Positions 1 to 64,000 of a stretch of 64,000 nucleotides of DNA are shown here, piece by piece. The stretch comes from Nitrospirota bacterium (lineage in GTDB: Bacteria > Nitrospirota > Nitrospiria > SBBL01 > JAADHI01), in contig JAJDBX010000013.1 in NCBI GenBank assembly GCA_029261135.1, forward strand, positions 1 to 64,000. Direction: 5' to 3'. A program made the translations under genes and the position numbers. Numbering within the stretch: the first letter of the stretch is position 1; the number at the start of each line of letters is the position of its first letter. The notes under the pieces are model-generated. The model did no database searches and was not told the origin of the DNA. It saw only the letters and a program-made list of their open reading frames with translations.

Positions 1-2
1 AG

Positions 3-110
3 ACCTCAATCTTTGAATACATTGAGGTCTTTTATAACCAAAGACGAAAACACTCTGCGATCAATTATAAAGCACCCATGGTATTTGAGAAACAGAGTGT
101 TTTAGCTTAA
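3..110 (+). pseudogene. C-terminal end of an IS3-family transposase (OrfB), cut by the window edge
   Basis: The frame read from base 3 ends in a TAA at 108-110 and gives a 35-residue tail with the pattern EYIEVFYNQRRKH followed by a YKAP motif. This is the typical end of the DDE integrase (OrfB) of IS3-family elements (FxYIExFYNxxRxHSxLxYxSP). The rest of the gene lies before the window, so whether the transposase is intact cannot be told. The element seems to end near base 140. It is unrelated in sequence to the second IS3-family element at 59743-60946. Confidence 0.75.
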
Positions 111-117
111 CATGGTG

Positions 118-140
118 TCCGTGAAAACAGGGGAAGGTCA
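118..140 (+). repeat. Probable right terminal inverted repeat of the IS3-family element
   Basis: Just after the transposase stop the sequence reads TGTCCGTGAAAACAGGGGAA and ends in GGTCA. The reverse complement starts TGACCTTCCCC and has the form of an IS3-family terminal repeat. The partner end is outside the window, so the call rests on position and general form. Confidence 0.5.
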
Positions 141-142
141 GT

Positions 143-178
143 CTGAGAGATAGAATTAACCATTCTGTCTCAGTTTTT
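143..178 (+). terminator. Possible rho-independent terminator
   Basis: CTGAGAGATAGAA and TTCTGTCTCAG form an imperfect stem around a short loop, followed by five T residues. It lies directly outside the presumed IS3 end. The mismatch in the stem keeps confidence low. Confidence 0.35.
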
Positions 179-222
179 CACCTGATCTCCCCTATCTAAA
201 CCCTTTTGAGAAATTATTTTTG

Positions 223-936
223 AAGGGGCTGTCCTAGATAACAGAGAAAATTCTATGTAGGGCGTGATGAGAAAGAGTCGCTTAAATTATTCAAAACAAG
301 AAAAGTTAATTGCATATTTTGTCTCAGGGACAACAGCCGATTGTGCGTCGATTTTGCTTGGCATCAACAAAAGCAGTGGAGCCTATTATTTTCATCGACT
401 TCGTGAGATTACTGCCATAGAGGTCGAGAATGAATCTCGTGAAGTGTTTTGTGGAGAGATTGAAGTCGATGAGTCTTATTTTGTGGTAGGCGTAAGGAAA
501 AAAGGGACGAGGTGCAGGCGGAAAGATTCCGGTCTTTGGTCTTCTAAAGCGCGGTGGGCCTGTGTATGCGAAGATTATTCCCGATGCATCTTCAGACTGA
601 TTCCGATTATAGAGCGTAAAGTGCTTCCTGAGAGCATTGTTTATTTTGATTGCTGGCGTGGATATAACGTGTTAGATGTTTCAGAGTTTAAGCACTATCG
701 AATAAATCACAGTGAATGATTTGCAGACAAGAAAAATCATACCAATGGGATTGAGAATGTTTGGAATCAAGCGAAGCGACATCTACGTAAATTTAATGGA
801 GTACCCAAAGACTATTTTGGTCTATTTTTAAAGGAGTGTGAGTGGTGTTTTAATCCCCCGAATCCACTAGAGAAATTACATCAACTAAAACAATGGGTTA
901 AATAATATCTACCTTAGTTATCTAGGATAGCCCCTT
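223..936 (+). mobile_element. IS1595-family insertion sequence, decayed
   Basis: Terminal inverted repeats are visible: AAGGGGCTGTCCTAGATAAC at 223-242 and its complement at 917-936, matching 19 of 20 positions. They enclose a single transposase frame of about 214 codons, the size and layout of IS1595-family elements of the IS1016 type. No convincing 8-bp target duplication flanks it, which fits an old copy. Confidence 0.85.
264..905 (+). pseudogene. IS1595-family transposase, broken by frameshifts and a stop
   Basis: The N-terminus (YYFHRLR), the acidic IEVDESYF motif and the conserved end (HYRINHSE, KNH-NGIEN-WNQAKRHLRKFNG) identify an IS1595-family DDE transposase. The frame is damaged in three ways. 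Between about 500 and 597 the expected residues (GGKIPVFGLLKRGG, then a stretch ending KIIPDASSD) appear only in the +1 frame, so two compensating shifts have occurred. A TGA at 717-719 then interrupts the frame before the last 62 codons, which end in TAA at 903-905. It cannot encode a functional transposase as written. Confidence 0.85.
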
Positions 937-1080
937 AATAAGTCGTGATACTATACGCCGTAGATATGCCAAAAGGAAGGTACAGAACGAATTAATGAAG
1001 GTTATTCTTTATAATGCTGTAGACCCTATTTCATGACGATGCAATACATCTAATGTCTTGACGAGCACACCTTAAGGCTC

Positions 1081-1437
1081 CTATGGATCTGAGTCCGATT
1101 TCCCTGCTTCAATGCAGGTCACACCCTCGGAACCCGCTGTGGCACCGTGAGGAATACCGGGAGGCAGGATCAGTCGATCCCCGTGATTTAGTGTGAAGGT
1201 TTGTTTCAGAGTGGGAAGTTTAAATGTAATTTCCCCCTGTACACAAAATAATGTCTTTTTGAATTCATGTGAATGAACGTCAAAAGCTTCTTGAGCTTTT
1301 CTCGACCAGCGTGTCCATTGAATGTCTCGTCCTTCAAAAAAACCGATGATTTCAGATTCGGGCAAGAGATGCTTGTGAGGCCAGCGGATGATATCAATTC
1401 CACCTGCAAAAGTTTCATGAAATGAGGGTTCGGTCAT
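1081..1437 (-). CDS. Small single-domain cupin protein
   Basis: The 118-residue product has a cupin beta-barrel pattern: HSHEF near residue 55, a glycine-rich turn (VQGEITF) and a second motif GDRLILPPGIPHG near residue 90. His and Glu residues of both motifs could bind a metal. Cupins of this size have very diverse roles (sugar or amino-acid enzymes, small-molecule sensing), so no substrate is inferred. GAAGGACG lies a few bases before the ATG as a ribosome site. It lies 30 bases downstream of the carbonic-anhydrase-like gene on the same strand and may be co-transcribed. Confidence 0.8.
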   Translation of the reverse strand: MTEPSFHETFAGGIDIIRWPHKHLLPESEIIGFFEGRDIQWTRWSRKAQEAFDVHSHEFKKTLFCVQGEITFKLPTLKQTFTLNHGDRLILPPGIPHGATAGSEGVTCIEAGKSDSDP

Positions 1438-1466
1438 AATATTTTCGTCCTTCGTTTTATCATCCT

Positions 1467-1979
1467 TCAGTCTCCCCCTAAATAAAGCTTTGCAAGCTCA
1501 ACATATTGTCGGGCCGATTTTTTCAAAAAAGTCGACTCTTCGGCAGTGAGTACGCGTTTTACCCTTGCAGGGGCACCAAAGGCCAGGCTTCCGGATGGGA
1601 TCTCCATGCCCTCTGTCACAATGGATCCGGCACCGACAATCGCCCCTTCACAAATTTTTGCACCGTCGAGAACAATCGCACCCATGCCAATCAACACACG
1701 GTCTTTAATCGTACAGCCGTGCAGGGTGACATGATGTCCAACGGTCACCTCATTGCCAATGACCAGAGGATGCGTTTTTCGTGTGACATGAAGCATCGAA
1801 AGATCTTGGATATTCGTCCGTTCGCCAATGCGAATAGTGTTCACATCGCCCCGAATCACAGTTCCAAACCACACGGAGCTTTCGATGCCCACCTCAACAT
1901 CGCCAATCACGTCGGCTGAGGGTGCAATAAAGACACTGGATGAAATAGTGGGACTAATCTTGAGAAAAGGATGAATCAT
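1467..1979 (-). CDS. Gamma-carbonic-anhydrase-like protein (left-handed beta-helix, YrdA/PaaY type)
   Basis: The protein consists of hexapeptide repeats (ADVIGDVEVG, SSVWFGTVIRGD, IGERTNIQD) forming a left-handed beta-helix. Three His residues at gamma-class zinc positions are present (LHVT, then VGHH and LHGC). The length of 170 residues fits the YrdA/PaaY branch, where carbonic anhydrase activity is often weak or unproven. The ATG at 1979 is chosen over one 20 codons upstream because GGAG sits six bases before it and the family starts at this point. Cytoplasmic trimer expected. Confidence 0.88.
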   Translation of the reverse strand: MIHPFLKISPTISSSVFIAPSADVIGDVEVGIESSVWFGTVIRGDVNTIRIGERTNIQDLSMLHVTRKTHPLVIGNEVTVGHHVTLHGCTIKDRVLIGMGAIVLDGAKICEGAIVGAGSIVTEGMEIPSGSLAFGAPARVKRVLTAEESTFLKKSARQYVELAKLYLGGD

Positions 1980-2201
1980 GGGTGACTCCTTCACATTTAT
2001 TGACACCGAAAGATACCATGTCAATTGCCAGGACAGCAAGAAATGAAGACTTCTAGCTATAGGGGACGTCCCTTGACAAAATGTGATCGTTTCAATATCA
2101 TGACTCCGCTTTAGCCTGGCGCTCTAAATTTTCTTTTCATGTTCGATATGGTGCTTTTATAGGCAGAGTAAATGATGAATTCAATACAAATTTTTGAAAA
2201 G

Positions 2202-2273
2202 AGAGGTAACTGAATTGAAAAAGAAGGCAGTTTATTCTTTTTTGCGTTTAGTTATCTCAATTTAGTTACCTCT
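2202..2273. promoter_or_regulatory. 16-bp inverted repeat with an extra direct copy upstream of the secreted-protein gene
   Basis: AGAGGTAACTGAATTG at 2202-2217 is the complement of CAATTTAGTTACCTCT at 2258-2273 with one mismatch. A third copy of the core, TTTAGTTATCTC, lies at 2247-2258 as a direct repeat of 2261-2272. All lie within 95 bases of the start codon at 2295. The arrangement looks like a multi-site operator or a 5'-UTR hairpin. No regulator is assigned. Confidence 0.5.
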
Positions 2274-2294
2274 ATGATTAAAGGAGAGATATAG

Positions 2295-3137
2295 ATGAAC
2301 AAAACTTCTAAAGTGCTTGGTTTGGCACTTGCAATGGGTTTAGTGACGACCCCGCTCGTATTCGCAAAATACGCGGAAGGTCCTGTCAGTGGCGGCGGAA
2401 GCATTACCGGTAAGGTTTCATTTAAGGGGGCACAGCCTGCTCCGAAAGAATTTAAGCTCGGAGGGTTCCCGCAACCGGAGTTTTGTGGAAAAGTCGATTC
2501 CAAAGATGGCATCCGCATGCGTCAAGATGTGCGCGTCAGTGGCGGTGGACTGGGTGACGTCGTTGTTTATATCGAAAAAATCGAAAGTGGGAAACCCTTT
2601 AAAACAATCGAGGCGAAAATTGTATCGGATGGGTGCCGCTTTTTAGTCGCTGAAGGGGAAGGACCTTCCCGAGCCGTGACGGTTGTCGTCAACGCGAAAA
2701 AAACGGGTAAGAAATCGATCATCAAAGTAAAAAACCTTGATGCCGACCCCAGTGACCCTAAAACAGCGGGGGGAGTCCTCCACAACCCGCACGGCTATGA
2801 TGTGAAGGGCGTCATTACCAAGACGACCTTCAACAAACCGCTTCCAAAATTGAACCAAGAGATCACGATTAAAGTCAAAAAAACATGGTTCAAGAAGACA
2901 GATTCATTTTTGAAGATTGAATGTGATCAGCACAACTACATGAACGTCTGGGCGCTTCCGGTTAGAAATCCATATTATGCCGTAGTCAACGACGACGGCA
3001 CTTTTTCAATCGGTGACGTCCCTCCAGGAAAATATCAGCTAAAAGCTTTTCATCAAGAACTCGGCTTTAAAACTGCGGATATTACCGTGGCCGGCGGTGC
3101 AGCTGCCACTGCAAATTTTGAATTTGCCGCAAAATAA
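2295..3137 (+). CDS. Secreted plastocyanin-like / carboxypeptidase-regulatory-like domain protein
   Basis: Residues 1-24 form a clear signal peptide ending in VFA. The mature protein starts with a glycine-rich segment and an SITGKVSFKG beta-strand of the carboxypeptidase-regulatory type. A second motif near residue 215, CDQHNYMNVW, has the Cys-x-x-His-x-x-Met order of cupredoxin-like copper sites, and FSIGDVPPGKYQLKAFH follows. Related periplasmic proteins occur beside cytochromes in metal- or nitrogen-respiring bacteria; a copper-binding or electron-transfer role is inferred, not shown. GGAGAG precedes the ATG. The gene stands alone between a complex repeat upstream and a strong terminator downstream. 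Confidence 0.75.
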   Translation: MNKTSKVLGLALAMGLVTTPLVFAKYAEGPVSGGGSITGKVSFKGAQPAPKEFKLGGFPQPEFCGKVDSKDGIRMRQDVRVSGGGLGDVVVYIEKIESGKPFKTIEAKIVSDGCRFLVAEGEGPSRAVTVVVNAKKTGKKSIIKVKNLDADPSDPKTAGGVLHNPHGYDVKGVITKTTFNKPLPKLNQEITIKVKKTWFKKTDSFLKIECDQHNYMNVWALPVRNPYYAVVNDDGTFSIGDVPPGKYQLKAFHQELGFKTADITVAGGAAATANFEFAAK

Positions 3138-3163
3138 CTCGCGTCAACATCTGTTCTAAAAAA

Positions 3164-3193
3164 GAGGGGAGTTTTGGCTCCCCTCTTTTTTTT
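3164..3193 (+). terminator. Strong rho-independent terminator
   Basis: A perfect 8-bp stem (GAGGGGAG / CTCCCCTC) with a six-base loop is followed by eight T residues. It lies 26 bases after the stop of the secreted-protein gene. Confidence 0.92.
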
Positions 3194-3392
3194 ACTCAGA
3201 TCTTTCGAAAATCAATCCCTATTCAACCTTACAAATATTTCTTTGCCTCTGAATTAAAATACCGCATTGCCATTGAAGGCATTTTCAATTATATTGTCCC
3301 TAATGTTTGTGATGGAGAAGAAAAAAGCCTTATACCTTGAATATGGCTTCAATGAAATTCAAAGTATCGCCAATACAACCCTGGAGGTGGAT

Positions 3393-3725
3393 ATGCCAAA
3401 AACAGTGCTCAAAAAAGATTTAGAAGAGGCCATTGAAAAAGGAGACTCTGGAAAAATCACGGGAACATTGAAAAAGATATTTCTCAACGCAGTTGAACTG
3501 AACATCAAAACGACAGTCACAGATCAGCCCGGGCCAAAAACAATTTCCACAAAGATTAATATTATCGATGGGGATATTGAAACATTTCTCCACAAAGAAT
3601 TTGCGCCGGACGCAGAAAAAGTCACGGCTTTCCATAAAGAACAAGTCAATAAAGGCGAAGAAATTATCGCAAGGAATCTCAATACCCTTAAAACCCTTGG
3701 GCAAAGCCTGATGGAACTTTTCTAA
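3393..3725 (+). CDS. Unknown protein, first of three tandem DGDI-motif genes
   Basis: No recognised family. The open frame begins upstream at 3267, but the ATG at 3393 has a strong GGAGGTGG ribosome site five bases before it; the upstream ATGs have none. The 110-residue product is charged and mostly helical in appearance, with NIIDGDIETF near residue 68 and then AFHKEQVNKG. Both segments resemble the C-terminal parts of the next two genes (VQLDGDII and following helix), suggesting a shared domain. No signal peptide or membrane segment. Probably one operon with the next two genes (15-base gap). Confidence 0.6.
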   Translation: MPKTVLKKDLEEAIEKGDSGKITGTLKKIFLNAVELNIKTTVTDQPGPKTISTKINIIDGDIETFLHKEFAPDAEKVTAFHKEQVNKGEEIIARNLNTLKTLGQSLMELF

Positions 3726-3739
3726 GTCCGGCGATCATC

Positions 3740-4561
3740 GTGAGTGGAAAAATCAATGAAATACTGATCGATGCGACGACTTTAGAAGTCAGTTCCCTTC
3801 TGGTTGAAGGCATTTCCGGACGTAAAATGCCCGGGGTTGCAGTCGCCTTTTTTGAAACCGTGCATGCCTGGGCCATTCAGTTTGAGCTTCTGACGGCAGA
3901 CTTGAGAATTCCTGACCCGCTGCCCACGGAAGAAGAGGCAATCGAACCTGAATATCATATCGTTGCATCCACACGGGCCTGGCTCAAAAATGATGACAGC
4001 CCGGCCAATGAAATTGAAACCTATGAGAAAAATTTCACTAACCTTGCCGAGAACCCTTTGATGTTACAAATACTTGATTCTCAGTCGATGTTCTCTTTTC
4101 AAATACACCAAAGCAAGCAACTAAAAATGAGAGGAGAACAAGCAAAAACCCCTCGTCAATCTTCAGAGCTTAACCGTTTAATGAAAATTCAAATGCGCCT
4201 TTCAAAACTGCGATTTTATTTCTTAAAAACAATCGAAACCAATGCAGCGGAGGGTTCCGATAAAAAATCTTTGGATAAAAATATGCTCGTCAATCGTGAT
4301 ATTCAAGAACTCCGAAAACTATGGGACTTGAAAGACGGCTACATTTTTGCCCAGAATACAGTACAACTCGATGGGGATATCATTAGCAGGCAAAATCTCC
4401 GTTTATACCAGGATCCCCGTCTGAAAGAACGGACAGCACATCTCTTGGATTTCCATTATCAAAATGTTGATGTGGGCATGAAACATTGGCATTTTATTAT
4501 CGATACCATCATCAGTTTGGCAAAAGCCGTCGGGACCGCGATTGTCTCCCCCTTCAAATAA
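3740..4561 (+). CDS. Unknown protein, second of three tandem DGDI-motif genes
   Basis: The 273-residue protein starts at GTG (3740), 15 bases after the previous gene. Its function is not recognised. The C-terminal 75 residues hold VQLDGDIISRQ and then LDFHYQNVDVG and a hydrophobic helix (FIIDTIISLAKAVGTAIV). These match in order the motif and helix of both neighbours. The N-terminal 150 residues are unlike either neighbour. The N-terminus lacks a signal peptide; the final helix could be membrane-associated. The last 20 bases overlap the next gene. Confidence 0.65.
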   Translation: MSGKINEILIDATTLEVSSLLVEGISGRKMPGVAVAFFETVHAWAIQFELLTADLRIPDPLPTEEEAIEPEYHIVASTRAWLKNDDSPANEIETYEKNFTNLAENPLMLQILDSQSMFSFQIHQSKQLKMRGEQAKTPRQSSELNRLMKIQMRLSKLRFYFLKTIETNAAEGSDKKSLDKNMLVNRDIQELRKLWDLKDGYIFAQNTVQLDGDIISRQNLRLYQDPRLKERTAHLLDFHYQNVDVGMKHWHFIIDTIISLAKAVGTAIVSPFK

Positions 4562-5105
4562 AACCATTCCACTGACACATATTGGAGCGGGTATTGTCAC
4601 CTTCCCCGTACCATTTTTGTCTGAAAAAAGTGCTGTGCGATTGAGTCCGCAGTGCCAAAACTCCGGATCTTCAGAAAGCATCAAAATGATGGATCGCCCT
4701 TTATTTTTTGAAGTACTTAAAATCGGAGGCAATCTCCAAAACCTCTTTAAAAAAAACGGTTCTTTTTATGTCGAACTACTCCAGGGGGGCTTTCTTCAAA
4801 ATGGGGCCATTACCCTGATCGGCTTGATGCCGGAAGCGGATAAATCCAATTCCAGTCTTCTAACAGAGTCTAAAAAAATCATGAAAACCATCGTTCAACT
4901 AGATGGAGACATCATCTGCCAAATAGACAAAAGTCTTTTAAAAGAACAAGAACTCAGGGCCCTAATCCAGGGGTTTACCCTTGTTCAGGATCAATTCTTT
5001 AAAGGGTTTAAAACCGTCCTCACCTCAATTCGACGTGTCATTATCCTGCTCCTCTCTCTTCTCATTCCGGCGATTTATCTCATTTGGAAAATAATCTTAT
5101 CCTAA
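4542..5105 (+). CDS. Unknown membrane-anchored protein, third of three tandem DGDI-motif genes
   Basis: It starts at TTG (4542) inside the end of the preceding gene, which implies translational coupling. The C-terminal part repeats the shared pattern (KTIVQLDGDIICQ, then FTLVQDQFFKGFK) and ends in an obvious transmembrane helix (IILLLSLLIPAIYLIWKIIL). The middle (MDRPLFFEVLKIGGNLQ) has no recognised family. The product would be a cytoplasmic domain held to the inner membrane by its C-terminus. The TTG start is the only candidate near the overlap, but an internal ATG at KMMDRPL cannot be excluded. Confidence 0.6.
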   Translation: MSPPSNKTIPLTHIGAGIVTFPVPFLSEKSAVRLSPQCQNSGSSESIKMMDRPLFFEVLKIGGNLQNLFKKNGSFYVELLQGGFLQNGAITLIGLMPEADKSNSSLLTESKKIMKTIVQLDGDIICQIDKSLLKEQELRALIQGFTLVQDQFFKGFKTVLTSIRRVIILLLSLLIPAIYLIWKIILS

Positions 5106-5123
5106 ATCACAGTCGCGCTTCAT

Positions 5124-5163
5124 CCAGTTGATACTCATAGGCCCAGTTGACACTCAAGAGGCC
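5124..5163 (+). repeat. Two tandem copies of a 20-bp repeat in a promoter region
   Basis: CCAGTTGATACTCATAGGCC is followed immediately by CCAGTTGACACTCAAGAGGCC, and a weaker third copy of its core (CGTTGATAAACT) follows. The second copy contains the -35 box proposed for the downstream gene, so the repeats may be regulator sites or a slippage product. Confidence 0.5.
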
Positions 5164-5176
5164 GCGTTGATAAACT
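5147..5176 (+). promoter_or_regulatory. Sigma70-type promoter for the PP-loop gene
   Basis: A consensus TTGACA at 5147-5152 is followed after 18 bases by TAAACT at 5171-5176 (four of six). Transcription would start near 5183, leaving a leader of about 16 bases before the ATG at 5199 with its GGGAGG ribosome site. Confidence 0.45.
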
Positions 5177-5198
5177 GCCTTTTTACACGGGAGGTTTC

Positions 5199-6194
5199 AT
5201 GGCAAAACGAAAAGCAATCGCACTATTATCCGGAGGGCTGGACTCGACCTTGGCCGCAAAAATCATTTTAGATCAGGGAGTTGAGATTCTCGGCCTCTAT
5301 CTAGACAGTCCTTTCGGCTGCAAAGAAAATGTTGAGGGTGTCGCAAAACATCTTGGCATTCAACTGAAGATTGTTGATAAAGGCATGGCCTATGTCGAGT
5401 TGATCCGCAAGCCTAAATTCGGTTATGGAAAAAACATTAACCCCTGCATCGACTGCCGGATATATATGTTCCAAATTGCAGAACGTGTGATGAAGGAGGA
5501 GCAGGCTGATTTTATTATTACCGGTGAAGTGCTCGGGCAACGTCCAATGTCGCAACGCCGAGATGCCATGGATACCATCGACCGTGAAAGCGAAACGGCA
5601 GGGATCGTACTACGCCCGCTTTCAGCACAGCATAATCCCCCAACACAAGCCGAGCTGTCAGGATGGGTTGATCGAGAAAAACTGCTCGATATTAGCGGGC
5701 GAGGTAGAACAGAACAATTGAAATGGGCCGAGGCACTTGAACTGAAGGAATATTCATCACCCGGAGGCGGATGTTTATTGACCGATGCCAATTTTTCTGT
5801 TCGCTTAAATACCTTCTTTGAGCAAAATAAAAATCCAACAATGACAGAGGTTCGACTCTTAAGATATGGACGACATTTTGATCTTTCCGACGATGCGCAT
5901 TTGGTGATTGGTCGAAACGAAGCTGAAAATGATCAACTGGAGGCGGTCTCTAAATCTGCTGTTTCAGAAGAAAAAATGACTTTATTCCAACCCGATTTTT
6001 CCGGCCCGGTGGCCGTGTTATCGGGTGGAAACCGCCCCGAAATTCTCGATGAAGCGGCAAAGCTGATTGCAAAATATGCCAAAAAAGGCCTGATGGATAA
6101 GCAGAAGATTGATGTCACAACAGGGGAAACAAAAGCTCGAATCACCGTCCAATTTCCACCCGAAGCGTCTTCAGAATTACTTACCATCGTTTAA
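5199..6194 (+). CDS. PP-loop ATPase related to tRNA thiolation enzymes (MnmA/ThiI-like)
   Basis: The 331-residue protein opens with the PP-loop SGGLDSTLAAK (residues 11-21), which binds ATP. NPCIDCRIYM near residue 82 and SPGGGCLLTD near residue 190 supply conserved Cys residues as in tRNA 2-thiouridylase-like proteins, where U34 or U8 is adenylated before sulphur transfer. It is shorter and different at the C-terminus from true MnmA, so it belongs to the MnmA-like branch often annotated as a predicted tRNA methyltransferase subunit; its tRNA position is unknown. GGGAGG precedes the ATG. Confidence 0.75.
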   Translation: MAKRKAIALLSGGLDSTLAAKIILDQGVEILGLYLDSPFGCKENVEGVAKHLGIQLKIVDKGMAYVELIRKPKFGYGKNINPCIDCRIYMFQIAERVMKEEQADFIITGEVLGQRPMSQRRDAMDTIDRESETAGIVLRPLSAQHNPPTQAELSGWVDREKLLDISGRGRTEQLKWAEALELKEYSSPGGGCLLTDANFSVRLNTFFEQNKNPTMTEVRLLRYGRHFDLSDDAHLVIGRNEAENDQLEAVSKSAVSEEKMTLFQPDFSGPVAVLSGGNRPEILDEAAKLIAKYAKKGLMDKQKIDVTTGETKARITVQFPPEASSELLTIV

Positions 6195-6204
6195 TAGGCT
6201 TGAA

Positions 6205-6834
6205 ATGATTTTTGAATCTTTTCCTGTCGGCCCATTTCAATGTAATTGCATGATTCTGGGCTGTGAGAACACACAGACTGCTATTATCGTCGATCCAGGG
6301 GAAGAAGCCGAACAGATTTTATCTGTGTTGTCACAGCATGGGCTCAAGGTCGTCTATATCCTTCATTCTCACGCCCATCTTGACCATATTGGTGCAACAA
6401 AGACCGTTCATGAAAAAACCGGGGGAAAAACCGGTCTTCATGAAGATGACATGTTTCTGTGTGATCATCTCTCAACGCAGGCCGAACTCTTTGGCTTGCC
6501 TACCCCAGAAACACCCATCATTGATCAATTTTTAAAAAATGGGGATACCCTTTCGTTCGGGAATTATTCGATAGAAGTGCTGCACACGCCGGGGCACACA
6601 CCGGGAAGCTTGAGCTTTTTTATCGATACTGTAGGGTTAATCACGGGTGATACACTTTTTGCTGGAAGCGTGGGACGAACCGATCTTTGGGAAGGGTCTC
6701 ATCCCACATTGATTTCATCGATAAAAAAGAACTTACTCACTTTCCCTGATGAAACAATTGTTTATCCGGGCCACGGCCCAAAGACCACTATTGGCCGAGA
6801 GCGTCAAAACAACCCTTTCTTAGGAAATATTTGA
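6205..6834 (+). CDS. Metallo-beta-lactamase-fold hydrolase, glyoxalase-II-like
   Basis: The 209-residue protein has the HSHAHLDH metal-binding motif (HxHxDH), HTPGHTPGS with a third-site His, GDTLFAGSVGR with the bridging Asp and a final PGHGP motif. This pattern is typical of small glyoxalase-II-like thioester hydrolases. The ATG at 6205 lies ten bases after the preceding stop; longer readings would run into the PP-loop gene. The natural thioester is unknown. The 3' end overlaps the possible TTG start of the next gene by four bases, so the genes are likely co-transcribed. Confidence 0.85.
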   Translation: MIFESFPVGPFQCNCMILGCENTQTAIIVDPGEEAEQILSVLSQHGLKVVYILHSHAHLDHIGATKTVHEKTGGKTGLHEDDMFLCDHLSTQAELFGLPTPETPIIDQFLKNGDTLSFGNYSIEVLHTPGHTPGSLSFFIDTVGLITGDTLFAGSVGRTDLWEGSHPTLISSIKKNLLTFPDETIVYPGHGPKTTIGRERQNNPFLGNI

Positions 6835-6839
6835 AAGTG

Positions 6840-7811
6840 ATGAAGACCGGTTATTTTAGCCATCCCCTATATCTTAAACATGACACGGGAATCAGACATC
6901 CTGAATCCCCCCAACGGCTCTCCATTTTGGATCAAGAAATCATCGGGCGAAAGGACTCAGATGCTATCCTTGCACTACAAGAGAAGCTTGAAATCATCAC
7001 GCCCTCCCCGTTCAAGAATTTGTACGATTGGATTTCTGAGATCCATCTCTCCAACTACACCAATCGTCTCAAAGAGAAAGTCCCCAGAGCAGGACAGGTT
7101 TATTTAGATCCTGATACACCAATTTCTCCCGAATCACTTGCTGCCGCTGAAATGGCTGTTTCTGCGGTACTATGCGCAATCGATGCCGTTATGAATCAAT
7201 CGATCCAAAATGCTTTTTGTGCAATCCGTCCGCCGGGACATCATGCTGAGCCAGATCATGCCATGGGCTTCTGTCTCTTTAATAACGTTGCTGTAGGGAC
7301 ACGCTATATTCAAAAACAGTATGGGCTCGAAAAAATTTTCATCATTGACTGGGATGTGCATCATGGAAATGGGACACAACATATATTTTATGATGACCCC
7401 TCTGTCTTTTATTTTAGTACACACCAATTCCCCTGCTATCCGGGCACAGGTGCAACAGAAGAACAAGGGAGTGAAATGGGCTTAGGCTATACCTTGAATG
7501 TCCCACTTTCTGCCGGTGCAGGTGATGCCGCACTACTGTCAATATTTAATAAAGAACTTTCTGAGGCCCTTTCTCAGTTTCAGCCTGATTTTATTTTGAT
7601 TTCAGCAGGCTTCGATGCACACCGGGATGACCCCTTGGCATCTTTGGAAGTCAGCACCGAAGGATTTGAATCGATGACAGAAATTGTTTGCTCTCTGGCC
7701 GAGACACACTGTGAGGGAAGGATCGTATCCTGCCTGGAAGGCGGATACAACCTGGAAGCCCTGGTACAATCTGTTGAAAAACACCTAAGGGTACTCGCCC
7801 TTCCCGAATAG
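6840..7811 (+). CDS. Histone-deacetylase-like amidohydrolase (AcuC/HDAC superfamily)
   Basis: The protein carries the zinc-hydrolase core of the arginase/deacetylase fold: RPPGHHAEPD (residues 130-139 approx.), IIDWDVHHGNGTQ with the Asp and His zinc ligands, FSTHQFPCYPGTG, and SAGFDAHRDDP with a further Asp. Bacterial members deacetylate acetyl-lysine proteins, acetoin-pathway enzymes or polyamines; the substrate here is unknown. The start is set at ATG 6840; a TTG three codons earlier overlaps the previous gene. At 323 residues it has the normal length. Confidence 0.88.
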   Translation: MKTGYFSHPLYLKHDTGIRHPESPQRLSILDQEIIGRKDSDAILALQEKLEIITPSPFKNLYDWISEIHLSNYTNRLKEKVPRAGQVYLDPDTPISPESLAAAEMAVSAVLCAIDAVMNQSIQNAFCAIRPPGHHAEPDHAMGFCLFNNVAVGTRYIQKQYGLEKIFIIDWDVHHGNGTQHIFYDDPSVFYFSTHQFPCYPGTGATEEQGSEMGLGYTLNVPLSAGAGDAALLSIFNKELSEALSQFQPDFILISAGFDAHRDDPLASLEVSTEGFESMTEIVCSLAETHCEGRIVSCLEGGYNLEALVQSVEKHLRVLALPE

Positions 7812-8104
7812 AGCGGTGATCTTCTTCGCAGATATCTGCAATCTGAGTTGTTTGTATCCTCAGTTTTAAAGAAAACCCATATTCATTTTTTTCCAGATAA
7901 AGTCAAAAACTTGGTTTTATTGACATTTTTTGTCTTCTTTTAAGAATCAGAAGATCTCACTTTCTTTCTTTAAATATGTAAATTTGAATGATTTATTGTA
8001 TCTTTTTAATGTTCTTCCCTCTATTTATAAACGGCACATATGTTGCTGTTTAATTCAGCAAAGTCTCACAACCCTGTGAATTGTGAAACATAAGGTTAGA
8101 CAAG
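7812..8104. other. Intergenic, AT-rich
   Basis: No gene seen. TTGACA at 7920-7925 could be a -35 box for the MerR-receiver genes, but no good -10 box follows at the right distance. No terminator hairpin with a T tract was found after the deacetylase gene. Confidence 0.4.
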
Positions 8105-8383
8105 ATGAGTTCTATACAATACCGACCTAAAGAAGTGTGCAAGTTACTAGAACTTTCTTATCGCCAGCTTGAATACTGGGTCTTGATTGGCGTCGTCAAA
8201 CCCGCATTTGAACCTCACGGCAAGAAAAAGTACCAGAAATTCAGCTATGAAGACCTTCACTTTTTAAAAAAAGTAAAAGCACTGACAGATGAAGGCTATC
8301 TTGTCAGCCGAGCAGCCGAAAAACTCAGAAAATTGATGAACCAAGAAAAAAATGTTCAATATTCTGTGAAGGTGGCGTCTTGA
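8105..8383 (+). CDS. Short MerR-type transcriptional regulator
   Basis: The 92-residue protein is a MerR-like winged HTH domain: YRPKEVCKLLELSYRQLEYW, then KKYQKFSYEDLHFLKKVKAL and a short coiled tail. It lacks a long C-terminal effector domain, so it may act as a DNA-binding module or partner rather than a metal sensor. AAGG precedes the ATG. The next gene, a large Zn-finger/receiver protein, starts 35 bases later on the same strand and is probably in the same transcript. Confidence 0.8.
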   Translation: MSSIQYRPKEVCKLLELSYRQLEYWVLIGVVKPAFEPHGKKKYQKFSYEDLHFLKKVKALTDEGYLVSRAAEKLRKLMNQEKNVQYSVKVAS

Positions 8384-8418
8384 CTAGACGGTTTAGAAGC
8401 GTGCTTTAAGAAGGAGCT

Positions 8419-11400
8419 ATGATGGTAACACAATGCCCGAAATGCCAAGTGACACAAAGAATTGAGTTCAATCAATTTGACGAAGATTCCGTAATTTTCT
8501 GTGGTGATTGTCAGAGCCCATTAAGGATAAAAGTCGTATTAGAGATTGCTGGAAACGCTGGCGAACAATATACAAACAGCCTTGACCAAGCGCTTCCTTC
8601 AAGTGAAAAAAGAGAGAATCAAAAGTCAGTCATCGTTTGCATTGATGGAGAGGCAACACGGGCTGTGGTCAAAGAAATACTAGAACAAGCCGATTTTCAT
8701 GTGCTTGATATCCCTTCAGGCATATCAACGTTCATGTCCATGAAACTGGAGGCCCCTGAGGTGGCACTCATTGATGCGGGTTTCACCGATATGTCGGGTA
8801 CAGAATTAAGTGCTCAGATTAAGGGAAATTCAGATCTTAAAAATACCGCCACGCTTTTAGTCAGTTCAATGTTTGAAAAAAATACAAAGTATCGACAACA
8901 ACCTCCTAATTTATACGGTGCAGATGATTATATTGACCGTATTCAAATTCAGACCCAACTATTGTCGAAAATAGAAACCCTCCTAAAAAACAAAGCGAAC
9001 GGACAGCAAAAATCATTGGACGCATTAGAATCCGTACTTGAAACACCTTCTGCAGAAGAACTCCTTACCGGAGGAGGCGAAAGCCCAAGTGCAAACGAAA
9101 TTTCAGAGGAAAGAGTAGAAGTCGACGAACAATCATTCCAGGGTGCTGAAGCACCTGAAACGCCACCGTCCGTTCAAGCAAGTTCAGGGGAAGCATCTTC
9201 TGAAATACCAGCAGAAGCGCCGATGGAAGAAGATTCCGAAGCGCTCAAAGAGGCGAGGCGTCTTGCAAAGCTGATCGTTTCCGATATTGCTTTGTATAAT
9301 GAAGAGAAAGTGGTGGAAGGTCTTCAAAAAGGGATTTTTTATCAAATTCTTGAAAATGATATTAAAGAAGGAGAACGTCTTTATGAATCGAGGGTGGATG
9401 AATCACTTTATGATTTAGGGATCTTCGAACAAGAAATAAAATCGTTTATTGAGAAAAGAAAAGAAAGCCAAGATCAGCGACCTGAAATCATGAACGATTT
9501 TCCTGAAGCCGTACAAAAATTAGATGTGAAAACCGATAAAATTTCTCAAACCCCTGAAGCGGATACCAGTGAAGCAGAACCAGAGACTGAGACAGAAATC
9601 TCGGCGGGGCAAGGACCCATTTTTGATAAAAGTGACGAGGCACTCAAGAAAGCGACTCAAATTTCCCGGGATATTATAAGTGATATTATCAAGAGCAATG
9701 AAGATAATCTGCCGAAAGTCATTGAGATAGACGATCTTTATGAAATTCTTGGCGATGAAATTATGACGGGTCGACAACTTTTTGAACAAAAAGTGCCCGC
9801 ATATTTTGATTCGAGCCTTTATGAGGAAGAAATTGACCGTATCCTTGAAGAGAGAAATGGGGGAGAAGGCCCACTTGTTGATGAGATCCTGTCAAATCCA
9901 GAGACGAAATCACCTGAAGGTCAAAACTCCCGGACCTCACATGAAGGTTTAGAGATTCCTGAACCTGAGGATTCAGTGGATGTCATCAAACAAATAGAAC
10001 AAGAGGCCGTGAATGTTGTAGAAGGCTCACCTCCCCCAATGCCGGAGAGTGCTTGGGAAGATTCCGTTATCCCAGAGACCCAAAATACCGATGATGTCTT
10101 CAAACAAATGGAACAAGAGGCCACAGGTGTTCCAGAAGGCTCACCTCCCCCAATGCCGGAGAGTGCTTGGGAGGATTCCGTTATCCCAGAAACCCAAAAT
10201 ACCGATGATGTCTTCAAACAAATGGAACAAGAGGCCGGAGGCGTGTCTGAAGAGGCTGTTTCTCAAACCCAGGAAAATATTTGGGAGGATTCTATTCCCC
10301 CCGAAGTCAAAAATACAAGAGATGATTTTAGAGAAATGGATCAAGAAATCGATCCTGCAGTCACTGGTGACATTCCTCAAACGACAGATAGTGCATGGGA
10401 CGATTCATTCGCGGGTCCAATCCCTGAAGATCCAAACGATCTATTTAATCAATTGGAACAAGAGGTCTCGGCCGTGGCCGAAGTAGATACACCTGCACTG
10501 GAGAAAGCTGACCTTTCTCCAGAAAATGGAGAAATCGATGATCTTCTTGGCAATCAGAAAAGTCTCTCGAACCAACCCGAGCAAGACGCTTCCATACCAC
10601 AACTTGAAAAAGATAAGGCCCTCCCTGAAATGGGGAGCACAGATGATATTTTTGGAAAAATGGAAAGTCCAAAGGAAGCTTTCGAGCAAGATAGGGGTAC
10701 GCCGCAACTTCAAGAAGATAAAGCTCACACCGCTGCTTCACCTCAATCTGAAGTAACGTCTACATTCGCGACATCCGAAATAGAAGACTCAAATGAAATT
10801 AAAGAAGCCAAGCGGATTGCAAAAATTATTCTCTCTGATATTGTGATTTACAATGAAAAGAAAGTGGAAGAAGGCATAAAGAATAATACCTTTCATCTTG
10901 TCCTTCAAGAGGAAATAAAAGAAGGACGTATCCATTTTGAATCAAGAGTCTCTAAAAATATCTTTAAATCAGGACTTTTTGAAAATGTGATCGACGACTT
11001 TATCCTAGACAGAAACACCACAGCAGATCAGTCTGCACCCAGTCCGGATAACACACCTGATGTAGTGGAAGAACAATCCGAATTTTTTCCAGCCGAACCG
11101 ACAGCAGCAGTACCATCACCAGAAGAGGATATTTTCGGGATTGAATCCAACCCGGAGATTGAAACTCGCAATGCAGCCACGGAAGCCCCAAGCGCTCCTA
11201 TGCCCTCAGGAAATGGAAATGCATTGGTCGCCGAAACAAAGGTAGAGAAAGAGGCACTGCGACTTGCAAAGATCATCGTTTCAGACATTGTGATCTATAA
11301 CGAAGATAAAGTCGAAAAAGGCATTCAATTCGGCAATTTTTATGAAATCCTTGAAGAGGAGATCAAAGAAGGAGAAGCCCTTTACGAATCACGTGTCTCT

Positions 11401-11481
11401 AAAGAAATATTAGAAGAAAAAAACTATTTAAAAGAGGCCATTGAAGATTTTATTAGCAAAAAATCCACGGCCTCTTCTTAA
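8419..11481 (+). CDS. Zn-finger and response-regulator-receiver protein with four copies of an unknown domain
   Basis: The 1020-residue, strongly acidic protein opens with a zinc-finger of the MJ0042 type (CPKC at 6-9, CGDC at 28-31). A receiver domain follows (about 70-190) with LIDAGFTD placing the phospho-acceptor at Asp119. Four copies of a 75-residue helical domain then occur at about 275-350, 407-480, 792-868 and 943-1020, with the pattern AKxIxSDIxxYNExKVxxG, then a segment like EEIKEGxxxYESRV. Between copies two and three lies a low-complexity linker of 38-residue repeats. Cytoplasmic; no output domain recognised. It resembles frizzy/social or polarity scaffold proteins only in layout. 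AAGGAGCT precedes the ATG. Confidence 0.8.
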   Translation: MMVTQCPKCQVTQRIEFNQFDEDSVIFCGDCQSPLRIKVVLEIAGNAGEQYTNSLDQALPSSEKRENQKSVIVCIDGEATRAVVKEILEQADFHVLDIPSGISTFMSMKLEAPEVALIDAGFTDMSGTELSAQIKGNSDLKNTATLLVSSMFEKNTKYRQQPPNLYGADDYIDRIQIQTQLLSKIETLLKNKANGQQKSLDALESVLETPSAEELLTGGGESPSANEISEERVEVDEQSFQGAEAPETPPSVQASSGEASSEIPAEAPMEEDSEALKEARRLAKLIVSDIALYNEEKVVEGLQKGIFYQILENDIKEGERLYESRVDESLYDLGIFEQEIKSFIEKRKESQDQRPEIMNDFPEAVQKLDVKTDKISQTPEADTSEAEPETETEISAGQGPIFDKSDEALKKATQISRDIISDIIKSNEDNLPKVIEIDDLYEILGDEIMTGRQLFEQKVPAYFDSSLYEEEIDRILEERNGGEGPLVDEILSNPETKSPEGQNSRTSHEGLEIPEPEDSVDVIKQIEQEAVNVVEGSPPPMPESAWEDSVIPETQNTDDVFKQMEQEATGVPEGSPPPMPESAWEDSVIPETQNTDDVFKQMEQEAGGVSEEAVSQTQENIWEDSIPPEVKNTRDDFREMDQEIDPAVTGDIPQTTDSAWDDSFAGPIPEDPNDLFNQLEQEVSAVAEVDTPALEKADLSPENGEIDDLLGNQKSLSNQPEQDASIPQLEKDKALPEMGSTDDIFGKMESPKEAFEQDRGTPQLQEDKAHTAASPQSEVTSTFATSEIEDSNEIKEAKRIAKIILSDIVIYNEKKVEEGIKNNTFHLVLQEEIKEGRIHFESRVSKNIFKSGLFENVIDDFILDRNTTADQSAPSPDNTPDVVEEQSEFFPAEPTAAVPSPEEDIFGIESNPEIETRNAATEAPSAPMPSGNGNALVAETKVEKEALRLAKIIVSDIVIYNEDKVEKGIQFGNFYEILEEEIKEGEALYESRVSKEILEEKNYLKEAIEDFISKKSTASS
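10021..10236 (+). repeat. Near-identical 114-bp tandem repeat inside the receiver-protein gene
   Basis: A 102-base unit at 10021-10122 recurs at 10135-10236 with only about two base changes; the period is 114 bases, or 38 codons. It encodes SAWEDSVIPETQNTDDVFKQ and similar. More diverged copies flank it (from about 9970 and up to about 10460). The near identity of the middle pair shows a recent in-frame duplication. Confidence 0.9.
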
Positions 11482-11624
11482 GCACCATTTTCCCTTAAGT
11501 CAGTCCACATTTTTGCATCTTTAGAGAAAAAACTACCCTCCGACGACTCAATCAGTCCGAACTTACTTTTAATTGGGCTATTTCCCCTCAAGAGTAGCTC
11601 CCTTGCTTTCTCTTTAAACTTCAT
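11478..11624 (-). CDS. Possible small protein of 48 residues, convergent with the receiver gene
   Basis: An open frame from ATG 11624 to TAA 11478 encodes a charged protein starting MKFKEKARELLLRGNSP and containing KFGLIESSEGSFFSKDAK. The composition looks coding and it fills the otherwise empty gap. However, no ribosome site is visible and its last bases overlap the stop of the neighbouring gene. Function unknown; it may be a chance frame. Confidence 0.3.
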   Translation of the reverse strand: MKFKEKARELLLRGNSPIKSKFGLIESSEGSFFSKDAKMWTDLRENGA

Positions 11625-11676
11625 GTACCATCGCCACGTTTTTTATTTTTTATTGTAGGTCTGATGGGAGTGATCG

Positions 11677-12054
11677 ATGAAAAAAATAACCGCAGGACTA
11701 TTACTCATGACGACCTTATTCTTCTTTCTTCCAAGAGACGTAAATGCCGCTGAAAGAAATGATGGCATGCGCGAAGTCTTAAGAAGTAGTGTTTACGGTG
11801 GATTAACTGGAGCCCTGATAGGAACAGCATTTCTTGCATTTCGAGAAAAGCCCAGCGACCACTTGAAAGATATTCGAGTCGGTGCCGGAATCGGGATTAT
11901 TATCGGGACGCTTTACGGTCTAGCAAAAACAACCTCCCTTGTTGAAATCAAAAAAGGGACAGTCACCGTGCAGATGCCAAGCCTTCGAATCAATGTAGAC
12001 CAAGATACAGACAGCCTTCGCGGATCAATCGATCTGCTCAAAATCCCTTTCTAG
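11677..12054 (+). CDS. Small exported protein with a glycine-zipper-like segment
   Basis: The 125-residue product has a signal peptide (residues 1-24, ending in VNA). A glycine-rich hydrophobic pair follows: GGLTGALIGTAFLAF and GAGIGIIIGTLYGLA, typical of glycine-zipper segments in envelope proteins. The C-terminal 35 residues are beta-rich. No family is recognised. GGGAG lies before the ATG. The 3' end overlaps the convergent thiolase gene by four bases. Confidence 0.65.
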   Translation: MKKITAGLLLMTTLFFFLPRDVNAAERNDGMREVLRSSVYGGLTGALIGTAFLAFREKPSDHLKDIRVGAGIGIIIGTLYGLAKTTSLVEIKKGTVTVQMPSLRINVDQDTDSLRGSIDLLKIPF

Positions 12055-13334
12055 GGGCGCTCCAGTATGGTCGCTGTGATATAGGTACCTGTACCTGCAT
12101 GACTGTGAATGAGTCCTCGCTTTGCCTCTTTGACCTGTAAGCGGTCGCTTTTTAGGTGTTCTTTGATCGTCCCCTGAAGCTGCCAAAAGGCAAAAACCGC
12201 CTGCATAAGACCTGTCGCCCCCACAGGATGACCACAGGCAAGTAATCCCCCACTAGGGTTCACAATCATGCTACCCTGCGAAGGAAGATCAAGGCCGTAG
12301 TCAAAATCAGGAAGAAAAGGGTGCCCTTCCTCAACAAATTTTCCACCGTCACCATACTTGCACAAGCCCAAGTCTTCGTAGGTTTGAATTTCGGAAGAGG
12401 TATAGGCATCGTGCAATTCGATAAAGTCAAGATCTTCTATCGGGTGGGTCACACCTGCCATTTCGTAGGCCAGTTTGGCGGCCATCCTTCCCCCGCGAAA
12501 GGAATGCACCCCTGGGTATTTTAAGTCTTTATAATCAGATTCATTCTCATGTGGCAGGAGTAGGACCTCTCCATGAGGGCGATCCGACATACGCATGGCG
12601 TCAGTGCCCGTTCCAACCCCGGTGATTTTAATCGGGTTTGAACACAGTTTCTCTGCCATTTCTTCAGTCGCCAAAAAGGCCACCGCAGCCCCGTCGGACA
12701 TCGTGCAGATATCCAACATTGTCAAAGGGCTTGCCACCATGACGGCATTTCTCACATCGGAAATACTGAGTTTTTGAGGACTTTGTGCATAGGGGTTATA
12801 TTCCGCATTGCCATGGTTTTTAATCGACACCATCGCCATCTGATCTGTCGTCGTGCCAAATTCGTACATATGACGTTGCACCATCATGGCATAATAGCCA
12901 CTGTAGAACCCGCCCACAGGATAGTCAAAATTGGTGTCTGAGGCGAGGGCGATAAACTCATTTCCCTTCCAGGTATTCACGTGCGACATCGTTTCAAAAC
13001 CAAAGGCAAGGCAAAGATCCATTCTACCCGAAGCCACCGATTCCCAAGCGGACTGAAAACAAAGCCCGCCTGTCGCACCGCCCCCCTCCACCCGCCGTGA
13101 AGGTTTTGGACAGAGACCAAGATAATCTTGCACCATGATGCCCGCCATCAACTGGCGTGTAAAATGGTCGGAAAAATAGGATGCAACACTGCCGTCAATC
13201 ATCTCCAAAGTCAGCTTGGGCAGTTCTGCACGTGCCGCCTCAAAGGCCACTTTCACCATAAGACGAAAATCCATTTCGGGATTGGCTTTTTTAAAATTCG
13301 TAATTCCTCCCCCAATCATATAAACAGGGCGCAT
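12051..13334 (-). CDS. Thiolase-fold acetyl-CoA acetyltransferase (SCP2-thiolase-like)
   Basis: The 427-residue protein has the thiolase fold, with GGGATGGLCFQSAWESVASG holding the active-site Cys region, ELHDAYTSSE and the C-terminal GHPVGATGL motif with the catalytic His. It is closest to the SCP-x/lipid-transfer type rather than classical FadA. The start is set at ATG 13334, five bases after GGAGG; the upstream frame to 13379 would overlap the next gene further. It lies downstream of a B12-binding subunit and a metallo-hydrolase on the same strand, suggesting acyl-CoA metabolism. Confidence 0.85.
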   Translation of the reverse strand: MRPVYMIGGGITNFKKANPEMDFRLMVKVAFEAARAELPKLTLEMIDGSVASYFSDHFTRQLMAGIMVQDYLGLCPKPSRRVEGGGATGGLCFQSAWESVASGRMDLCLAFGFETMSHVNTWKGNEFIALASDTNFDYPVGGFYSGYYAMMVQRHMYEFGTTTDQMAMVSIKNHGNAEYNPYAQSPQKLSISDVRNAVMVASPLTMLDICTMSDGAAVAFLATEEMAEKLCSNPIKITGVGTGTDAMRMSDRPHGEVLLLPHENESDYKDLKYPGVHSFRGGRMAAKLAYEMAGVTHPIEDLDFIELHDAYTSSEIQTYEDLGLCKYGDGGKFVEEGHPFLPDFDYGLDLPSQGSMIVNPSGGLLACGHPVGATGLMQAVFAFWQLQGTIKEHLKSDRLQVKEAKRGLIHSHAGTGTYITATILERP

Positions 13335-13365
13335 CATCTCCTCCAGTTTTTGATTATTATGTGTT

Positions 13366-13791
13366 TCAAGTGTTTTCAATCATCTTCGTCACAAAAGATA
13401 CAATTTCATCCATCGACGTGCCCGGTGTAAAAATATCTCTCACACCCATCTCTTTTAAAGCCGTAACATCTTCATCCGGTACGATACCGCCGCCAAAAAG
13501 AGGGATATCTTCAGCTTTTTCTTTTTTGAGTCCTTTAATGATTTCTTTAAAAAGTGTCATGTGTGCCGCAGAGTGAATGGAAAGCCCGATGGCATCCACA
13601 TCTTCTTGGATCGCAGAGGCCACAATTTCAGCTGGCGTATTATGCAATCCCAGATAAATCACATCCATGCCTGCATCCCGCAAGGCTCTTGCCACAACCT
13701 TAATGCCGCGGTCATGGCCATCCAGACCAATCTTTGCGAGCAAAACGCGATGATGCTGCGCGAAAGCGGTCTTATCTATCTGAAAAGCCAT
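13366..13791 (-). CDS. Cobalamin-binding subunit of a methylmalonyl-CoA-mutase-type enzyme
   Basis: The 141-residue protein is a lone B12-binding domain: KIGLDGHDRGIKVVA contains the DxHxxG motif whose His replaces dimethylbenzimidazole on cobalt. GLSIHSAAH and LFGGGIVPDED complete the Rossmann-like fold. It matches the small subunit or C-terminal domain of methylmalonyl-CoA or isobutyryl-CoA mutases. No large catalytic subunit is present in the window, so the partner must lie elsewhere. GGAGGAGGTG lies eight bases before the ATG. It overlaps the upstream hydrolase gene by 20 bases. Confidence 0.9.
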   Translation of the reverse strand: MAFQIDKTAFAQHHRVLLAKIGLDGHDRGIKVVARALRDAGMDVIYLGLHNTPAEIVASAIQEDVDAIGLSIHSAAHMTLFKEIIKGLKKEKAEDIPLFGGGIVPDEDVTALKEMGVRDIFTPGTSMDEIVSFVTKMIENT

Positions 13792-14629
13792 TGTCCGGCA
13801 CCTCCTCCAATAAAAAGCGGTTTTCCACTTGTTTCAGATAACCCATGCGCACCTTTGGATCGTGTTGAAAAATCAAGAGCCAGTGCTCCTCAAACGCCTG
13901 CTCTAATAAAGTCCGTTTTGTTTCTAAGGTGGTTAAAGGGAAGAGATCATAGCCCATAATGTAGGGGAGTGGAATATGGCTTGCTGTCGGAATCAGATCA
14001 CCCAAAAAAACCGCTTTTTGACCCTGTGATTCAATCAATACCGCTTGGTGATGCGCCGTGTGCCCGGGAGTACGAATCACTGAGATACCTTTCAGAATTT
14101 CAGAATCCCCTTCGAGTAAGTTCAGGCAGGCTTGGTCTGTGAGCACCTCATAATTTTCAAGCAGGTAACTTGCCTTCGTCCGTTCATTCGGTGCTTTGGC
14201 CGCCTCCCATTCTCCCTTTTGAATAAAATAAGAAGCTTTTGAAAAGGTGGGATGAATTTGCCCATTGTCATCTAAACGGGTATTTCCCCCCGCGTGATCG
14301 AAGTGAAAATGTGTATTAATCACAAGATCAATATCGTCAGCAGAAAGACCACACTTTAAAAGCGATTCTTCTATAGACGGCCTCCGTTCGACCCCATAAA
14401 TCTTGTTGAATTTATCACTGCACTTATTCCCGATCCCGGTGTCTACTAAAATATTTTTGCCCTGCGCTTTAATTAAGAGTACGCCTAATTCAAGCTGAAT
14501 GCGGTTCTGCGAATCGGCGGGATGGTGTTTTTCCCAAACCGTCTTGGGCACCACACCAAACATGGCGCCACCGTCGAGCCGAAGCATCCCGTCTGTGAGT
14601 GGATATATTTCAAAAGCGCCCAGTTTCAT
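13772..14629 (-). CDS. Metallo-beta-lactamase-fold hydrolase (lactonase-like)
   Basis: The 285-residue protein has NTHFHFDHAGG (HxHxDH), an RTPGHTAHHQ motif, GDLIPTASH with the bridging Asp and a late FQHDP motif. This order fits AHL-lactonase-like and related hydrolases. The substrate cannot be told from sequence; the B12-binding and thiolase genes downstream hint at a thioester or lactone in acyl-CoA metabolism. First gene of the likely three-gene minus-strand operon ending at 12051. The ribosome site is weak. Confidence 0.85.
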   Translation of the reverse strand: MKLGAFEIYPLTDGMLRLDGGAMFGVVPKTVWEKHHPADSQNRIQLELGVLLIKAQGKNILVDTGIGNKCSDKFNKIYGVERRPSIEESLLKCGLSADDIDLVINTHFHFDHAGGNTRLDDNGQIHPTFSKASYFIQKGEWEAAKAPNERTKASYLLENYEVLTDQACLNLLEGDSEILKGISVIRTPGHTAHHQAVLIESQGQKAVFLGDLIPTASHIPLPYIMGYDLFPLTTLETKRTLLEQAFEEHWLLIFQHDPKVRMGYLKQVENRFLLEEVPDNGFSDR

Positions 14630-14766
14630 AAAAGTAATTATATCCGCTTGTCCTGCATCGGTAAACCAAAGGCTTAAAAAAGGGATTAATTAGGGATAGG
14701 CTTGAATCAGTCAGCATTTCAATATACCATCTGCTTTTTAGTCATATGTTTCAGGCGAGGATCTAA

Positions 14767-15042
14767 ATGACTCAAGATTACAGCGCGGCTTCTTATTGGA
14801 AAAAGAACCTGCAATACCTCTCCATCTTACTGTCCGTCTGGTTCATTGTTTCTTATGGCTGTGGCATTCTCTTTGTGGATCAACTCAACAAAATTCGCAT
14901 CGGGGGCTTTTATCTCGGTTTTTGGTTTGCACAGCAGGGGGCGATTTATGTCTTTGTGATTTTAATTGGCATCTACGTACAATTGATGAAACGGCTTGAT
15001 CGACAATACAACGTTCATGAACAAGAGGCCGATCCCTCATGA
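14767..15042 (+). CDS. DUF4212 small subunit of a sodium:solute symporter
   Basis: The 91-residue protein has two transmembrane helices (about 19-40 and 52-77) joined by a short loop, with the conserved start (YWKKNL) and QQGAIYVF of the DUF4212 family. Members are encoded directly before acetate-permease-like symporters. GAGGATC precedes the ATG. The stop overlaps the start of the symporter gene as ATGA, so the two are translationally coupled. Confidence 0.92.
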   Translation: MTQDYSAASYWKKNLQYLSILLSVWFIVSYGCGILFVDQLNKIRIGGFYLGFWFAQQGAIYVFVILIGIYVQLMKRLDRQYNVHEQEADPS

Positions 15043-16739
15043 ATGTGCAAACCTGGACCTACATCATGGTCGGCCTTTCCTTCACGCTTTACATCGGTAT
15101 TGCTATTTGGGCCAAAGCCAAGACCCGAAGAGATTTCTACGTTGCAGGGAAACATGTTCACCCCATACTCAACGGCATGGCCACCGCCGCCGATTGGATG
15201 AGTGCGGCTTCCTTCATTTCTATGGCCGGATTGATTTCATTCATGGGGCGGGACGGCGCAGTGTACTTGATGGGATGGACCGGCGGATACGTCCTGCTGG
15301 CCCTTTTGCTCGCACCCTATCTGCGCAAATTTGGTAAATTCACCGTGCCTGATTTTGTGGGTGACCGCTATTATTCTCAAGGGGCCCGCTTCGTCGCTAT
15401 TGTTTGCGCCATCTTTGTTTCATTTACCTACGTTGCCGGACAGATGCGGGGTGTGGGTATCGTCTTTTCTCGATTTTTAAATGTGGATATCACTGTGGGC
15501 GTGCTCATTGGCATGGGGATCGTCTTTTTTTACGCCGTGCTCGGCGGCATGAAAGGCATTACTTACACCCAGGTCGCACAATACTGTGTTTTGATTGTTG
15601 CTTACTTGGTACCCGCCATTTTTATTTCTTTGTTGATGACCGATACCCTCATCCCGCAAATCGGCTTCGGTGGCACCCTTGCAGACGGCTCCGGGGTCTA
15701 CCTGCTCGACAAGCTCAATGGCCTCAGCGCGGAGCTGGGCTTTAATTCATACACAGATGGGCATAAAACAACGATTGATGTCTTTTTCATTACCGCCGCG
15801 CTCATGGTCGGCACTGCAGGTCTTCCACATGTCATCGTCCGCTTTTATACCGTACCCAAAGTGGCTGCTGCCCGGAGTTCTGCCGGTTGGGCCTTGCTCT
15901 TTATCGCGCTTCTCTACACCACAGCCCCGGCGGTTGCAGCCTTCGCGAGAACAAACCTGCTTACCACCGTTTCAAACATGGCCTATGAGCAAGCCCCCGA
16001 ATGGTTCAAAAATTGGGAAGAGACAGGCTTGATCAAATTTGACGATAAAAATAAAGATGGTGTGATTCAATACCGCGGCCCGAATTCGGATATTGAAAAC
16101 GAACTGACCATCGACCGGGATATTATGGTCCTCGCCAATCCGGAAATTGCCAATCTCCCCAACTGGGTTATCGGCCTCGTTGCCGCTGGCGGATTGGCGG
16201 CAGCCCTCTCCACTGCCGCCGGATTGCTTTTGGTGATCTCCACTTCGATTGCGCACGATCTACTGAAAAAAGAGCTGATGCCCAATATCAGTCATGAAAA
16301 AGAACTGCTCGCGGCCAGAATCTCCGCAGGTTTCGCAGTTTGTATTGCGGGTTATTTCGGGCTCCATCCCCCCGGTTTTGTGGCAGAGGTGGTTGCCTTT
16401 GCTTTTGGGCTCGCGGCCTCCTCTTTTTTCCCCGCCATTATCATGGGTATTTTTTCAAAACGCATGAATAAATATGGCGCGATCAGCGGTATGATTATTG
16501 GCCTTATTTTTACAGCAGCTTACATCATCTATTTTAAATTCATACATCCAGAATGGAACACCCCAAGCCATTGGTGGTTTGGGATTTCACCGGAAGGAAT
16601 TGGAACCATGGGCATGTTGATCAATTTTTTCGTGGCCAATGTGGTGTCCTACCGCACGGCACCACCCCCGCTTGAAATCCAAGAACTCGTCGAACAGATT
16701 CGTATTCCGCGACAAGAACCAAAGAGTCAGGCGACATAA
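15039..16739 (+). CDS. Sodium:solute symporter of the acetate-permease-like (VC_2705) family
   Basis: The 566-residue protein has about 13 transmembrane helices of the SSS fold, with ATAADWMSAASFISMAG and LAAALSTAAGLLLVIS as conserved core segments. A soluble insertion near residue 335 contains DKNKDGVIQY, an EF-hand-like loop also seen in relatives of this subfamily. It probably takes up acetate, pyruvate or another small organic acid with sodium at the inner membrane. This would feed the acyl-CoA enzymes encoded nearby. The exact substrate is inferred from family only. Confidence 0.9.
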   Translation: MNVQTWTYIMVGLSFTLYIGIAIWAKAKTRRDFYVAGKHVHPILNGMATAADWMSAASFISMAGLISFMGRDGAVYLMGWTGGYVLLALLLAPYLRKFGKFTVPDFVGDRYYSQGARFVAIVCAIFVSFTYVAGQMRGVGIVFSRFLNVDITVGVLIGMGIVFFYAVLGGMKGITYTQVAQYCVLIVAYLVPAIFISLLMTDTLIPQIGFGGTLADGSGVYLLDKLNGLSAELGFNSYTDGHKTTIDVFFITAALMVGTAGLPHVIVRFYTVPKVAAARSSAGWALLFIALLYTTAPAVAAFARTNLLTTVSNMAYEQAPEWFKNWEETGLIKFDDKNKDGVIQYRGPNSDIENELTIDRDIMVLANPEIANLPNWVIGLVAAGGLAAALSTAAGLLLVISTSIAHDLLKKELMPNISHEKELLAARISAGFAVCIAGYFGLHPPGFVAEVVAFAFGLAASSFFPAIIMGIFSKRMNKYGAISGMIIGLIFTAAYIIYFKFIHPEWNTPSHWWFGISPEGIGTMGMLINFFVANVVSYRTAPPPLEIQELVEQIRIPRQEPKSQAT

Positions 16740-16898
16740 TTTCTTTGATCTTGGTGCCAATTATCCCCTGGAGATTATTGCCTCATCCACAGCAATTCTT
16801 TACTATGGACCCTTAATAAAAAAACACCGATCATTTTTGGATGACTTCGCCTGCTCCGTGTCTCATTGGTTTTTAAATAAATGTAGAAAAGTTGGATT

Positions 16899-18095
16899 AT
16901 GCAATATGACGTGATTATCGTAGGAGCTGGCCCGGCAGGAAGTACGACAGGCCGGGAATGCGTCGTACGCGGCCTGTCTGTCCTCTTAATCGATAAGGCC
17001 ATTTTCCCTCGAGATAAACCCTGTGGCGGGGCAGTGTCGCTACGAGCCGCGGTCTTATTGCCTTTTGATCTCACGCCGGTCATTGAGCGGACAACACATG
17101 CCATCCGTTTTAGTACCTCTTGGAAGTCACGACTGACGCAATCAGCGAAAGACCCTTTGATCCATTTTACACAACGGCGTACTTTGGATCACTTTCTCCT
17201 CGAAGAGGCGAAAAAGAATGGGGTGACGGTGCGTGAAGGCACTCAAATTAAGGAGATCAATTTCCCTCAAAATCGTAAAAAAAACCCTGTGATTGTGCGA
17301 ACAGATCGTGAAACATTTCGGGGAAAAACAGTGGTTGCGGCAGACGGGGCGGCGGGAATAACCGCCCGAATGGCGGGGATTCCCACACCGCGATGGCGAG
17401 GGCTTGCCTTAGAGGGAAATATACAACCGAAAGGGGGGGTCCCAAAACTTTGGAAAAATTGTTTCGGTCTGGATACCGGGGATATTCCTGGGGGATACAG
17501 CTGGATTTTTCCAAAGAGGGATCATCTGAATATTGGCGTCGGCGGCCTCTCATTGGGAAAAAACAGCCTAAAAAACAAACTGGAAATTTTGATGCGTGCT
17601 CAAGGCTGGCACATAGCGGACATTGAGGGACTAAAGAGTTTCTCCCTTCCCCTTCGAAAACCCGATGCGCCTCTTGTAAAAGGCAATACGCTCTTGGTTG
17701 GCGATGCTGCGGGCCTCGTTGACCCTTATAGTGGGGAAGGCATTCACAATGCGATTCGAAGTGGGCAAATGGCCGCGAAACACTTGTCGCATTATCTCTC
17801 CGGAGGCCGGTCGGATCTCAAGGGTTATCAGCAGGAAATGGCGCAAACGGTGTTGAGGGATATGGATGTCTCTTTACAGCTTTTTATGTTGATTCATTTG
17901 CTGCCATTGCGACTTGCAGAACGACTGCATCATGATCAGGCGCGATGGCCTTTGATTTGCCGGATTCTTCGGGGAGAAGCACAATATCAAGACTTGAAAC
18001 AGGGACCCGCTTTTCTTTGGACACTACTTGATTATATGCTGCGTCCTGCGGCTTTCCCTTTTGTTTCTAAAATATTGAGACGTTTGAATCGATGA
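16899..18095 (+). CDS. Geranylgeranyl-reductase-family FAD-dependent oxidoreductase
   Basis: The 398-residue flavoprotein starts with a dinucleotide-binding motif (VIIVGAGPAGSTTGRE), followed by DKPCGGAVSLRA and VAADGAAG, and has GDAAGLVDPYSGEGIHNAIR near residue 268. This set is diagnostic for the geranylgeranyl reductase group, which saturates isoprenoid side chains (for example menaquinone or lipid tails). Its own substrate is unknown. It is monocistronic as far as can be seen, 159 bases after the symporter. Confidence 0.88.
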   Translation: MQYDVIIVGAGPAGSTTGRECVVRGLSVLLIDKAIFPRDKPCGGAVSLRAAVLLPFDLTPVIERTTHAIRFSTSWKSRLTQSAKDPLIHFTQRRTLDHFLLEEAKKNGVTVREGTQIKEINFPQNRKKNPVIVRTDRETFRGKTVVAADGAAGITARMAGIPTPRWRGLALEGNIQPKGGVPKLWKNCFGLDTGDIPGGYSWIFPKRDHLNIGVGGLSLGKNSLKNKLEILMRAQGWHIADIEGLKSFSLPLRKPDAPLVKGNTLLVGDAAGLVDPYSGEGIHNAIRSGQMAAKHLSHYLSGGRSDLKGYQQEMAQTVLRDMDVSLQLFMLIHLLPLRLAERLHHDQARWPLICRILRGEAQYQDLKQGPAFLWTLLDYMLRPAAFPFVSKILRRLNR

Positions 18096-18464
18096 GAGTG
18101 TTTGTTTATTGAATGTTCCGGTCGGTAGAAGTCGTCGTGCAGCGGGACAAGTCGCCGATCATATTTCTCATTCGCATAAGCGCTAATCGAAAGGAAGAAA
18201 AGGAATGATATTAAAAAAAGTCGAAAGATCTAATCTAAAGTCTATACGAGATTAATAGGGCCATCCTAGAATATTGCCCTGAACATCACCAATGAACACA
18301 GGTGATGTTCAAATGCTAGAAATCCAGCGAACAAGTCTTGGCGTAAAGAAGAAAATTTGATGGAAGTGTTTATCAAAGGTTTAAAAAAAAGGAGGGTGAA
18401 CTGATACTTTTACTTCTGCCCGAAAAACGAATGACCGGATCTCTATTTTTAAAGTGAGACCTCA
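18096..18464. other. Intergenic between two convergent genes
   Basis: No gene is supported. The region holds a perfect inverted repeat at 18280-18311 and a ribosome-site-like AAAAGGAGGG near 18390 that is not followed by a start codon. Confidence 0.5.
18280..18311. repeat. Perfect 11-bp inverted repeat
   Basis: TGAACATCACC and GGTGATGTTCA flank a 10-base spacer. There is no T tract on either side, so a protein-binding site or small hairpin is as likely as a terminator. It lies between the ends of two convergent genes. Confidence 0.6.
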
Positions 18465-19135
18465 TTAACTGCAAAATTCAGAGTTGTGATCTAAATTGTT
18501 ATATTTCCCCCATAATAAACCGTTTTTTTTATTAAAGACCATTTGTTCATTGGCTTGTTTAGAAAGATCATGCGTCGGATCTACGATTGAGGACACAATT
18601 TGACTGACCACGGCAGTGACCAATGCCCCCACCACACCGCCACCACTGTTTCCTGATCCTTGAACAACATTTTGGGATCGAGCCATAGGGTTTTTCCTGA
18701 AGTGACATGCACCAAACGTGCACGGGCTTTTATGACCGTATTTGAAGATAATACCTGAAATTTTTGGCCCCAGTCTTCGATCGTCACATAAAGCACTGCA
18801 TCTGCACCAAGTATATTATGAATTTTATCAAGCGGAATATTGTGCATTTCTCCAGGGGTGGGTAAGCCATTTTCTTTAAGGAAGGCATCAATCACAGCAA
18901 CGGGAAAAACGTAGTAACCGCATTCTGCAAGTGGGCGTGAAATGGTAGAGAGATAGATGTAAGAGGCATCGACCTCAAGCGATTCATTCAAGGGGGGTAA
19001 AACCAATATAGAACGAGGTCGATGGTCTCTAAAATTAGAATAATCTTGTTGTTGAACGGTCGCACATGCACTGACGGAGATAAAGAAAATCATCAGTAAA
19101 GAAAAACGCATACAATGTGATGCATGCCTCATCAT
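18465..19135 (-). pseudogene. DUF799/GNA1162-family lipoprotein, split by a one-base frameshift
   Basis: The first part (ATG 19135) has a signal peptide with lipobox SVSAC and the RPRSILVLPPLNES start of the DUF799 family. Around 18683 the frame breaks: it reads KTLWLDP, while the other frame reads ARSQNVVQGSGNSGGGVVGALV and runs to the end typical for the family (KKNGLLWGKY). Adding one G beside the TGG codon restores a continuous 224-residue protein. Relatives are encoded with CsgG and DUF4810 lipoproteins, as here; the gene overlaps the DUF4810 gene by four bases. Real inactivation or a consensus error are both possible. Confidence 0.8.
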
Positions 19136-19509
19136 TTATTCATCCTTTCTAGGATTCCATCGACAAATTTTTCAGACTCTGGAAATAACGATTTCTCTCT
19201 ATTGAATTCCTGATGAGCTGCACTGGTATTTCCTTTTAAAAAATACATATAAGCCAAGTGGGCATGAAGCCCAGGCGCGACTCTTTTCCCTTCGGCATGT
19301 GTTTTACCAATTTCTTCTGTGAGTTTGGCAATTTGAGTGTCTGTATCTGCCTTCCCTGGATTAATGTAGATATCATATGTAATCGCTTCATATTCGTTCC
19401 ATCGATACATCGTGGGTTTGGATGAACAAGCAGCGCTTACAAAAGAAAAAAGAACCAAAGTGCTTAGAAGGAGGTTTTTTTTCAAATGCTTCTTATGCCT
19501 TAATTCCAT
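19132..19509 (-). CDS. DUF4810 lipoprotein
   Basis: The 125-residue protein has a signal peptide with lipobox FVSAAC near residue 27. The mature part carries the DUF4810 signature: MYRWNEYEAITYDIYINPGK, then GKRVAPGLHAHLAYMYF and a final LFPESEKFVD. Its role is unknown; it is nearly always found between CsgG-like and DUF799 lipoprotein genes, and the three probably act together at the outer membrane. It overlaps both neighbours by a few bases, indicating one operon reading leftwards from about 20200. Confidence 0.88.
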   Translation of the reverse strand: MELRHKKHLKKNLLLSTLVLFSFVSAACSSKPTMYRWNEYEAITYDIYINPGKADTDTQIAKLTEEIGKTHAEGKRVAPGLHAHLAYMYFLKGNTSAAHQEFNREKSLFPESEKFVDGILERMNK

Positions 19510-20192
19510 TGACCTTGCTCCAGACCAAGAACCAGTTTATTGACCGCCTCCATAATTGCGAGATTAAGCACCTTTCCGTTGAGTGTTGCGTCATATCCTG
19601 CAGTTGAACCAAAACCGATAAATTCCCGGTTACTCAAGTCATATTCTCCTGCACCTTGCGTTGAAAAAATGATTTCAGAAGTAGACACCTCGATCACATT
19701 TAAAGTGACCTTTGCATAGGCCAATTGCCTTTTTCCTGCCCCGAGAATGCCAAATAACATTCTATCTCCAGTCGTCCGTCGACCGAATTCAGTCACATCC
19801 CCTGCAATCGTCACTTGTGCTCCTTTAAGCTTTTGTGTTTCGCCACGGATGTTTGATTCTCTCTTGATTTCACGCATATTTTCCCGATCAACCAGGACGA
19901 AACGTCCAGTTTGCTGTAAGTGTGATTTCAATGTTGTTTTGGCTTGGTTCCCAAGTTGATCTGAACCATCGGAAAAGATACCTCGCATATAAGTCGATCT
20001 ATTTTGAAAACTCCCGACGACCAAGGTCTTTTTGACTCCCGTAAATGTTGTTCCTGAAGAGGTCACGACTTGTGGGGTCAGTGTCCGATGAGATTCTGTC
20101 GCACATGCACTCATTAAAAGTAAGAAGAGTGGAATAAAAAGAATTCCTTTGTGCATAAATGAACGATGGTCTGAAGTAAAAAAATCTTTCAT
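19500..20192 (-). CDS. CsgG/HfaB-family lipoprotein
   Basis: The 230-residue protein has a signal peptide with lipobox LLMSAC. The mature region has the CsgG core: LVVGSFQNRSTYMRG, a segment near LKSHLQQTGRFVLVDREN, AQVTIAGDVTEFG and the C-terminal ATLNGKVLNLAIMEAVNKLV. True CsgG forms the curli secretion pore; this branch, with DUF4810 and DUF799 partners and no curli subunit genes here, has no proven cargo. ATG 20192 is preceded by GGAGGAATTCT. First gene of the operon. Confidence 0.87.
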   Translation of the reverse strand: MKDFFTSDHRSFMHKGILFIPLFLLLMSACATESHRTLTPQVVTSSGTTFTGVKKTLVVGSFQNRSTYMRGIFSDGSDQLGNQAKTTLKSHLQQTGRFVLVDRENMREIKRESNIRGETQKLKGAQVTIAGDVTEFGRRTTGDRMLFGILGAGKRQLAYAKVTLNVIEVSTSEIIFSTQGAGEYDLSNREFIGFGSTAGYDATLNGKVLNLAIMEAVNKLVLGLEQGQWN

Positions 20193-20657
20193 AGAATTCC
20201 TCCATGATGTTGAGGCTTTTTTTTAAAGCATGAGTGTTTGGCGTACTTTAATTATGTAGACCTCAATTGTCCCCATTGTTTATTTAAAATCAAGAGTCTT
20301 GTTCTAGAATTTGATCCTGAGAAGATATCCGGACTGATTTAATGTTGTAAATAATTTTTACTGTCCTTTCACACAAAATCTGAGATACAGAAGAAAACAA
20401 AGACGTATTGGGTTGGCATACTATCACAAAAATGTACGATATCGGGGAAGAAATCGTCGCACAAGATCTTACTTCGCTTGATTAAAACCTGAGACTTTCC
20501 CCAACTCTATTGCTTTGGAATTGAAAGTCATTCTTAATTCACAAGAGATAAGTGATCGATCCCTTGAAACAGGATCCCTAAATCACAATATTTCTCTGCC
20601 CTGATCTAGAACCAAAATTTAGGGACATTCAGTTCGTTCTTGTGTAAATAGAATCTT
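20193..20657. other. Intergenic, nothing recognised
   Basis: The stretch lies between the CsgG operon start and the truncated MscS gene. AT-rich, without a convincing reading frame, RNA structure or repeat. The CsgG promoter should be in its first 100 bases, but no clear boxes stand out. Confidence 0.4.
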
Positions 20658-20999
20658 TTATTCGACTGCAAAATGGGCAAGACTCCCCTGCAATGCGAGG
20701 CCAATGGCCAAACCTGCGGCTCCGAGCACCACAATGAAGGAGGTTGTCGCAATCCCCACCATGGATTCAACGCTGATCAATGACATCAGCCTCAATCCCC
20801 AAGAGGCCATATTACAGAGAAAAGGAGTTAAAATAGCGTCGACTTTCGTCTCTTCAAGCGATTTATTCATCAAGCGAAAAATGTCTTTGATTACCCATAA
20901 AACGATAAATAAAGTAAAAATGACGAGAGCCAGTTTGGGGAAATTCACCATTACAAGTTCAATCCCTTTGATCGAAATAGTTACCAAATCATTCATCAT
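20658..20999 (-). pseudogene. Truncated MscS-type mechanosensitive channel
   Basis: The 113-residue frame contains two hydrophobic helices and the pore-lining TM3 start of MscS channels (FIVVLGAAGLAIGLALQGSLAHFA). It then stops at VE-TAA where intact members continue with the beta and C-terminal domains (usually another 150 residues or more). The sequence beyond the stop does not resume the family in any frame that I can see. The start has a strong AAGGAGG site before ATGATG. It is probably a remnant that cannot form a full channel vestibule. Confidence 0.7.
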
Positions 21000-21094
21000 A
21001 ACCTCCTTTACTTAAGTTCCATGATACGGTATTGATATGAATCCACGGTCGCTTCATCTAATATCTTGGATTGACCCGAGGATATTTTCTAGTT

Positions 21095-21581
21095 TTAAGG
21101 CTGCTGAATCAGACGGAATTTTTTTAATCTGACGATCCACGAGAGTAGGGCTTTGATCTTCCGTTCGACCACTTCTGGGTCTTTGATGCCGACTAAGCGT
21201 TCCACCTTTCCTATTTTAATTTTTAATGAAATCGTTCCAATCCCAAACAGAAAGTCAAGCGGGCCCTGCCAGATTTTGACTTCATTAATTTCTTCCAAAG
21301 GAAGTCTGAGGTTTGTTTTTCCAAAGACCCCCTGTGATTTGTAGATACTTTGACGTGTCACCTTCTAAGCAATTCTTTGGCCTAAAAATACGCCCAGTCC
21401 TGTAAACAGGGCAAACCCCAAACCATAAGACAAGACCTGCACGTACAGAAAAAACGACACTGATAAACCACAAGAAAGTATATTCCACCCAGGATGGATG
21501 GCCAGACCAGACCAAGGGTTCATATTCTTTTTCACGATTCAATGGGCTTAATTTTTCTATTAGACCAGGAGAGTTCCACAT
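21095..21581 (-). pseudogene. Bacterial PH-domain (DUF304-type) membrane protein, broken
   Basis: The first part (from ATG 21581) reads EPLVWSGHPSWVEYTFLWF, the usual start of bPH2 membrane proteins. From the CCCC run at 21416-21419 the coherent sequence moves to another frame (FALFTGLGVFLGQRIA); removing one G restores it. A TAG then follows at the codon after RIA, before KVTRQSIYKSQGVFGKTNLR and DFLFGIGTISLKIKIG, the PH-domain core. With both a shift and a stop the gene looks truly dead. It lies next to another truncated membrane-protein gene. Confidence 0.75.
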
Positions 21582-22267
21582 TCTTATCTCCTATTTTGTT
21601 TCTCTTCGCGATGTCGCCCTGAAAAAAGTCATACAACATACCCTGAAGAGTATTCGGATTAAGGCTTAAAAAGGCTTCCTTCATCCAAAGATCAACTTGG
21701 ATAAGCTCGACCTCTTCAATCGAAAGCCTTAAGACTCCATCACCTCTCCAATTATTTTGTAAAGGAACCCCCGAGAATAGATTTCATCTAGACACAAAAT
21801 TCTTAAGTTTATTTTAGAGAAAAGATGTTTAGAAAAACTTCAATTTTTGTCTCATAAAATATGAGGACCCCTTATTTTTTTACTCCTGATGGTGCAGCAC
21901 TTTTCCACAGTTTATGTGGATAAGCTGGGAATAACTTCGCTCAATTTTTTGAAAATCCCTTGATTTATCCAGTGATTTCACTGTTTTGCACAAGAAAAAG
22001 GCAATAAAAATTACTCAATGAAATCAATACATTCGAGCAAGTAGGTGCACTATGCCCAAACAATAGGCCAAGCTCAGTTATTTAAACTGAAGTCAATATA
22101 CTAAATGTTGTTAACACTGTTGATAGGATACAATATATAGAAATTCATTATTCTAAAAAGGCAGGGTTCAAAATAAGTTGGCAGATGAAGGCCTTGACAC
22201 ATGATGCCTGACAGGTCATATTTCGACCACCTTGCATAAGAGGCCCAGTTCTAAGGAGATACACTCT
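21582..22267. other. Long non-coding stretch with a possible gene remnant and paired DnaA-like boxes
   Basis: On the minus strand an open frame without a good start runs from about 21786 to 21532 (LSIEEVELIQVDLWMKEAF and following), reaching into the broken PH gene; it may be another decayed gene but no family is recognised. The rest is AT-rich, with two facing DnaA-like boxes at 21901-21923. Confidence 0.4.
21901..21923. promoter_or_regulatory. Two facing DnaA-box-like sites
   Basis: TTTTCCACA at 21901-21909 and TGTGGATAA at 21915-21923 (complement of the consensus TTATCCACA) face each other across five bases. The flanks are AT-rich. Only two boxes are present and no replication gene is near, so an origin is not claimed. 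Confidence 0.4.
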
Positions 22268-22756
22268 TTGCCAGTTCACATCAAATTTTTACTCCGCTTT
22301 CTGATATGTTCAGTTCTTTTTGTTTCGCTTGGGAATGCAGAAGAGATTGAGATTAAAGTCTCAAAAATCGCAAGCAATTTATACGTGATCGAAGAAAAAC
22401 CCATTCTAATACAAACCCACAACTGTGATGCGGTGAATGACAATCAAAGCCCCTTTCTCAGGATTAATGAAAGATCAAAAAAAATCATATTCCATAAGAC
22501 AGAGAGGACATGTGAGGTAAAAGCTGCCTATAAAAGAAGTTCGGAAGGGGTCGGCAGTTATTCTGTCATCATCCACTACGATACAGAAAATTGGTATGCG
22601 ATTTCGAGTACAGATTCATACATCAGAACAAAGCAATGCGCCAGCCGAACTCAAGGGGAAAAAGCCGTCTTATCTTTAAGCGGAACGGGGTTCGGGACTT
22701 TACATATTCATGATTTAGAATGTTGGGTGGAAGGGGTTTACACACAAATAGAATAA
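22268..22756 (+). CDS. Exported protein of unknown function
   Basis: The 162-residue product has a signal peptide (FLLRFLICSVLFVSLGNA) followed by a beta-rich domain with four or five Cys residues (HNCD, RTCEVK, KQCASR, LECW) that could form disulphides in the periplasm. TTG at 22268 is chosen because AAGGAG lies nine bases before it and the signal peptide then has normal length; the frame is open 12 codons further upstream. No family is recognised. It stands alone between remnants and the TPR gene. Confidence 0.5.
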   Translation: MPVHIKFLLRFLICSVLFVSLGNAEEIEIKVSKIASNLYVIEEKPILIQTHNCDAVNDNQSPFLRINERSKKIIFHKTERTCEVKAAYKRSSEGVGSYSVIIHYDTENWYAISSTDSYIRTKQCASRTQGEKAVLSLSGTGFGTLHIHDLECWVEGVYTQIE

Positions 22757-22905
22757 GCTGAATCCGATGAAAAAGTCTGAGACAGGCCTTGGACAGGACT
22801 TTCTAGAGAACTCTCCCTCGACTTTGCGGGATCTCCGGCCCTGAAGCAAGATCTAGGCAATCTAAAAACGGAGACGATAATATAAAAAGACCCCAGCCCA
22901 ATTTA

Positions 22906-23811
22906 TTAAGATGCTTTCTTGCTCTGAATAAACTTTATATTCTCCCGAACAGCCTTCGTATTCGGGTGTTCCTTGCCTAAGCTGAGTTCAAGGATGGTAA
23001 GGGCCTTCATTTGAAAGCCAATCGCGCGGTCGATGTCTCCCTTGGCCCGCCAGGCCTCACCGAGATTACTGTAACTGGTCGCGATCTTGGGATGTTGGCC
23101 TCCAAAAACCTTCAGCTTGATATTGAGGGCCTCGTTGAAGAGTTCGATGGCCCGCTCAAGCTCGCCCTTCAACACCAAGGCCAAGCCGAGATTATTGTAA
23201 GTGGTGGCAACGAGGGGGTGCTGATCTCCGAAGACCTTTAAATTGAGGGTAAGGGCTTTGTTAAAAAACCCGATGGCACGATCAAGGTCTCCCTTGGCCA
23301 CCAAAGCCAAGCCGAGATTATTGTAAGTGGTGGCGACATTGGGATCTTCGTCCCCCGAGGCTTTCAGGTCAATCGCAAGCGCCAGGTTATAGAATTTGAT
23401 GGCGCGATCAGAGTCGCCGAGGGCATCCCAGACTGAACCGAGATTGTTGTATCGGATGGCAACATTGGGATGTTGGTCTCCAAAAACCGCCAGGTCAATG
23501 GCAAGTGCCAGGTTATAGAATTCAATTGCCTTCTTGTAGTCGCCTTTGGCATCCCAGGTCGTAGCGAGGTTATTATACCTGATGGCAACATCAGGGTGTT
23601 GGTCTCCCAAGCCTTTTAGATCAATTGAGAGTGCTTTTCTGAAGAGTTCAGTGGCCTTGTCGTAGTCACCTCTACTATACGCCGCCTTGCCGAGACTGTT
23701 GTGAGCCCTCGCATCCCTGCTTCCAGTTTCAGACTGAAAATCAGGCGACACAACACAACCATGAGTAAAGAGAGAGATGAAGAGGGTGATGATGAGATAG
23801 GTCAACTTCAT
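22906..23811 (-). CDS. TPR lipoprotein of the kinesin-light-chain type
   Basis: The 301-residue protein has a signal peptide with lipobox FTHGC near residue 19. It is then made of six tandem 42-residue repeats with the pattern AxxYNNLGxxxxxKGDxxxAIxFxxxALxIxLxxxGxxHPxVA (TPR_12 type). Such repeats bind partner proteins; here on the periplasmic side of a membrane. The DNA repeats with a 126-base period. AGGGATATC precedes the ATG. No partner is evident from the neighbours. Confidence 0.88.
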   Translation of the reverse strand: MKLTYLIITLFISLFTHGCVVSPDFQSETGSRDARAHNSLGKAAYSRGDYDKATELFRKALSIDLKGLGDQHPDVAIRYNNLATTWDAKGDYKKAIEFYNLALAIDLAVFGDQHPNVAIRYNNLGSVWDALGDSDRAIKFYNLALAIDLKASGDEDPNVATTYNNLGLALVAKGDLDRAIGFFNKALTLNLKVFGDQHPLVATTYNNLGLALVLKGELERAIELFNEALNIKLKVFGGQHPKIATSYSNLGEAWRAKGDIDRAIGFQMKALTILELSLGKEHPNTKAVRENIKFIQSKKAS

Positions 23812-24304
23812 GATATCCCTAAATGCGAATTTTACAGGAGAAAATACGACTGTCTAATAACATTCCCTCACAGAACGGTCAATCCCTTCAGATTACAAAT
23901 TCAAGTAATTTCCCTCCCCGACCCCAATTAAAACTAATTTTAGCCTTCTTTTCCAACTATTGAAGCCGCCACAAAAAGGCATAGAATAGTCACGTAAATA
24001 AGCCCAAACTGAACATTAAAAATGGAAGAATATGCTATGGATATGATAGAAACAATATTTTACGTCATAAAATAATTCTTTTATAATTAATTAGTTATAA
24101 TTTAATACTCATAGTAAAACTTAAGATTTTTAGCTCCTCCAATCGTGAGGGGTTTAAACGGAGAAAAGATTCACGACACTATTTGTAGAGTGAGTGTGCG
24201 TTGTGGAAAATTTTCGGGATTTTCTTTACAGACCTTGATATAGGAGCGACAGATACAAGACAAAGCGCTTGCATTTTTTAGAATAAAGTCCTGCAATGCA
24301 GTTG
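23812..24304. other. Intergenic, AT-rich, nothing recognised
   Basis: About 490 bases with very low GC in the middle (around 24040-24120). No reading frame with a ribosome site, no hairpin with T tract and no repeat was found. Confidence 0.4.
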
Positions 24305-25072
24305 TCAGGAGCTGCTTGTCGTTTCCAATTTCGCTTGCCCTTTTAATCCGAGCTGGTCATCCAGATAAACCACCAGGATTGGAAGGCGAGAAACCATAAA
24401 TACGATATAGAGTAAATCTATTCCCCACTTCGGAAAATTGATTACTTCAGGAAAAACCTTTGCACCCATCTCGATGAACACCGGGATGCCCCAAAAAATG
24501 ACGAGAAAAGGAATAAATTCTACAAAATTTTTAAAAACAAAATTGTAGCTGGTTTTAATCGCGTTATATGGACTCAGTTCCCTGACCACAATCACAACAG
24601 GCGCCAGACTAAAGAGCGGCACCAAGATCAGATTAAAAAAAGCACCAGATAAATGTAAGACAGCGCCACTATTGAATGATTCAAGTTCCCCAGAGATATA
24701 TCGCACAAAAGCCAGGGACAGATTGAGCGTGAGCCCCATGATGAACATTTGTACAAGCGCGAGTTTAAAAATGGGATAGAAATATCGCTGTGCGAGCACA
24801 AGAAACTCACTGAGATCGACATTTTGATGCAAGAGGACACTTTTGAAGGAACTCATTAAACCCGCATTAAAATAAGGCTGGATCACAAGCGCCACAAATA
24901 AACTCAAAATCGAAGTAAAAACGATTGATTCCGAGTCCGAGGTATTGCCCGAATTAAAATAAGTCGAAATAAATGTCGCACAAGAAAAAAATAAAACCGT
25001 TACACAGGCCACGAAGCGATTGGCCGCAAACAGAGCAAGCCCCCTGACAACAAAATGGCCTAAGGTCATCAT
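24305..25072 (-). CDS. Polytopic membrane protein of unknown function
   Basis: The 255-residue protein has about six transmembrane helices (for example FVACVTVLFFSCATFIS and LFNLILVPLFSLAPVVIVV, written from the sequence with soluble breaks between them). The general layout resembles DUF975/GlpQ-associated membrane domains (an SPYNAIKTSYNFVFKNF turn between helices), but no family is firmly recognised. ATG 25072 is preceded by GGGGAGG at eight bases; the frame is open 14 codons further upstream. It appears monocistronic. Confidence 0.6.
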   Translation of the reverse strand: MMTLGHFVVRGLALFAANRFVACVTVLFFSCATFISTYFNSGNTSDSESIVFTSILSLFVALVIQPYFNAGLMSSFKSVLLHQNVDLSEFLVLAQRYFYPIFKLALVQMFIMGLTLNLSLAFVRYISGELESFNSGAVLHLSGAFFNLILVPLFSLAPVVIVVRELSPYNAIKTSYNFVFKNFVEFIPFLVIFWGIPVFIEMGAKVFPEVINFPKWGIDLLYIVFMVSRLPILVVYLDDQLGLKGQAKLETTSSS

Positions 25073-25626
25073 CAATACATCCTCCCCGACTGATTTAAAG
25101 TCTTTCTTATACAAATCACAAAGCCAACAGACAAGAGATTATTTTCTCGAATCATACGGGGCACCACTCCCACTCTGCAAGAGATGACGAGGCTTTCAGG
25201 TCTCAGATCGAGTGTTGGTCATCTTGTAAGCTATTCTTAGATCCTTCACCCTGGGGGGAATCAAAGCCCAACGGTAATGAGACAGAACCCGTGTCCCACC
25301 AAGATCGACAATTCTCATCACCAGAGAAAACACGCGGAATCAATCTCAAAAGGTCAGATCATTCAAAATGTGATGAGTGTATGGTTTTATTGTTGATGAA
25401 AAACAGCAGTATTCACACCCATAATCCACGCTATTTATTGAAAATATCGTCGGTTATTTCTAAGAGAAAAAAGAAGGGCAAATCGACGACAACAAAGTCA
25501 AAGGAATGATGCAGACCGCTTACTTCCAGAAAGTGTGATTTTTGATTCACGATCAAGAGTATAAGCTTTCAAACGCAATTCGAGGATAATGAGGCTCAGG
25601 AGAAACTAAAATGAAGCAATTGGAAG
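25073..25626. other. Intergenic before the IS630 remnant
   Basis: A 72-codon open frame at 25291-25509 on the plus strand lacks a ribosome site and has an unlikely composition, so it is not called. The promoter of the minus-strand membrane-protein gene should lie near 25100-25150. Nothing else is seen. Confidence 0.4.
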
Positions 25627-26484
25627 TAGTGTCCTAAACTATTTGGAGTTTATCTAAAGTTGCACGGGCACGATCAACTTTTGCCAATATTTCTTCAGCA
25701 GATTTGGTCCATACGAAGGGCATCGGATCATCATGATGCTTTTCGATATAACGAAAGATATTTTTTCCCAGATCTTTCACTGAGCACACCAAAAAATCTT
25801 TCAAGCAAATTTAACCACGATGAACTGGTGGGTGTGAAGTGTAGAAATACTCTTTTTTTCCGCTTGAGCCAATTTCGAATCTTTTCATGTTTGTGGGTCG
25901 CATAGTTGTCCACAATAATATGTATGTCTTGACACGCTTCTGTTTGTTTCTCAACCTGTTTTATAAACTTCAGAAATTTTTGATGGCTGTGTTTTCGATA
26001 ACATTCTCCGATCACCCGACCTCTTGCCACTTCCAGAGCAGCAAATAAAGTGCTCGTACCGTTTCTTTTGTAGTTATGGGTCACGGTTCCACAACGACCT
26101 TTCTTCAAAGTGTTTATCATTGCTCACTTTAAACGTTTTACAGGTGGGGTTTGAACCCAAGGGATTGCCAAACACGATGAACAAAACTATGCGTGGTGTT
26201 GAGTGCTTTAGCGAGTGTCCGCGTTGACTAATGGCTTGCATTGTCAGGCAGTCATCTTAATAATCTTCCGCATCGTAAAACCTTCCTCTGACAACAAGAC
26301 TATTCGTGAATATTCTATGAGTCTAATCGAAGTTCTCCGGCTTCTAACATTTTTCTTTAACTGTTGCTTCTCTTCCAATGACAATGAAATCTTGGCTGCG
26401 ACTTTCATCCCGACTCTCTCATTTATAATGGTTTTTCGGTATCATAACATCAAGCAACATAATAGTCTTTTAGTTGAGACACTA
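25627..26484 (-). mobile_element. IS630-family insertion sequence, decayed
   Basis: Short terminal repeats TAGTGTCCTAAACTA (25627) and the complement of TAGTGTCTCAACTA (26471-26484) flank a broken transposase. Both ends begin with TA, the target dinucleotide of the IS630/Tc1 group. At 858 bases it is shorter than the usual 1.0-1.2 kb, agreeing with an internal deletion in the transposase gene. Confidence 0.75.
25634..26408 (-). pseudogene. IS630-family transposase, multiply disrupted
   Basis: The N-terminal segment from ATG 26408 (SLEEKQQLKKNVRSRRTS, then RIVLLSEEGFTMRKI) is the IS630 HTH start. It breaks, and pieces then follow in different frames: STRTLAKALNTTHSFVHRVW near 26200, KTFKVSNDKHFEE near 26130, and the DDE part at 25731-26120 (HIIVDNYATHKH, SSSWLNLLERFFGVLSER). 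The end (RYIEKHHDDPMPFVWTKSAEE) is again in another frame and stops at 25634. At least three shifts, stops and an internal deletion make it inactive. Confidence 0.85.
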
Positions 26485-26576
26485 CACTAGATAACCCCGG
26501 AAGTGAAAACCACAATTATTCCAACAAAGTAGTACAGACTACATTATTCCCCCGTAAAAAATATTATCTTGTCAAT

Positions 26577-26861
26577 ATGCTGACTCTAGACTTGTATATT
26601 TCCTCAGACTGTTCTTGTAGGGAATCGGCATTAGCGATAGCCAAAAGGGTAATAAAAGAAGTGCCGGGGATTAAGCTGATACTTCGATCCGAGCAAGCGG
26701 ATGAAGAGTGGGCTCAATCCCATGAGGTCATCGTCTCCCCGACCTTTGTTTTGGAGGGAGAAATTTGTGCAATCGGTGAACCGAGCTTGGAATATCTTGT
26801 AAAGCAGTTAAGAGATCGTTTGTCGGGAGAAGGGATGAGTCAGAATTCAGACAGACCTTAG
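26577..26861 (+). CDS. Small thioredoxin-fold protein
   Basis: The 94-residue product has a beta-alpha-beta start (LTLDLYISSDCSCRESALAIA) with a CxC pair where glutaredoxins have CxxC, and a conserved cis-proline turn VSPTFVLEGE near residue 55. This fits the thioredoxin-like fold of small thiol-disulphide or persulphide proteins. It has no signal peptide and no visible ribosome site. The next gene, a cytochrome lipoprotein, starts 55 bases later, so a common redox function is possible. Confidence 0.65.
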   Translation: MLTLDLYISSDCSCRESALAIAKRVIKEVPGIKLILRSEQADEEWAQSHEVIVSPTFVLEGEICAIGEPSLEYLVKQLRDRLSGEGMSQNSDRP

Positions 26862-26915
26862 TCACTTACTCGCGGGAATTTCAGAAAGAAACCTATAAAA
26901 AAGGAGATGAAAGTG

Positions 26916-27518
26916 ATGAAACGATACGTGATTTTTATGATGCTGGGAGGAGCTTCTCTCTTGTTCGTTAACGGGTGTTCATCCATGGGAGGGAGGCCTG
27001 CGATGGGTGCTGAAGGAAAACATGCGCAAATGAAGATGGACTCAGGCAGTTCATATCTAATGCCACCGGGCAAAGTCAAAATGATGATGCAGATGATGAT
27101 GACGATGAAGCCGGATACCTTAGAGGCCGGCCATAAGCGCGGCGAGAAATTGTTTTACTCCGAAACGCTCGGGGATAATAAAAGTCGAAAAAGCTGCGGA
27201 ACCTGTCACGAGGATGGGGGAACCGTGGGTGGTGCGGCCGAAATGAAGTGGAAAGGAATGGCGATGAAGGTGAATATCCCGACATTGAAGGGTGCGGCGG
27301 CCCATTTCCCCAAACCGATGGGACCGATGAAAGCCTTGGTTGATTTGGCCAGTATGAACAACATGTGCATTATGACTTTTCTGAAAGGGAGCCCCATCAA
27401 CAAGAATAGCCAGGAATCAATCGACCTTGTCGCATATGTGACTTCCTTTAGTCGGGGAAAACGCTTAGAACCCGGCAAAGAGAAGATTGTGCCTCGTCCA
27501 GTTCCGGGGGCGATGTAA
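26916..27518 (+). CDS. Monohaem c-type cytochrome lipoprotein
   Basis: The 200-residue protein has a signal peptide with lipobox FVNGC near residue 21 and one haem motif CGTCH near residue 95. It is rich in Met (KMMMQMMMTMK; MKWKGMAMKVN), giving several possible sixth haem ligands. ATG 26916 is preferred over ATG 26907 because AAGGAG then lies nine bases upstream. It would be anchored in the periplasm and carry electrons. A strong hairpin closes the gene, and a dihaem cytochrome gene follows. Confidence 0.85.
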   Translation: MKRYVIFMMLGGASLLFVNGCSSMGGRPAMGAEGKHAQMKMDSGSSYLMPPGKVKMMMQMMMTMKPDTLEAGHKRGEKLFYSETLGDNKSRKSCGTCHEDGGTVGGAAEMKWKGMAMKVNIPTLKGAAAHFPKPMGPMKALVDLASMNNMCIMTFLKGSPINKNSQESIDLVAYVTSFSRGKRLEPGKEKIVPRPVPGAM

Positions 27519-27519
27519 A

Positions 27520-27565
27520 AATAAAACAGGGAGGAATGCCTTTGGGTATTCCTCCCTGTTTTATT
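27520..27565. terminator. Long, nearly perfect hairpin (terminator, possibly bidirectional)
   Basis: A 21-bp stem (AATAAAACAGGGAGGAATGCC paired to its complement with one G-T pair) closes on a four-base loop. The stem itself ends in TTTTATT on the plus strand and gives the same on the other strand. It directly follows the cytochrome stop and ends about 40 bases before the next start. Confidence 0.9.
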
Positions 27566-27605
27566 GAAGCAAAAATTCGAGAAAGTTCATGAGAAGGAGA
27601 TCACC

Positions 27606-28265
27606 ATGAGACGAAAAAATAAGCTGCGCATTGGATTTATTTTGGGATTGGCCCTATGGGTGTGGATCTCCGGATGGGTCACGTTTCAAGGGCCGATCGA
27701 AGCCAGTTCCCAAGAGACCTCAGATGACGAATATGCTGGAGACCCCGTGGCCGGTAAAAAGCTCATGAGGGATTTAGACTGTTATCAATGCCATGGCATC
27801 GGAAAGGAGGGAGGAGATGTTGGTCCTGATTTAACGAATGTCAGATTGAGGCGATCCAAAGAATGGCTGTTCCAATGGCTTGAAGACCCGAGTCTCAGCC
27901 GGCCATCGACAGGCATGCCTGCCTTCGAATGGAAGTCGTATGAAGAAATTAATAACATTATTGCCTATCTGGATACATTGAAGACGCCGGTCGATAGTGC
28001 AAAAATTCTCAAGGAAAAAGACCTTATCAAGGCCGGTGAGATGTTGGTCGAAGCCTACGACTGTAGAGCATGTCATACTATCAAGACGGGTGGATTGGAT
28101 ATTTATCCGAATCTAACAAAAGCCGGCGAAAAGCTTCGACCCGAATGGGATAAAAAATTTCTCAAAGATCCTTCCGCTTGGGATGTTTACGCTTTTATGC
28201 CTAACTTTCATCTTTCCGATCAGGAAATTGAAGCAATCGTCGTGTATATTATGAGCAAAAAATAA
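27606..28265 (+). CDS. Dihaem c-type cytochrome
   Basis: The 219-residue protein has an N-terminal signal or anchor (RIGFILGLALWVWISGWVTF) and two cytochrome c domains: CYQCH near residue 60 with a methionine ligand candidate in TGMPAFEW, and CRACH near residue 156 with FMPNFHLSD. Both have the class I layout. The duplicated-domain form is usual for periplasmic electron shuttles of terminal oxidases or reductases. AAGGAG lies seven bases before ATG 27606. The PiT transporter gene follows after 20 bases. Confidence 0.9.
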   Translation: MRRKNKLRIGFILGLALWVWISGWVTFQGPIEASSQETSDDEYAGDPVAGKKLMRDLDCYQCHGIGKEGGDVGPDLTNVRLRRSKEWLFQWLEDPSLSRPSTGMPAFEWKSYEEINNIIAYLDTLKTPVDSAKILKEKDLIKAGEMLVEAYDCRACHTIKTGGLDIYPNLTKAGEKLRPEWDKKFLKDPSAWDVYAFMPNFHLSDQEIEAIVVYIMSKK

Positions 28266-28285
28266 GACTTTGTCTGGGAGGCTGT

Positions 28286-29428
28286 ATGTACGTTTCATTA
28301 CTCTTTCTTTCGGCACTTTTTCTTGCCTATGCCAATGGCGCAAACGATAATTTTAAAGGCGTGGCGACGCTGTATGGCAGCCAAACCGTTGGCTATAAAA
28401 CCGCCATTCGAATTGCAACAGTTGCTACTTTTTCGGGTTCGATCGCTTCCTTTTATTTGGCACAAGGACTGGTCGCAAACTTTTCCGGAAAAGGCTTTAT
28501 CCCACAAGATATTGCCGGTGGTGCTGTCTTTCTCATGTCAGTCGGCTTCGGGGCAGCGGCAACCGTGATCTTGGCAACTCGCCTGGGTTTTCCTATTTCG
28601 ACAACCCATAGCTTGGTGGGTGCTTTGTTGGGTGCCGGGATCATGGCCGTGGGCTGGGATGTCAATTTTCAGCGTTTAGGCGGAACCTTTTTTATCCCCT
28701 TGTTCGTCAGTCCTTTTATCGCCTTTACGCTCTGTGCCATCGTATATTGGATATTTAATCGCAGCAGAGAGGCAATGGGTCTCAGCAAAGAAAGTTGTGT
28801 CTGTGTGGGTGAACAGAGGAGATTTGTGCCCGTCAGCAGTTTAATCGCCACGGACGCTTCTTATTCAGATCAGCCCATGGCATTGAACGCACTGGGTAAT
28901 CGTGACCTTTCCATTGCGGTTGCCAACACGAATGAATGTGTCGATTTGTACACAGGCAGGGTATGGGGCATTGGCTTACAGAAACTGCTCGATCTCTCAC
29001 ATGGCCTCAGTGCAGCCGTGGTTTCATTTGCGAGAGGATTAAACGACACCCCGAAAATTTCGGGTTTACTTGTGGCAGTACAAGGATTCGATATCCGATG
29101 GGGGATGTCTGCCATTGCTGCCGGGATGGCGATGGGTGGATTACTCAATGCACGCAGGGTCGCTGAAACCATGAGCCATAAAATTACAGACTTAACACAT
29201 GGCCAAGGTTTTTCAGCCAATCTGATAACCGGGTTTTTAGTGATCGTTGCCAGCAAATTTGGGGTGCCGGTATCGACCACACACGTTTCTGTGGGTGCGA
29301 TTGTGGGAATCGGAGCCGTGAGCGGTCATCGCAATATCAAGATAATTTCTAATATTATGCTTTCCTGGCTGATTACATTGCCGATCGCAATGATATTCAG
29401 TGCATCTATCTATTTCATTTTTTCTTAG
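28286..29428 (+). CDS. PiT-family inorganic phosphate transporter
   Basis: The 380-residue membrane protein has about ten helices in two homologous halves. Each half carries a PiT signature: ANGANDNFKGVATLYG with FPISTTHSLVGALLG, and FARGLNDTPKISGLL with VPVSTTHVSVGAIVG. Family members move phosphate (often as a metal-phosphate complex) with protons or sodium at the inner membrane. GGGAGG precedes the ATG. The close spacing behind the dihaem cytochrome suggests co-transcription, but no functional link is known. Confidence 0.92.
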   Translation: MYVSLLFLSALFLAYANGANDNFKGVATLYGSQTVGYKTAIRIATVATFSGSIASFYLAQGLVANFSGKGFIPQDIAGGAVFLMSVGFGAAATVILATRLGFPISTTHSLVGALLGAGIMAVGWDVNFQRLGGTFFIPLFVSPFIAFTLCAIVYWIFNRSREAMGLSKESCVCVGEQRRFVPVSSLIATDASYSDQPMALNALGNRDLSIAVANTNECVDLYTGRVWGIGLQKLLDLSHGLSAAVVSFARGLNDTPKISGLLVAVQGFDIRWGMSAIAAGMAMGGLLNARRVAETMSHKITDLTHGQGFSANLITGFLVIVASKFGVPVSTTHVSVGAIVGIGAVSGHRNIKIISNIMLSWLITLPIAMIFSASIYFIFS

Positions 29429-29552
29429 TGAGGTGCTATTGCAGCATGCACGGCCCAATAGCTAAAATAGTTTTCCACAGTTTTCGTATTGTCGTCGTAA
29501 TAGCCCATAGTGCGGATAGGTTTTCCATCAACCAAGAACTGGAGAATCCCCA

Positions 29553-30503
29553 ATGAAACGATGGCGTATCCTGTTTATCCTCTCTTTTCTCCTTCTCGGT
29601 TCGATTTTTTTATCTTGTTCCAATCCAAGCGGTTCAAACTCTGAAGCAAGTCATTGGACGATTCAGAAAAGCGGCACCACAGCGAACCTCAGTAGTGTGG
29701 TATTTGTTAATAACGAGAAAGGTTGGGTGGTGGGAGAAAATGGAACGATCCTTCATAGTAAGGATGGGGGAAAGACCTGGAATCCTCAGAAAAATAGTAC
29801 AGATGCCGATCTGTTTTCTGTAGATTTTATTAACGCGCAAGAAGGCTGGGCAGCAGGCAGTCAAAATACCTTCCTTCATACGCGTGATGGGGGACATTCC
29901 TGGTCGGTCATATCTCAAAATGGTGAAAAGACGATTTTAGATATTGATTTTATCACGAAAGATAAGGGTTGGTCCGTTGGCACATTTCAAGATGTATTTA
30001 AAACAGATACGGGGGGGGCTCAGTGGGAATCCCAATCGACGGAATCGACATTCAATTGGACAAGTGTTTTCTTCTTAGACCCGCGTGTCGGATGGGCGAC
30101 CAGTATGCGGGGAGATATTATCCATACCCTGGATGGCGGGAAGACCTGGAAAGGTCAGATCCGGATTATACTCCCTCTAGCTGCGGTTCATTTTGTCGAT
30201 GCGTTGATTGGCTGGTCCGGTGGTGCTGGCGGCAAACTTCTCAGTACGCAGGATGGTGGAGAAACCTGGGTGGAACAGAACTCAGGGGTAGAAGCAAATC
30301 TCTGGGGGCTTGTTTTTGTAGATCGACAGCTTGGCTGGGTCGTGGGAGAAAAAGGGTCAATACTACACACAACCGATGGAGGTCAACAATGGGTACAAAG
30401 CCCGAGCGGGACCCATGAAGATCTCTGGAATGTCACATTTTCGGATGCCTCACACGCTTGGGCCGTAGGTCATGGGGGAACGATCCTCCGGTATGCTCGT
30501 TAA
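29553..30503 (+). CDS. Ycf48-like beta-propeller lipoprotein
   Basis: The 316-residue protein has a signal peptide with lipobox IFLSC near residue 22. It contains seven repeats of the pattern GWxVGxxGxILHTxDGGxxW, each with an Asp-box-like turn, predicting a seven-bladed propeller. Cyanobacterial Ycf48 helps assemble photosystem II; non-photosynthetic bacteria have homologues of unknown role, often near cytochromes. Here it follows two cytochromes and a phosphate transporter. GGAG lies eight bases before the ATG. Confidence 0.87.
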   Translation: MKRWRILFILSFLLLGSIFLSCSNPSGSNSEASHWTIQKSGTTANLSSVVFVNNEKGWVVGENGTILHSKDGGKTWNPQKNSTDADLFSVDFINAQEGWAAGSQNTFLHTRDGGHSWSVISQNGEKTILDIDFITKDKGWSVGTFQDVFKTDTGGAQWESQSTESTFNWTSVFFLDPRVGWATSMRGDIIHTLDGGKTWKGQIRIILPLAAVHFVDALIGWSGGAGGKLLSTQDGGETWVEQNSGVEANLWGLVFVDRQLGWVVGEKGSILHTTDGGQQWVQSPSGTHEDLWNVTFSDASHAWAVGHGGTILRYAR

Positions 30504-30883
30504 ATCCTAAATAAAAGACAGGAGAGGATTCTTTTCTTTCAAGAAATAAAGACTCCGTAAATCCAAAATAATGGGGACTTCTCCTCGTTACTTCTACTCT
30601 CCATCGTCCGATCCTTCATCACGTCAAAATGCTACGAGATCCATGAGTTGCCATTTCCGGCCAATAATGGATCTCGGAAAACAGGGGGATCTTTCTTCTT
30701 TCAAATAAGTCTTTGATCTGTACGCCAGACTACATCCCAATCGCTAAAGTCCTGCTATCTTATGACATATCCTAGATGTGAAGACTGAAACCGGCTATTC
30801 ATTTATTCACCTAAAAATAGGGAAAATTAGTTTAAGCCCAGGATGAGAAAAGACGGTCATCCCTATGAAAAGGAGAGACAATC
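30504..30883. other. Intergenic, nothing recognised
   Basis: About 380 bases between the propeller gene and the zinc-ribbon gene. No frame, strong hairpin or repeat could be supported. Confidence 0.4.
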
Positions 30884-31228
30884 ATGACGGTGGATCTTAC
30901 AGAAATTCAGGAAAAACTAAATAAAGTTTCTTGTCCCGTATGTCGCCATTCGACAATCGATGTGACCTTAAGATGTGATTTAGGATACGGAGAGTGTCTC
31001 GCAGTGGCAGGATGTAAAACCTGTGGAACGCAGTATGAGGTATCAACAGAAGGCCGTATATTAGAGAACGGCAAAAGATACACTCCAAAACTGGCTTGTC
31101 CAGGGTGTAACGAATCTGAGGTCAAACTGGAGATGCGCTGTGAACTTCCCTCCCGCCAATGTTTCTATGTGGCCCATTGCGAACCATGTAAGCATTCATT
31201 TATTACAAAAGAGGAGGGTATGCCATGA
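30884..31228 (+). CDS. Small protein with four CxxC zinc-ribbon knuckles
   Basis: The 114-residue protein has two similar halves, each with a pair of knuckles: CPVC and CKTCG, then CPGC and CEPCKHSF. That gives two probable zinc ribbons from an internal duplication (compare DVTLRCDLGYGECLAVAGC with KLEMRCELPSRQCFYVAHC). No signal peptide. Function unknown. AAAAGGAG precedes the ATG. Its stop overlaps the start of the porin-like gene (ATGA), so they are translated together. Confidence 0.75.
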   Translation: MTVDLTEIQEKLNKVSCPVCRHSTIDVTLRCDLGYGECLAVAGCKTCGTQYEVSTEGRILENGKRYTPKLACPGCNESEVKLEMRCELPSRQCFYVAHCEPCKHSFITKEEGMP

Positions 31229-31953
31229 AAATTATAGTTGCAACACCACTCTTTTTTGTAGCCCTCTTTGGGGCATCCTTGTGGTTTAGTGAGGCATCAG
31301 CATCAGAGGTGAAGGCTGATATCTCTATTTCAAACAATTATCTCTTTCGTGGGCTCACTCAAACCAATGATCAGGCTGCGGTACAGGGTGGCATCCAGTA
31401 TCATCATCCTAGTGGTTTTTCTGGCGGATTGAACGTTTCCAATGTGGACTTCCGGCCTGGTGCTGGACCACAACGTAAATCGGTCTACACGGACAATGAA
31501 AACATTTATTTTTTTTCTTATGGCGATAAATTGGGCGTTCTCGGTTATGAAGTTGGCGCAACAAACTATGAGTACCCATCGGGTGGGGGACCTCGGTTTC
31601 ATGAGTTTAATGGTGGCATCCAATATAACAATTATCGTCTTTTCCTCAATTATGATCCGGAACACGAGAATCTCTACTCAGCGCTTAATTACGAGGCCGA
31701 GATTAACGAAATCCTTTCCTGGCGCTTCCATATCGGTTATTACCAGTTTGATGATCCCAGGGCATTAAGAAGAACCCCAAAATTCGATGACTACGGCGAC
31801 ATCAGTATTGGCATTAGAAGAAAGCTCTCTGCCGGGTTTGTGTGGGGTATGGATTTTACAGAGACGGATCTCGATACGGACTACAACGACGAATACTCGC
31901 ACTTCGTGATATCGCTACACAAGTCATTTGATCTGTTTGAGATTTCAGATTGA
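31225..31953 (+). CDS. TorF-family outer-membrane porin-like protein
   Basis: The 242-residue product has a signal peptide ending in ASAS. The mature start ADISISNNYLFRGLTQTNDQAAVQGG is typical of the TorF/TIGR02001 family of small outer-membrane beta-barrels, and alternating strands with aromatic belts continue to a C-terminal F-x-I-S-D. The transported compound is unknown. The gene overlaps the preceding zinc-ribbon gene by four bases. Confidence 0.87.
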   Translation: MKIIVATPLFFVALFGASLWFSEASASEVKADISISNNYLFRGLTQTNDQAAVQGGIQYHHPSGFSGGLNVSNVDFRPGAGPQRKSVYTDNENIYFFSYGDKLGVLGYEVGATNYEYPSGGGPRFHEFNGGIQYNNYRLFLNYDPEHENLYSALNYEAEINEILSWRFHIGYYQFDDPRALRRTPKFDDYGDISIGIRRKLSAGFVWGMDFTETDLDTDYNDEYSHFVISLHKSFDLFEISD

Positions 31954-32291
31954 AGCTTATGGGTAGGTACATTAAAGTCTTTCGATTGTGGATTCTCGTT
32001 CCTGCCCGCCTCAAGCCCGAAGCCCTGTCGAAAAGATGGTTCAAGCACTTGCAGGCGGTACCAGATTGGTCGATTCATGGAGGATCCAGGCATTTTGAAT
32101 AGGGGTGAAGAAAAGACCCCAATATAAAGTGCTGAGTTGGCAATTAAGAAATAAGGGAAAGCGTTTTGGTAACGGCACAAACGACAATCATACCGCAGAA
32201 GATAAAGACCTGCTGAAGAAGCAGGTTTATCATTAAAGGGCACAAATCGGATTTGTACTTTGAATCTCGTTTTTACATGGAGAAAACAACT
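31954..32291. other. Intergenic with a small hairpin
   Basis: ACCTGCT and AGCAGGT (32208-32226) form a 7-bp stem with a five-base loop followed by TTATCATT, a weak terminator candidate. An open frame on the opposite strand has no start signal and is not called. Confidence 0.4.
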
Positions 32292-32936
32292 ATGGATTTA
32301 AAACAAGAAATTGAGAAGATGCAGCAAGAACTTATCCCACAAATTCCAGAAGGTATCCTAAAGACTATTTTATCTGAAACTGAAAAGCTTGTCTCTTCCG
32401 GTCTCACAGATACAAGTCTTAAGAAGGGTGATTTAGCCCCTTCCTTCACGCTGCCCAATACAACAGGGGTACCAATCACTTCCACCGATTTTCTGAAAAC
32501 AGGTCCTCTGGTTGTAAGTTTTTATCGAGGAGGCTGGTGCCCATATTGTAATTTGGAACTTCATGCGCTCCAAAAAACCTTGCCAGAAATGAAAGCATTT
32601 GGCGCACAACTTGTGGCGATCTCACCCCAAAGCCCTGATAATTCCCTATCTACCCTGGAAAAGCATGGATTGACATTCGAGGTACTCAGTGATGTGGGCA
32701 ACAAGGTTGGACAGGACTTTGGTCTGGTTTTCGCTTTAGCCGATAGGCTTCGTCCGATCTACAAGGAGTTCGGTTTCGATATCCCCGCTTACAATGGGGA
32801 TAATAGCTATAAAATTCCGATTCCAGCAACGTACATTATTGCCTCTGACAACACGATTGTCTACAGCTTTGTAAACGCTGATTATAGCCAACGTTCAGAA
32901 CCTGCAGATATTATTGATACGCTCAAAGGGATTTAA
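32292..32936 (+). CDS. Peroxiredoxin-like AhpC/TSA-family protein
   Basis: The 214-residue protein has the thioredoxin-fold peroxidase pattern: GDLAPSFTLPNTTG near residue 50, VVSFYRGGWCPYCNLEL with a CxxC at the active site, and a later IPIPATYIIASDN. The WCPYC motif (rather than the PxxxTxxC of classical peroxiredoxins) fits the redoxin branch often called AhpC/TSA-like. It likely reduces peroxides or disulphides in the cytoplasm. ATG 32292 is chosen because GGAGA lies nine bases upstream; in-frame ATGs at 32253 and 32277 are alternatives. Confidence 0.85.
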   Translation: MDLKQEIEKMQQELIPQIPEGILKTILSETEKLVSSGLTDTSLKKGDLAPSFTLPNTTGVPITSTDFLKTGPLVVSFYRGGWCPYCNLELHALQKTLPEMKAFGAQLVAISPQSPDNSLSTLEKHGLTFEVLSDVGNKVGQDFGLVFALADRLRPIYKEFGFDIPAYNGDNSYKIPIPATYIIASDNTIVYSFVNADYSQRSEPADIIDTLKGI

Positions 32937-33412
32937 GTTTTAAGAAGAGATTAAGAAAAATGAAATGAAGTTGACTTTATCCTAATAAAGCATTTTGTGA
33001 CTGGAACGGCAACGCGTTGTGGGACATCAGGTGTTGGAAAGAGACGAAAATTTAAGATGATCCCCTGGAGTTAATCAGTCTTCCGATTAAAAATAACGGA
33101 ACATTCCCCTGTTAGCTTTCCTCTGAGATTATTCTATTTTTTTGACACTTTTTGAATTTAAATCGCAGCTCAAAAATTCTAGCCCCTGAATATGAAGTTT
33201 TCTAAACTAAAATTATAACGCTAGATTTTCATAAAAAAATCGTTGGTTATTTTATTCGTTATTGTATGCGGAGATACATCTAAATAAGGCTGAATAAAGG
33301 ATAATTCTAACATAGTCGATCAGAAGGGAATCATGGAAAAGTGAATTTCGAAGAAAGTAGGATCTTGAAATTACAGATTTCCCATATTTGAAATAAAGAA
33401 AAGGAGGGTGTG
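32937..33412. other. Intergenic, AT-rich
   Basis: TTGACA occurs near 33150 but no fitting -10 box follows. No gene is seen before the small zinc-ribbon gene at 33413. Confidence 0.4.
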
Positions 33413-33583
33413 ATGCAGTGCCCAAGATGCGATGGCCTGATGGTCTCAGATCGGTTTCAGGATTTGAAAAATAGTACAGGCGAGTACAATTTTTTTGGTT
33501 CTCGTTGCATGATCTGTGGGGAGATTCTGGATCCCACTATCTTAAAAAATCGAGAAGACATAGAACTTGAAATGGCTTATTAA
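33413..33583 (+). CDS. Small zinc-ribbon protein of 56 residues
   Basis: ATG 33413 has a strong ribosome site (AAAGGAGGG) six bases upstream. The product starts MQCPRCDGLMVSDRFQDL and has a second knuckle SRCMICGEILDP; the two CxxC pairs form one zinc ribbon. It then ends with an acidic tail. Short proteins of this form occur in many anaerobes and Nitrospirota-like genomes without known function. It lies 45 bases before the glutaredoxin-like gene. Confidence 0.75.
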   Translation: MQCPRCDGLMVSDRFQDLKNSTGEYNFFGSRCMICGEILDPTILKNREDIELEMAY

Positions 33584-33628
33584 GTGAACTTTCGTTCATC
33601 TACAAACAAATGAGAGGAGGATCAAACA

Positions 33629-33926
33629 ATGAACGAGCCTACGATTAATCTTTACCAGGCAGAATGGTGTTCCTATTGCCGGAAGGTACGGATGTCGCTC
33701 ACAGACTTGGGGATCACCTATACCCGCGTGAATGTCCCGCGCGACAAGGCTGAAAGGGGGAGCGCTCTTCAGGGTCTCAGGTCAGCGAGGAATCCCAACT
33801 CTCGTACAGGGTGACATCGTCATTGCGGATGACGACGATGCCATCATTGCCTACCTGAAAGGTCGCTACAGTCAAGATTCAAAACTGAATTCAGGAGAAG
33901 TAGAAGAAACAGGTGTCTTAACATAA
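33629..33926 (+). pseudogene. Glutaredoxin-like protein, split by a one-base insertion
   Basis: The start (TINLYQAEWCSYCRKVRMSL) holds a CSYC active site and YTRVNVPRDKAERG. At the GGGGG run 33756-33760 the frame turns to nonsense, while the +1 frame continues as GALFRVSGQRGIPTLVQGD with the cis-Pro motif and IADDDDAIIAYLK. Deleting one G gives a single 98-residue glutaredoxin or GST N-terminal-type protein. GAGAGGAGG precedes the ATG. Whether the base is a real mutation or a consensus error is open. Confidence 0.8.
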
Positions 33927-34034
33927 ATGATGCGAAACGGATTATTTACCATTCATAAAATGGGGCCTTCTTTAATAAAGGGTCATCGGCCCATGCGACC
34001 AAAATAAAATGCGTATCATCCAAATAGAAACGAA

Positions 34035-34415
34035 TTGGATCCAGCCTTGACAGCACAACGATTTCAGACAGAGGTTCAGGAAATCCCAGGTCGGCCTGAT
34101 GTTCTTATGCTCCTTGTCCAAGGAAGGATCAGCTATCATGAGGCGCCGGAGTTTCGAGAAATCATCTTTGATAAAGTCGCGAATACACGGGGCTCAGTCC
34201 TGGTTGTTGACCTGGGAGGGGTTGAGCAGATTGATACAGCAGGTCTAGCAGTATTGCTTGAAGGTCTCTTGAGCGCTCAACTGCGGGATCTGCAGGTTCT
34301 TCTTTGTCAGCCAAGTGAATCGGTCGTTCAGGTTTTCCGCATGGCTAACCTGAATGAAGCCCTTGAGGCTTCTTGTACTTCACGGGGCGAGGTTGAGCAG
34401 CGCCTGATGTCGTAG
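34035..34415 (+). CDS. STAS-domain protein, MlaB-like
   Basis: The 126-residue protein has a STAS fold: QGRISYHEAPEF, SVLVVDLGGVEQIDTAGLAVLLE with the conserved D-T/S turn, and a final helix. In Mla systems MlaB (a STAS protein) binds the ATPase MlaF and controls its stability. Its place directly before MlaE, MlaF and MlaD genes supports that role, although MlaB is usually encoded last. The start is TTG 34035 with no clear ribosome site; no better start exists downstream. Confidence 0.75.
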   Translation: MDPALTAQRFQTEVQEIPGRPDVLMLLVQGRISYHEAPEFREIIFDKVANTRGSVLVVDLGGVEQIDTAGLAVLLEGLLSAQLRDLQVLLCQPSESVVQVFRMANLNEALEASCTSRGEVEQRLMS

Positions 34416-34423
34416 GAATCTCT

Positions 34424-35221
34424 ATGGTAAGTCAGTTTATTCGTGGAGTAGGGCACAATTCCCTCGGGCTACTCGCAGAAGCCGGTGGGGTATGGCAACT
34501 CGCCGTGGCGAGTGTTGACTGTCTATTCGTCGGTCCTTTTCATGGTGATCGGATCCGTATTCGCCCCACGATTCTGCTGATCGTCAAAGCCGGTTACAAT
34601 TCACTGTCGCTCTCTTCTCTGATCGCCCTGCTCGCCGGGATGATTATGGCCCTACAATCAGCGCAACAATTGGGTGAAGTGGGGGCGATCAGCCTGATGC
34701 CGAATCTGGTGGCGTCGTCGATTATCCGAGAGCTTGCGCCACTCCTCACGGCCATCATTGTGGCGGGCAGGTTCGGGTCCGCGATTGCTGCGGAGCTTGG
34801 TACGATGAAGGTGTCACAAGAGATCGATGCCTTGACCGTCATGGGGATTCATCCGATTTCTTTCCTCGTCGTCCCTAGGCTTTTGGCTCTCGCTATCTCT
34901 CTCCCCTGTCTGGTTATTTTTTCGGATCTTGTGGGGATCTTTGGCGGGCTGATGATTGCCGTCGGTGTCCTTAAGCTCGGAGCAACAGGGTATATGATCA
35001 GTACTTTCGATGCCCTGCAGTTGCAAGATGTTGCGACGGGTCTTGTTAAATCTCTTATTTTTGCCGTGATTATCGGCTTGATCAGTTGCCGGCAAGGGCT
35101 GAAGACCCAGGGGGGTGCGGAACAGGTTGGACGTGCGACCACGGCCTCTGTGGTGCACTCTATTATTTTAATCATCGCTGCTGATCTTTTTGTCACGGCG
35201 ATATTCTATCTTAAGGGATAA
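34424..35221 (+). CDS. mlaE: MlaE-family ABC transporter permease
   Basis: The 265-residue membrane protein has about five helices and the conserved core of MlaE permeases (LVASSIIRELAPLLTAIIVAGRFGSAIAAELGTMKVSQEIDAL, read here in parts). Together with MlaF, MlaD and MlaB it moves phospholipids between inner and outer membranes. The first 60 residues contain a less typical stretch (WQLAVASVDCLFVGPFHGDR). AGGAAT precedes the ATG. Eight bases separate it from the STAS gene. Confidence 0.88.
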   Translation: MVSQFIRGVGHNSLGLLAEAGGVWQLAVASVDCLFVGPFHGDRIRIRPTILLIVKAGYNSLSLSSLIALLAGMIMALQSAQQLGEVGAISLMPNLVASSIIRELAPLLTAIIVAGRFGSAIAAELGTMKVSQEIDALTVMGIHPISFLVVPRLLALAISLPCLVIFSDLVGIFGGLMIAVGVLKLGATGYMISTFDALQLQDVATGLVKSLIFAVIIGLISCRQGLKTQGGAEQVGRATTASVVHSIILIIAADLFVTAIFYLKG

Positions 35222-35225
35222 GGAG

Positions 35226-36056
35226 ATGACGCAAACAACACCATTGATAGAAGCCCGTGGGCTCATAAAATCGTATAGAGGGCGGCGCATCATCGATCAA
35301 TTGGATCTCACCGTAAACCATGGAGAGACCCTTGTTATTCTCGGTGCGAGTGGAAGTGGCAAGAGCACTTTACTCCGATGTCTTACCGGTCTTGAGCGTC
35401 CGGATGCTGGTTCTGTTCATATCCAGGGGGTCGATATTTTTGCCGACGATCAGGAAGCGATTGCTTCTCTGCGCTGTCGGATGGGGATGGCATTTCAGGG
35501 CGGTGCGCTCTTTGAGTCAATGACTCTCGCAGAAAATATCAATCTGCCACTGTCAGAATTCACCCGACTTCCGGTCTCAACACGACAAATTATAACCAGA
35601 ATCAAGCTCGGAATGGTCGGTCTCGAAGATGCGATGGATCTATTTCCTTCCCAGATCAGCGGAGGGATGAGAAAAAGAGCCGCTCTCGCGCGTGCCCTCG
35701 CCCTTGATCCAGAAATGCTTTTTTTTGATGAGCCGTCGGCGGGTTTAGATCCCGTTGCCTCAGCAGGTCTCGATCTTCTAATATTACAACTCAAGGAAGT
35801 GTTTCAGGTCACCCTCGTTATGGTCACACACGAATTGGCGAGTGCTTTTTCCATCGCGGATCGTCTGGCATTAATGCATGAGGGCCGATTCTTAGTCGTT
35901 GGCTCCACCGCTGATGTGAAAAAAAGCAAAGACCCAATCGTTAGAAGATTCCTTGAGCGGATCCCTGCTAAGGCCCTGGAGGGTTCAAATTTCTACCAGC
36001 GCTTCACAGAAAGTGCGGGTGACTCGCGAGCAGTCCCGGAAGTGAACAATGAATAA
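35226..36056 (+). CDS. mlaF: MlaF-family ABC transporter ATPase
   Basis: The 276-residue ATPase has Walker A GASGSGKST near residue 40, Q-loop AFQGGALFESMTLAEN, signature ISGGMRKRAALARAL, Walker B MLFFDEPSAG and a switch His in VTHELASA. The GALFxSMTxxEN stretch is typical of MlaF. ATG 35226 lies four bases after the permease stop; the frame is open 12 codons upstream, inside mlaE. Energises the MCE transporter in the cytoplasm. Confidence 0.92.
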   Translation: MTQTTPLIEARGLIKSYRGRRIIDQLDLTVNHGETLVILGASGSGKSTLLRCLTGLERPDAGSVHIQGVDIFADDQEAIASLRCRMGMAFQGGALFESMTLAENINLPLSEFTRLPVSTRQIITRIKLGMVGLEDAMDLFPSQISGGMRKRAALARALALDPEMLFFDEPSAGLDPVASAGLDLLILQLKEVFQVTLVMVTHELASAFSIADRLALMHEGRFLVVGSTADVKKSKDPIVRRFLERIPAKALEGSNFYQRFTESAGDSRAVPEVNNE

Positions 36057-37008
36057 TGAAACGAGATGGGCTGAAATCAAGGTAGGGGTTTTTGTCATAG
36101 GGGCTTTTTTGATCCTGATCATCGGCTCCCTTTGGATTACCGGGTCTCTATTTTTTCGAGGTCACCAACTAGATTATTGGGTTCTCATGAAAAGCTCTGG
36201 CGAGATAGAAGTCGGGGATCGCGTCCGAATGTCGGGTGTCAGCGTTGGTCGAATCAAAGAAGTCAGGCTGCGTACAGACAAAGAATGGCCCGTCGCCTTT
36301 CAGGTCGCGCTCAGACCAGATGTCCCGATCAAAGCTGATAGTATGGCCCAGATTTTGACCTCAGGGCTGCTCGGAGACGGCTCGCTTCAGATCGGTCCAG
36401 GGACCTCCGAAGCACCTCTCCTAAAGCAGGGCGGAGAAATTTTCGGTCAAACCGCCCCGGATCTTCAGGAGCTCTTAGAAAAAATGGATCAGATGACAGG
36501 ATTTATTAATGAAGTTTCCAAAGAGGCTCGGCCTGTTCTGGTGAATCTAAAAACGCTCATTTCAGAAGACAATGCAATGTATGTTCGGGAAATTCTTTTG
36601 GGTTTACAAGAAACAGTTGATCAGTCGGGGCCCCGTTTTTCTTCGCTCACGGCACGCCTTGATTCGATTTCTGAGCGATTGGAGACTGAGCTTGAGGAGG
36701 TGCCTCTGGTGATGAAGACCTTCTCGGAACTCGGAAGCGATTTTCGGACGGCGATAGGCCCAAAGGGATCACGGTTAACAAAAATAGTTGATCGGGCGGA
36801 AAATACACTCATCTCGGCTCAAAGGTCTCTGTCGATCATAAACATCAATCGAGAGGAACTTGGCTCTACAATGAAAGACCTTCGGGCGACTGCATCAAAT
36901 TTTAAAGAGTTCTCCCAACAGATCAAGGAAAGACCCTTCACCCTCACCCGTATTCATCCGGAAGCGGATCGTCGGCCCGGCCAAACACTGACGCAGGGCA
37001 GCCGATGA
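36049..37008 (+). CDS. mlaD: MlaD-family MCE-domain substrate-binding protein
   Basis: The 319-residue protein has one N-terminal transmembrane helix (residues 12-32) and an MCE domain (about 38-115) with VGDRVRMSGVSVGRIKEV and LTSGLLGDGSLQIGPG. A long helical region with LDSISERLETELEE follows, as in MCE proteins that build hexameric rings or tubes in the periplasm. It binds lipid and passes it to MlaE. The start overlaps the mlaF stop by eight bases. Confidence 0.9.
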   Translation: MNNETRWAEIKVGVFVIGAFLILIIGSLWITGSLFFRGHQLDYWVLMKSSGEIEVGDRVRMSGVSVGRIKEVRLRTDKEWPVAFQVALRPDVPIKADSMAQILTSGLLGDGSLQIGPGTSEAPLLKQGGEIFGQTAPDLQELLEKMDQMTGFINEVSKEARPVLVNLKTLISEDNAMYVREILLGLQETVDQSGPRFSSLTARLDSISERLETELEEVPLVMKTFSELGSDFRTAIGPKGSRLTKIVDRAENTLISAQRSLSIININREELGSTMKDLRATASNFKEFSQQIKERPFTLTRIHPEADRRPGQTLTQGSR

Positions 37009-37622
37009 AGCAATCATTGAGTCAATTGTTTCCCTTTATCCTCCTTTTATTTTCAGTTGGCTCGGGTTGTACAACAATCCCTAAAACACATTATTATCTA
37101 CTCGAACTTGTAAAAGAAACTACCTTACATGCTGAGGGAAGTAATCCCGGAATTGAGGTTGAGGTCAAAAACTTTCTTGTCGATCCACCTTATGATCAGG
37201 ATCGAATTGTCTATCGGATGGGTTCAGGGAGTGCTGAAGTTGGCTTCTATGCCTACCATCGCTGGGCTGTTCCTCTGTCGCACATGTTGCCCAAGTTGGT
37301 GGCAGATAGCTTTAGTGAGACACCCGGCATCACATCAATCGTACCTTCCATCCCGGGCCGACCCTATAGTGCGATACTTGATGGAAGGCTGTTATCTCTT
37401 GAGGAAATTGACACGCCGGAGGGACACCAGGTTCGGGTCCAAATGATCCTAACACTGCGGCTTCGCGATGAGAGCGTTATCTGGTCCGAAGCTCTTAATG
37501 GGGAGGCCATGACGGAAACCAGCACGGTCGGCGCAGTCGTTGAGAAGATGAGAGAGGCCTTAGCCGTTCTCCTTGCCAAAAGTCGAGAAAGCCTCGCCTC
37601 CGCGTTATTAAAAATGCCATAA
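37005..37622 (+). CDS. ABC-type transport auxiliary lipoprotein (PqiC/DUF330-like)
   Basis: The 205-residue protein has a signal peptide with lipobox SVGSGC near residue 22. The mature part follows the ABC_trans_aux pattern: KTHYYLLE, VEVKNFLVDPPYDQDRIVYR, RWAVPLSHMLPKLVADSF and a final helical segment. These lipoproteins sit at the outer membrane and are the last component of Mla/Pqi-type systems. It overlaps mlaD by four bases and completes the five-gene operon. Confidence 0.87.
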   Translation: MKQSLSQLFPFILLLFSVGSGCTTIPKTHYYLLELVKETTLHAEGSNPGIEVEVKNFLVDPPYDQDRIVYRMGSGSAEVGFYAYHRWAVPLSHMLPKLVADSFSETPGITSIVPSIPGRPYSAILDGRLLSLEEIDTPEGHQVRVQMILTLRLRDESVIWSEALNGEAMTETSTVGAVVEKMREALAVLLAKSRESLASALLKMP

Positions 37623-37760
37623 AGTTCATCACTTCAGGTCTTGGTTTTGACGTTATAGGAAGAGGAAAAATCTTAGGTGAGTATGGAGGGAACACGAATT
37701 GGAATACTCTCCTGCTTATTTTTTCTGTTCTGGTCGTTATTTTTAACTCTTTGAGAGGGC

Positions 37761-38594
37761 ATGTTTTTGGAACCCCATAATCATGTTGCGTTGTGGCCAC
37801 TCTTTTTTGCGCTGGCAGGCCTAGTGGGATTTGTTGCTGAGAGAGCAAGTCTTTGCACAGTCAAGGCGGTCAAAGAGATACTCTCCACGAGACGTGCGTA
37901 TATGCTTTGGTGTTTTGCCAAAACCGTGTTATGGGTCATCGGGATTAGCATTATTCTGGCATGGGGAATCGAAGCTCCGGGGCCAGTCTCATTGGGTTTT
38001 TCCATCCTCGTGCCAGGTCTGCTCGGTGGGGTTATTTTTGGCGTAGGTGCTGTGCTCAACAGAGCTTGCTCACTCTCGACTTTGACCCGCCTCGGGAGTG
38101 GTGATCTTGGAATGATCACGACGTTAGTGGGTTTTGTGCTTGGCGTCACGATCAATGGATTGATTGAAGAATCAAGCTCTTGGATGACACCCATTCGCGC
38201 GGCACCTTGGTTCGATCTGAATGATGGTTCTGCATGGGTGTTGGGAGTCACATTAAGCCTATGGATGCTCTGGGAAAGTATTCGCTTGTGGAGAACGGCT
38301 CCCAAAACACACTGGAAAAAGCTCTTGGCCACTCAGTCTCGATTGTCTACTGCCGCAGCTATTCTGGGTGTAAGCAATGGCATTTTGATGGGTTTCGGGG
38401 CAAAGCTCGTTCCAGGGGGAAATGATGTCTTGTTGCTGAATGCGATCCCAGGGTTTTCCCCGCATGCTTTACCCGCCTATTTTGCGATGTTAATTGGGAT
38501 TGCGATCACACTGACCATCCTTAAGTGGTTTGGGGGTGAGTGGCACAAGGTCGACTGCGAAGGAGATCTGTGCCAAGAATCTAACAAGGTTTAA
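37761..38594 (+). CDS. YeeE/YedE-family (TsuA-like) sulphur-compound transporter
   Basis: The 277-residue membrane protein has about eight helices and the conserved Cys-containing loops of the family: GFVAERASLCTVKA near residue 25, GAVLNRACSLSTLTRLGSGD near residue 97, and FGAKLVPGGNDVLLL near residue 215. TsuA imports thiosulphate through such Cys relays; the substrate here may be thiosulphate or another sulphur species. The C-terminus has two more Cys residues (DCEGDLCQ). GAGAGG lies before the ATG. A 23-codon hydrophobic frame at 37683-37754 directly upstream is not called. Confidence 0.87.
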   Translation: MFLEPHNHVALWPLFFALAGLVGFVAERASLCTVKAVKEILSTRRAYMLWCFAKTVLWVIGISIILAWGIEAPGPVSLGFSILVPGLLGGVIFGVGAVLNRACSLSTLTRLGSGDLGMITTLVGFVLGVTINGLIEESSSWMTPIRAAPWFDLNDGSAWVLGVTLSLWMLWESIRLWRTAPKTHWKKLLATQSRLSTAAAILGVSNGILMGFGAKLVPGGNDVLLLNAIPGFSPHALPAYFAMLIGIAITLTILKWFGGEWHKVDCEGDLCQESNKV

Positions 38595-38937
38595 GCGTAC
38601 AGACCCTGCCACGAAAGGAGTAAAAAAACACCCGAATAGGACATGAGTGAGGAGTTGAGGCTCTGGCCTTTGCCATTACCAGTACAGATCTTCATGGCAT
38701 CAAAGTTCGCTTATTTCCTCTGCTCTATTTCTCTTAATAGTGCGAACTTTGAATAGCTTGCGACAAATAGTGGAACAATAGAGTTTAGTCAGACTCGGAG
38801 GGTATCACTGAACTCGAAAGAATGTGGACTAATCACTTCACCTTGATTGACCAGACTCAATACCGTTCCGACAATTAAGGCCAGCTTAAACGATTTTTTC
38901 AAGCAAACAAAGAGTGCATCTTTCAATATTCCCTCCG
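38595..38937. other. Intergenic between convergent genes
   Basis: No gene is supported. A long-range inverted repeat lies at 38700-38752. No T-tract terminator was found after the transporter gene. Confidence 0.45.
38700..38752. repeat. Perfect 11-bp inverted repeat with a 31-base spacer
   Basis: TCAAAGTTCGC at 38700-38710 pairs with GCGAACTTTGA at 38742-38752. The spacer is pyrimidine-rich. It sits between two convergent genes; a transcript-end structure or a relic of a small mobile element are possible. Confidence 0.55.
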
Positions 38938-40586
38938 TCATGTGGTGTGGGATGGGCAGAAGATCTCTCTTAACTCTTTCCCGACAAAAGCGGTACAGGC
39001 TGAGGGCATAAAACTTTCAGAAGACGCCTCCTGCATTTCTTGTTGAACCCGTTCAGGGTAGGGCGCATTCAATAAGCTGCCCGGGGAGAGATACGGAAAG
39101 ATTTCGTCATACCGGCGAACTTCAGTGGCACTCACCCGTCGATGAATATGAGAGCGATTCAATTGTGAAGGATGCCGTAAACCAGAGGCCGCTAAAAGCT
39201 CAACAACACTTGTTATCGTCTTTTTATGAAAATTGGCAACTCGTTTTTCCTTTTCGGACACAACAAGTCCTTTGGTAAAAGCCGGATCTTGCGTCGCAAC
39301 ACCGGTGGGGCATTTGTTGCTGTTGCACTCTAAGGCTTGGATACAACCTAATGCCAGCATCATTGCTCTGGCCGAGTTACATAAATCCGCCCCAAGTGCA
39401 AAATTTTTAACCATATGAAATCCTGTGAAGATTTTTCCACTGGCGATCACTTTGATCTCTTTTTTCAAATCAAACCCCATGAGGATATCGATGACAAATG
39501 CCAATCCATCTCTTAGCGGTGTTCCAACCGAATTTGTATATTCCAAAGGGGCTGCGCCTGTGCCGCCTTCGCCACCATCGACCGTAATAAAATCCGGTTT
39601 GATCCCGGTTTCCAGCATCGCTTTGCAGATTGAGGCAAATTCACTTCGCCTTCCGATGCAAATTTTGAATCCGATCGGTTTTCCAGTGGATAACATCCGT
39701 AGCTTCTGTTTAAAGTCCATCATTTCAATCGGCGTTGAAAAACAAGAATGAACCGGAGGAGAATCGATACGAGTGTGTGGTAACACGCCTCTGATTTCAG
39801 CTATTTCCCGTGTATTTTTGTCCGCAGGGAGAATCCCGCCATGCCCTGGTTTAGCCCCTTGTGAAAGCTTTATTTCGATCATTTTAATGTTTTCGTGGGC
39901 AGATCTTTCTTTGAATAAGTCCTCAGAAAAATGCCCCGACTTGTCACGGCAGCCAAAATAGCCGGTACCTACTTGCCAAATAAGATCCCCCCTGGCATCA
40001 AGTGATAGGGACTGACCGAACCTTCCCCGGTGTTGTGGGCAAAGCCGCCAATCTTGGAGCCTCCATTAAGCGCTAAAATCGCATTTTGGCTCAAAGCGCC
40101 AAAACTCATTGCCGAAATATTCAATAGGCTGGCGTGATACGGTTTGTCACATTCACTCCCCCCAACCATGACTCTGAGGTCATGGTTGATCTCTTGATCA
40201 TGCAGGGCACTTAGAGAATGATCCATCCACTCATAACCGGTGCGATAGACATTCAACTTCGTCCCGAACGGGACAGTATCACGTTGACCTTTTGCCCTTT
40301 GATAAACAACCGAACGAAACATTCGGTTGATGGGTGTGCCATCAGTATTTGACTCAACAAAATATTGGTGAATCGGAGGACGAAGTATTTCCATAATCCA
40401 TCGTCCCCGGCCAATCACTGGGAAATTTCGCCACAGGGTGTGCTTCGCCTGTAATATGTCATAAATACCGCACAAAATAAGCGGAATGATGACATACATC
40501 GACCACAAGATCGGAAACCAGAAATAAGCGACGGCACTCACAAAAGAGAGGCTTCCAATAGAATAGATGAAGAATATTTTGCGCAT
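38938..40586 (-). pseudogene. FMN-binding glutamate-synthase-family protein, split by a one-base deletion
   Basis: The N-terminal part (from 40586) has two membrane segments and then HDLRVMVGGSECDKPYHASLLNISAMSFG of the GltB-like alpha/beta barrel. It stops just after HLMPGG. In the next frame the protein continues (DLIWQVGTGYFGCRDKSG, IEIKLSQGAKPGHGG, TVDGGEGGTGAAP, ATQDPAFTKG). Adding one G to the run at 39987-39992 restores about 549 residues, the normal family length. These stand-alone membrane-linked homologues of the glutamate-synthase FMN domain have no proven reaction. Real or artefactual break is undecided. Confidence 0.85.
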
Positions 40587-40947
40587 GAAATTCCCTCGTG
40601 AGACTAGATCTGTGGTTTACGGCTCAAAAATACTCAGTTTAAAAATAAAGGGCTTAAAACCATTACCCCATATATAATATAGCCAAGGGTACATGTCTTT
40701 TATATAAGTCAGATAAAAGACAAAATATTTCTGCAAAGTTTTTTAAGCCGATGATATTATAAAGAGATGTTCTGATTGCGTGTGAAAACTATCGATTTTT
40801 ATCGAAATCCATAACTTTTGGACTCACCCAAAAGGGAAGGTTTGTAGGCGCATTCGATAATTTTTGATGTTTAAATTTCTCTTGAATTTAAGGTGAAACA
40901 TTAAATTCAAGAGTTTAGAGCATGATCAAATTTTAAGATGAACTTTT
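40587..40947. other. Intergenic, AT-rich, between two minus-strand genes
   Basis: It should contain the promoter of the glutamate-synthase-like gene and the end of the maf transcript (hairpin at 40879-40913). No reading frame is supported. Confidence 0.45.
40879..40913 (-). terminator. AT-rich hairpin after the maf gene
   Basis: CTCTTGAATTTAA and TTAAATTCAAGAG form a perfect 13-bp stem around nine bases, 35 bases beyond the maf stop. The T run on the minus strand is short and interrupted (AAATTTAAAC), so termination is likely but not certain. Confidence 0.55.
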
Positions 40948-41553
40948 TTAAAAACCCACATTCATTATTGGTAAAACAAAATTTCTCTGATGTAAAAATG
41001 GCATGATAGATTGAAGCGGTAAACCAATTGCGGCAAGCACATCGCCCTTTAGTTCACGAATAAACTTTCTCCCAATGCCCTGCACGGCGTAACTTCCCGC
41101 CTTATCAAGTGGCTCCCCTGTTTTGATGTAGGCTTCAATTTCAACATCCGTCATCGGGAACAGGGCCACTTCAATCTTCTCGATAATCGCTTGCGTCGTG
41201 CCATCCGAAGTATCAATTAAAAATACAGCCGTCCAAATATGATGGGTCTTGCCTTGCAGTCGTTGTAAGGTTTCTTTGGCCTTAAGCGGATTTTCGGGTT
41301 TTCCGATCTTTTGACTCTGGTATTCAATCAAGGTATCACTGCCGATGACGATGGCATTTTTTTGATCTAAAGCAACAGACCGGGCCTTGCCTTCTGCAAA
41401 CAAAAGCGCTTCTTCTTTTGCGCTGAGGCGAGCATCAGAATCTTCTTCGTATGTGGGTGGGATGACATCAAAGGGAATTTGAAGCCTTGAAAGGATCTCC
41501 CGCCTTCGCGGCGAAGTCGAAGCCAGAATGAGTTTAGCTTGCGACGGGGGCAT
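40948..41553 (-). CDS. maf: Maf-family nucleotide pyrophosphatase
   Basis: The 201-residue protein starts with ILASTSPRRREILSRL, the Maf substrate-binding loop, and has EEALLFAEGKARSVA, VIGSDTLIEYQSQKIGKP with the catalytic Asp, and AGSYAVQGIGRKFI. Family members hydrolyse non-canonical or modified nucleotides (dTTP/UTP or m7GTP types) in the cytoplasm. The first 20 bases overlap the end of the dus gene on the same strand, so the two are co-translated. Confidence 0.92.
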   Translation of the reverse strand: MPPSQAKLILASTSPRRREILSRLQIPFDVIPPTYEEDSDARLSAKEEALLFAEGKARSVALDQKNAIVIGSDTLIEYQSQKIGKPENPLKAKETLQRLQGKTHHIWTAVFLIDTSDGTTQAIIEKIEVALFPMTDVEIEAYIKTGEPLDKAGSYAVQGIGRKFIRELKGDVLAAIGLPLQSIMPFLHQRNFVLPIMNVGF

Positions 41554-42721
41554 CTGATTGCCTTGTGATGTCAGCTGAAACAGGGGCGATCAAGGCTTCA
41601 TTGCGAAAAGCTTTAATCAGAGTTTCAACTTCTGTCACATTGCTCGTACGCACCATTTTTGCGCGCAGTGCTTTTGCACCCGGAAAATCCCGGCAATACG
41701 ATCCGAGGTGTTTCCGCATCCCGTTGAAGAATTGCTCACCATACATGGCTTGATAAAGACGCGCGTGCTGAAGCGCGACATAAAAGCGTTCGTGGACATT
41801 AACCGTTTTTTGTGCGATCACGCCAGTCGCCACCTCGCCTTCTTGTTTTTGTTTCAAAAGGGCGCGTGCGATTTCTTTTTTGTGAAAAATCCAAGGGTTT
41901 CCCACAGCGGCGCGACCGATCAACACCCCATCGACCCCCGTCTGCTTCACCCGGAAAATGACGTCATTCAGTCCCTTTAAATCGCCATTCCCAAGTATGA
42001 AGGAACCGGAACCCCGTGCAATCTGGACTGCTTTGGCAATCATTTCCCAATTGGCTTCTCCCCGGTACCCCTGACGGAGTGTCCGGCCATGAATGGAAAT
42101 AGCAGCGGGTTTCACTTCAAGTAGATGCTGAATCCAATCTTCAATCACAATTTCACCCACGCCAATACGTGTTTTCACCGAAACAGGAATGGCTTGCCGT
42201 TCCTGTTTGGCGTGCCCACCCGCATCACCCCGGTATTTTTGAAGCCAATCGCCGACAACAGGATATTTTTCACAAATAGAAAGCGGGGCGCCACTCACCC
42301 AGCGCGTGACCCCCTCCCGCGCGGCTTTCACAATGGCTTTCGCACGAGGCGGATCTTGAATAAGGGCCGCGCCTGAACCCAATCCCGATACTTTTTTACT
42401 GGGGCAGCCCATATTAATATCGAGTCCATCAAAACCCAATTCGCAAACCAACTGGGCCACATGATAAAAGGTTTCAGGATTGGGCCCGTATATTTGGGCG
42501 ATGGCGGGGCGCTCCACCGCGTGAAAGGCCAGACCCATCAGGGCATTCTTCGCACCGTGACAAATCCCCTCGACACTTAAAAATTCGGTCATGATGATAT
42601 CGGGGCGACCATGAATCGCCATCATACGTCGAAAACAGGGATCTGTAACCCCATCCATAGGGGAAAGCCCGATAATCGGCTTGGGAAGCTCCTGCCAAAA
42701 AGTATTGATTTGTGGGTGCAT
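41534..42721 (-). CDS. dus: tRNA-dihydrouridine synthase
   Basis: The 395-residue flavoprotein is a TIM barrel with GLSPMDGVTDPCFRR at the start, NMGCPSKKV near residue 103 carrying the catalytic Cys, VKTRIGVGE, SIHGRTLRQGY and GVLIGRAAVGNPWIF as FMN-binding turn. The end (NGMRKHLGSYCRDFPGAKALR) is the Dus tRNA-binding domain. It reduces uridines of tRNA D-loops. A 25-residue insertion near residue 145 (CEKYPVVGDWLQKYRG) is longer than in enterobacterial enzymes. Confidence 0.92.
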   Translation of the reverse strand: MHPQINTFWQELPKPIIGLSPMDGVTDPCFRRMMAIHGRPDIIMTEFLSVEGICHGAKNALMGLAFHAVERPAIAQIYGPNPETFYHVAQLVCELGFDGLDINMGCPSKKVSGLGSGAALIQDPPRAKAIVKAAREGVTRWVSGAPLSICEKYPVVGDWLQKYRGDAGGHAKQERQAIPVSVKTRIGVGEIVIEDWIQHLLEVKPAAISIHGRTLRQGYRGEANWEMIAKAVQIARGSGSFILGNGDLKGLNDVIFRVKQTGVDGVLIGRAAVGNPWIFHKKEIARALLKQKQEGEVATGVIAQKTVNVHERFYVALQHARLYQAMYGEQFFNGMRKHLGSYCRDFPGAKALRAKMVRTSNVTEVETLIKAFRNEALIAPVSADITRQSDAPVAS

Positions 42722-42870
42722 CTTAAAATCTCATTAAAAAGATTAAACCGGGTTTTTATAGCATATCCGCTGAGATGAAGAAAGCCGTCCCAAGCGATTA
42801 AAAACCGGACATTATAGGGTGACAAGCGTGTTCAGGTCATTATAAAATGTGCGTCACTTTGGGAGGGCTT

Positions 42871-43992
42871 ATGGAAAAACAAGGATTTCTAAACGGTTTA
42901 TCCAATCTAGAGTTAAGACTGATTGAGGTCTGCCGTGCAATGGCAGAAGATGACAAAGTCTTTGTGAGCGCAATAGACCTGCTGAAAGTCATCGCCCTCA
43001 ATGACTTTCATTTGGACGAAGAAAGCTTTGAAGAAGAATGTGAGACACTGAATGCTGAAGTCTTGCCCCTCGACCAATACCCTGAAGAAAGCGTCGGGAA
43101 GGCCTATCGTACCCTGCTTCAGATGGGACTGCCCTGGAGAAAGCGATACCCGCTTTTCAGTTTAAGCGGCATGATTGGCGATTTTCATGATGAAGTCCCT
43201 TTCGGACCGGAATCGGTCGAGCTGCGTCTTTCAAAAACCACACAAGTCCTGTTGCCCATCGATAAAAAACCGCTATTACCCCTTGCCCTTTTAAATGGCG
43301 TGAAATTATCAGACGGAAGCGAAGTCCCGCCTCACAATTTGGAAGAACTCTGGCTCGCCATGGAGCACGTCCGCCAAGAACCCAACTTAACATTGCTGGA
43401 TTTAATGGAGGTAATTCCAGGGCCTGATTTTGGGCCGGGTGGCACCGTTTGTGATTTTAATGAGGTCTACACCCTCTATGAAAAAGGCGAAGGATTCATC
43501 ACATTAAGAGGAGAAATCGATACCATCATTGATGGTGGTCGCACACGAGTGGCGATTAAATCGCTTCCGCATGGGGTGTTGATTCAGGCCGTTCTAGAAC
43601 AAATTCGTGCCCTCAGTCTGGAAGAAAACTTCCCATTTTTCATTTTTAAAGATACATCTCAAGGGATGAATACCCATATCGTGATTGATATGCCCCCCGC
43701 ACTTTCAGCAGAACAACTCAAATCCGTGCTTTATCAAAAAACCGATCTAGAGCGATCTATACGTTTTAAGTGTGCCTTCAAAGATAACAAGGCTTGGTTG
43801 CTTGAAGGCCCTCTGATTTCTATTTTGAAAAAAGCGGTTTCCCATTGCACTTCGGCTTGGACACAAAAAGATGGTGGATCTGTTGATGTCGTTCCTTTAT
43901 TTCGCGACATTATTCGGGTCGGAGGATACAAAAATCCCATGACAAAACTCACCGATGATCGTCGGACAACTCTTCTTAAAGGTATCTCATGA
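42871..43992 (+). CDS. GyrA/ParC-like protein lacking the catalytic tyrosine
   Basis: The 373-residue protein follows the type IIA topoisomerase A-subunit breakage-reunion domain: AYRTLLQMGLPWRKRYPLF matches the GyrA segment before the active site, GMIGDF matches GNFGSI, ELRLSK matches the stretch after the active site, VPPHNLEEL (about 152-160) matches IPPHNLTEV and VIPGPDF (181-187) matches HIPGPDF. In this ungapped alignment the Arg-Tyr pair of GyrA is Glu114-Ser115 (Ser codon 43213-43215). The N-terminal GLKPVxRR motif and the C-terminal beta-pinwheel are missing. DNA cleavage is therefore not expected; DNA binding or a structural role is inferred. ATG 42871 follows GGGAGGG; an ATG at 42847 has no such site. 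Confidence 0.8.
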   Translation: MEKQGFLNGLSNLELRLIEVCRAMAEDDKVFVSAIDLLKVIALNDFHLDEESFEEECETLNAEVLPLDQYPEESVGKAYRTLLQMGLPWRKRYPLFSLSGMIGDFHDEVPFGPESVELRLSKTTQVLLPIDKKPLLPLALLNGVKLSDGSEVPPHNLEELWLAMEHVRQEPNLTLLDLMEVIPGPDFGPGGTVCDFNEVYTLYEKGEGFITLRGEIDTIIDGGRTRVAIKSLPHGVLIQAVLEQIRALSLEENFPFFIFKDTSQGMNTHIVIDMPPALSAEQLKSVLYQKTDLERSIRFKCAFKDNKAWLLEGPLISILKKAVSHCTSAWTQKDGGSVDVVPLFRDIIRVGGYKNPMTKLTDDRRTTLLKGIS

Positions 43993-44864
43993 AGGCATTC
44001 GTTTTTGCCAATGACCAAAATCCGACACAAGAGATTAACGGCTTGAGTTATGCCTATCTTCCACTTGAAGGTCGCCCCATACTACTCTACGTCTTGATGG
44101 CCTTGGATCGTGTTTCTGATATTGAAGAAATTACTGTTGTTGGGTCTCAGAAAAAGATCATGCGGGTGATTGAATCGGTGATGTTTGAGATGCCCTTTCA
44201 AAAGACAATTGCTGTTTTGGAACAAAAACCCACTTTATTTGAAAGTATGGCGGATGTGAACAAAGATCGGGGAGACGGACTTGAAATGCTTTCAGAACCT
44301 GCGCTCTTTTTACCAGGAAATATCCCCTACCTGACCTCAGCCGAAATTTCGACTTTTATTGCCGCATCGGATATGAGAAAATCTGATGTTTGTCTTTCAA
44401 TCGCCTCAAAAAATGCCCTCAAATTTTTCGCTCAAAAAGAAGTCACTCGCCAAAATTCCCCCTCATCAAGTCAGACTGTTCGCCTTGGGAATCTTTTAAT
44501 TGCACGAAGCGAGTCGCTTTTCAAAAATATCGTCTTGAAAACCTTTTATGAACATTTAAAAGAATCAAGCTATGATGCAAAAACATTGGAAGGTTTCTTT
44601 AAATACCCAGGATTTAATGATGAAAGCAAGGCTCAAAAACCTTCCCTGTCTGATCTTGAAGAAAACCTGTCACAATACCTAAACTTAGACTTTAAGTTTT
44701 CTGAGACAGTGACCGCTGGAAATACCTTTGCTGTACGTGATCATAATGCCTATCAATTTGTACAAAGGCAATTTAGTGACTGGCGGGAACAGATTATCGA
44801 ACTCAAAAGTGAGGACGGGGAACAAATTTGTTCGATTTCAGGAACCATCTGCGATTCCAGATAA
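43989..44864 (+). CDS. MobA-like nucleotidyltransferase-fold protein, probably inactive
   Basis: The 291-residue protein has the outline of the MobA/NTP-transferase fold: a first strand AFVFAND, then YLPLEGRPILLYVLMALDRVSDIEEITVVG (read in parts), and LFLPGNIPYLTSAEI at the position where active enzymes have GDxPxL. The usual glycine-rich GxxxRM loop is absent, and the metal-binding Asp appears as Asn in PGNIP. It is thus likely non-catalytic. The C-terminal 150 residues match nothing I recognise. Its ATG overlaps the stop of the GyrA-like gene (ATGA), so the two are made together. Confidence 0.65.
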   Translation: MKAFVFANDQNPTQEINGLSYAYLPLEGRPILLYVLMALDRVSDIEEITVVGSQKKIMRVIESVMFEMPFQKTIAVLEQKPTLFESMADVNKDRGDGLEMLSEPALFLPGNIPYLTSAEISTFIAASDMRKSDVCLSIASKNALKFFAQKEVTRQNSPSSSQTVRLGNLLIARSESLFKNIVLKTFYEHLKESSYDAKTLEGFFKYPGFNDESKAQKPSLSDLEENLSQYLNLDFKFSETVTAGNTFAVRDHNAYQFVQRQFSDWREQIIELKSEDGEQICSISGTICDSR

Positions 44865-44867
44865 GCT

Positions 44868-46151
44868 TTAGGGGAATAGACCGCGGGCAAGCTTGGCTTT
44901 CGCAATTTTTTGGACAGAAAGCATTAAAGCCGCCAAACGCATATCCACCTTTTCGGTCAAAGAAAGCTGAAGTACGTTGTTAAAAGCCGAGCACACAATC
45001 TCACGCAAGCGCTCATTGATTTCCTGCTCTTTCCAAAAAAAGTTTTGTAAACCCTGAACCCACTCAAAGTATGAAACAGTAACCCCTCCCGCATTCGCTA
45101 AGATATCAGGGATAAGGAATAAACCCCGATCCTGTAATATTTTGTCGGCGGCAAGTGTGGTGGGACCATTCGCAGCTTCGGCGAGAATTTTACAAGAGAT
45201 CCGTTCTGCGTTATCGCGTGTAATTTGTTCTGAAAGGGCTGCAGGCACCAGCACATCACAAGTCAGTTCTAATAGATCTTTGTTGCCAATAGGCTCACTT
45301 TCTGTAAAACCCTCAACAAATTGCGTCTTTTCAACATGGGCTCGTAAGGCAATAATATCCAATCCGTTCGGATTGTAGATGCCAGACTTCACATCACTCA
45401 CAGCGATCACCTGACAACCTTCTTCATCTATAATCTGTGCAGTATTTGCACCCACATTTCCAAAACCCTGAATAACAATTTTTTTCCCTTCAGGTGTCAT
45501 TTTAAGGTGACGCATCGCTTCCATGATGCAAAAAACAACACCCCGCCCCGTCGCTTCAGTTCGACCGAGCGACCCCCCGATGTTAATAGGTTTCCCCGTC
45601 ACGATTCCCGGGATGGAGTAGCCTTTAAACTGACTGTACGTGTCCATCATCCAGGCCATAATCTGCTCATTGGTGCCGATATCAGGCGCAGGCACATCCA
45701 TCTCTGGCCCAATAAACCGGATGATTTCAGCAGTAAATCGTCGCGTTAATCGCTGGAGTTCATTACGGGAAAGGGCATGTGGGTCACAACGGACACCGCC
45801 CTTGGCGCCCCCAAAGGGCAAACCCATCAAGGCACATTTCCAGGTCATCCACATGGCCAATGCAGAAACCTCACCTAAGTTGACATCAGGATGGAAACGA
45901 ATGCCTCCCTTAGAAGGACCCAAAGTTGTGTCGTGGTGAACCCGGTAACCGTGAAACACTTCGACGCTGGCATCATCCAAGCGAATGGGAATATTGACCA
46001 TGATCGCGCGTTTGGGATCCGTGAAGCGTTTTCTTAAATTGGGATCGAGTGAAAGTTTATCTGCGGCCTGTTCAAATTGTGCGAGGGCCATTTTGTAAAT
46101 GGGGGTAAAGTATTCAGGATTATCTCGATGTTCGTTTCGACGCGGGGTCAT
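44868..46151 (-). CDS. gdhA: Glutamate dehydrogenase
   Basis: The 427-residue enzyme has the Glu/Leu/Phe/Val dehydrogenase pattern: HHDTTLGPSKGGIRFHPDV, GLPFGGAKGGVRCDP with the catalytic Lys, PAPDIGTNEQIMAWMMD, and the nucleotide-binding IVIQGFGNVGANTA. It interconverts glutamate and 2-oxoglutarate in the cytoplasm, linking nitrogen and central carbon metabolism. The TTG at 46160 is a possible alternative start; ATG 46151 gives the usual N-terminus. Convergent with the MobA-like gene, three bases apart. Confidence 0.93.
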   Translation of the reverse strand: MTPRRNEHRDNPEYFTPIYKMALAQFEQAADKLSLDPNLRKRFTDPKRAIMVNIPIRLDDASVEVFHGYRVHHDTTLGPSKGGIRFHPDVNLGEVSALAMWMTWKCALMGLPFGGAKGGVRCDPHALSRNELQRLTRRFTAEIIRFIGPEMDVPAPDIGTNEQIMAWMMDTYSQFKGYSIPGIVTGKPINIGGSLGRTEATGRGVVFCIMEAMRHLKMTPEGKKIVIQGFGNVGANTAQIIDEEGCQVIAVSDVKSGIYNPNGLDIIALRAHVEKTQFVEGFTESEPIGNKDLLELTCDVLVPAALSEQITRDNAERISCKILAEAANGPTTLAADKILQDRGLFLIPDILANAGGVTVSYFEWVQGLQNFFWKEQEINERLREIVCSAFNNVLQLSLTEKVDMRLAALMLSVQKIAKAKLARGLFP

Positions 46152-46271
46152 CTCTTTCAAAGCCCATTAAAAGATAAACTGTCTTTGACTATTCTAGCAG
46201 AAATTTTAAAATGAGTGCGGTACTCGGTTTAAATCGCCAAGATGAGATCTATTTTGTTGGAGATATTTCAT

Positions 46272-47075
46272 TTATTCAGAAAAAAAACGAGGAAGGTCAC
46301 GAACTGCAATCATTCCAATTAAATCACGAACCGAAAGCACTCCAATGATTTCACCCCCTTCACTCACACCCAGGTGGCGAATCCCTTTTGTTTCCATTAG
46401 TTCTGTTGCATCTTGGACTGAGGCATTGATGTCGATATCGATAATCGGGGTGTTCATAATCACGCCGACAGGCACATCAGAAGCTTTTAGGCCATATCCA
46501 ATCACTTTCCTAACCAAGTCGGCCTCTGTCACAATACCCGTAAAAACCTCTTCTTGCATGACGAATAAACAACCAATTTTTTCCGAAGTCATTTTATGAG
46601 CTGCTTGACTCACCGTCGCAGAAGCATTAATTGTTTTCACATCCCGATGTGTCAGCGCTGTTAGAGGTTTAATCACGTCCTCAGCATCTTCCATCGGTCC
46701 TTTCACCACAGACAAGAAAAACCGCACAATATCACGAACAGAAATCATCCCAATCACTTCCCCGTTTTCGGTGACCGCGAGATGACGAATTTGGTTAAAG
46801 TACATCAAGTGATTTGCATCCATGGCCGATTTTTCGATATCAACATCGATCAAAGGATGAGTCATCACCAATTCAACGGAGGTGTCGAGGGCCATACTCG
46901 TAGGAAAAACCTTTCGGACAAGATCACTGTCGGTCACAATACCCACGACCTTTCCTTCTATTTCAACAAATACGGATCCGATTTTCCGGTCTCGCATGAT
47001 GGACCCGGCTTCCTGTATTGTTGATTTTGAAGGAATCTTAATAATTTCCCGATGAACCAAACGACTGACAGACAT
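46272..47075 (-). CDS. Protein with four CBS domains
   Basis: The 267-residue protein consists of two Bateman pairs. Each CBS unit shows the pattern IGSVFVEIEGKVVGIVTDSDLVR or IRHLAVTENGEVIGMISVRDIV. CBS pairs bind adenine nucleotides and often report energy state to partner enzymes. Start at ATG 47075 has AAGGAG seven bases upstream; the open frame continues to 47453 but would overlap the divergent fadD gene. It is encoded back-to-back with the beta-oxidation operon, which could make acyl-CoA metabolism its target; that is inference only. Confidence 0.87.
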   Translation of the reverse strand: MSVSRLVHREIIKIPSKSTIQEAGSIMRDRKIGSVFVEIEGKVVGIVTDSDLVRKVFPTSMALDTSVELVMTHPLIDVDIEKSAMDANHLMYFNQIRHLAVTENGEVIGMISVRDIVRFFLSVVKGPMEDAEDVIKPLTALTHRDVKTINASATVSQAAHKMTSEKIGCLFVMQEEVFTGIVTEADLVRKVIGYGLKASDVPVGVIMNTPIIDIDINASVQDATELMETKGIRHLGVSEGGEIIGVLSVRDLIGMIAVRDLPRFFSE

Positions 47076-47166
47076 ATTCAGCTCCTTTTTAATATGAACG
47101 ACCAACGAAGCTATTCGAATGGTATCCAAATTATCCATAACTGTCAATTCTTTCAGGGGCTTAAGA

Positions 47167-47195
47167 TTGACTTTGATGGGTTTGTTCGGTACATT
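47167..47195 (+). promoter_or_regulatory. Sigma70-type promoter for the beta-oxidation operon
   Basis: TTGACT at 47167-47172 and TACATT at 47190-47195 are spaced by 17 bases, matching five and four of six consensus bases. The transcript would have a leader of about 60 bases before fadD. No FadR or PsrA operator is recognised; ATTCGAAT at 47112-47119 is a short palindrome between the divergent genes. Confidence 0.35.
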
Positions 47196-47263
47196 AATAT
47201 TCAATATCTGTATCCGTTTGCTTGATTTCTTGCGATGAACTTTTCCCATGTTGAGGAGGTCTA

Positions 47264-48943
47264 ATGGAACGGCCTTGGTTGTCGTCCTATGAACCCAAAG
47301 TCCCTGAATCAATCGAATATCCAAATGTCCCACTCTGCCAATTTTTAAGCGATTCAGCCAAACGTTACCCTGAAAAAGATGCGCTTTCTTTCTATGGCAA
47401 TCGGACAAGCTATCGTGTGCTTTTAGAACAAGCAAATCGGTTTGCAAACGCACTTATCGGGCTTGGGGTTAAAAAAGGTGATCGGGTCGCGATCATGCTT
47501 CCCAATATCCCTCAATGCGTTGTCGCCTACTACGGGGCTTTAAAAATGGGTGCGGTAGTTGTCATGACCAATCCCCTGTATTTGGATCGGGAGATCCAAA
47601 TACAGATGTCAGATTCTGGCGCTGAAACCATCGTAGCACTCGATTTTTTTTATCCACGCATTGAACCCGTTCTCAAGAAAACCCCGCTCAAAAATATCAT
47701 TCTGACCTCTGTTCGGGATGCACTTCCCTGGCTCTTATCCCTCCTTTACCCCCTAAAAGCATGGAAAGAAGGACAGTGGCTTAAGATACGAAAAGTGCCC
47801 CCTATTTATGACATGAAATCCTTGATGGCCTCAGCCGCATCCTCCCCGCCTGCTCAAAAAGTGACATCCTCTGACCTTGCGCTGTTGCAATATACCGGCG
47901 GGACAACCGGGACACCGAAAGGCGTCATGCTCACTCATCGGAACCTCGTTGTGAATGCAATTCAATGTCGGCATTGGATGCCTTCTCTTCAAGAAGGGAA
48001 GGAACGCTTCCTCGCAGTGATTCCATTTTTTCATGTTTACGGAATGTCCGCTTGTATGAATATGGCCATTTTTCTTTCTTCAACCCTTATTTTGCAAGCA
48101 CGCTTTGTGACCAAAGATGTTCTCAAAGCCATACATAAAATGCACCCCACCATTTTTATGGGCGTACAAGCCATGTATGTGGCCATTAACAACTTTCCAA
48201 ACTTGAAAGATTATGATCTTTCGTCTATTAAGGCCTGTATTTCCGGTGCGGGGCCACTTCACCAGGAAGTCCAACATCAATTTGAAAAGAATACCGGCGG
48301 AAAACTCGTTGAAGGATACGGACTCTCTGAGGCCTCTCCTGTGACGCATGCCAATCCCATTGATGGACAACGAAATGCCGGATCCATCGGCCTTCCTGTT
48401 TCAGATACGCTTGCAAAAATTGTCGATATAGAAAACACAGATAAAATATTAAATATTGGTGAAGTGGGTGAACTTGTGGTCAAAGGACCCCAGATCATGA
48501 AAGGGTATTGGCAACAAGAAGAAGAAACCGCCCATGTCTTAAAAGACGGCTGGCTCCATACCGGGGATATGGCACGGATGGATGAAGAAGGATTTTTTTA
48601 TATCGTGGATCGTAAAAAAGACATGATCAAAACAAAAGGGGAAAATGTATATCCGCGTGAAGTTGAAGAGGTGCTCTTTCAATTCTCCAAAGTACAGGAT
48701 GCGGTTGTTGTGGGTCTTCCCGATCAGTTTTCCGGAGAAATCATAAAAGCGTACATCGTACTTAAAACAAATACTTCGGCAACAGAAGCAGACATATTAA
48801 ACTTCTGCAAAGATAAACTTGCTTCATTTAAAGTACCTAAAACGATTGAATTCCGGACAGAACTACCGAAAACTATCATCGGGAAAGTTTTAAGACGGGT
48901 CCTTCTCAATGAAGAGATGAAAAAATTAGAAGAGGTCGCATGA
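47264..48943 (+). CDS. fadD: Long-chain fatty-acid CoA ligase
   Basis: The 559-residue enzyme has the ATP/AMP-binding motif QYTGGTTGTPKGVMLTHRN, YGLSEASPVTH, GWLHTGDMARMDEEGFFYIVDRKKD and the C-terminal GKVLRR lysine region. It activates fatty acids to acyl-CoA with ATP, the entry step of beta-oxidation, at the inner face of the membrane. GAGGAGG lies before ATG 47264. First gene of an eight-gene operon. Its stop overlaps the thiolase start (ATGA). Confidence 0.93.
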   Translation: MERPWLSSYEPKVPESIEYPNVPLCQFLSDSAKRYPEKDALSFYGNRTSYRVLLEQANRFANALIGLGVKKGDRVAIMLPNIPQCVVAYYGALKMGAVVVMTNPLYLDREIQIQMSDSGAETIVALDFFYPRIEPVLKKTPLKNIILTSVRDALPWLLSLLYPLKAWKEGQWLKIRKVPPIYDMKSLMASAASSPPAQKVTSSDLALLQYTGGTTGTPKGVMLTHRNLVVNAIQCRHWMPSLQEGKERFLAVIPFFHVYGMSACMNMAIFLSSTLILQARFVTKDVLKAIHKMHPTIFMGVQAMYVAINNFPNLKDYDLSSIKACISGAGPLHQEVQHQFEKNTGGKLVEGYGLSEASPVTHANPIDGQRNAGSIGLPVSDTLAKIVDIENTDKILNIGEVGELVVKGPQIMKGYWQQEEETAHVLKDGWLHTGDMARMDEEGFFYIVDRKKDMIKTKGENVYPREVEEVLFQFSKVQDAVVVGLPDQFSGEIIKAYIVLKTNTSATEADILNFCKDKLASFKVPKTIEFRTELPKTIIGKVLRRVLLNEEMKKLEEVA

Positions 48944-50130
48944 AAGAGATCGCAATTATTGAAGGCGTTCGGACGCCAGTTGGAAATTTAGGTGGGGCAC
49001 TAAAAGAGATCACAAATCAAAAAATGGGAGAATTGGTGGTGAGAGAGGTTCTCAAACGTGCCGATATCGATCCCGCACTTGTTGAGGAAGTCATCTTTGG
49101 TTGTGTGGGACAATATAGTGATGCGACCAACCTTTCCCGCGTCATTATGCTCATGGCCGGGCTCCCCATTACGACACCTGCATATACCGTTGCCCGGAAT
49201 TGTGCTTCCGGAATGCAGGCCATTGTGAATGCCTGTCAAAACATCCTCTCTGAAGATGCGGATCTTCAGATTGCGGGTGGGGTTGAAAATATGAGCCTTG
49301 CCCCCTATGTTTCTCGAGATATGCGCTTTGGTGCACGTTTGAAACATTCGCAAATGATTGACTCAATCTGGGAAGGACTCACCGATGGTTTCTGCGGCCA
49401 AATTATGGGCAACACAGCAGAAAACCTGGCCGAAGAATTTGACATCTCCCGTCAGGAACAAGACAAATATGCCGTCGAAAGTCACAAACGTGCTTTTCGC
49501 GCTACGCGTGAAGGGAAACTCCGGGAAGAGATTGTCCCTGTTTCGATTCCCAAAAAAGTGGCAGGCAAGGAAGTCACCCCCGAAGTATTTGCCCAAGATG
49601 AAGGGCCCAATATCGCACTGACAGAACAAATCCTTTCCCTCTACCCAACAATCTTCAAAGAAGGCGGATCTGTCACACCGGGTAACGCCTGTCCCATTAG
49701 CGATGGGGCTGCCGCAATTGTGATCATGTCTGCCGAAAAAGCAAAAACACTTGGGAAAGAACCGCTGGGTTATGTGCGCGGATATGCTTCTGTTGGCGTT
49801 GAACCCTCACGAATGGGCATCGGGCCGACAGCTGCCATTCCAAAAGCACTCCAAAAAGCAAAATGTGCCCTTTCAGACATCGAACTGATCGAAGTCAATG
49901 AAGCCTTTGCCGTCCAATACCTTGCGGTTGAGAGGGAGTTGGGCTTAAATAGAGAGATCACCAATGTGAATGGCGGCGCAATCGCCCTGGGACATCCCGT
50001 CGGTATGAGCGGAACGCGTCTCGTTATTACGCTTTTAAAAGAAATGAAAAGAAGAAATCTCAGTTTGGGCGTCGCCTCGCTTTGTGTAGGTGGAGGGCTC
50101 GGATCTGCTATGGTACTTGAAAGAAAATAG
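48940..50130 (+). CDS. fadA: Acetyl-CoA acyltransferase (thiolase, FadA/AtoB type)
   Basis: The 396-residue thiolase has the nucleophilic Cys in ARNCASGMQAIVNA (near residue 90), NVNGGAIALGHPVGMSGTR with the catalytic His, and CVGGGLGSAMV with the second Cys. It releases acetyl-CoA in the last step of each beta-oxidation round. Start ATG overlaps the fadD stop by four bases. The next gene follows after eight bases. Confidence 0.92.
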   Translation: MKEIAIIEGVRTPVGNLGGALKEITNQKMGELVVREVLKRADIDPALVEEVIFGCVGQYSDATNLSRVIMLMAGLPITTPAYTVARNCASGMQAIVNACQNILSEDADLQIAGGVENMSLAPYVSRDMRFGARLKHSQMIDSIWEGLTDGFCGQIMGNTAENLAEEFDISRQEQDKYAVESHKRAFRATREGKLREEIVPVSIPKKVAGKEVTPEVFAQDEGPNIALTEQILSLYPTIFKEGGSVTPGNACPISDGAAAIVIMSAEKAKTLGKEPLGYVRGYASVGVEPSRMGIGPTAAIPKALQKAKCALSDIELIEVNEAFAVQYLAVERELGLNREITNVNGGAIALGHPVGMSGTRLVITLLKEMKRRNLSLGVASLCVGGGLGSAMVLERK

Positions 50131-50138
50131 GAGAAACG

Positions 50139-51347
50139 ATGTATATTTATAAAGCTGCTGTGATTGGCGCAGGCACGATGGGCGCAGGAATTGCCCAAGT
50201 CATTACTTATTCCGGTCTCCCCGTCATTTTAAGGGATATGAATCAAGAAGCCGTTGATCGTGGTCTTGCAACCGTTCGTAAAATCTATCAAAACCGGGTC
50301 GATAAAGGGAAAATGACTGAATCTGAAATGGAACAGAAGATGGCCCTGGTTTCTGGGGCAACAGACAATTCCGGTTTCTCAGATGTGGATATCGTCATTG
50401 AAGCGATTTATGAAGATATCGCTGTAAAACAAAAACTATTCCAGGAACTCGAATCGGTTTGTCCTGAAGGATGCATTTTTGCCAGCAATACCTCTTCCCT
50501 GCCCATTTCAGCCATCGCCTCAGCCACAAAAAAACCGGACAAAGTGATTGGCATGCATTTTTTTAATCCCGCACCCGTCATGAAACTCATTGAAGTCATC
50601 CCCGGATTGGGGACTTCGGACGAAACCATTGACGACGTGGTTTTATTTTCTGAAAGTCTTCGAAAGATTCCCATTCGCGTACAAGAATGTGCGGGATTCC
50701 TGGTGAATCGACTTTTAATGCCCTACTTAAATGAAGCGGCAATTGCACTGCAAGAAGGGGCGGAACCCGCAAAATCCATTGATGCGGCGCTTGTCGATTT
50801 CGGGATGCCCATGGGCCCTTTAACCTTATTTGACATGGTCGGCATTGATGTTTCAGTCAAGGTCTCGGACATCCTTCATGATGCGTACGGCCCACGCGCA
50901 ACAGCCGCCGCCATTCTTCGTGAACTCGAAAAAGCAAACAGACTCGGGACAAAAAATGGCGCGGGGTTTTATGAATATGATGATGAAAAGAGAGAAGACC
51001 TCCAAATCTTGATTGATAAGGTAGAAAATAAAGGCGTTGAAAAGTCTGAATTTTCAGCAAACAGACTGATCATGCCCATGATCAATGAGGCCGTCATCTC
51101 TCTACAGGAGGGGGTTGCTTCTGCAGAGGATATCGACATCGCCATGATGGCCGGCACGGGGTTTCCACAAGATAAAGGGGGGCCGCTTCATTATGCCGAT
51201 CAAATCGGGGTCGATGTCGTTTTATCCGAACTTGAATCCCTCACAAAAGCACACGGAGAGCGCTTCTGGCCCGCCCCGATGCTCAAGCGAATGGTACTGG
51301 GCGGGTATCTGGGGGAAAAGGCCGGAAAAGGCTTTTTCCATTATTAA
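50139..51347 (+). CDS. 3-hydroxyacyl-CoA dehydrogenase with two C-terminal domains
   Basis: The 402-residue protein has the NAD-binding start IGAGTMGAGIAQVITYSG, the FASNTSSLPISAIA segment, and GMHFFNPAPVMKLIEVIPG with the catalytic His. Two copies of the C-terminal helical domain follow (GFLVNRLLMPYLNEA near 190 and ANRLIMPMINEAV near 305). This matches the dehydrogenase half of FadB, encoded separately from the hydratase, which is the next gene. AGGAGAAACG precedes the ATG. Confidence 0.92.
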   Translation: MYIYKAAVIGAGTMGAGIAQVITYSGLPVILRDMNQEAVDRGLATVRKIYQNRVDKGKMTESEMEQKMALVSGATDNSGFSDVDIVIEAIYEDIAVKQKLFQELESVCPEGCIFASNTSSLPISAIASATKKPDKVIGMHFFNPAPVMKLIEVIPGLGTSDETIDDVVLFSESLRKIPIRVQECAGFLVNRLLMPYLNEAAIALQEGAEPAKSIDAALVDFGMPMGPLTLFDMVGIDVSVKVSDILHDAYGPRATAAAILRELEKANRLGTKNGAGFYEYDDEKREDLQILIDKVENKGVEKSEFSANRLIMPMINEAVISLQEGVASAEDIDIAMMAGTGFPQDKGGPLHYADQIGVDVVLSELESLTKAHGERFWPAPMLKRMVLGGYLGEKAGKGFFHY

Positions 51348-51375
51348 TAGTTGCATCACCCATTAGGAGGCACCC

Positions 51376-52155
51376 TTGGCAGAACAACTGATAAACGTGA
51401 TAGAAGATGACGCGGTCGCAACCCTCACGATCAATAATCCCCCCAAAAATGTGCTGACCATCCCATTAATGGGTGAATTAGAAAAGTCCATTGATGAAAT
51501 TTCCAATAATCCTGCAATTAAAGCCGTCGTTATTACAGGCTCCGGGCCGCTTTTTATTGCCGGGGCCGATATCAAAGTCATTGCGTCAATCAAATCCACA
51601 GATGATGGCGAATCGCTTGCAAAAAAAGGGCAGGCCCTTTTTAACAAAATCGAGCAGATGCAAAAAGTCGTGCTCGCAGCTATCAACGGATATTGCCTCG
51701 GTGGCGGAATGGAATTGGCCATGGCTTGTCATATTCGCATTGCGGGTGATCGATCCCGGATGGGACAGCCTGAAATCAATCTCGGGATTATTCCTGGATT
51801 TGGTGGCACACAGCGGCTTCCGAGAATTGTGGGGCAAGCAAAGGCCATTGAACTCATTTTAAGTGGCGACATGATTAATGCCGAAGAAGCGAAGCGGATT
51901 GGCCTCGTAAATAAAGTGGTGCCAGAAGGAGAAGTCCTAAAGCAAGCAATGGGCATGGCGAAGAAACTCGCCTCAAAAAGCCGTTGTACCATTGAAGCCA
52001 TTCTCAAAGCCATAGAAGAAGGGATGAATGAACCGCTTTCAATCGGCTTGAGCCGGGAAGCGCAACTCTTTGGAGAAATTTGCCAGACAGAAGATATGAA
52101 AGAAGGGGTCACCGCATTCCTCGAAAAACGACAACCGAAGTTTCAAGATAAATAA
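51376..52155 (+). CDS. Enoyl-CoA hydratase
   Basis: The 259-residue crotonase-fold protein has VVITGSGPLFIAGADIK, the oxyanion-hole motif AINGYCLGGGMELAMACH and PEINLGIIPGFGGTQRLPR with the first catalytic Glu region. It hydrates trans-2-enoyl-CoA. The TTG at 51376 is preceded by GGAGG at a good distance and has no competing ATG. It supplies the hydratase activity missing from the upstream dehydrogenase. Confidence 0.92.
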   Translation: MAEQLINVIEDDAVATLTINNPPKNVLTIPLMGELEKSIDEISNNPAIKAVVITGSGPLFIAGADIKVIASIKSTDDGESLAKKGQALFNKIEQMQKVVLAAINGYCLGGGMELAMACHIRIAGDRSRMGQPEINLGIIPGFGGTQRLPRIVGQAKAIELILSGDMINAEEAKRIGLVNKVVPEGEVLKQAMGMAKKLASKSRCTIEAILKAIEEGMNEPLSIGLSREAQLFGEICQTEDMKEGVTAFLEKRQPKFQDK

Positions 52156-52166
52156 AAAGAGGACTT

Positions 52167-53327
52167 ATGGATTTTAATTTCACAGAAGAACAAACAATGC
52201 TCCGCGACATGGTTCGGAAATTTGTGGATAAGGAGATCAAGCCGCTCGCACAACAGATTGACAAAGAACACAATGTCGATCTCGTCAAATCAATATTCAA
52301 AAAAGGATCTGCGCTTGGCCTTTACGGTACCCCCTTTCCTGAAGCCTACGGCGGCTCCGGCATGGGTGAAACGGGCTACGCCATTCTAATTGAAGAACTC
52401 TCACGCGGCTGCGCCTCGACCAGTGTCACCATCGGCGCACATATCGGTCTGGCAGGCATGTCCATCCTCATTGGTGGAAACGAGGAACAAAAGAAAAAAT
52501 ACCTAAGCTCCATCGCATCCGGAGAAAAAATGGGCGCTTATGCCCTCACAGAACCCGGTGCGGGTTCTGATGCGGCCAGCTTGCAACTTTCGGCAAAAGA
52601 AGAAGGCGACGATTATATTCTGAATGGCACTAAACTCTGGATTACCAATGGCGATATCGCAGACATCATTGTCGTTTATGGACTGACCAACCCTGAGCTC
52701 AAAGCCAGAGGCGGGATAACCGCATTTATTGTCGAAGCACCAAGCGCCGGTTTTTCGGCAAATCGCATCGAAGATAAAATGGGTCTGCGGGGTTCTGCCA
52801 CGGCCGAATTGGTGTTTGAAAACGTGCGTGTACCTAAAGAAAATGTATTGGGAAAAGTTGGAATGGGATTTGCGATTGCGATGGAAACACTCGACGAATC
52901 CCGGCTTTCATTGGCGGCCGCCTGCATCGGTGCAGCAAAAGAAGTGCTTTCCATGTCTGTCGATTTTTCGAAAAAACGCGTCGCATTTAAACAAGCCATT
53001 GCAAGCTTTCAGGCCATTCAATTTATGATTGCGGATATGTCGGCAGAAATTTATCAAATGGAATCCATTGTGTATCGCACAGCATGGCTCTATGACCAGG
53101 GGAAAAAGATCCCGAGAGAAGGTGCGATTTGCAAACTTTTCTGCTCCGAAGCCTTAGACCGTATTGTGGATAAAGCGGTACAAATTCACGGCGGGAACGG
53201 GTTTATGGGGGAACATCCCGTTGAACGATTCTATCGGGATTCGCGTGTCAATCGTATTTTTGAAGGCACCAGTGAGATCCAGCGCATGGTCATTGCAGAA
53301 GATGTCATCAAAAACGGGAGTGATTAA
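52167..53327 (+). CDS. Acyl-CoA dehydrogenase
   Basis: The 386-residue flavoprotein has YALTEPGAGSDAASLQL, the MGLRGSATAELVFENVRVP segment, and QIHGGNGFMGEHPVERFYRD with RIFEGTSEIQR containing the catalytic Glu. It makes the first oxidation of acyl-CoA and passes electrons to ETF, encoded by the next two genes. AGAGG precedes the ATG. The layout is of the short/medium-chain type, but chain length cannot be told. Confidence 0.93.
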   Translation: MDFNFTEEQTMLRDMVRKFVDKEIKPLAQQIDKEHNVDLVKSIFKKGSALGLYGTPFPEAYGGSGMGETGYAILIEELSRGCASTSVTIGAHIGLAGMSILIGGNEEQKKKYLSSIASGEKMGAYALTEPGAGSDAASLQLSAKEEGDDYILNGTKLWITNGDIADIIVVYGLTNPELKARGGITAFIVEAPSAGFSANRIEDKMGLRGSATAELVFENVRVPKENVLGKVGMGFAIAMETLDESRLSLAAACIGAAKEVLSMSVDFSKKRVAFKQAIASFQAIQFMIADMSAEIYQMESIVYRTAWLYDQGKKIPREGAICKLFCSEALDRIVDKAVQIHGGNGFMGEHPVERFYRDSRVNRIFEGTSEIQRMVIAEDVIKNGSD

Positions 53328-53329
53328 AC

Positions 53330-54124
53330 ATGAATATTGCGGCCTGCATTAAACAAGTCCCTGCGACAGAATCTAAAATACGCCCTTCGACGGATGGAAA
53401 AGATATAGATCGGACGGGCCTTTCTTATGTGGTCAATCCCTATGATGAATTCGGTGTCGAAGAAGGACTCAAAATAAAAGAACAACTGGGTGATGGAAGC
53501 GTCACGGCAATCAGCATCGGCGGTGAAAAAGTCGCAGAAGCCTTACGGACCTGTCTGGCTGTCGGTAGTGATCAAGCCATTCATATTCAAGACGATGCCA
53601 TTGAAGGGAGCGATGGCCATGCCATCGCGCGTATCCTCGCCGCAGCACTCAAAAAGAGCGATTACGATATTATCTTTTTCGGAAGGCAGGCTATTGATGA
53701 TGACAGCGGTGCGATTGGAATTCATGTGGCCGATCTGATGGGATTGCCGCATGTGGCCGGGATCAACAAACTTGAAATCATTCCTGACGAAAAACGGGCT
53801 GTGGCCAACCGGCAGATCGAAGGCGCGACAGAGGTGATCGAGATTTCCCTTCCGGCAATATTTACCTGTCAGAAAGGGCTCAACGAACCCCGTTATGCAT
53901 CACTTCCGGGCATTATGAAAGCTAAGCAAAAACCGATGACGGTTTTGAGCCTCTCAGATCTGGAGATCAGTGCAGACAGCGTGGACAGCTCCAAGGCAAA
54001 AACAACGGTGATTAAAATAGAATCCCCCCCGGCGCGATCCGCCGGGATCATCATTGAAGGCAGTCCAAGTGAAGCGGTTGCGGAACTGATTCGACTTCTT
54101 CGTGAAGAAGCGAAAGTGCTGTAG
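53330..54124 (+). CDS. etfB: Electron transfer flavoprotein beta subunit
   Basis: The 264-residue protein has CIKQVPATESKIRP at the start, YVVNPYDEFGVEEGLKIKE, GRQAIDDDSGAIGIHVADL with the AMP-binding region and GLNEPRYASLPGIMKAK with the recognition loop that docks on dehydrogenases. It takes electrons from the acyl-CoA dehydrogenase encoded two bases upstream. Confidence 0.94.
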   Translation: MNIAACIKQVPATESKIRPSTDGKDIDRTGLSYVVNPYDEFGVEEGLKIKEQLGDGSVTAISIGGEKVAEALRTCLAVGSDQAIHIQDDAIEGSDGHAIARILAAALKKSDYDIIFFGRQAIDDDSGAIGIHVADLMGLPHVAGINKLEIIPDEKRAVANRQIEGATEVIEISLPAIFTCQKGLNEPRYASLPGIMKAKQKPMTVLSLSDLEISADSVDSSKAKTTVIKIESPPARSAGIIIEGSPSEAVAELIRLLREEAKVL

Positions 54125-54165
54125 TTTTCTAAAATTGAATCGGTCAATTGTAATGAGGAGATCAT

Positions 54166-55152
54166 ATGTTCAATATTCTCGTCTTTTGTGAACAAAGAGA
54201 CGGAAAGATCAAACGCGTGGCTTTAGAAGCGCTTGGCGCGGCCTTAAGCTTGACATCAGACGGCGATCAAGTCACTGCCGTCTTAATCGGTGAAAATATT
54301 GCCTCTCAAAAAGAGACCTTGGTCTCGGGGGGGGCGGATAAAATTATCCTGGTTGAAGCGCTCACTCTTAATACCTATTCTTCAGAAGCTTATGGGCGCA
54401 TCGTTTCAGATATTGCAAAAAAGGAGAATGCCTCTCTCATCTTGATGTCTGCAACCGCGATGGGGAAAGATCTGGGACCCAAAGTCTCTGCCCGTCTTGA
54501 AGGGCCTTTTGCCGGAGATTGCATCAAGCTCACACTCGATGATGAGGGGAAAATGACCGCCACCCGTCCCATCTACGGGGGAAAAGCCACCTCAACTGTT
54601 CTGAGCCATCAGGCCAGTTTTCAAGTGGCCACACTGCGTCCGAATGTTTTTTCTGTACATGATCAAGCAGCCACCCAAGACCCCCAGGTCGAAAACTATT
54701 CAGAAATACCGGATCTTTCAAACTTGAAAGCCATCATCAAAGAGGTTGTTTCTACTGCCGGTTCAAAAATCGAGTTGACCGAAGCCAATATTATCGTCTC
54801 CGGTGGTCGCGGAGTCAAAGGACCTGAACACTTCGATATAATCGAAGCCCTGGCTGAAGCACTCGGCGGTGCGGTCGGCGCTTCTCGTGCGGCTGTGGAT
54901 GCGGGATGGAAACCCCACAGCTACCAAGTGGGACTCACGGGAAAAACGGTCTCCCCTTCTTTGTATATCGCATGCGGGATTTCAGGGGCGATACAGCATC
55001 AAGCCGGGATGTCTTCTTCAAAATATATTGTTGCGATCAACAAAGATCCAAACGCCCCTATTTTCAAGATTGCAAATTACGGCATTGTGGCCGACCTTTT
55101 TGAAATTGTCCCGCTCTTGACAGAAGCCGTAAAAAAAATGAAGAATGAGTAA
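54166..55152 (+). CDS. etfA: Electron transfer flavoprotein alpha subunit
   Basis: The 328-residue protein has the C-terminal FAD-binding domain: VSGGRGVKGPEHF, GGAVGASRAAVDAGW, QVGLTGKTVSP, GISGAIQHQAGM and IVAINKDPNAPIF. With EtfB it forms the soluble heterodimer that carries beta-oxidation electrons to the membrane. TGAGGAG lies eight bases before the ATG. Confidence 0.94.
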   Translation: MFNILVFCEQRDGKIKRVALEALGAALSLTSDGDQVTAVLIGENIASQKETLVSGGADKIILVEALTLNTYSSEAYGRIVSDIAKKENASLILMSATAMGKDLGPKVSARLEGPFAGDCIKLTLDDEGKMTATRPIYGGKATSTVLSHQASFQVATLRPNVFSVHDQAATQDPQVENYSEIPDLSNLKAIIKEVVSTAGSKIELTEANIIVSGGRGVKGPEHFDIIEALAEALGGAVGASRAAVDAGWKPHSYQVGLTGKTVSPSLYIACGISGAIQHQAGMSSSKYIVAINKDPNAPIFKIANYGIVADLFEIVPLLTEAVKKMKNE

Positions 55153-55247
55153 GCACCCTCTCCCCGACCTAAACGCGTCTCCCTTTTATACGAGGGGGAG
55201 GAAGATATGCCCTCTTCATTTTAAGAAAAAGCCGTTGGAGGATTTCT

Positions 55248-56558
55248 TTGTCTGATAAATTTGATGTCGCTATCGTCGGGGCGGGCCCATCCGGCTCGGC
55301 AGCGGCGCTGACCTTAGCAAAAGCAGGATTATCCGTCGTTGTTTTTGAGCGCGGTGAATTTCCGGGCGCCAAAAATATGTTTGGCGGGGTGCTTTATACC
55401 TCGATTCTGAATCGCCTTGTGCCAAACTTTTGGGAAGAAGCACCGCTTGAGCGCCATATCACTAAACGCCGATTCGGACTTTTTTCTGAAAAGGCCGAGG
55501 CCGCATTTGAATTTAGTTGTCAAGATTTCAACCAATCTCCCCCTTTCAACCAAAGCTTTTCAGCCCTCCGTGCTCAATTTGATCCTTGGCTTGCCAAAAA
55601 AGCGGAAGAAGCCGGTGCCCTCATTATTCCTGAAACGGTGGTGGATGATTTACTTTGGAATGAGGGTCAAGTTATCGGGGTAAAAGCCAGACGAGAAGGG
55701 GGCGAGATTGAGGCCAATGTGGTCATTGCTGCCGATGGCGTCAATTCTTTTATCGCAAAGAAAAGCGGGCTCAGAAAAGACTTTAATTGGAATGTACTCG
55801 CCGTCGGCGCCAAAGAAATTATTGCGCTGCCCCGAGAAACCATCGAAGACCGTTTCTCACTCGAAGGTGATGAAGGCGTGGCCATGGAATTCTTCGGAGA
55901 CGCCGTCGCCGGAACCGTGGGTGCTGGATTTATTTATACGAACAAAGAGAGTCTTTCCGTCGGTGTCGCTTGTTCCATTAATGCCTTTATCGACCAAAAG
56001 ATTGTCCCCAATGACTTACTCGAACGATTTAAAAAACATCCCAGTATTCGGCGTCTCATTCGTAAAGGGGAAACCCTCGAATATTCCGGACATATGATTC
56101 CAGAGGGGGGATTCAAGCAAGTGCCGGAGGTACTCACGGATGGCCTGCTTCTAGTCGGAGACGCCGCTCACTTGGTCAATGCCTCCTTTTATCATGAAGG
56201 AACCAATCTTGCCATGGCATCAGGGCTTTATGCAGCCGAAACCATTATTGAAGCCAAAGAAAAAGGGGATTTTTCACGGCGAGGACTTGAATCTTATCGC
56301 AAAAAATTAGAAGAGAGCTTTGTATTGAAAGATCTTCAGAAATACCGGAACGTCGAAGCGTGGGCGCATAAAAACCCGAAGTTCTTTAAAGCATATCCTG
56401 ATCTTTGCCTCGACTTGCTGAAAGACTATTTCACGGTATCGGAAAAACCAAAAGGCACAATACAAAAAGAGATCGTCAAAAAAATCCGCTCAAACATCAA
56501 CCCGCTCCGCATGCTGGTCGAAATCAACAAACTCAGAAAAACCTTCTTCTCATCTTAA
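55248..56558 (+). CDS. ETF-quinone-oxidoreductase-like flavoprotein (FixC type)
   Basis: The 436-residue protein has an N-terminal FAD motif (VAIVGAGPSGSAAALTLAKAG), GAKNMFGGVLYT, VIAADGVNSFIAKKSG and GDAAHLVNASFYHEGTNLAMASG. It corresponds to the FixC part of ETF:quinone oxidoreductase and should transfer ETF electrons to the quinone pool at the inner membrane. The 4Fe-4S part (FixX) is neither fused nor encoded directly downstream. TTG 55248 follows GGAGG. Last gene of the operon. Confidence 0.9.
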   Translation: MSDKFDVAIVGAGPSGSAAALTLAKAGLSVVVFERGEFPGAKNMFGGVLYTSILNRLVPNFWEEAPLERHITKRRFGLFSEKAEAAFEFSCQDFNQSPPFNQSFSALRAQFDPWLAKKAEEAGALIIPETVVDDLLWNEGQVIGVKARREGGEIEANVVIAADGVNSFIAKKSGLRKDFNWNVLAVGAKEIIALPRETIEDRFSLEGDEGVAMEFFGDAVAGTVGAGFIYTNKESLSVGVACSINAFIDQKIVPNDLLERFKKHPSIRRLIRKGETLEYSGHMIPEGGFKQVPEVLTDGLLLVGDAAHLVNASFYHEGTNLAMASGLYAAETIIEAKEKGDFSRRGLESYRKKLEESFVLKDLQKYRNVEAWAHKNPKFFKAYPDLCLDLLKDYFTVSEKPKGTIQKEIVKKIRSNINPLRMLVEINKLRKTFFSS

Positions 56559-56905
56559 AGTAACACGCGTCATTCAGTGCAAGTCCTATTTGAATGGATT
56601 TGAGGGTTTGGCCGGAAAGGTCTTTCCATTCGATGAGGCCGTAAGTATTTTGGACGATTATCATTAGTGCTTCTCTCTGATTCTGATTTTTAAAAAATAA
56701 AGGGCAATCATAGGCTTGACCTCTTATTACACGCTTCCATTTGGGGGAGTTTCGATATTATTTAAATTCGTCAAGGGAATGAGAAATGTCATTCGATCAA
56801 AAATATTTGGCAGGGAACTCAGCAGATTTATGTGGAGTGGTTATACTATAGTTATCTGTCTCAAACGAATATTGTTTACATTCAGAACTTTTTAAATCCG
56901 AAACG
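56559..56905. other. Intergenic, nothing firm
   Basis: No fixX-like small frame and no clear terminator after the flavoprotein gene. A TATACT box near 56840 could belong to the diguanylate-cyclase promoter, without a convincing -35 partner. Confidence 0.4.
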
Positions 56906-58540
56906 GTGTTGTTTGTCGTGAAAACACAGCAAAAAATAGTCCTTTTCCCGCTCAGCCTCATGATTTGCATCATGACGCTGAGCTTTGTCGTTCTTGAATC
57001 CTCTCTTGAATCCTTCCTCGAAAAACGGATGCAGGTAGAGCTTCAGGCTTTTGCATCCATGTCGCTGGACTCTTTAAGTTTCCTAGAAAATAAAAGAGAT
57101 TTTTCTTCTGTCGATGATCTTGCAGATAATCTCGGGGCACTTTCTGGCGCAAGAATTACTTTTATCGATACAAAAGGTGTGGTTTGGGGGGATTCGGATT
57201 TGAGCTTGGAAGAAGTTAAAGGAATTGAAAATCACGCCAAGCGCCCGGAGGTGATTCTAGCGATGAAGGAGGGTTTTGGTTCCTCCAAACGCTACAGTAC
57301 CAGCGTAAAACAGGAAATGTTATATGTTGCTGTATTTAAGAACAGCAAAGCACGTGATACAAAGTATCTGTCACGAGCCTCATTTTCCCTAGGAATTGTT
57401 GCCGAGGAGATGAGACGCTGGCAATGGATGTTCCTGGTGATCGGTTTTTTGAGTTTAATCGCGGTCTCCTTTTTTGGATGGCTTGCGGGGCGGATGATTT
57501 CTAGAGCCGTAAAACGTGAGAAAAATCATTTGGAGCAGCGGGTTACAGATCGCACACGAGAAATCTCATTGATACAGACGATGGGAGGAATGCTGAATGC
57601 CTGTGCCTCGATTGATGAGGTCGGGGCAATTATCACGAATATTATGCCGGATCTGTTCCCTCACACGCATGGCGCAGTCGCAATACTCAAGGCTTCACGC
57701 AACCGTCTGGAAATACTGGCAAGCTGGGGCAGACCTTGGCCGATCGAACAGGGTTTTCATCCGAAAGAATGTTGGGCTTTAAAAAAAGGTCATCAGCATT
57801 TTTCTCATTCTGAATCGCTCAAAATCCCTTGCCCACATCTTCTTCTTGACTTATCTGTGCAAAGTCTTTGTGTCCCGCTGCTTGCTCAGACTGAAACCAT
57901 CGGCACCTTTCATTTGCTCAGCGATGCAGTCTTAACGGAAGAGAATACACGTCTCGTGACGCCTCTGGTGAAGCAGCTTGGTTTGGCTTTGGCCAACATC
58001 CAGCTTCGCGATCATCTGCGGGAACAAGCGATCCGTGATCCATTAACCGGGATGTATAATCGCCGTTATATGATGGAGTCCTTCGAGCAGTTTCTCAGTC
58101 GGGCAAAAAGAAAAGAATCAACGGTCGCTGTGATGATGGTTGATTTTGATCATTTTAAGCGTTTTAATGACACCTTTGGTCATGAAGCGGGGGACTTTGT
58201 TTTGGTCAATATCTCCCGTGAGATTAAGCGGAACATGCGTGCTGAAGACATTGTTTGCCGTTACGGCGGAGAAGAATTTTTCTTGGTTTGCCCTGATATC
58301 TCTTTAGATAATGCCCCTATGGTTGCGAATAAGTTGTGCGAATCGATTCGCCGACTGGATCTGAGTCTCAAGAAAAAATCACTGGGCAGTTTGTCCATCT
58401 CTATTGGCATCTCTGTTTTCCCAATACATGCGGATTCCGTGGAGGGATTGATGAAATTGGCCGACGAAGCGTTGTACCGGGCAAAATCCGAAGGACGAGA
58501 CCGCACCATGCTTGCCGAACTGGAACCAACGCTTCCTTAA
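56906..58540 (+). CDS. Membrane-bound diguanylate cyclase with sensor and GAF-like domains
   Basis: The 544-residue protein has two membrane helices (about 10-30 and 170-195) enclosing a periplasmic sensor domain, a short coiled linker, a GAF-like domain (about 215-370) and a GGDEF domain. Active-site RYGGEEF near residue 452 is intact, and DPLTGMYNRRYM marks the domain start. Active enzymes make cyclic-di-GMP; an RxxD inhibitory site five residues before GGEEF is present as RAED. The start is GTG 56906 or GTG 56918; neither has a good ribosome site. Confidence 0.88.
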   Translation: MLFVVKTQQKIVLFPLSLMICIMTLSFVVLESSLESFLEKRMQVELQAFASMSLDSLSFLENKRDFSSVDDLADNLGALSGARITFIDTKGVVWGDSDLSLEEVKGIENHAKRPEVILAMKEGFGSSKRYSTSVKQEMLYVAVFKNSKARDTKYLSRASFSLGIVAEEMRRWQWMFLVIGFLSLIAVSFFGWLAGRMISRAVKREKNHLEQRVTDRTREISLIQTMGGMLNACASIDEVGAIITNIMPDLFPHTHGAVAILKASRNRLEILASWGRPWPIEQGFHPKECWALKKGHQHFSHSESLKIPCPHLLLDLSVQSLCVPLLAQTETIGTFHLLSDAVLTEENTRLVTPLVKQLGLALANIQLRDHLREQAIRDPLTGMYNRRYMMESFEQFLSRAKRKESTVAVMMVDFDHFKRFNDTFGHEAGDFVLVNISREIKRNMRAEDIVCRYGGEEFFLVCPDISLDNAPMVANKLCESIRRLDLSLKKKSLGSLSISIGISVFPIHADSVEGLMKLADEALYRAKSEGRDRTMLAELEPTLP

Positions 58541-58704
58541 AAAACGTCTCAATTCTATTTTTAATTCTGGAATTTGTGGCAAATTATTCTTAATGGCTCC
58601 CATGATATTTTCGACTTGGGCTAGGCGTTACGTTTCTTTATCTTCAGAAAAAGGGGTCAAGCCTGCTGTTGACTTTTATTTATTGATGTCACATTGTCGC
58701 GGCC

Positions 58705-59166
58705 ATGTCTCACGCTACGTCTTTTATAGCCCGGAATATGGTATCACGTCATGAACCGGGGTCGAAATGGGGAAGGTGCTTCTCTTCATCTGAAGACAAT
58801 CTCGCCTTTCTTGATCTGCTGAAAGAATCAATTGCTCTTTGGGGTATTCGGATTAGTCCATATTGCATGATGCCGAATCACGATCCCCTTTTGCTTTAAA
58901 CGCCGGATGCAAACTTGGATCAATGTATGTGGCATATCAACGGTAATTAGACACAACGATTTAATCGACAACACAAAAAAGAAGGCTCGCTTTTTCGCAG
59001 CAGGTACAAATCGATCCTCCATGAAGAAGACAACTATCTCCTGAAACTCGTAAAATAGATCCACCGGAATCCACTTCGTGACGGTTGGATCCGCAAGTTT
59101 CAAGAGCTGGCTGAAAGAGAAGTTTTTCCCCGGTCAGATCAACAGGAGATACGGCGATTTACCTGA
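58705..59166 (+). pseudogene. RAYT (REP-associated tyrosine transposase) remnant
   Basis: The frame reads FLDLLKESIALWGIRISPYC and MMPNHDPLLL, where active Y1 transposases have MPNHxHxL, so the second His of the metal pair is lost. After a TAA it continues in frame as TPDANLDQCMWHING, RFNRQHKKEGSLFRSRYKSI and LLKLVK-stop-IHRNPLRDG. The stop (TAG) falls on the position of the catalytic Tyr in YIHxNP. Three in-frame stops make it inactive. No REP hairpins were seen around it. Confidence 0.8.
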
Positions 59167-59823
59167 CTCGGCAGTACTGAAGGGACACTCTAAAAAAAAA
59201 TCGGCTTGGCATTCAGCATATCAAAATACAGCACAGTTAGCACCATACCATTAAACATAAAAGAGCAGTTATCAAAAGATGAGCAACTGAGAGCAATGGA
59301 TTCGCTTATTTTTGCGTGGGCTTCTTGCCCAAAGCGCTTTCTAAAGTGTGTCAGCATCGAATCGTGAAACGAGGCTGTATCTTGATACGAAGACAGACCG
59401 AGTGAATGAGCCCTGTAAAGTATTTTGTGTAACTGCCCTGGTCATACAAGGAGATAACTGCTCCTCAAAGACAATCATAAAATAATTCATGGGTTCTTTC
59501 CAATTTCTAATGGGCATCGTCCACTTTTTCGATGCCGATCATATGGCCAGATAAACCACTTTTGTCGCAGAGTCATCACTCGGAAACAGTTTCCGCGTTT
59601 TGACCGACTTACGAATCACACTGTTGAGTGACTCAATGGCATTGGTCGTATAGATCACTTTTCGAATGTCTGCTGGGAAATCAAACAGTGTGATCAGATG
59701 AGGCCAGTGAGTCCGCCAGGATCTGCTGATCTGCGATCCCAGTGTAAAGCCCCCAATTTTAGTACCAGTAATTTAAGTAGAATTTTTGATCATTGAGAGG
59801 CCCTCAAAAATTCATAAGGTGTT

Positions 59824-60582
59824 TTATTTCCCCAAAGACTCATGAGGCCGTTCTGAGTTATATTCGTACATCCATCGGGTTGTTCTTTCCCGGACTTCAT
59901 CCAAATCTGAGAACAGATACAAATCTAAAACATCTTCCCGATAGGTCCGGTTAAACCGTTCGATATAAGCGTTTTGCGCAGGTTTGCCTGGCTTAATGAA
60001 GTCTAAGTCCACGTGGTGTTTTTTTGCCCATTCACGCAGTTTCTGTGAAATAAATTCCGGGCCATTATCCATCCGAATGTATTTGGGATACCCCCGCCAT
60101 TCGGCTATACAATCGAGCTTTCTTGTCACACGTTCAGTAGGGAAAGATCGATCAATTTCTATCCCCAAGGCTTCTCGATTGAAGTCGTCTATGATGTTCA
60201 AGGTGCGATAGGTTCCACCTGCTGCAAGACTGTCCCGCATGAAGTCCATTGACCAACAAATGTTCGAATAAAGCGGTTGAACCAAGGGTTCTGGGTTTCT
60301 ACTGGGAAAGCGTCTCTTCGGCTTTTTTCTTAAATTCAGGGACAGTTCACAGTACACACGGTACACGCGTTTATGATTCCAGGGCTGGCCCTGTATTTTT
60401 AAACGCTGAAACATCTTATTAAATCCCCATCTCGGTTTATCTTTTGCCAACTGCCGCAAATGCGTCTCAATCATATTGTCCTCATTTGGCTTCGCCTGAT
60501 AACGATAGGCCGTGCGACTCACCCCAAAAAGGCCACAGCTTCTTCTTTCGGAGAAGCGGTGAGCTTCAATGGCATATCGCAC
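59824..60582 (-). pseudogene. IS3-family OrfB integrase, frameshifted at its end
   Basis: The 252-residue frame has the HTH_21 segment (RWGFNKMFQRL), and the DDE core: WSMDFMRD, IRMDNGPEFIS and AYIERFNRTYREDVL with the catalytic Glu. It stops at HESLGK; in the next frame the normal end continues (NKTPYEFLRASQ). Removing one G from the run at 59830-59833 restores it. The loss of about a dozen residues may or may not abolish activity. It would be made as an OrfAB fusion by programmed frameshifting. Confidence 0.85.
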
Positions 60583-60605
60583 GAGCGTTTTTCGATCAGC
60601 TGGCT

Positions 60606-60872
60606 TTACAACTTTTTTTCAATCACATCCTTTAAAACCTGATGATCCAGACTCAATTCTGAATACATCCGCTTCAGTCGAAGGTTTTCATCTTCAAGGG
60701 CCTTCAACCTTTTAAAATCTGAGGCTTCAAGGCCGCCATATTTTGCCCGCCATTTATAAAATGTCGCATCACTCATCCCATTTTTTCGGCACAAATCAAC
60801 AACGCTCATCCCGTTCTCTGCTTCTTTCAGTATCGACATAATTTGGGAATCGGTAAATCTCGATCACTTCAT
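60606..60872 (-). pseudogene. IS3-family OrfA, with a stop at codon 3
   Basis: The HTH_Tnp_1 domain is clear (FTDSQIMSILKEAENGMSV, LCRKNGMSDATFYKWRAKYG) followed by a leucine-zipper helix (LEDENLRLKRMYSEL). The natural start ATG at 60872 has an AAGGAGG site, but its third codon is TGA. The next in-frame ATG at 60839 would lose the first 11 residues of the HTH region. The gene is probably inactive in this copy. Confidence 0.75.
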
Positions 60873-61917
60873 CGTAAAGCCTCCTTCTCCATTCATTCTA
60901 AAAGAAAACTCTACTCCTAACTGGTTCTATTTTAGGGGAGGCTTACCCCAGGCCTCTGCAAAACGATCCAGCTCAAGGCTTGCTTCCTGCTCTGTGGTGG
61001 AGTGATAGATTCGCTTCAAATCTGCTGTGACGGCTTTGTCGTCTTTCCAGGGGACGTATTTTAATGCATTGCGTACCATGTGGATGATGCAGAGCTGAAG
61101 CCTGGCATCGGGAAAAGCGGTGTTGCCCGAATCAGGAAAACCACTAAGACCATCAACACAGACAATTAGAATCTCCTCGACGCCACGGTGTTTAAGCTCT
61201 GTGAGTACCTGTAACCAGAATTTGGCCCCCTCTGTCTCGGCGATCCACAGCCCCAATAACTCCTTGTGCCCCTCCAGATTCACGCCCAGTGCAAGGTAGA
61301 TCGATTTGTTGATCACTCGCTTGTCCTGACGAATCTTGAGCACGATACAATCAAGATAAACAATGGGATAAACGGCATCCAGAGGACGATTCTGCCATTG
61401 AATGACTTCTTCCATCACGGCGTTGGTGACCTTTGATATCAGCCCTGCTGAGACCTCGGCACCATACATCTCCTGAAGAGCATCAACGATATCTCGTGTG
61501 CTCATCCCTTTGGCATAAAGGCTCAGTATCTGATCATCCATCCCCGTGATACGGGTTTGGCCTTTGCCAATGATGTCGGGTTCAAATGTGGCTTCACGGT
61601 CACGCGGCGTATCAATCACGATTTCGCCATGATGGCCTTTTAAGGTTTTTGGACTGTAACCGTTACGACTGTTACCGCTATTGTGACCCTTCACATCATA
61701 GGGACTATAACCAAAATGGGGTTCCATCTCGGCTTTTAATGCGGCCTCGACGGTGATTTTTGTAAGCTGAGCGCTGAGGGCGCTTAGGTCTTCTGGGGTT
61801 TTAAGGTCTTTCGCTAGCTCGGATGCTAGCGCTTTTATCTTTTCTTGTTTCTCTCTCATACTCATTATTAGCCTCCAATTGTAAGGTAAGAAATAATGAG
61901 CAGTTACTCAATTTATT

Positions 61918-62619
61918 TTACAGGCTCAATAAATTTAGGCGTAATCTCCTATTCTCAAAGTTAGGCATAACCTTTCCCAGCAAGCCCCAGAATCTAGACC
62001 CGTGATTATGTTCTTTTAAATGACATAGTTCATGAATAATGACATAATCAATACATTCTGTTGGCACCTTGATCAGGTTTTTGTTGAGTATGATTTTCCC
62101 GGACTTTGTACAGCTACCCCATCTATTTTTTAAGTCCCTAATGACTAGTGGTGCTGACATAATACCAAAGTGACTTACTTTCTTGATGCATTCAAGATAT
62201 CTTTTATTAAATACGGTACTTGCTTTTTCTGTATACCAGCAATCCATTAATTTTTTTATATCTTGAGCCATCGGTTTTTCAGAGCAAGTCACATGAAAAT
62301 AACCCCTAAAACATTTAACCCTCTCTTCTGTCCCTATTCTTATAATTAATCGAAACTGACGACCTAAATATCTGTGCGTTTCGCCACTCACATATCTACG
62401 GGGCGGTTGTTTTGGCAAATAAAGCTCAAACTCTCGCTTAGACTTGCGTATCCATCTCCCTCTTTTTTTAACTTTTTCTCTTATTTTATTGATATCCGTC
62501 CCAAGCGGGGCGCTTACGGATACCGACAAATCTGGATGCACATGAATTGCTAGCGTCTTACGCTCCTTAAATTCATAGGTGTAAGGTATCCGAGTTCTAC
62601 CCCATTGAACCTCATCCAC
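61918..62619 (-). CDS. YgjP-like zinc metalloprotease (DUF45), C-terminus cut by IS256
   Basis: The 233-residue protein has the DUF45 pattern: RKTLAIHVHPDLSVSVSAP, RYLGRQFRLII, LKNRWGSCTKSGKIILN and the zincin motif HELCHLKEHNHGSRFW. Such proteins are frequently encoded beside type I restriction genes, as here. The last codons and the stop (AGC CTG TAA) lie inside the terminal repeat of the IS256 element, so a few original C-terminal residues have been replaced; the active site is unaffected. Five bases separate it from the hsdR stop. Confidence 0.87.
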   Translation of the reverse strand: MDEVQWGRTRIPYTYEFKERKTLAIHVHPDLSVSVSAPLGTDINKIREKVKKRGRWIRKSKREFELYLPKQPPRRYVSGETHRYLGRQFRLIIRIGTEERVKCFRGYFHVTCSEKPMAQDIKKLMDCWYTEKASTVFNKRYLECIKKVSHFGIMSAPLVIRDLKNRWGSCTKSGKIILNKNLIKVPTECIDYVIIHELCHLKEHNHGSRFWGLLGKVMPNFENRRLRLNLLSL

Positions 62620-62624
62620 CGTAT

Positions 62625-64000
62625 TTATGCTCCTGCCAGTTTTTTCGCCACGCCAATACAGCGTTCCATGATCATGTCCATATCATCTGTCGTCAGCCTA
62701 ATCCCTCTATTATTTCGCACATCGAACAGATAATCATCGATGTCATTTTGTATTTTACTAATGACATCATCATTGCGGTGCCAATCACGTATTTTTTGCT
62801 TAGCAATAATACCCTCAATATCCAAGGCCAAACCAGCAATCGTTATTTCATCTAAATGAGTATGTGAGGTCTCATAATGCGCTGGGGGTTCTGCGACCAT
62901 AAGAACATCTTCTTCATTAGAGACCATCACCTCGTTTAGCACACCAAAATAAGCCTGAGCTTCCCGGTGCCCTTCCAATTTCACGGGAACATCGTCTTCA
63001 TACCCACGTCGCATTTTTTCCATGTACTCGGTTTCTAGTCTTAGATATTCAGATTGATCAATACGACCTTGTCGATAATCATCAATTGTTTGTTGAACCA
63101 ATTCAGCAAACTTTTTATAGAAAACGGGATCTTCTTCCATCTTTTCAGTGATAGTTTTTTTATTTCGATGTGCTATCATGTCTGCTTTGGCCACTTTACT
63201 TTCTCGTTTCTGCACCTCCGCATCAAAGGTTTCAGTATCAAATATATTCACCATCTCCGTGACGATCCCCACATTCGGTGCCTGAATATGGCTATCCATG
63301 ACCTTACGGATTTGTTTCTCGTATTGGGCGAAATCAATTGTCTCGGCATAACGCTGCTGAACGGATGCACGCAAGCTGCGGAAATGTTTTAAATCGTTTT
63401 TGTAACTCTTGATACGGTTTTTAGGCGTATCTTGATAGAAGTGCTGAGTCGATAAAGCCACAACGAATACTTTTGAAAATTCCGTTAAAGCCTCATAAAA
63501 TTCCTGGCGTCTGTCAACAGGATCCAAGTGTCGTTCCATCGATTCATTATCATGTTTGTTCTTGACCTCCTTGAATACGGCCCATAGATCCGAGTGTAAT
63601 TGCGACAGTTTGGCCACTTCCTCATGGGTATCAATTACTGCACCTTGGAGCAACACATCTTCTGCGTCATAACCGGCCAGAGAATCGTAGGTTTGCATCG
63701 CCTCATTCAGGCTACCCAGCACCCCCCGATAATCGATAATGTAACCGTAATCTTTATCGGAAAAGAGACGGTTCACTCGAGAAATCGCCTGTAGAATACT
63801 GTGATCTTCCAGCTTCTTATCGATATAAAGCACCGTATTTCTGGGCTCGTCAAAGCCGGTAAGCAACTTGCTCACGACAATCAGTATCTCCACCCCATCT
63901 TCACGACCGAATGATGCTTTTATCTGTTTAACATAATCCTCTTCATGGCCAAACCGATCCATCATCTCTTTCCAAAATCGATTCAGCAGCGGGAAATCTT
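62625..64000 (-). CDS. hsdR: Type I restriction enzyme R subunit (HsdR), C-terminal part
   Basis: The frame is open to the window edge, so the N-terminal nuclease and first helicase domain lie outside. Visible are the end of helicase domain 2 (VSKLLTGFDEPRNTVLYIDK, then motif VI LQAISRVNRLFSDKDYGYIIDY) and a long helical C-terminal region that docks on the M and S subunits. HsdR translocates DNA with ATP and cuts it. The M and S genes are not in the window. The YgjP-like gene follows immediately in the same direction. Confidence 0.9.
   Translation of the reverse strand, partial: DFPLLNRFWKEMMDRFGHEEDYVKQIKASFGREDGVEILIVVSKLLTGFDEPRNTVLYIDKKLEDHSILQAISRVNRLFSDKDYGYIIDYRGVLGSLNEAMQTYDSLAGYDAEDVLLQGAVIDTHEEVAKLSQLHSDLWAVFKEVKNKHDNESMERHLDPVDRRQEFYEALTEFSKVFVVALSTQHFYQDTPKNRIKSYKNDLKHFRSLRASVQQRYAETIDFAQYEKQIRKVMDSHIQAPNVGIVTEMVNIFDTETFDAEVQKRESKVAKADMIAHRNKKTITEKMEEDPVFYKKFAELVQQTIDDYRQGRIDQSEYLRLETEYMEKMRRGYEDDVPVKLEGHREAQAYFGVLNEVMVSNEEDVLMVAEPPAHYETSHTHLDEITIAGLALDIEGIIAKQKIRDWHRNDDVISKIQNDIDDYLFDVRNNRGIRLTTDDMDMIMERCIGVAKKLAGA

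Follow-up and report, generated by a model that had tools for sequence, protein, structure and literature searches.

A short GyrA-like protein, very probably non-cleaving, conserved beside the resident gyrase in bacteria of the class Nitrospiria

What is the role of a short GyrA-like protein without the catalytic Arg-Tyr pair in a bacterium that also encodes a normal gyrase, and is this role tied to the MobA-like protein encoded by the overlapping downstream gene? We addressed this question for the pair of genes found in the window, by which we mean the whole stretch of 64,000 nucleotides that was analysed. Direct reading confirmed the positions previously given for the GyrA-like open reading frame (42871–43992) and for its ATGA overlap with the next gene (43989–43992). 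The sequence GGGAGGG ahead of it favours the ATG at 42871 as the start. The features of the locus are as follows.

42861..42867, + strand: GGGAGGG, likely ribosome binding site (direct reading)
42871..43992, + strand: short GyrA-like protein, 373 aa (Pfam, hhalign, model against PDB, family alignment)
43132..43227, + strand: former active-site loop, codons 88–119, motif GDxHD(E/D)xPxGP (family conservation)
43210..43215, + strand: Glu114-Ser115 at the position of the GyrA catalytic Arg-Tyr (profile alignment, family columns)
43989..43992, + strand: ATGA stop-start overlap of the GyrA-like and MobA-like genes (direct reading)
43989..44864, + strand: MobA-like nucleotidyltransferase-fold protein, 291 aa (Pfam, alignment of relatives)
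44319..44321, + strand: Asn111 in PGNIP, at the metal-binding Asp of the GDxP motif of this fold (comparison with relatives)

Elsewhere in the window, two neighbouring open reading frames on the minus strand (38938–40586) resemble the halves of a glutamate-synthase-like protein and look split by a frameshift or stop. Transposase and integrase-like open reading frames lie near both window ends (264–719 and 59824–61865).

Homology to GyrA and the missing parts

Sequence comparison puts the homology of the 373-residue protein to GyrA far above chance. Its sole Pfam match was DNA_topoisoIV (PF00521, E=2.8e-22), ParC and GyrA sequences from the PDB matched it at up to 2e-20, and the profile-profile comparison by hhalign of 16 homologues of this short form with 13 GyrA/ParC proteins returned E=2.8e-38 over 295 columns; scores against the NCBIfam GyrA/ParC models were far under the model cut-offs. 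The predicted structure aligned to GyrA residues 42–492 with a Z of ~16 (16.5 in the comparison with the PDB). The mean pLDDT of the model was 63, with the tower modelled well and the winged-helix part poorly (pLDDT ~40–60). Because the alignment behind the model contained real GyrA rows, we take it as showing compatibility with the GyrA fold and not as independent proof. The protein keeps the winged-helix and tower fold of GyrA, the winged-helix part of the model being of low confidence: a winged-helix DNA-gate domain (residues ~9–121) and a tower (~135–312) are followed by a short C-terminal part (313–373) that closes with a GyrA-like DxRRTxL motif. The relationship to GyrA recognised in the initial annotation is borne out.

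The profile alignment places GPESVELRLSK on AYRYTEARMTK and E114-S115 on the Arg-Tyr pair, with no gap between, a register that upholds the earlier reading of codons 43210–43215 as Glu-Ser in place of Arg-Tyr. The column of the catalytic Arg is occupied by Glu in 14 of the 16 aligned short-form copies, by Asp and Ala in one each and by Arg in none, and the histidines of HPHGD are replaced in all 16. The Tyr column varies with family: f5 and f3 keep Tyr, f1 has Ser, and f11 has Leu or Gln; the six aligned rows that retain Tyr are all from f5 or f3 and carry Glu before it. Because GyrA and the f5 and f3 proteins all have this Tyr, its loss is a late event and not a defining trait; the proposed absence of the catalytic Tyr holds for the window copy, which has Ser, and does not extend to the f5 and f3 relatives. 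On the simplest reading of these columns, the ancestor would have kept the Tyr after the Arg, the His residues and other parts were gone, and f1 and f11 would have lost it separately.

Several further elements are reduced or absent in the short form. Some 20 residues have been lost from the interval between the Tyr position and the PPHN motif, and the loop holding the Ile that intercalates DNA in GyrA is three residues shorter. The N-terminal arm (~30 residues ahead of the GLKPVxRR position) is absent; the GLKPVxRR motif itself, described before as missing, turned out to be diverged, reading GLSNLELR here and GLTPLQRR in relatives. The C-terminal pinwheel is absent as proposed, the protein stopping at 373 aa, and so is the C-gate coiled coil, which all short-form sequences lack: in the model, positions around residue 370 fall on GyrA residues near 490, and the DxRRT motif that comes after the coiled coil in GyrA ends the short protein.

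Distribution, ancestry and conservation

The window genome belongs to the class Nitrospiria and to an order that also holds Ca. Manganitrophaceae MAGs and bears the name Ca. Troglogloeales (PMC9040806). We identified the short form in 17 of 270 genomes of the class (16 besides the window genome), distributed over families f1 (7/8 genomes), f3 (1/1), f5 (6/6) and f11 (3/3). Short-form matches in these 270 genomes scored 500–640 bits, and the other matches listed were of GyrA/ParC type and scored <140 bits. Screening 396 genomes of the phylum revealed no short form beyond those 17. Among the matches listed from named genomes, the full-length ones came from two Ca. Manganitrophaceae MAGs (58–59% and 49–50% identity). 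A viral scan with the protein gave no match, and nothing in phage and plasmid records covered 80% of the query; the best phage and plasmid matches listed showed 21–31% identity and several were annotated as gyrA or parC. One genome, G001, carries beside its intact copy a broken second fragment of the gene (G001:C38:106-276) with 49% identity over residues 8–66 and two stops. Most genomes of family f13 have two full-length GyrA/ParC-type proteins and none has the short form; one of the two such proteins in G045 (f13), G045:C1, sits on a long branch.

The short form makes up one clade (support 100/100) on a stem of ~3 changes per site. This clade branches outside Nitrospirota GyrA and all GyrA/ParC sampled, a placement that its long branch can mislead, and its internal branching order, f11, f5, f1, matches the grouping in GTDB. 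Recent duplication of Nitrospirota gyrA was rejected as the origin in view of the long stem and the position outside the sampled GyrA/ParC. The window genome has one normal GyrA of 825 aa, with Arg-Tyr, beside its only GyrB gene, and parE was not found in it; the question raised earlier, whether intact gyrA and parC exist separately, is thereby answered with a single intact gyrA-gyrB pair.

Among close f5 pairs, dN/dS was 0.09–0.13 at an unsaturated dS of ~0.1, from which we conclude that the gene is maintained. The former active-site loop (residues 88–119) ranks third in conservation among 342 windows of 32 residues. D104, D107, P110, G112 and P113 of its motif are invariant in 16/16 sequences and H106 in 15/16, the position being Phe in one relative, and GyrA carries other residues at the motif positions. 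This pattern suggests that the rebuilt loop may form a new working surface at the old active site. The net charge of the DNA-gate domain is −8 to −17 in 15 complete short-form copies, compared with 0 to +5 in the GyrA/ParC set (n=27).

Proposed role and alternative explanations

The loss of the cutting parts together with preservation by selection points to a probable new job, and the protein is very probably a repurposed, non-cleaving derivative of GyrA. To this extent the initial annotation is sustained by the low dN/dS and the intact resident gyrase; the obligate complex with the MobA-like protein that it also proposed is not. Our preferred reading, to which we assign a probability of roughly 0.42, is that the protein descends by vertical inheritance from an ancient paralogue of the A subunit of type IIA topoisomerases, does not cleave DNA and acts by protein contact, perhaps on gyrase. 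A more specific form of this reading is put forward tentatively: over a long time, the GyrA breakage-reunion domain would have turned into a conserved protein that regulates the resident gyrase without cleaving DNA and uses the old loop as its working surface. The protein would neither bind nor cleave a G-segment, and its rebuilt acidic surface would work through contact with another protein; it could regulate or protect the single gyrase by docking at the GyrA DNA-gate or G-segment site, with the GyrB TOPRIM domain, or GyrA in a mixed dimer, as possible partner. We consider gyrase the likeliest target because the protein shares its fold with a gyrase subunit, there is one gyrase in the cell, and the known gyrase modulators include acidic proteins. 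The N-terminal arm of gyrase contacts GyrB, and the docking at GyrB is weakened since this arm is missing. The survival of Tyr in f5 and f3 counts against the preferred reading, and so does the nature of the neighbouring genes: no link to topology genes was found among the neighbours of the GyrA-like gene, which include Dus, Maf, GDH, CBS, EamA, PilZ and citrate synthase. In G023 (f11), genes for a MerF-like mercury transporter (L045:6505-6762) and, downstream, a RecQ-like helicase (L045 10573-12285) lie near the GyrA-like copy.

Taken together, the genes around the GyrA-like gene suggest metabolism and not topology, and thereby lend weight to the main rival, a possible but unlikely one, in which the GyrA fold serves as scaffold for a site unrelated to gyrase. 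GDxHD(E/D) would then be the binding site of a metal or ligand, making the protein an enzyme or sensor, a reading that the near-invariance of the motif and its difference from GyrA also favour. However, DNA_topoisoIV was the only family matched and no known metal-site family was found for the protein, and the replacement of H106 by Phe in one relative speaks against this rival as well.

That the GyrA-like and MobA-like proteins form an obligate complex of two pseudo-enzymes we regard as improbable. The window MobA-like protein falls below the Pfam cut-off of 27 bits for NTP_transf_3 (PF12804; 0.0017, 19 bits), all 12 relatives match this family (best 5.4e-14), and the model of the window protein (pLDDT 37) was too poor for use. 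As previously noted, it has lost the Gly-rich loop and the GDxP Asp (Asn at 44319–44321), and it also lacks the Lys of NKA. The proteins of the paired f1 lineage carry Asn or His in place of the GDxP Asp and no longer have the Lys of NKA. Both residues are retained in unlinked relatives, as is the Tyr of the GyrA-like protein in f5 and f3. In f1, catalytic residues are missing from both proteins; this joint loss is one event, however, and proves little. The two genes are adjacent in seven genomes, all f1, and the 4-base overlap is present in all seven f1 genomes that carry both. Against an obligate complex, both genes are present and unlinked in seven genomes (six f5 and one f3), the MobA-like gene occurs alone in three (G006, G010 and G012) and the GyrA-like gene alone in three, all f11, whose proteins lack the Tyr despite having no partner; moreover, the association arose only once in evolution. 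The coupled pair of the initial annotation is therefore better described as a late lineage feature, given the unlinked copies in f5 and f3 and the lone copies in six genomes. Of the 18 genomes of the order, 17 carry a member of the MobA-like family, which the genomes sampled outside the order all lack. In f5 and f3 the MobA-like gene has a CBS-domain gene nearby (plus GDH in G013), and Dus and Maf are found close to the GyrA-like gene of f5; most f1 genomes show the order Maf-Dus / GyrA-like / MobA-like / GDH-CBS, merging both neighbourhoods, and G006 retains the merged neighbourhood without the GyrA-like gene. Within the preferred reading of a non-cleaving paralogue, synthesis of the protein in f1 would have become coupled to that of a catalytically stripped MobA-like protein as a late, lineage-specific addition.

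Still less probable is an enzyme that continues to cleave or nick DNA, using Tyr in relatives and another nucleophile here. The Tyr of f5 and f3 and the high conservation of the loop would fit such an activity, but the Arg and the His pair are gone, the Ile loop is shortened, the gate is strongly acidic and the old Tyr column varies among S, Y, L and Q. Decay of a gyrA duplicate, envisaged in the initial annotation and suggested by the lost residues and domains, is very improbable and contradicted by purifying selection (dN/dS ~0.1), by reading frames open in all 17 genomes that carry the gene, by 65 invariant positions in the short-form alignment, by the long stem that the copies share outside the clade of Nitrospirota GyrA and by a conserved former active-site loop, which is the reverse of what decay would produce.

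Comparison with known systems

In agreement with the initial annotation, which knew of no described system of this kind, we found no conserved non-cutting stand-alone GyrA relative beside a resident gyrase in the open-access papers searched. Should the protein act on gyrase, it would represent a regulator made from the enzyme's own subunit and would offer a new route to studying control of the DNA-gate; if it does not, a topoisomerase fold would have been reused elsewhere, in bacteria related to manganese oxidisers.

The MobA-like family resembles MobA/IspD-type nucleotidyltransferases through the PF12804 matches of its members, and the window copy departs from them in the Gly-rich loop, NKA Lys and GDxP Asp described above. 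Among the protein inhibitors or protectors of gyrase covered by the parts of a review that we consulted (PMC10886550) are MfpA, Qnr, YacG and Igy; MfpA is an acidic DNA mimic and Igy a proposed one. Acidic character is common to these two and the GyrA-like protein, which we use as a working analogy only, and none of the four is described as a GyrA homologue in those parts of the review.

The closest comparison is with the breakage-reunion domain of GyrA/ParC (PF00521). The known role of GyrA/ParC-type proteins is that of enzymes that cut DNA. The short form shares with them the winged-helix and tower, the IPPHN and LMExxPGPDF motifs and the terminal DxRRT, but differs in the absence of Arg-Tyr (in the window copy), HPHGD, arm, C-gate and pinwheel, in the deletion past the Tyr position and the shorter Ile loop, and in its acidic gate. 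The short form is a member of the GyrA fold family by homology, yet it lacks the features that define the enzyme.
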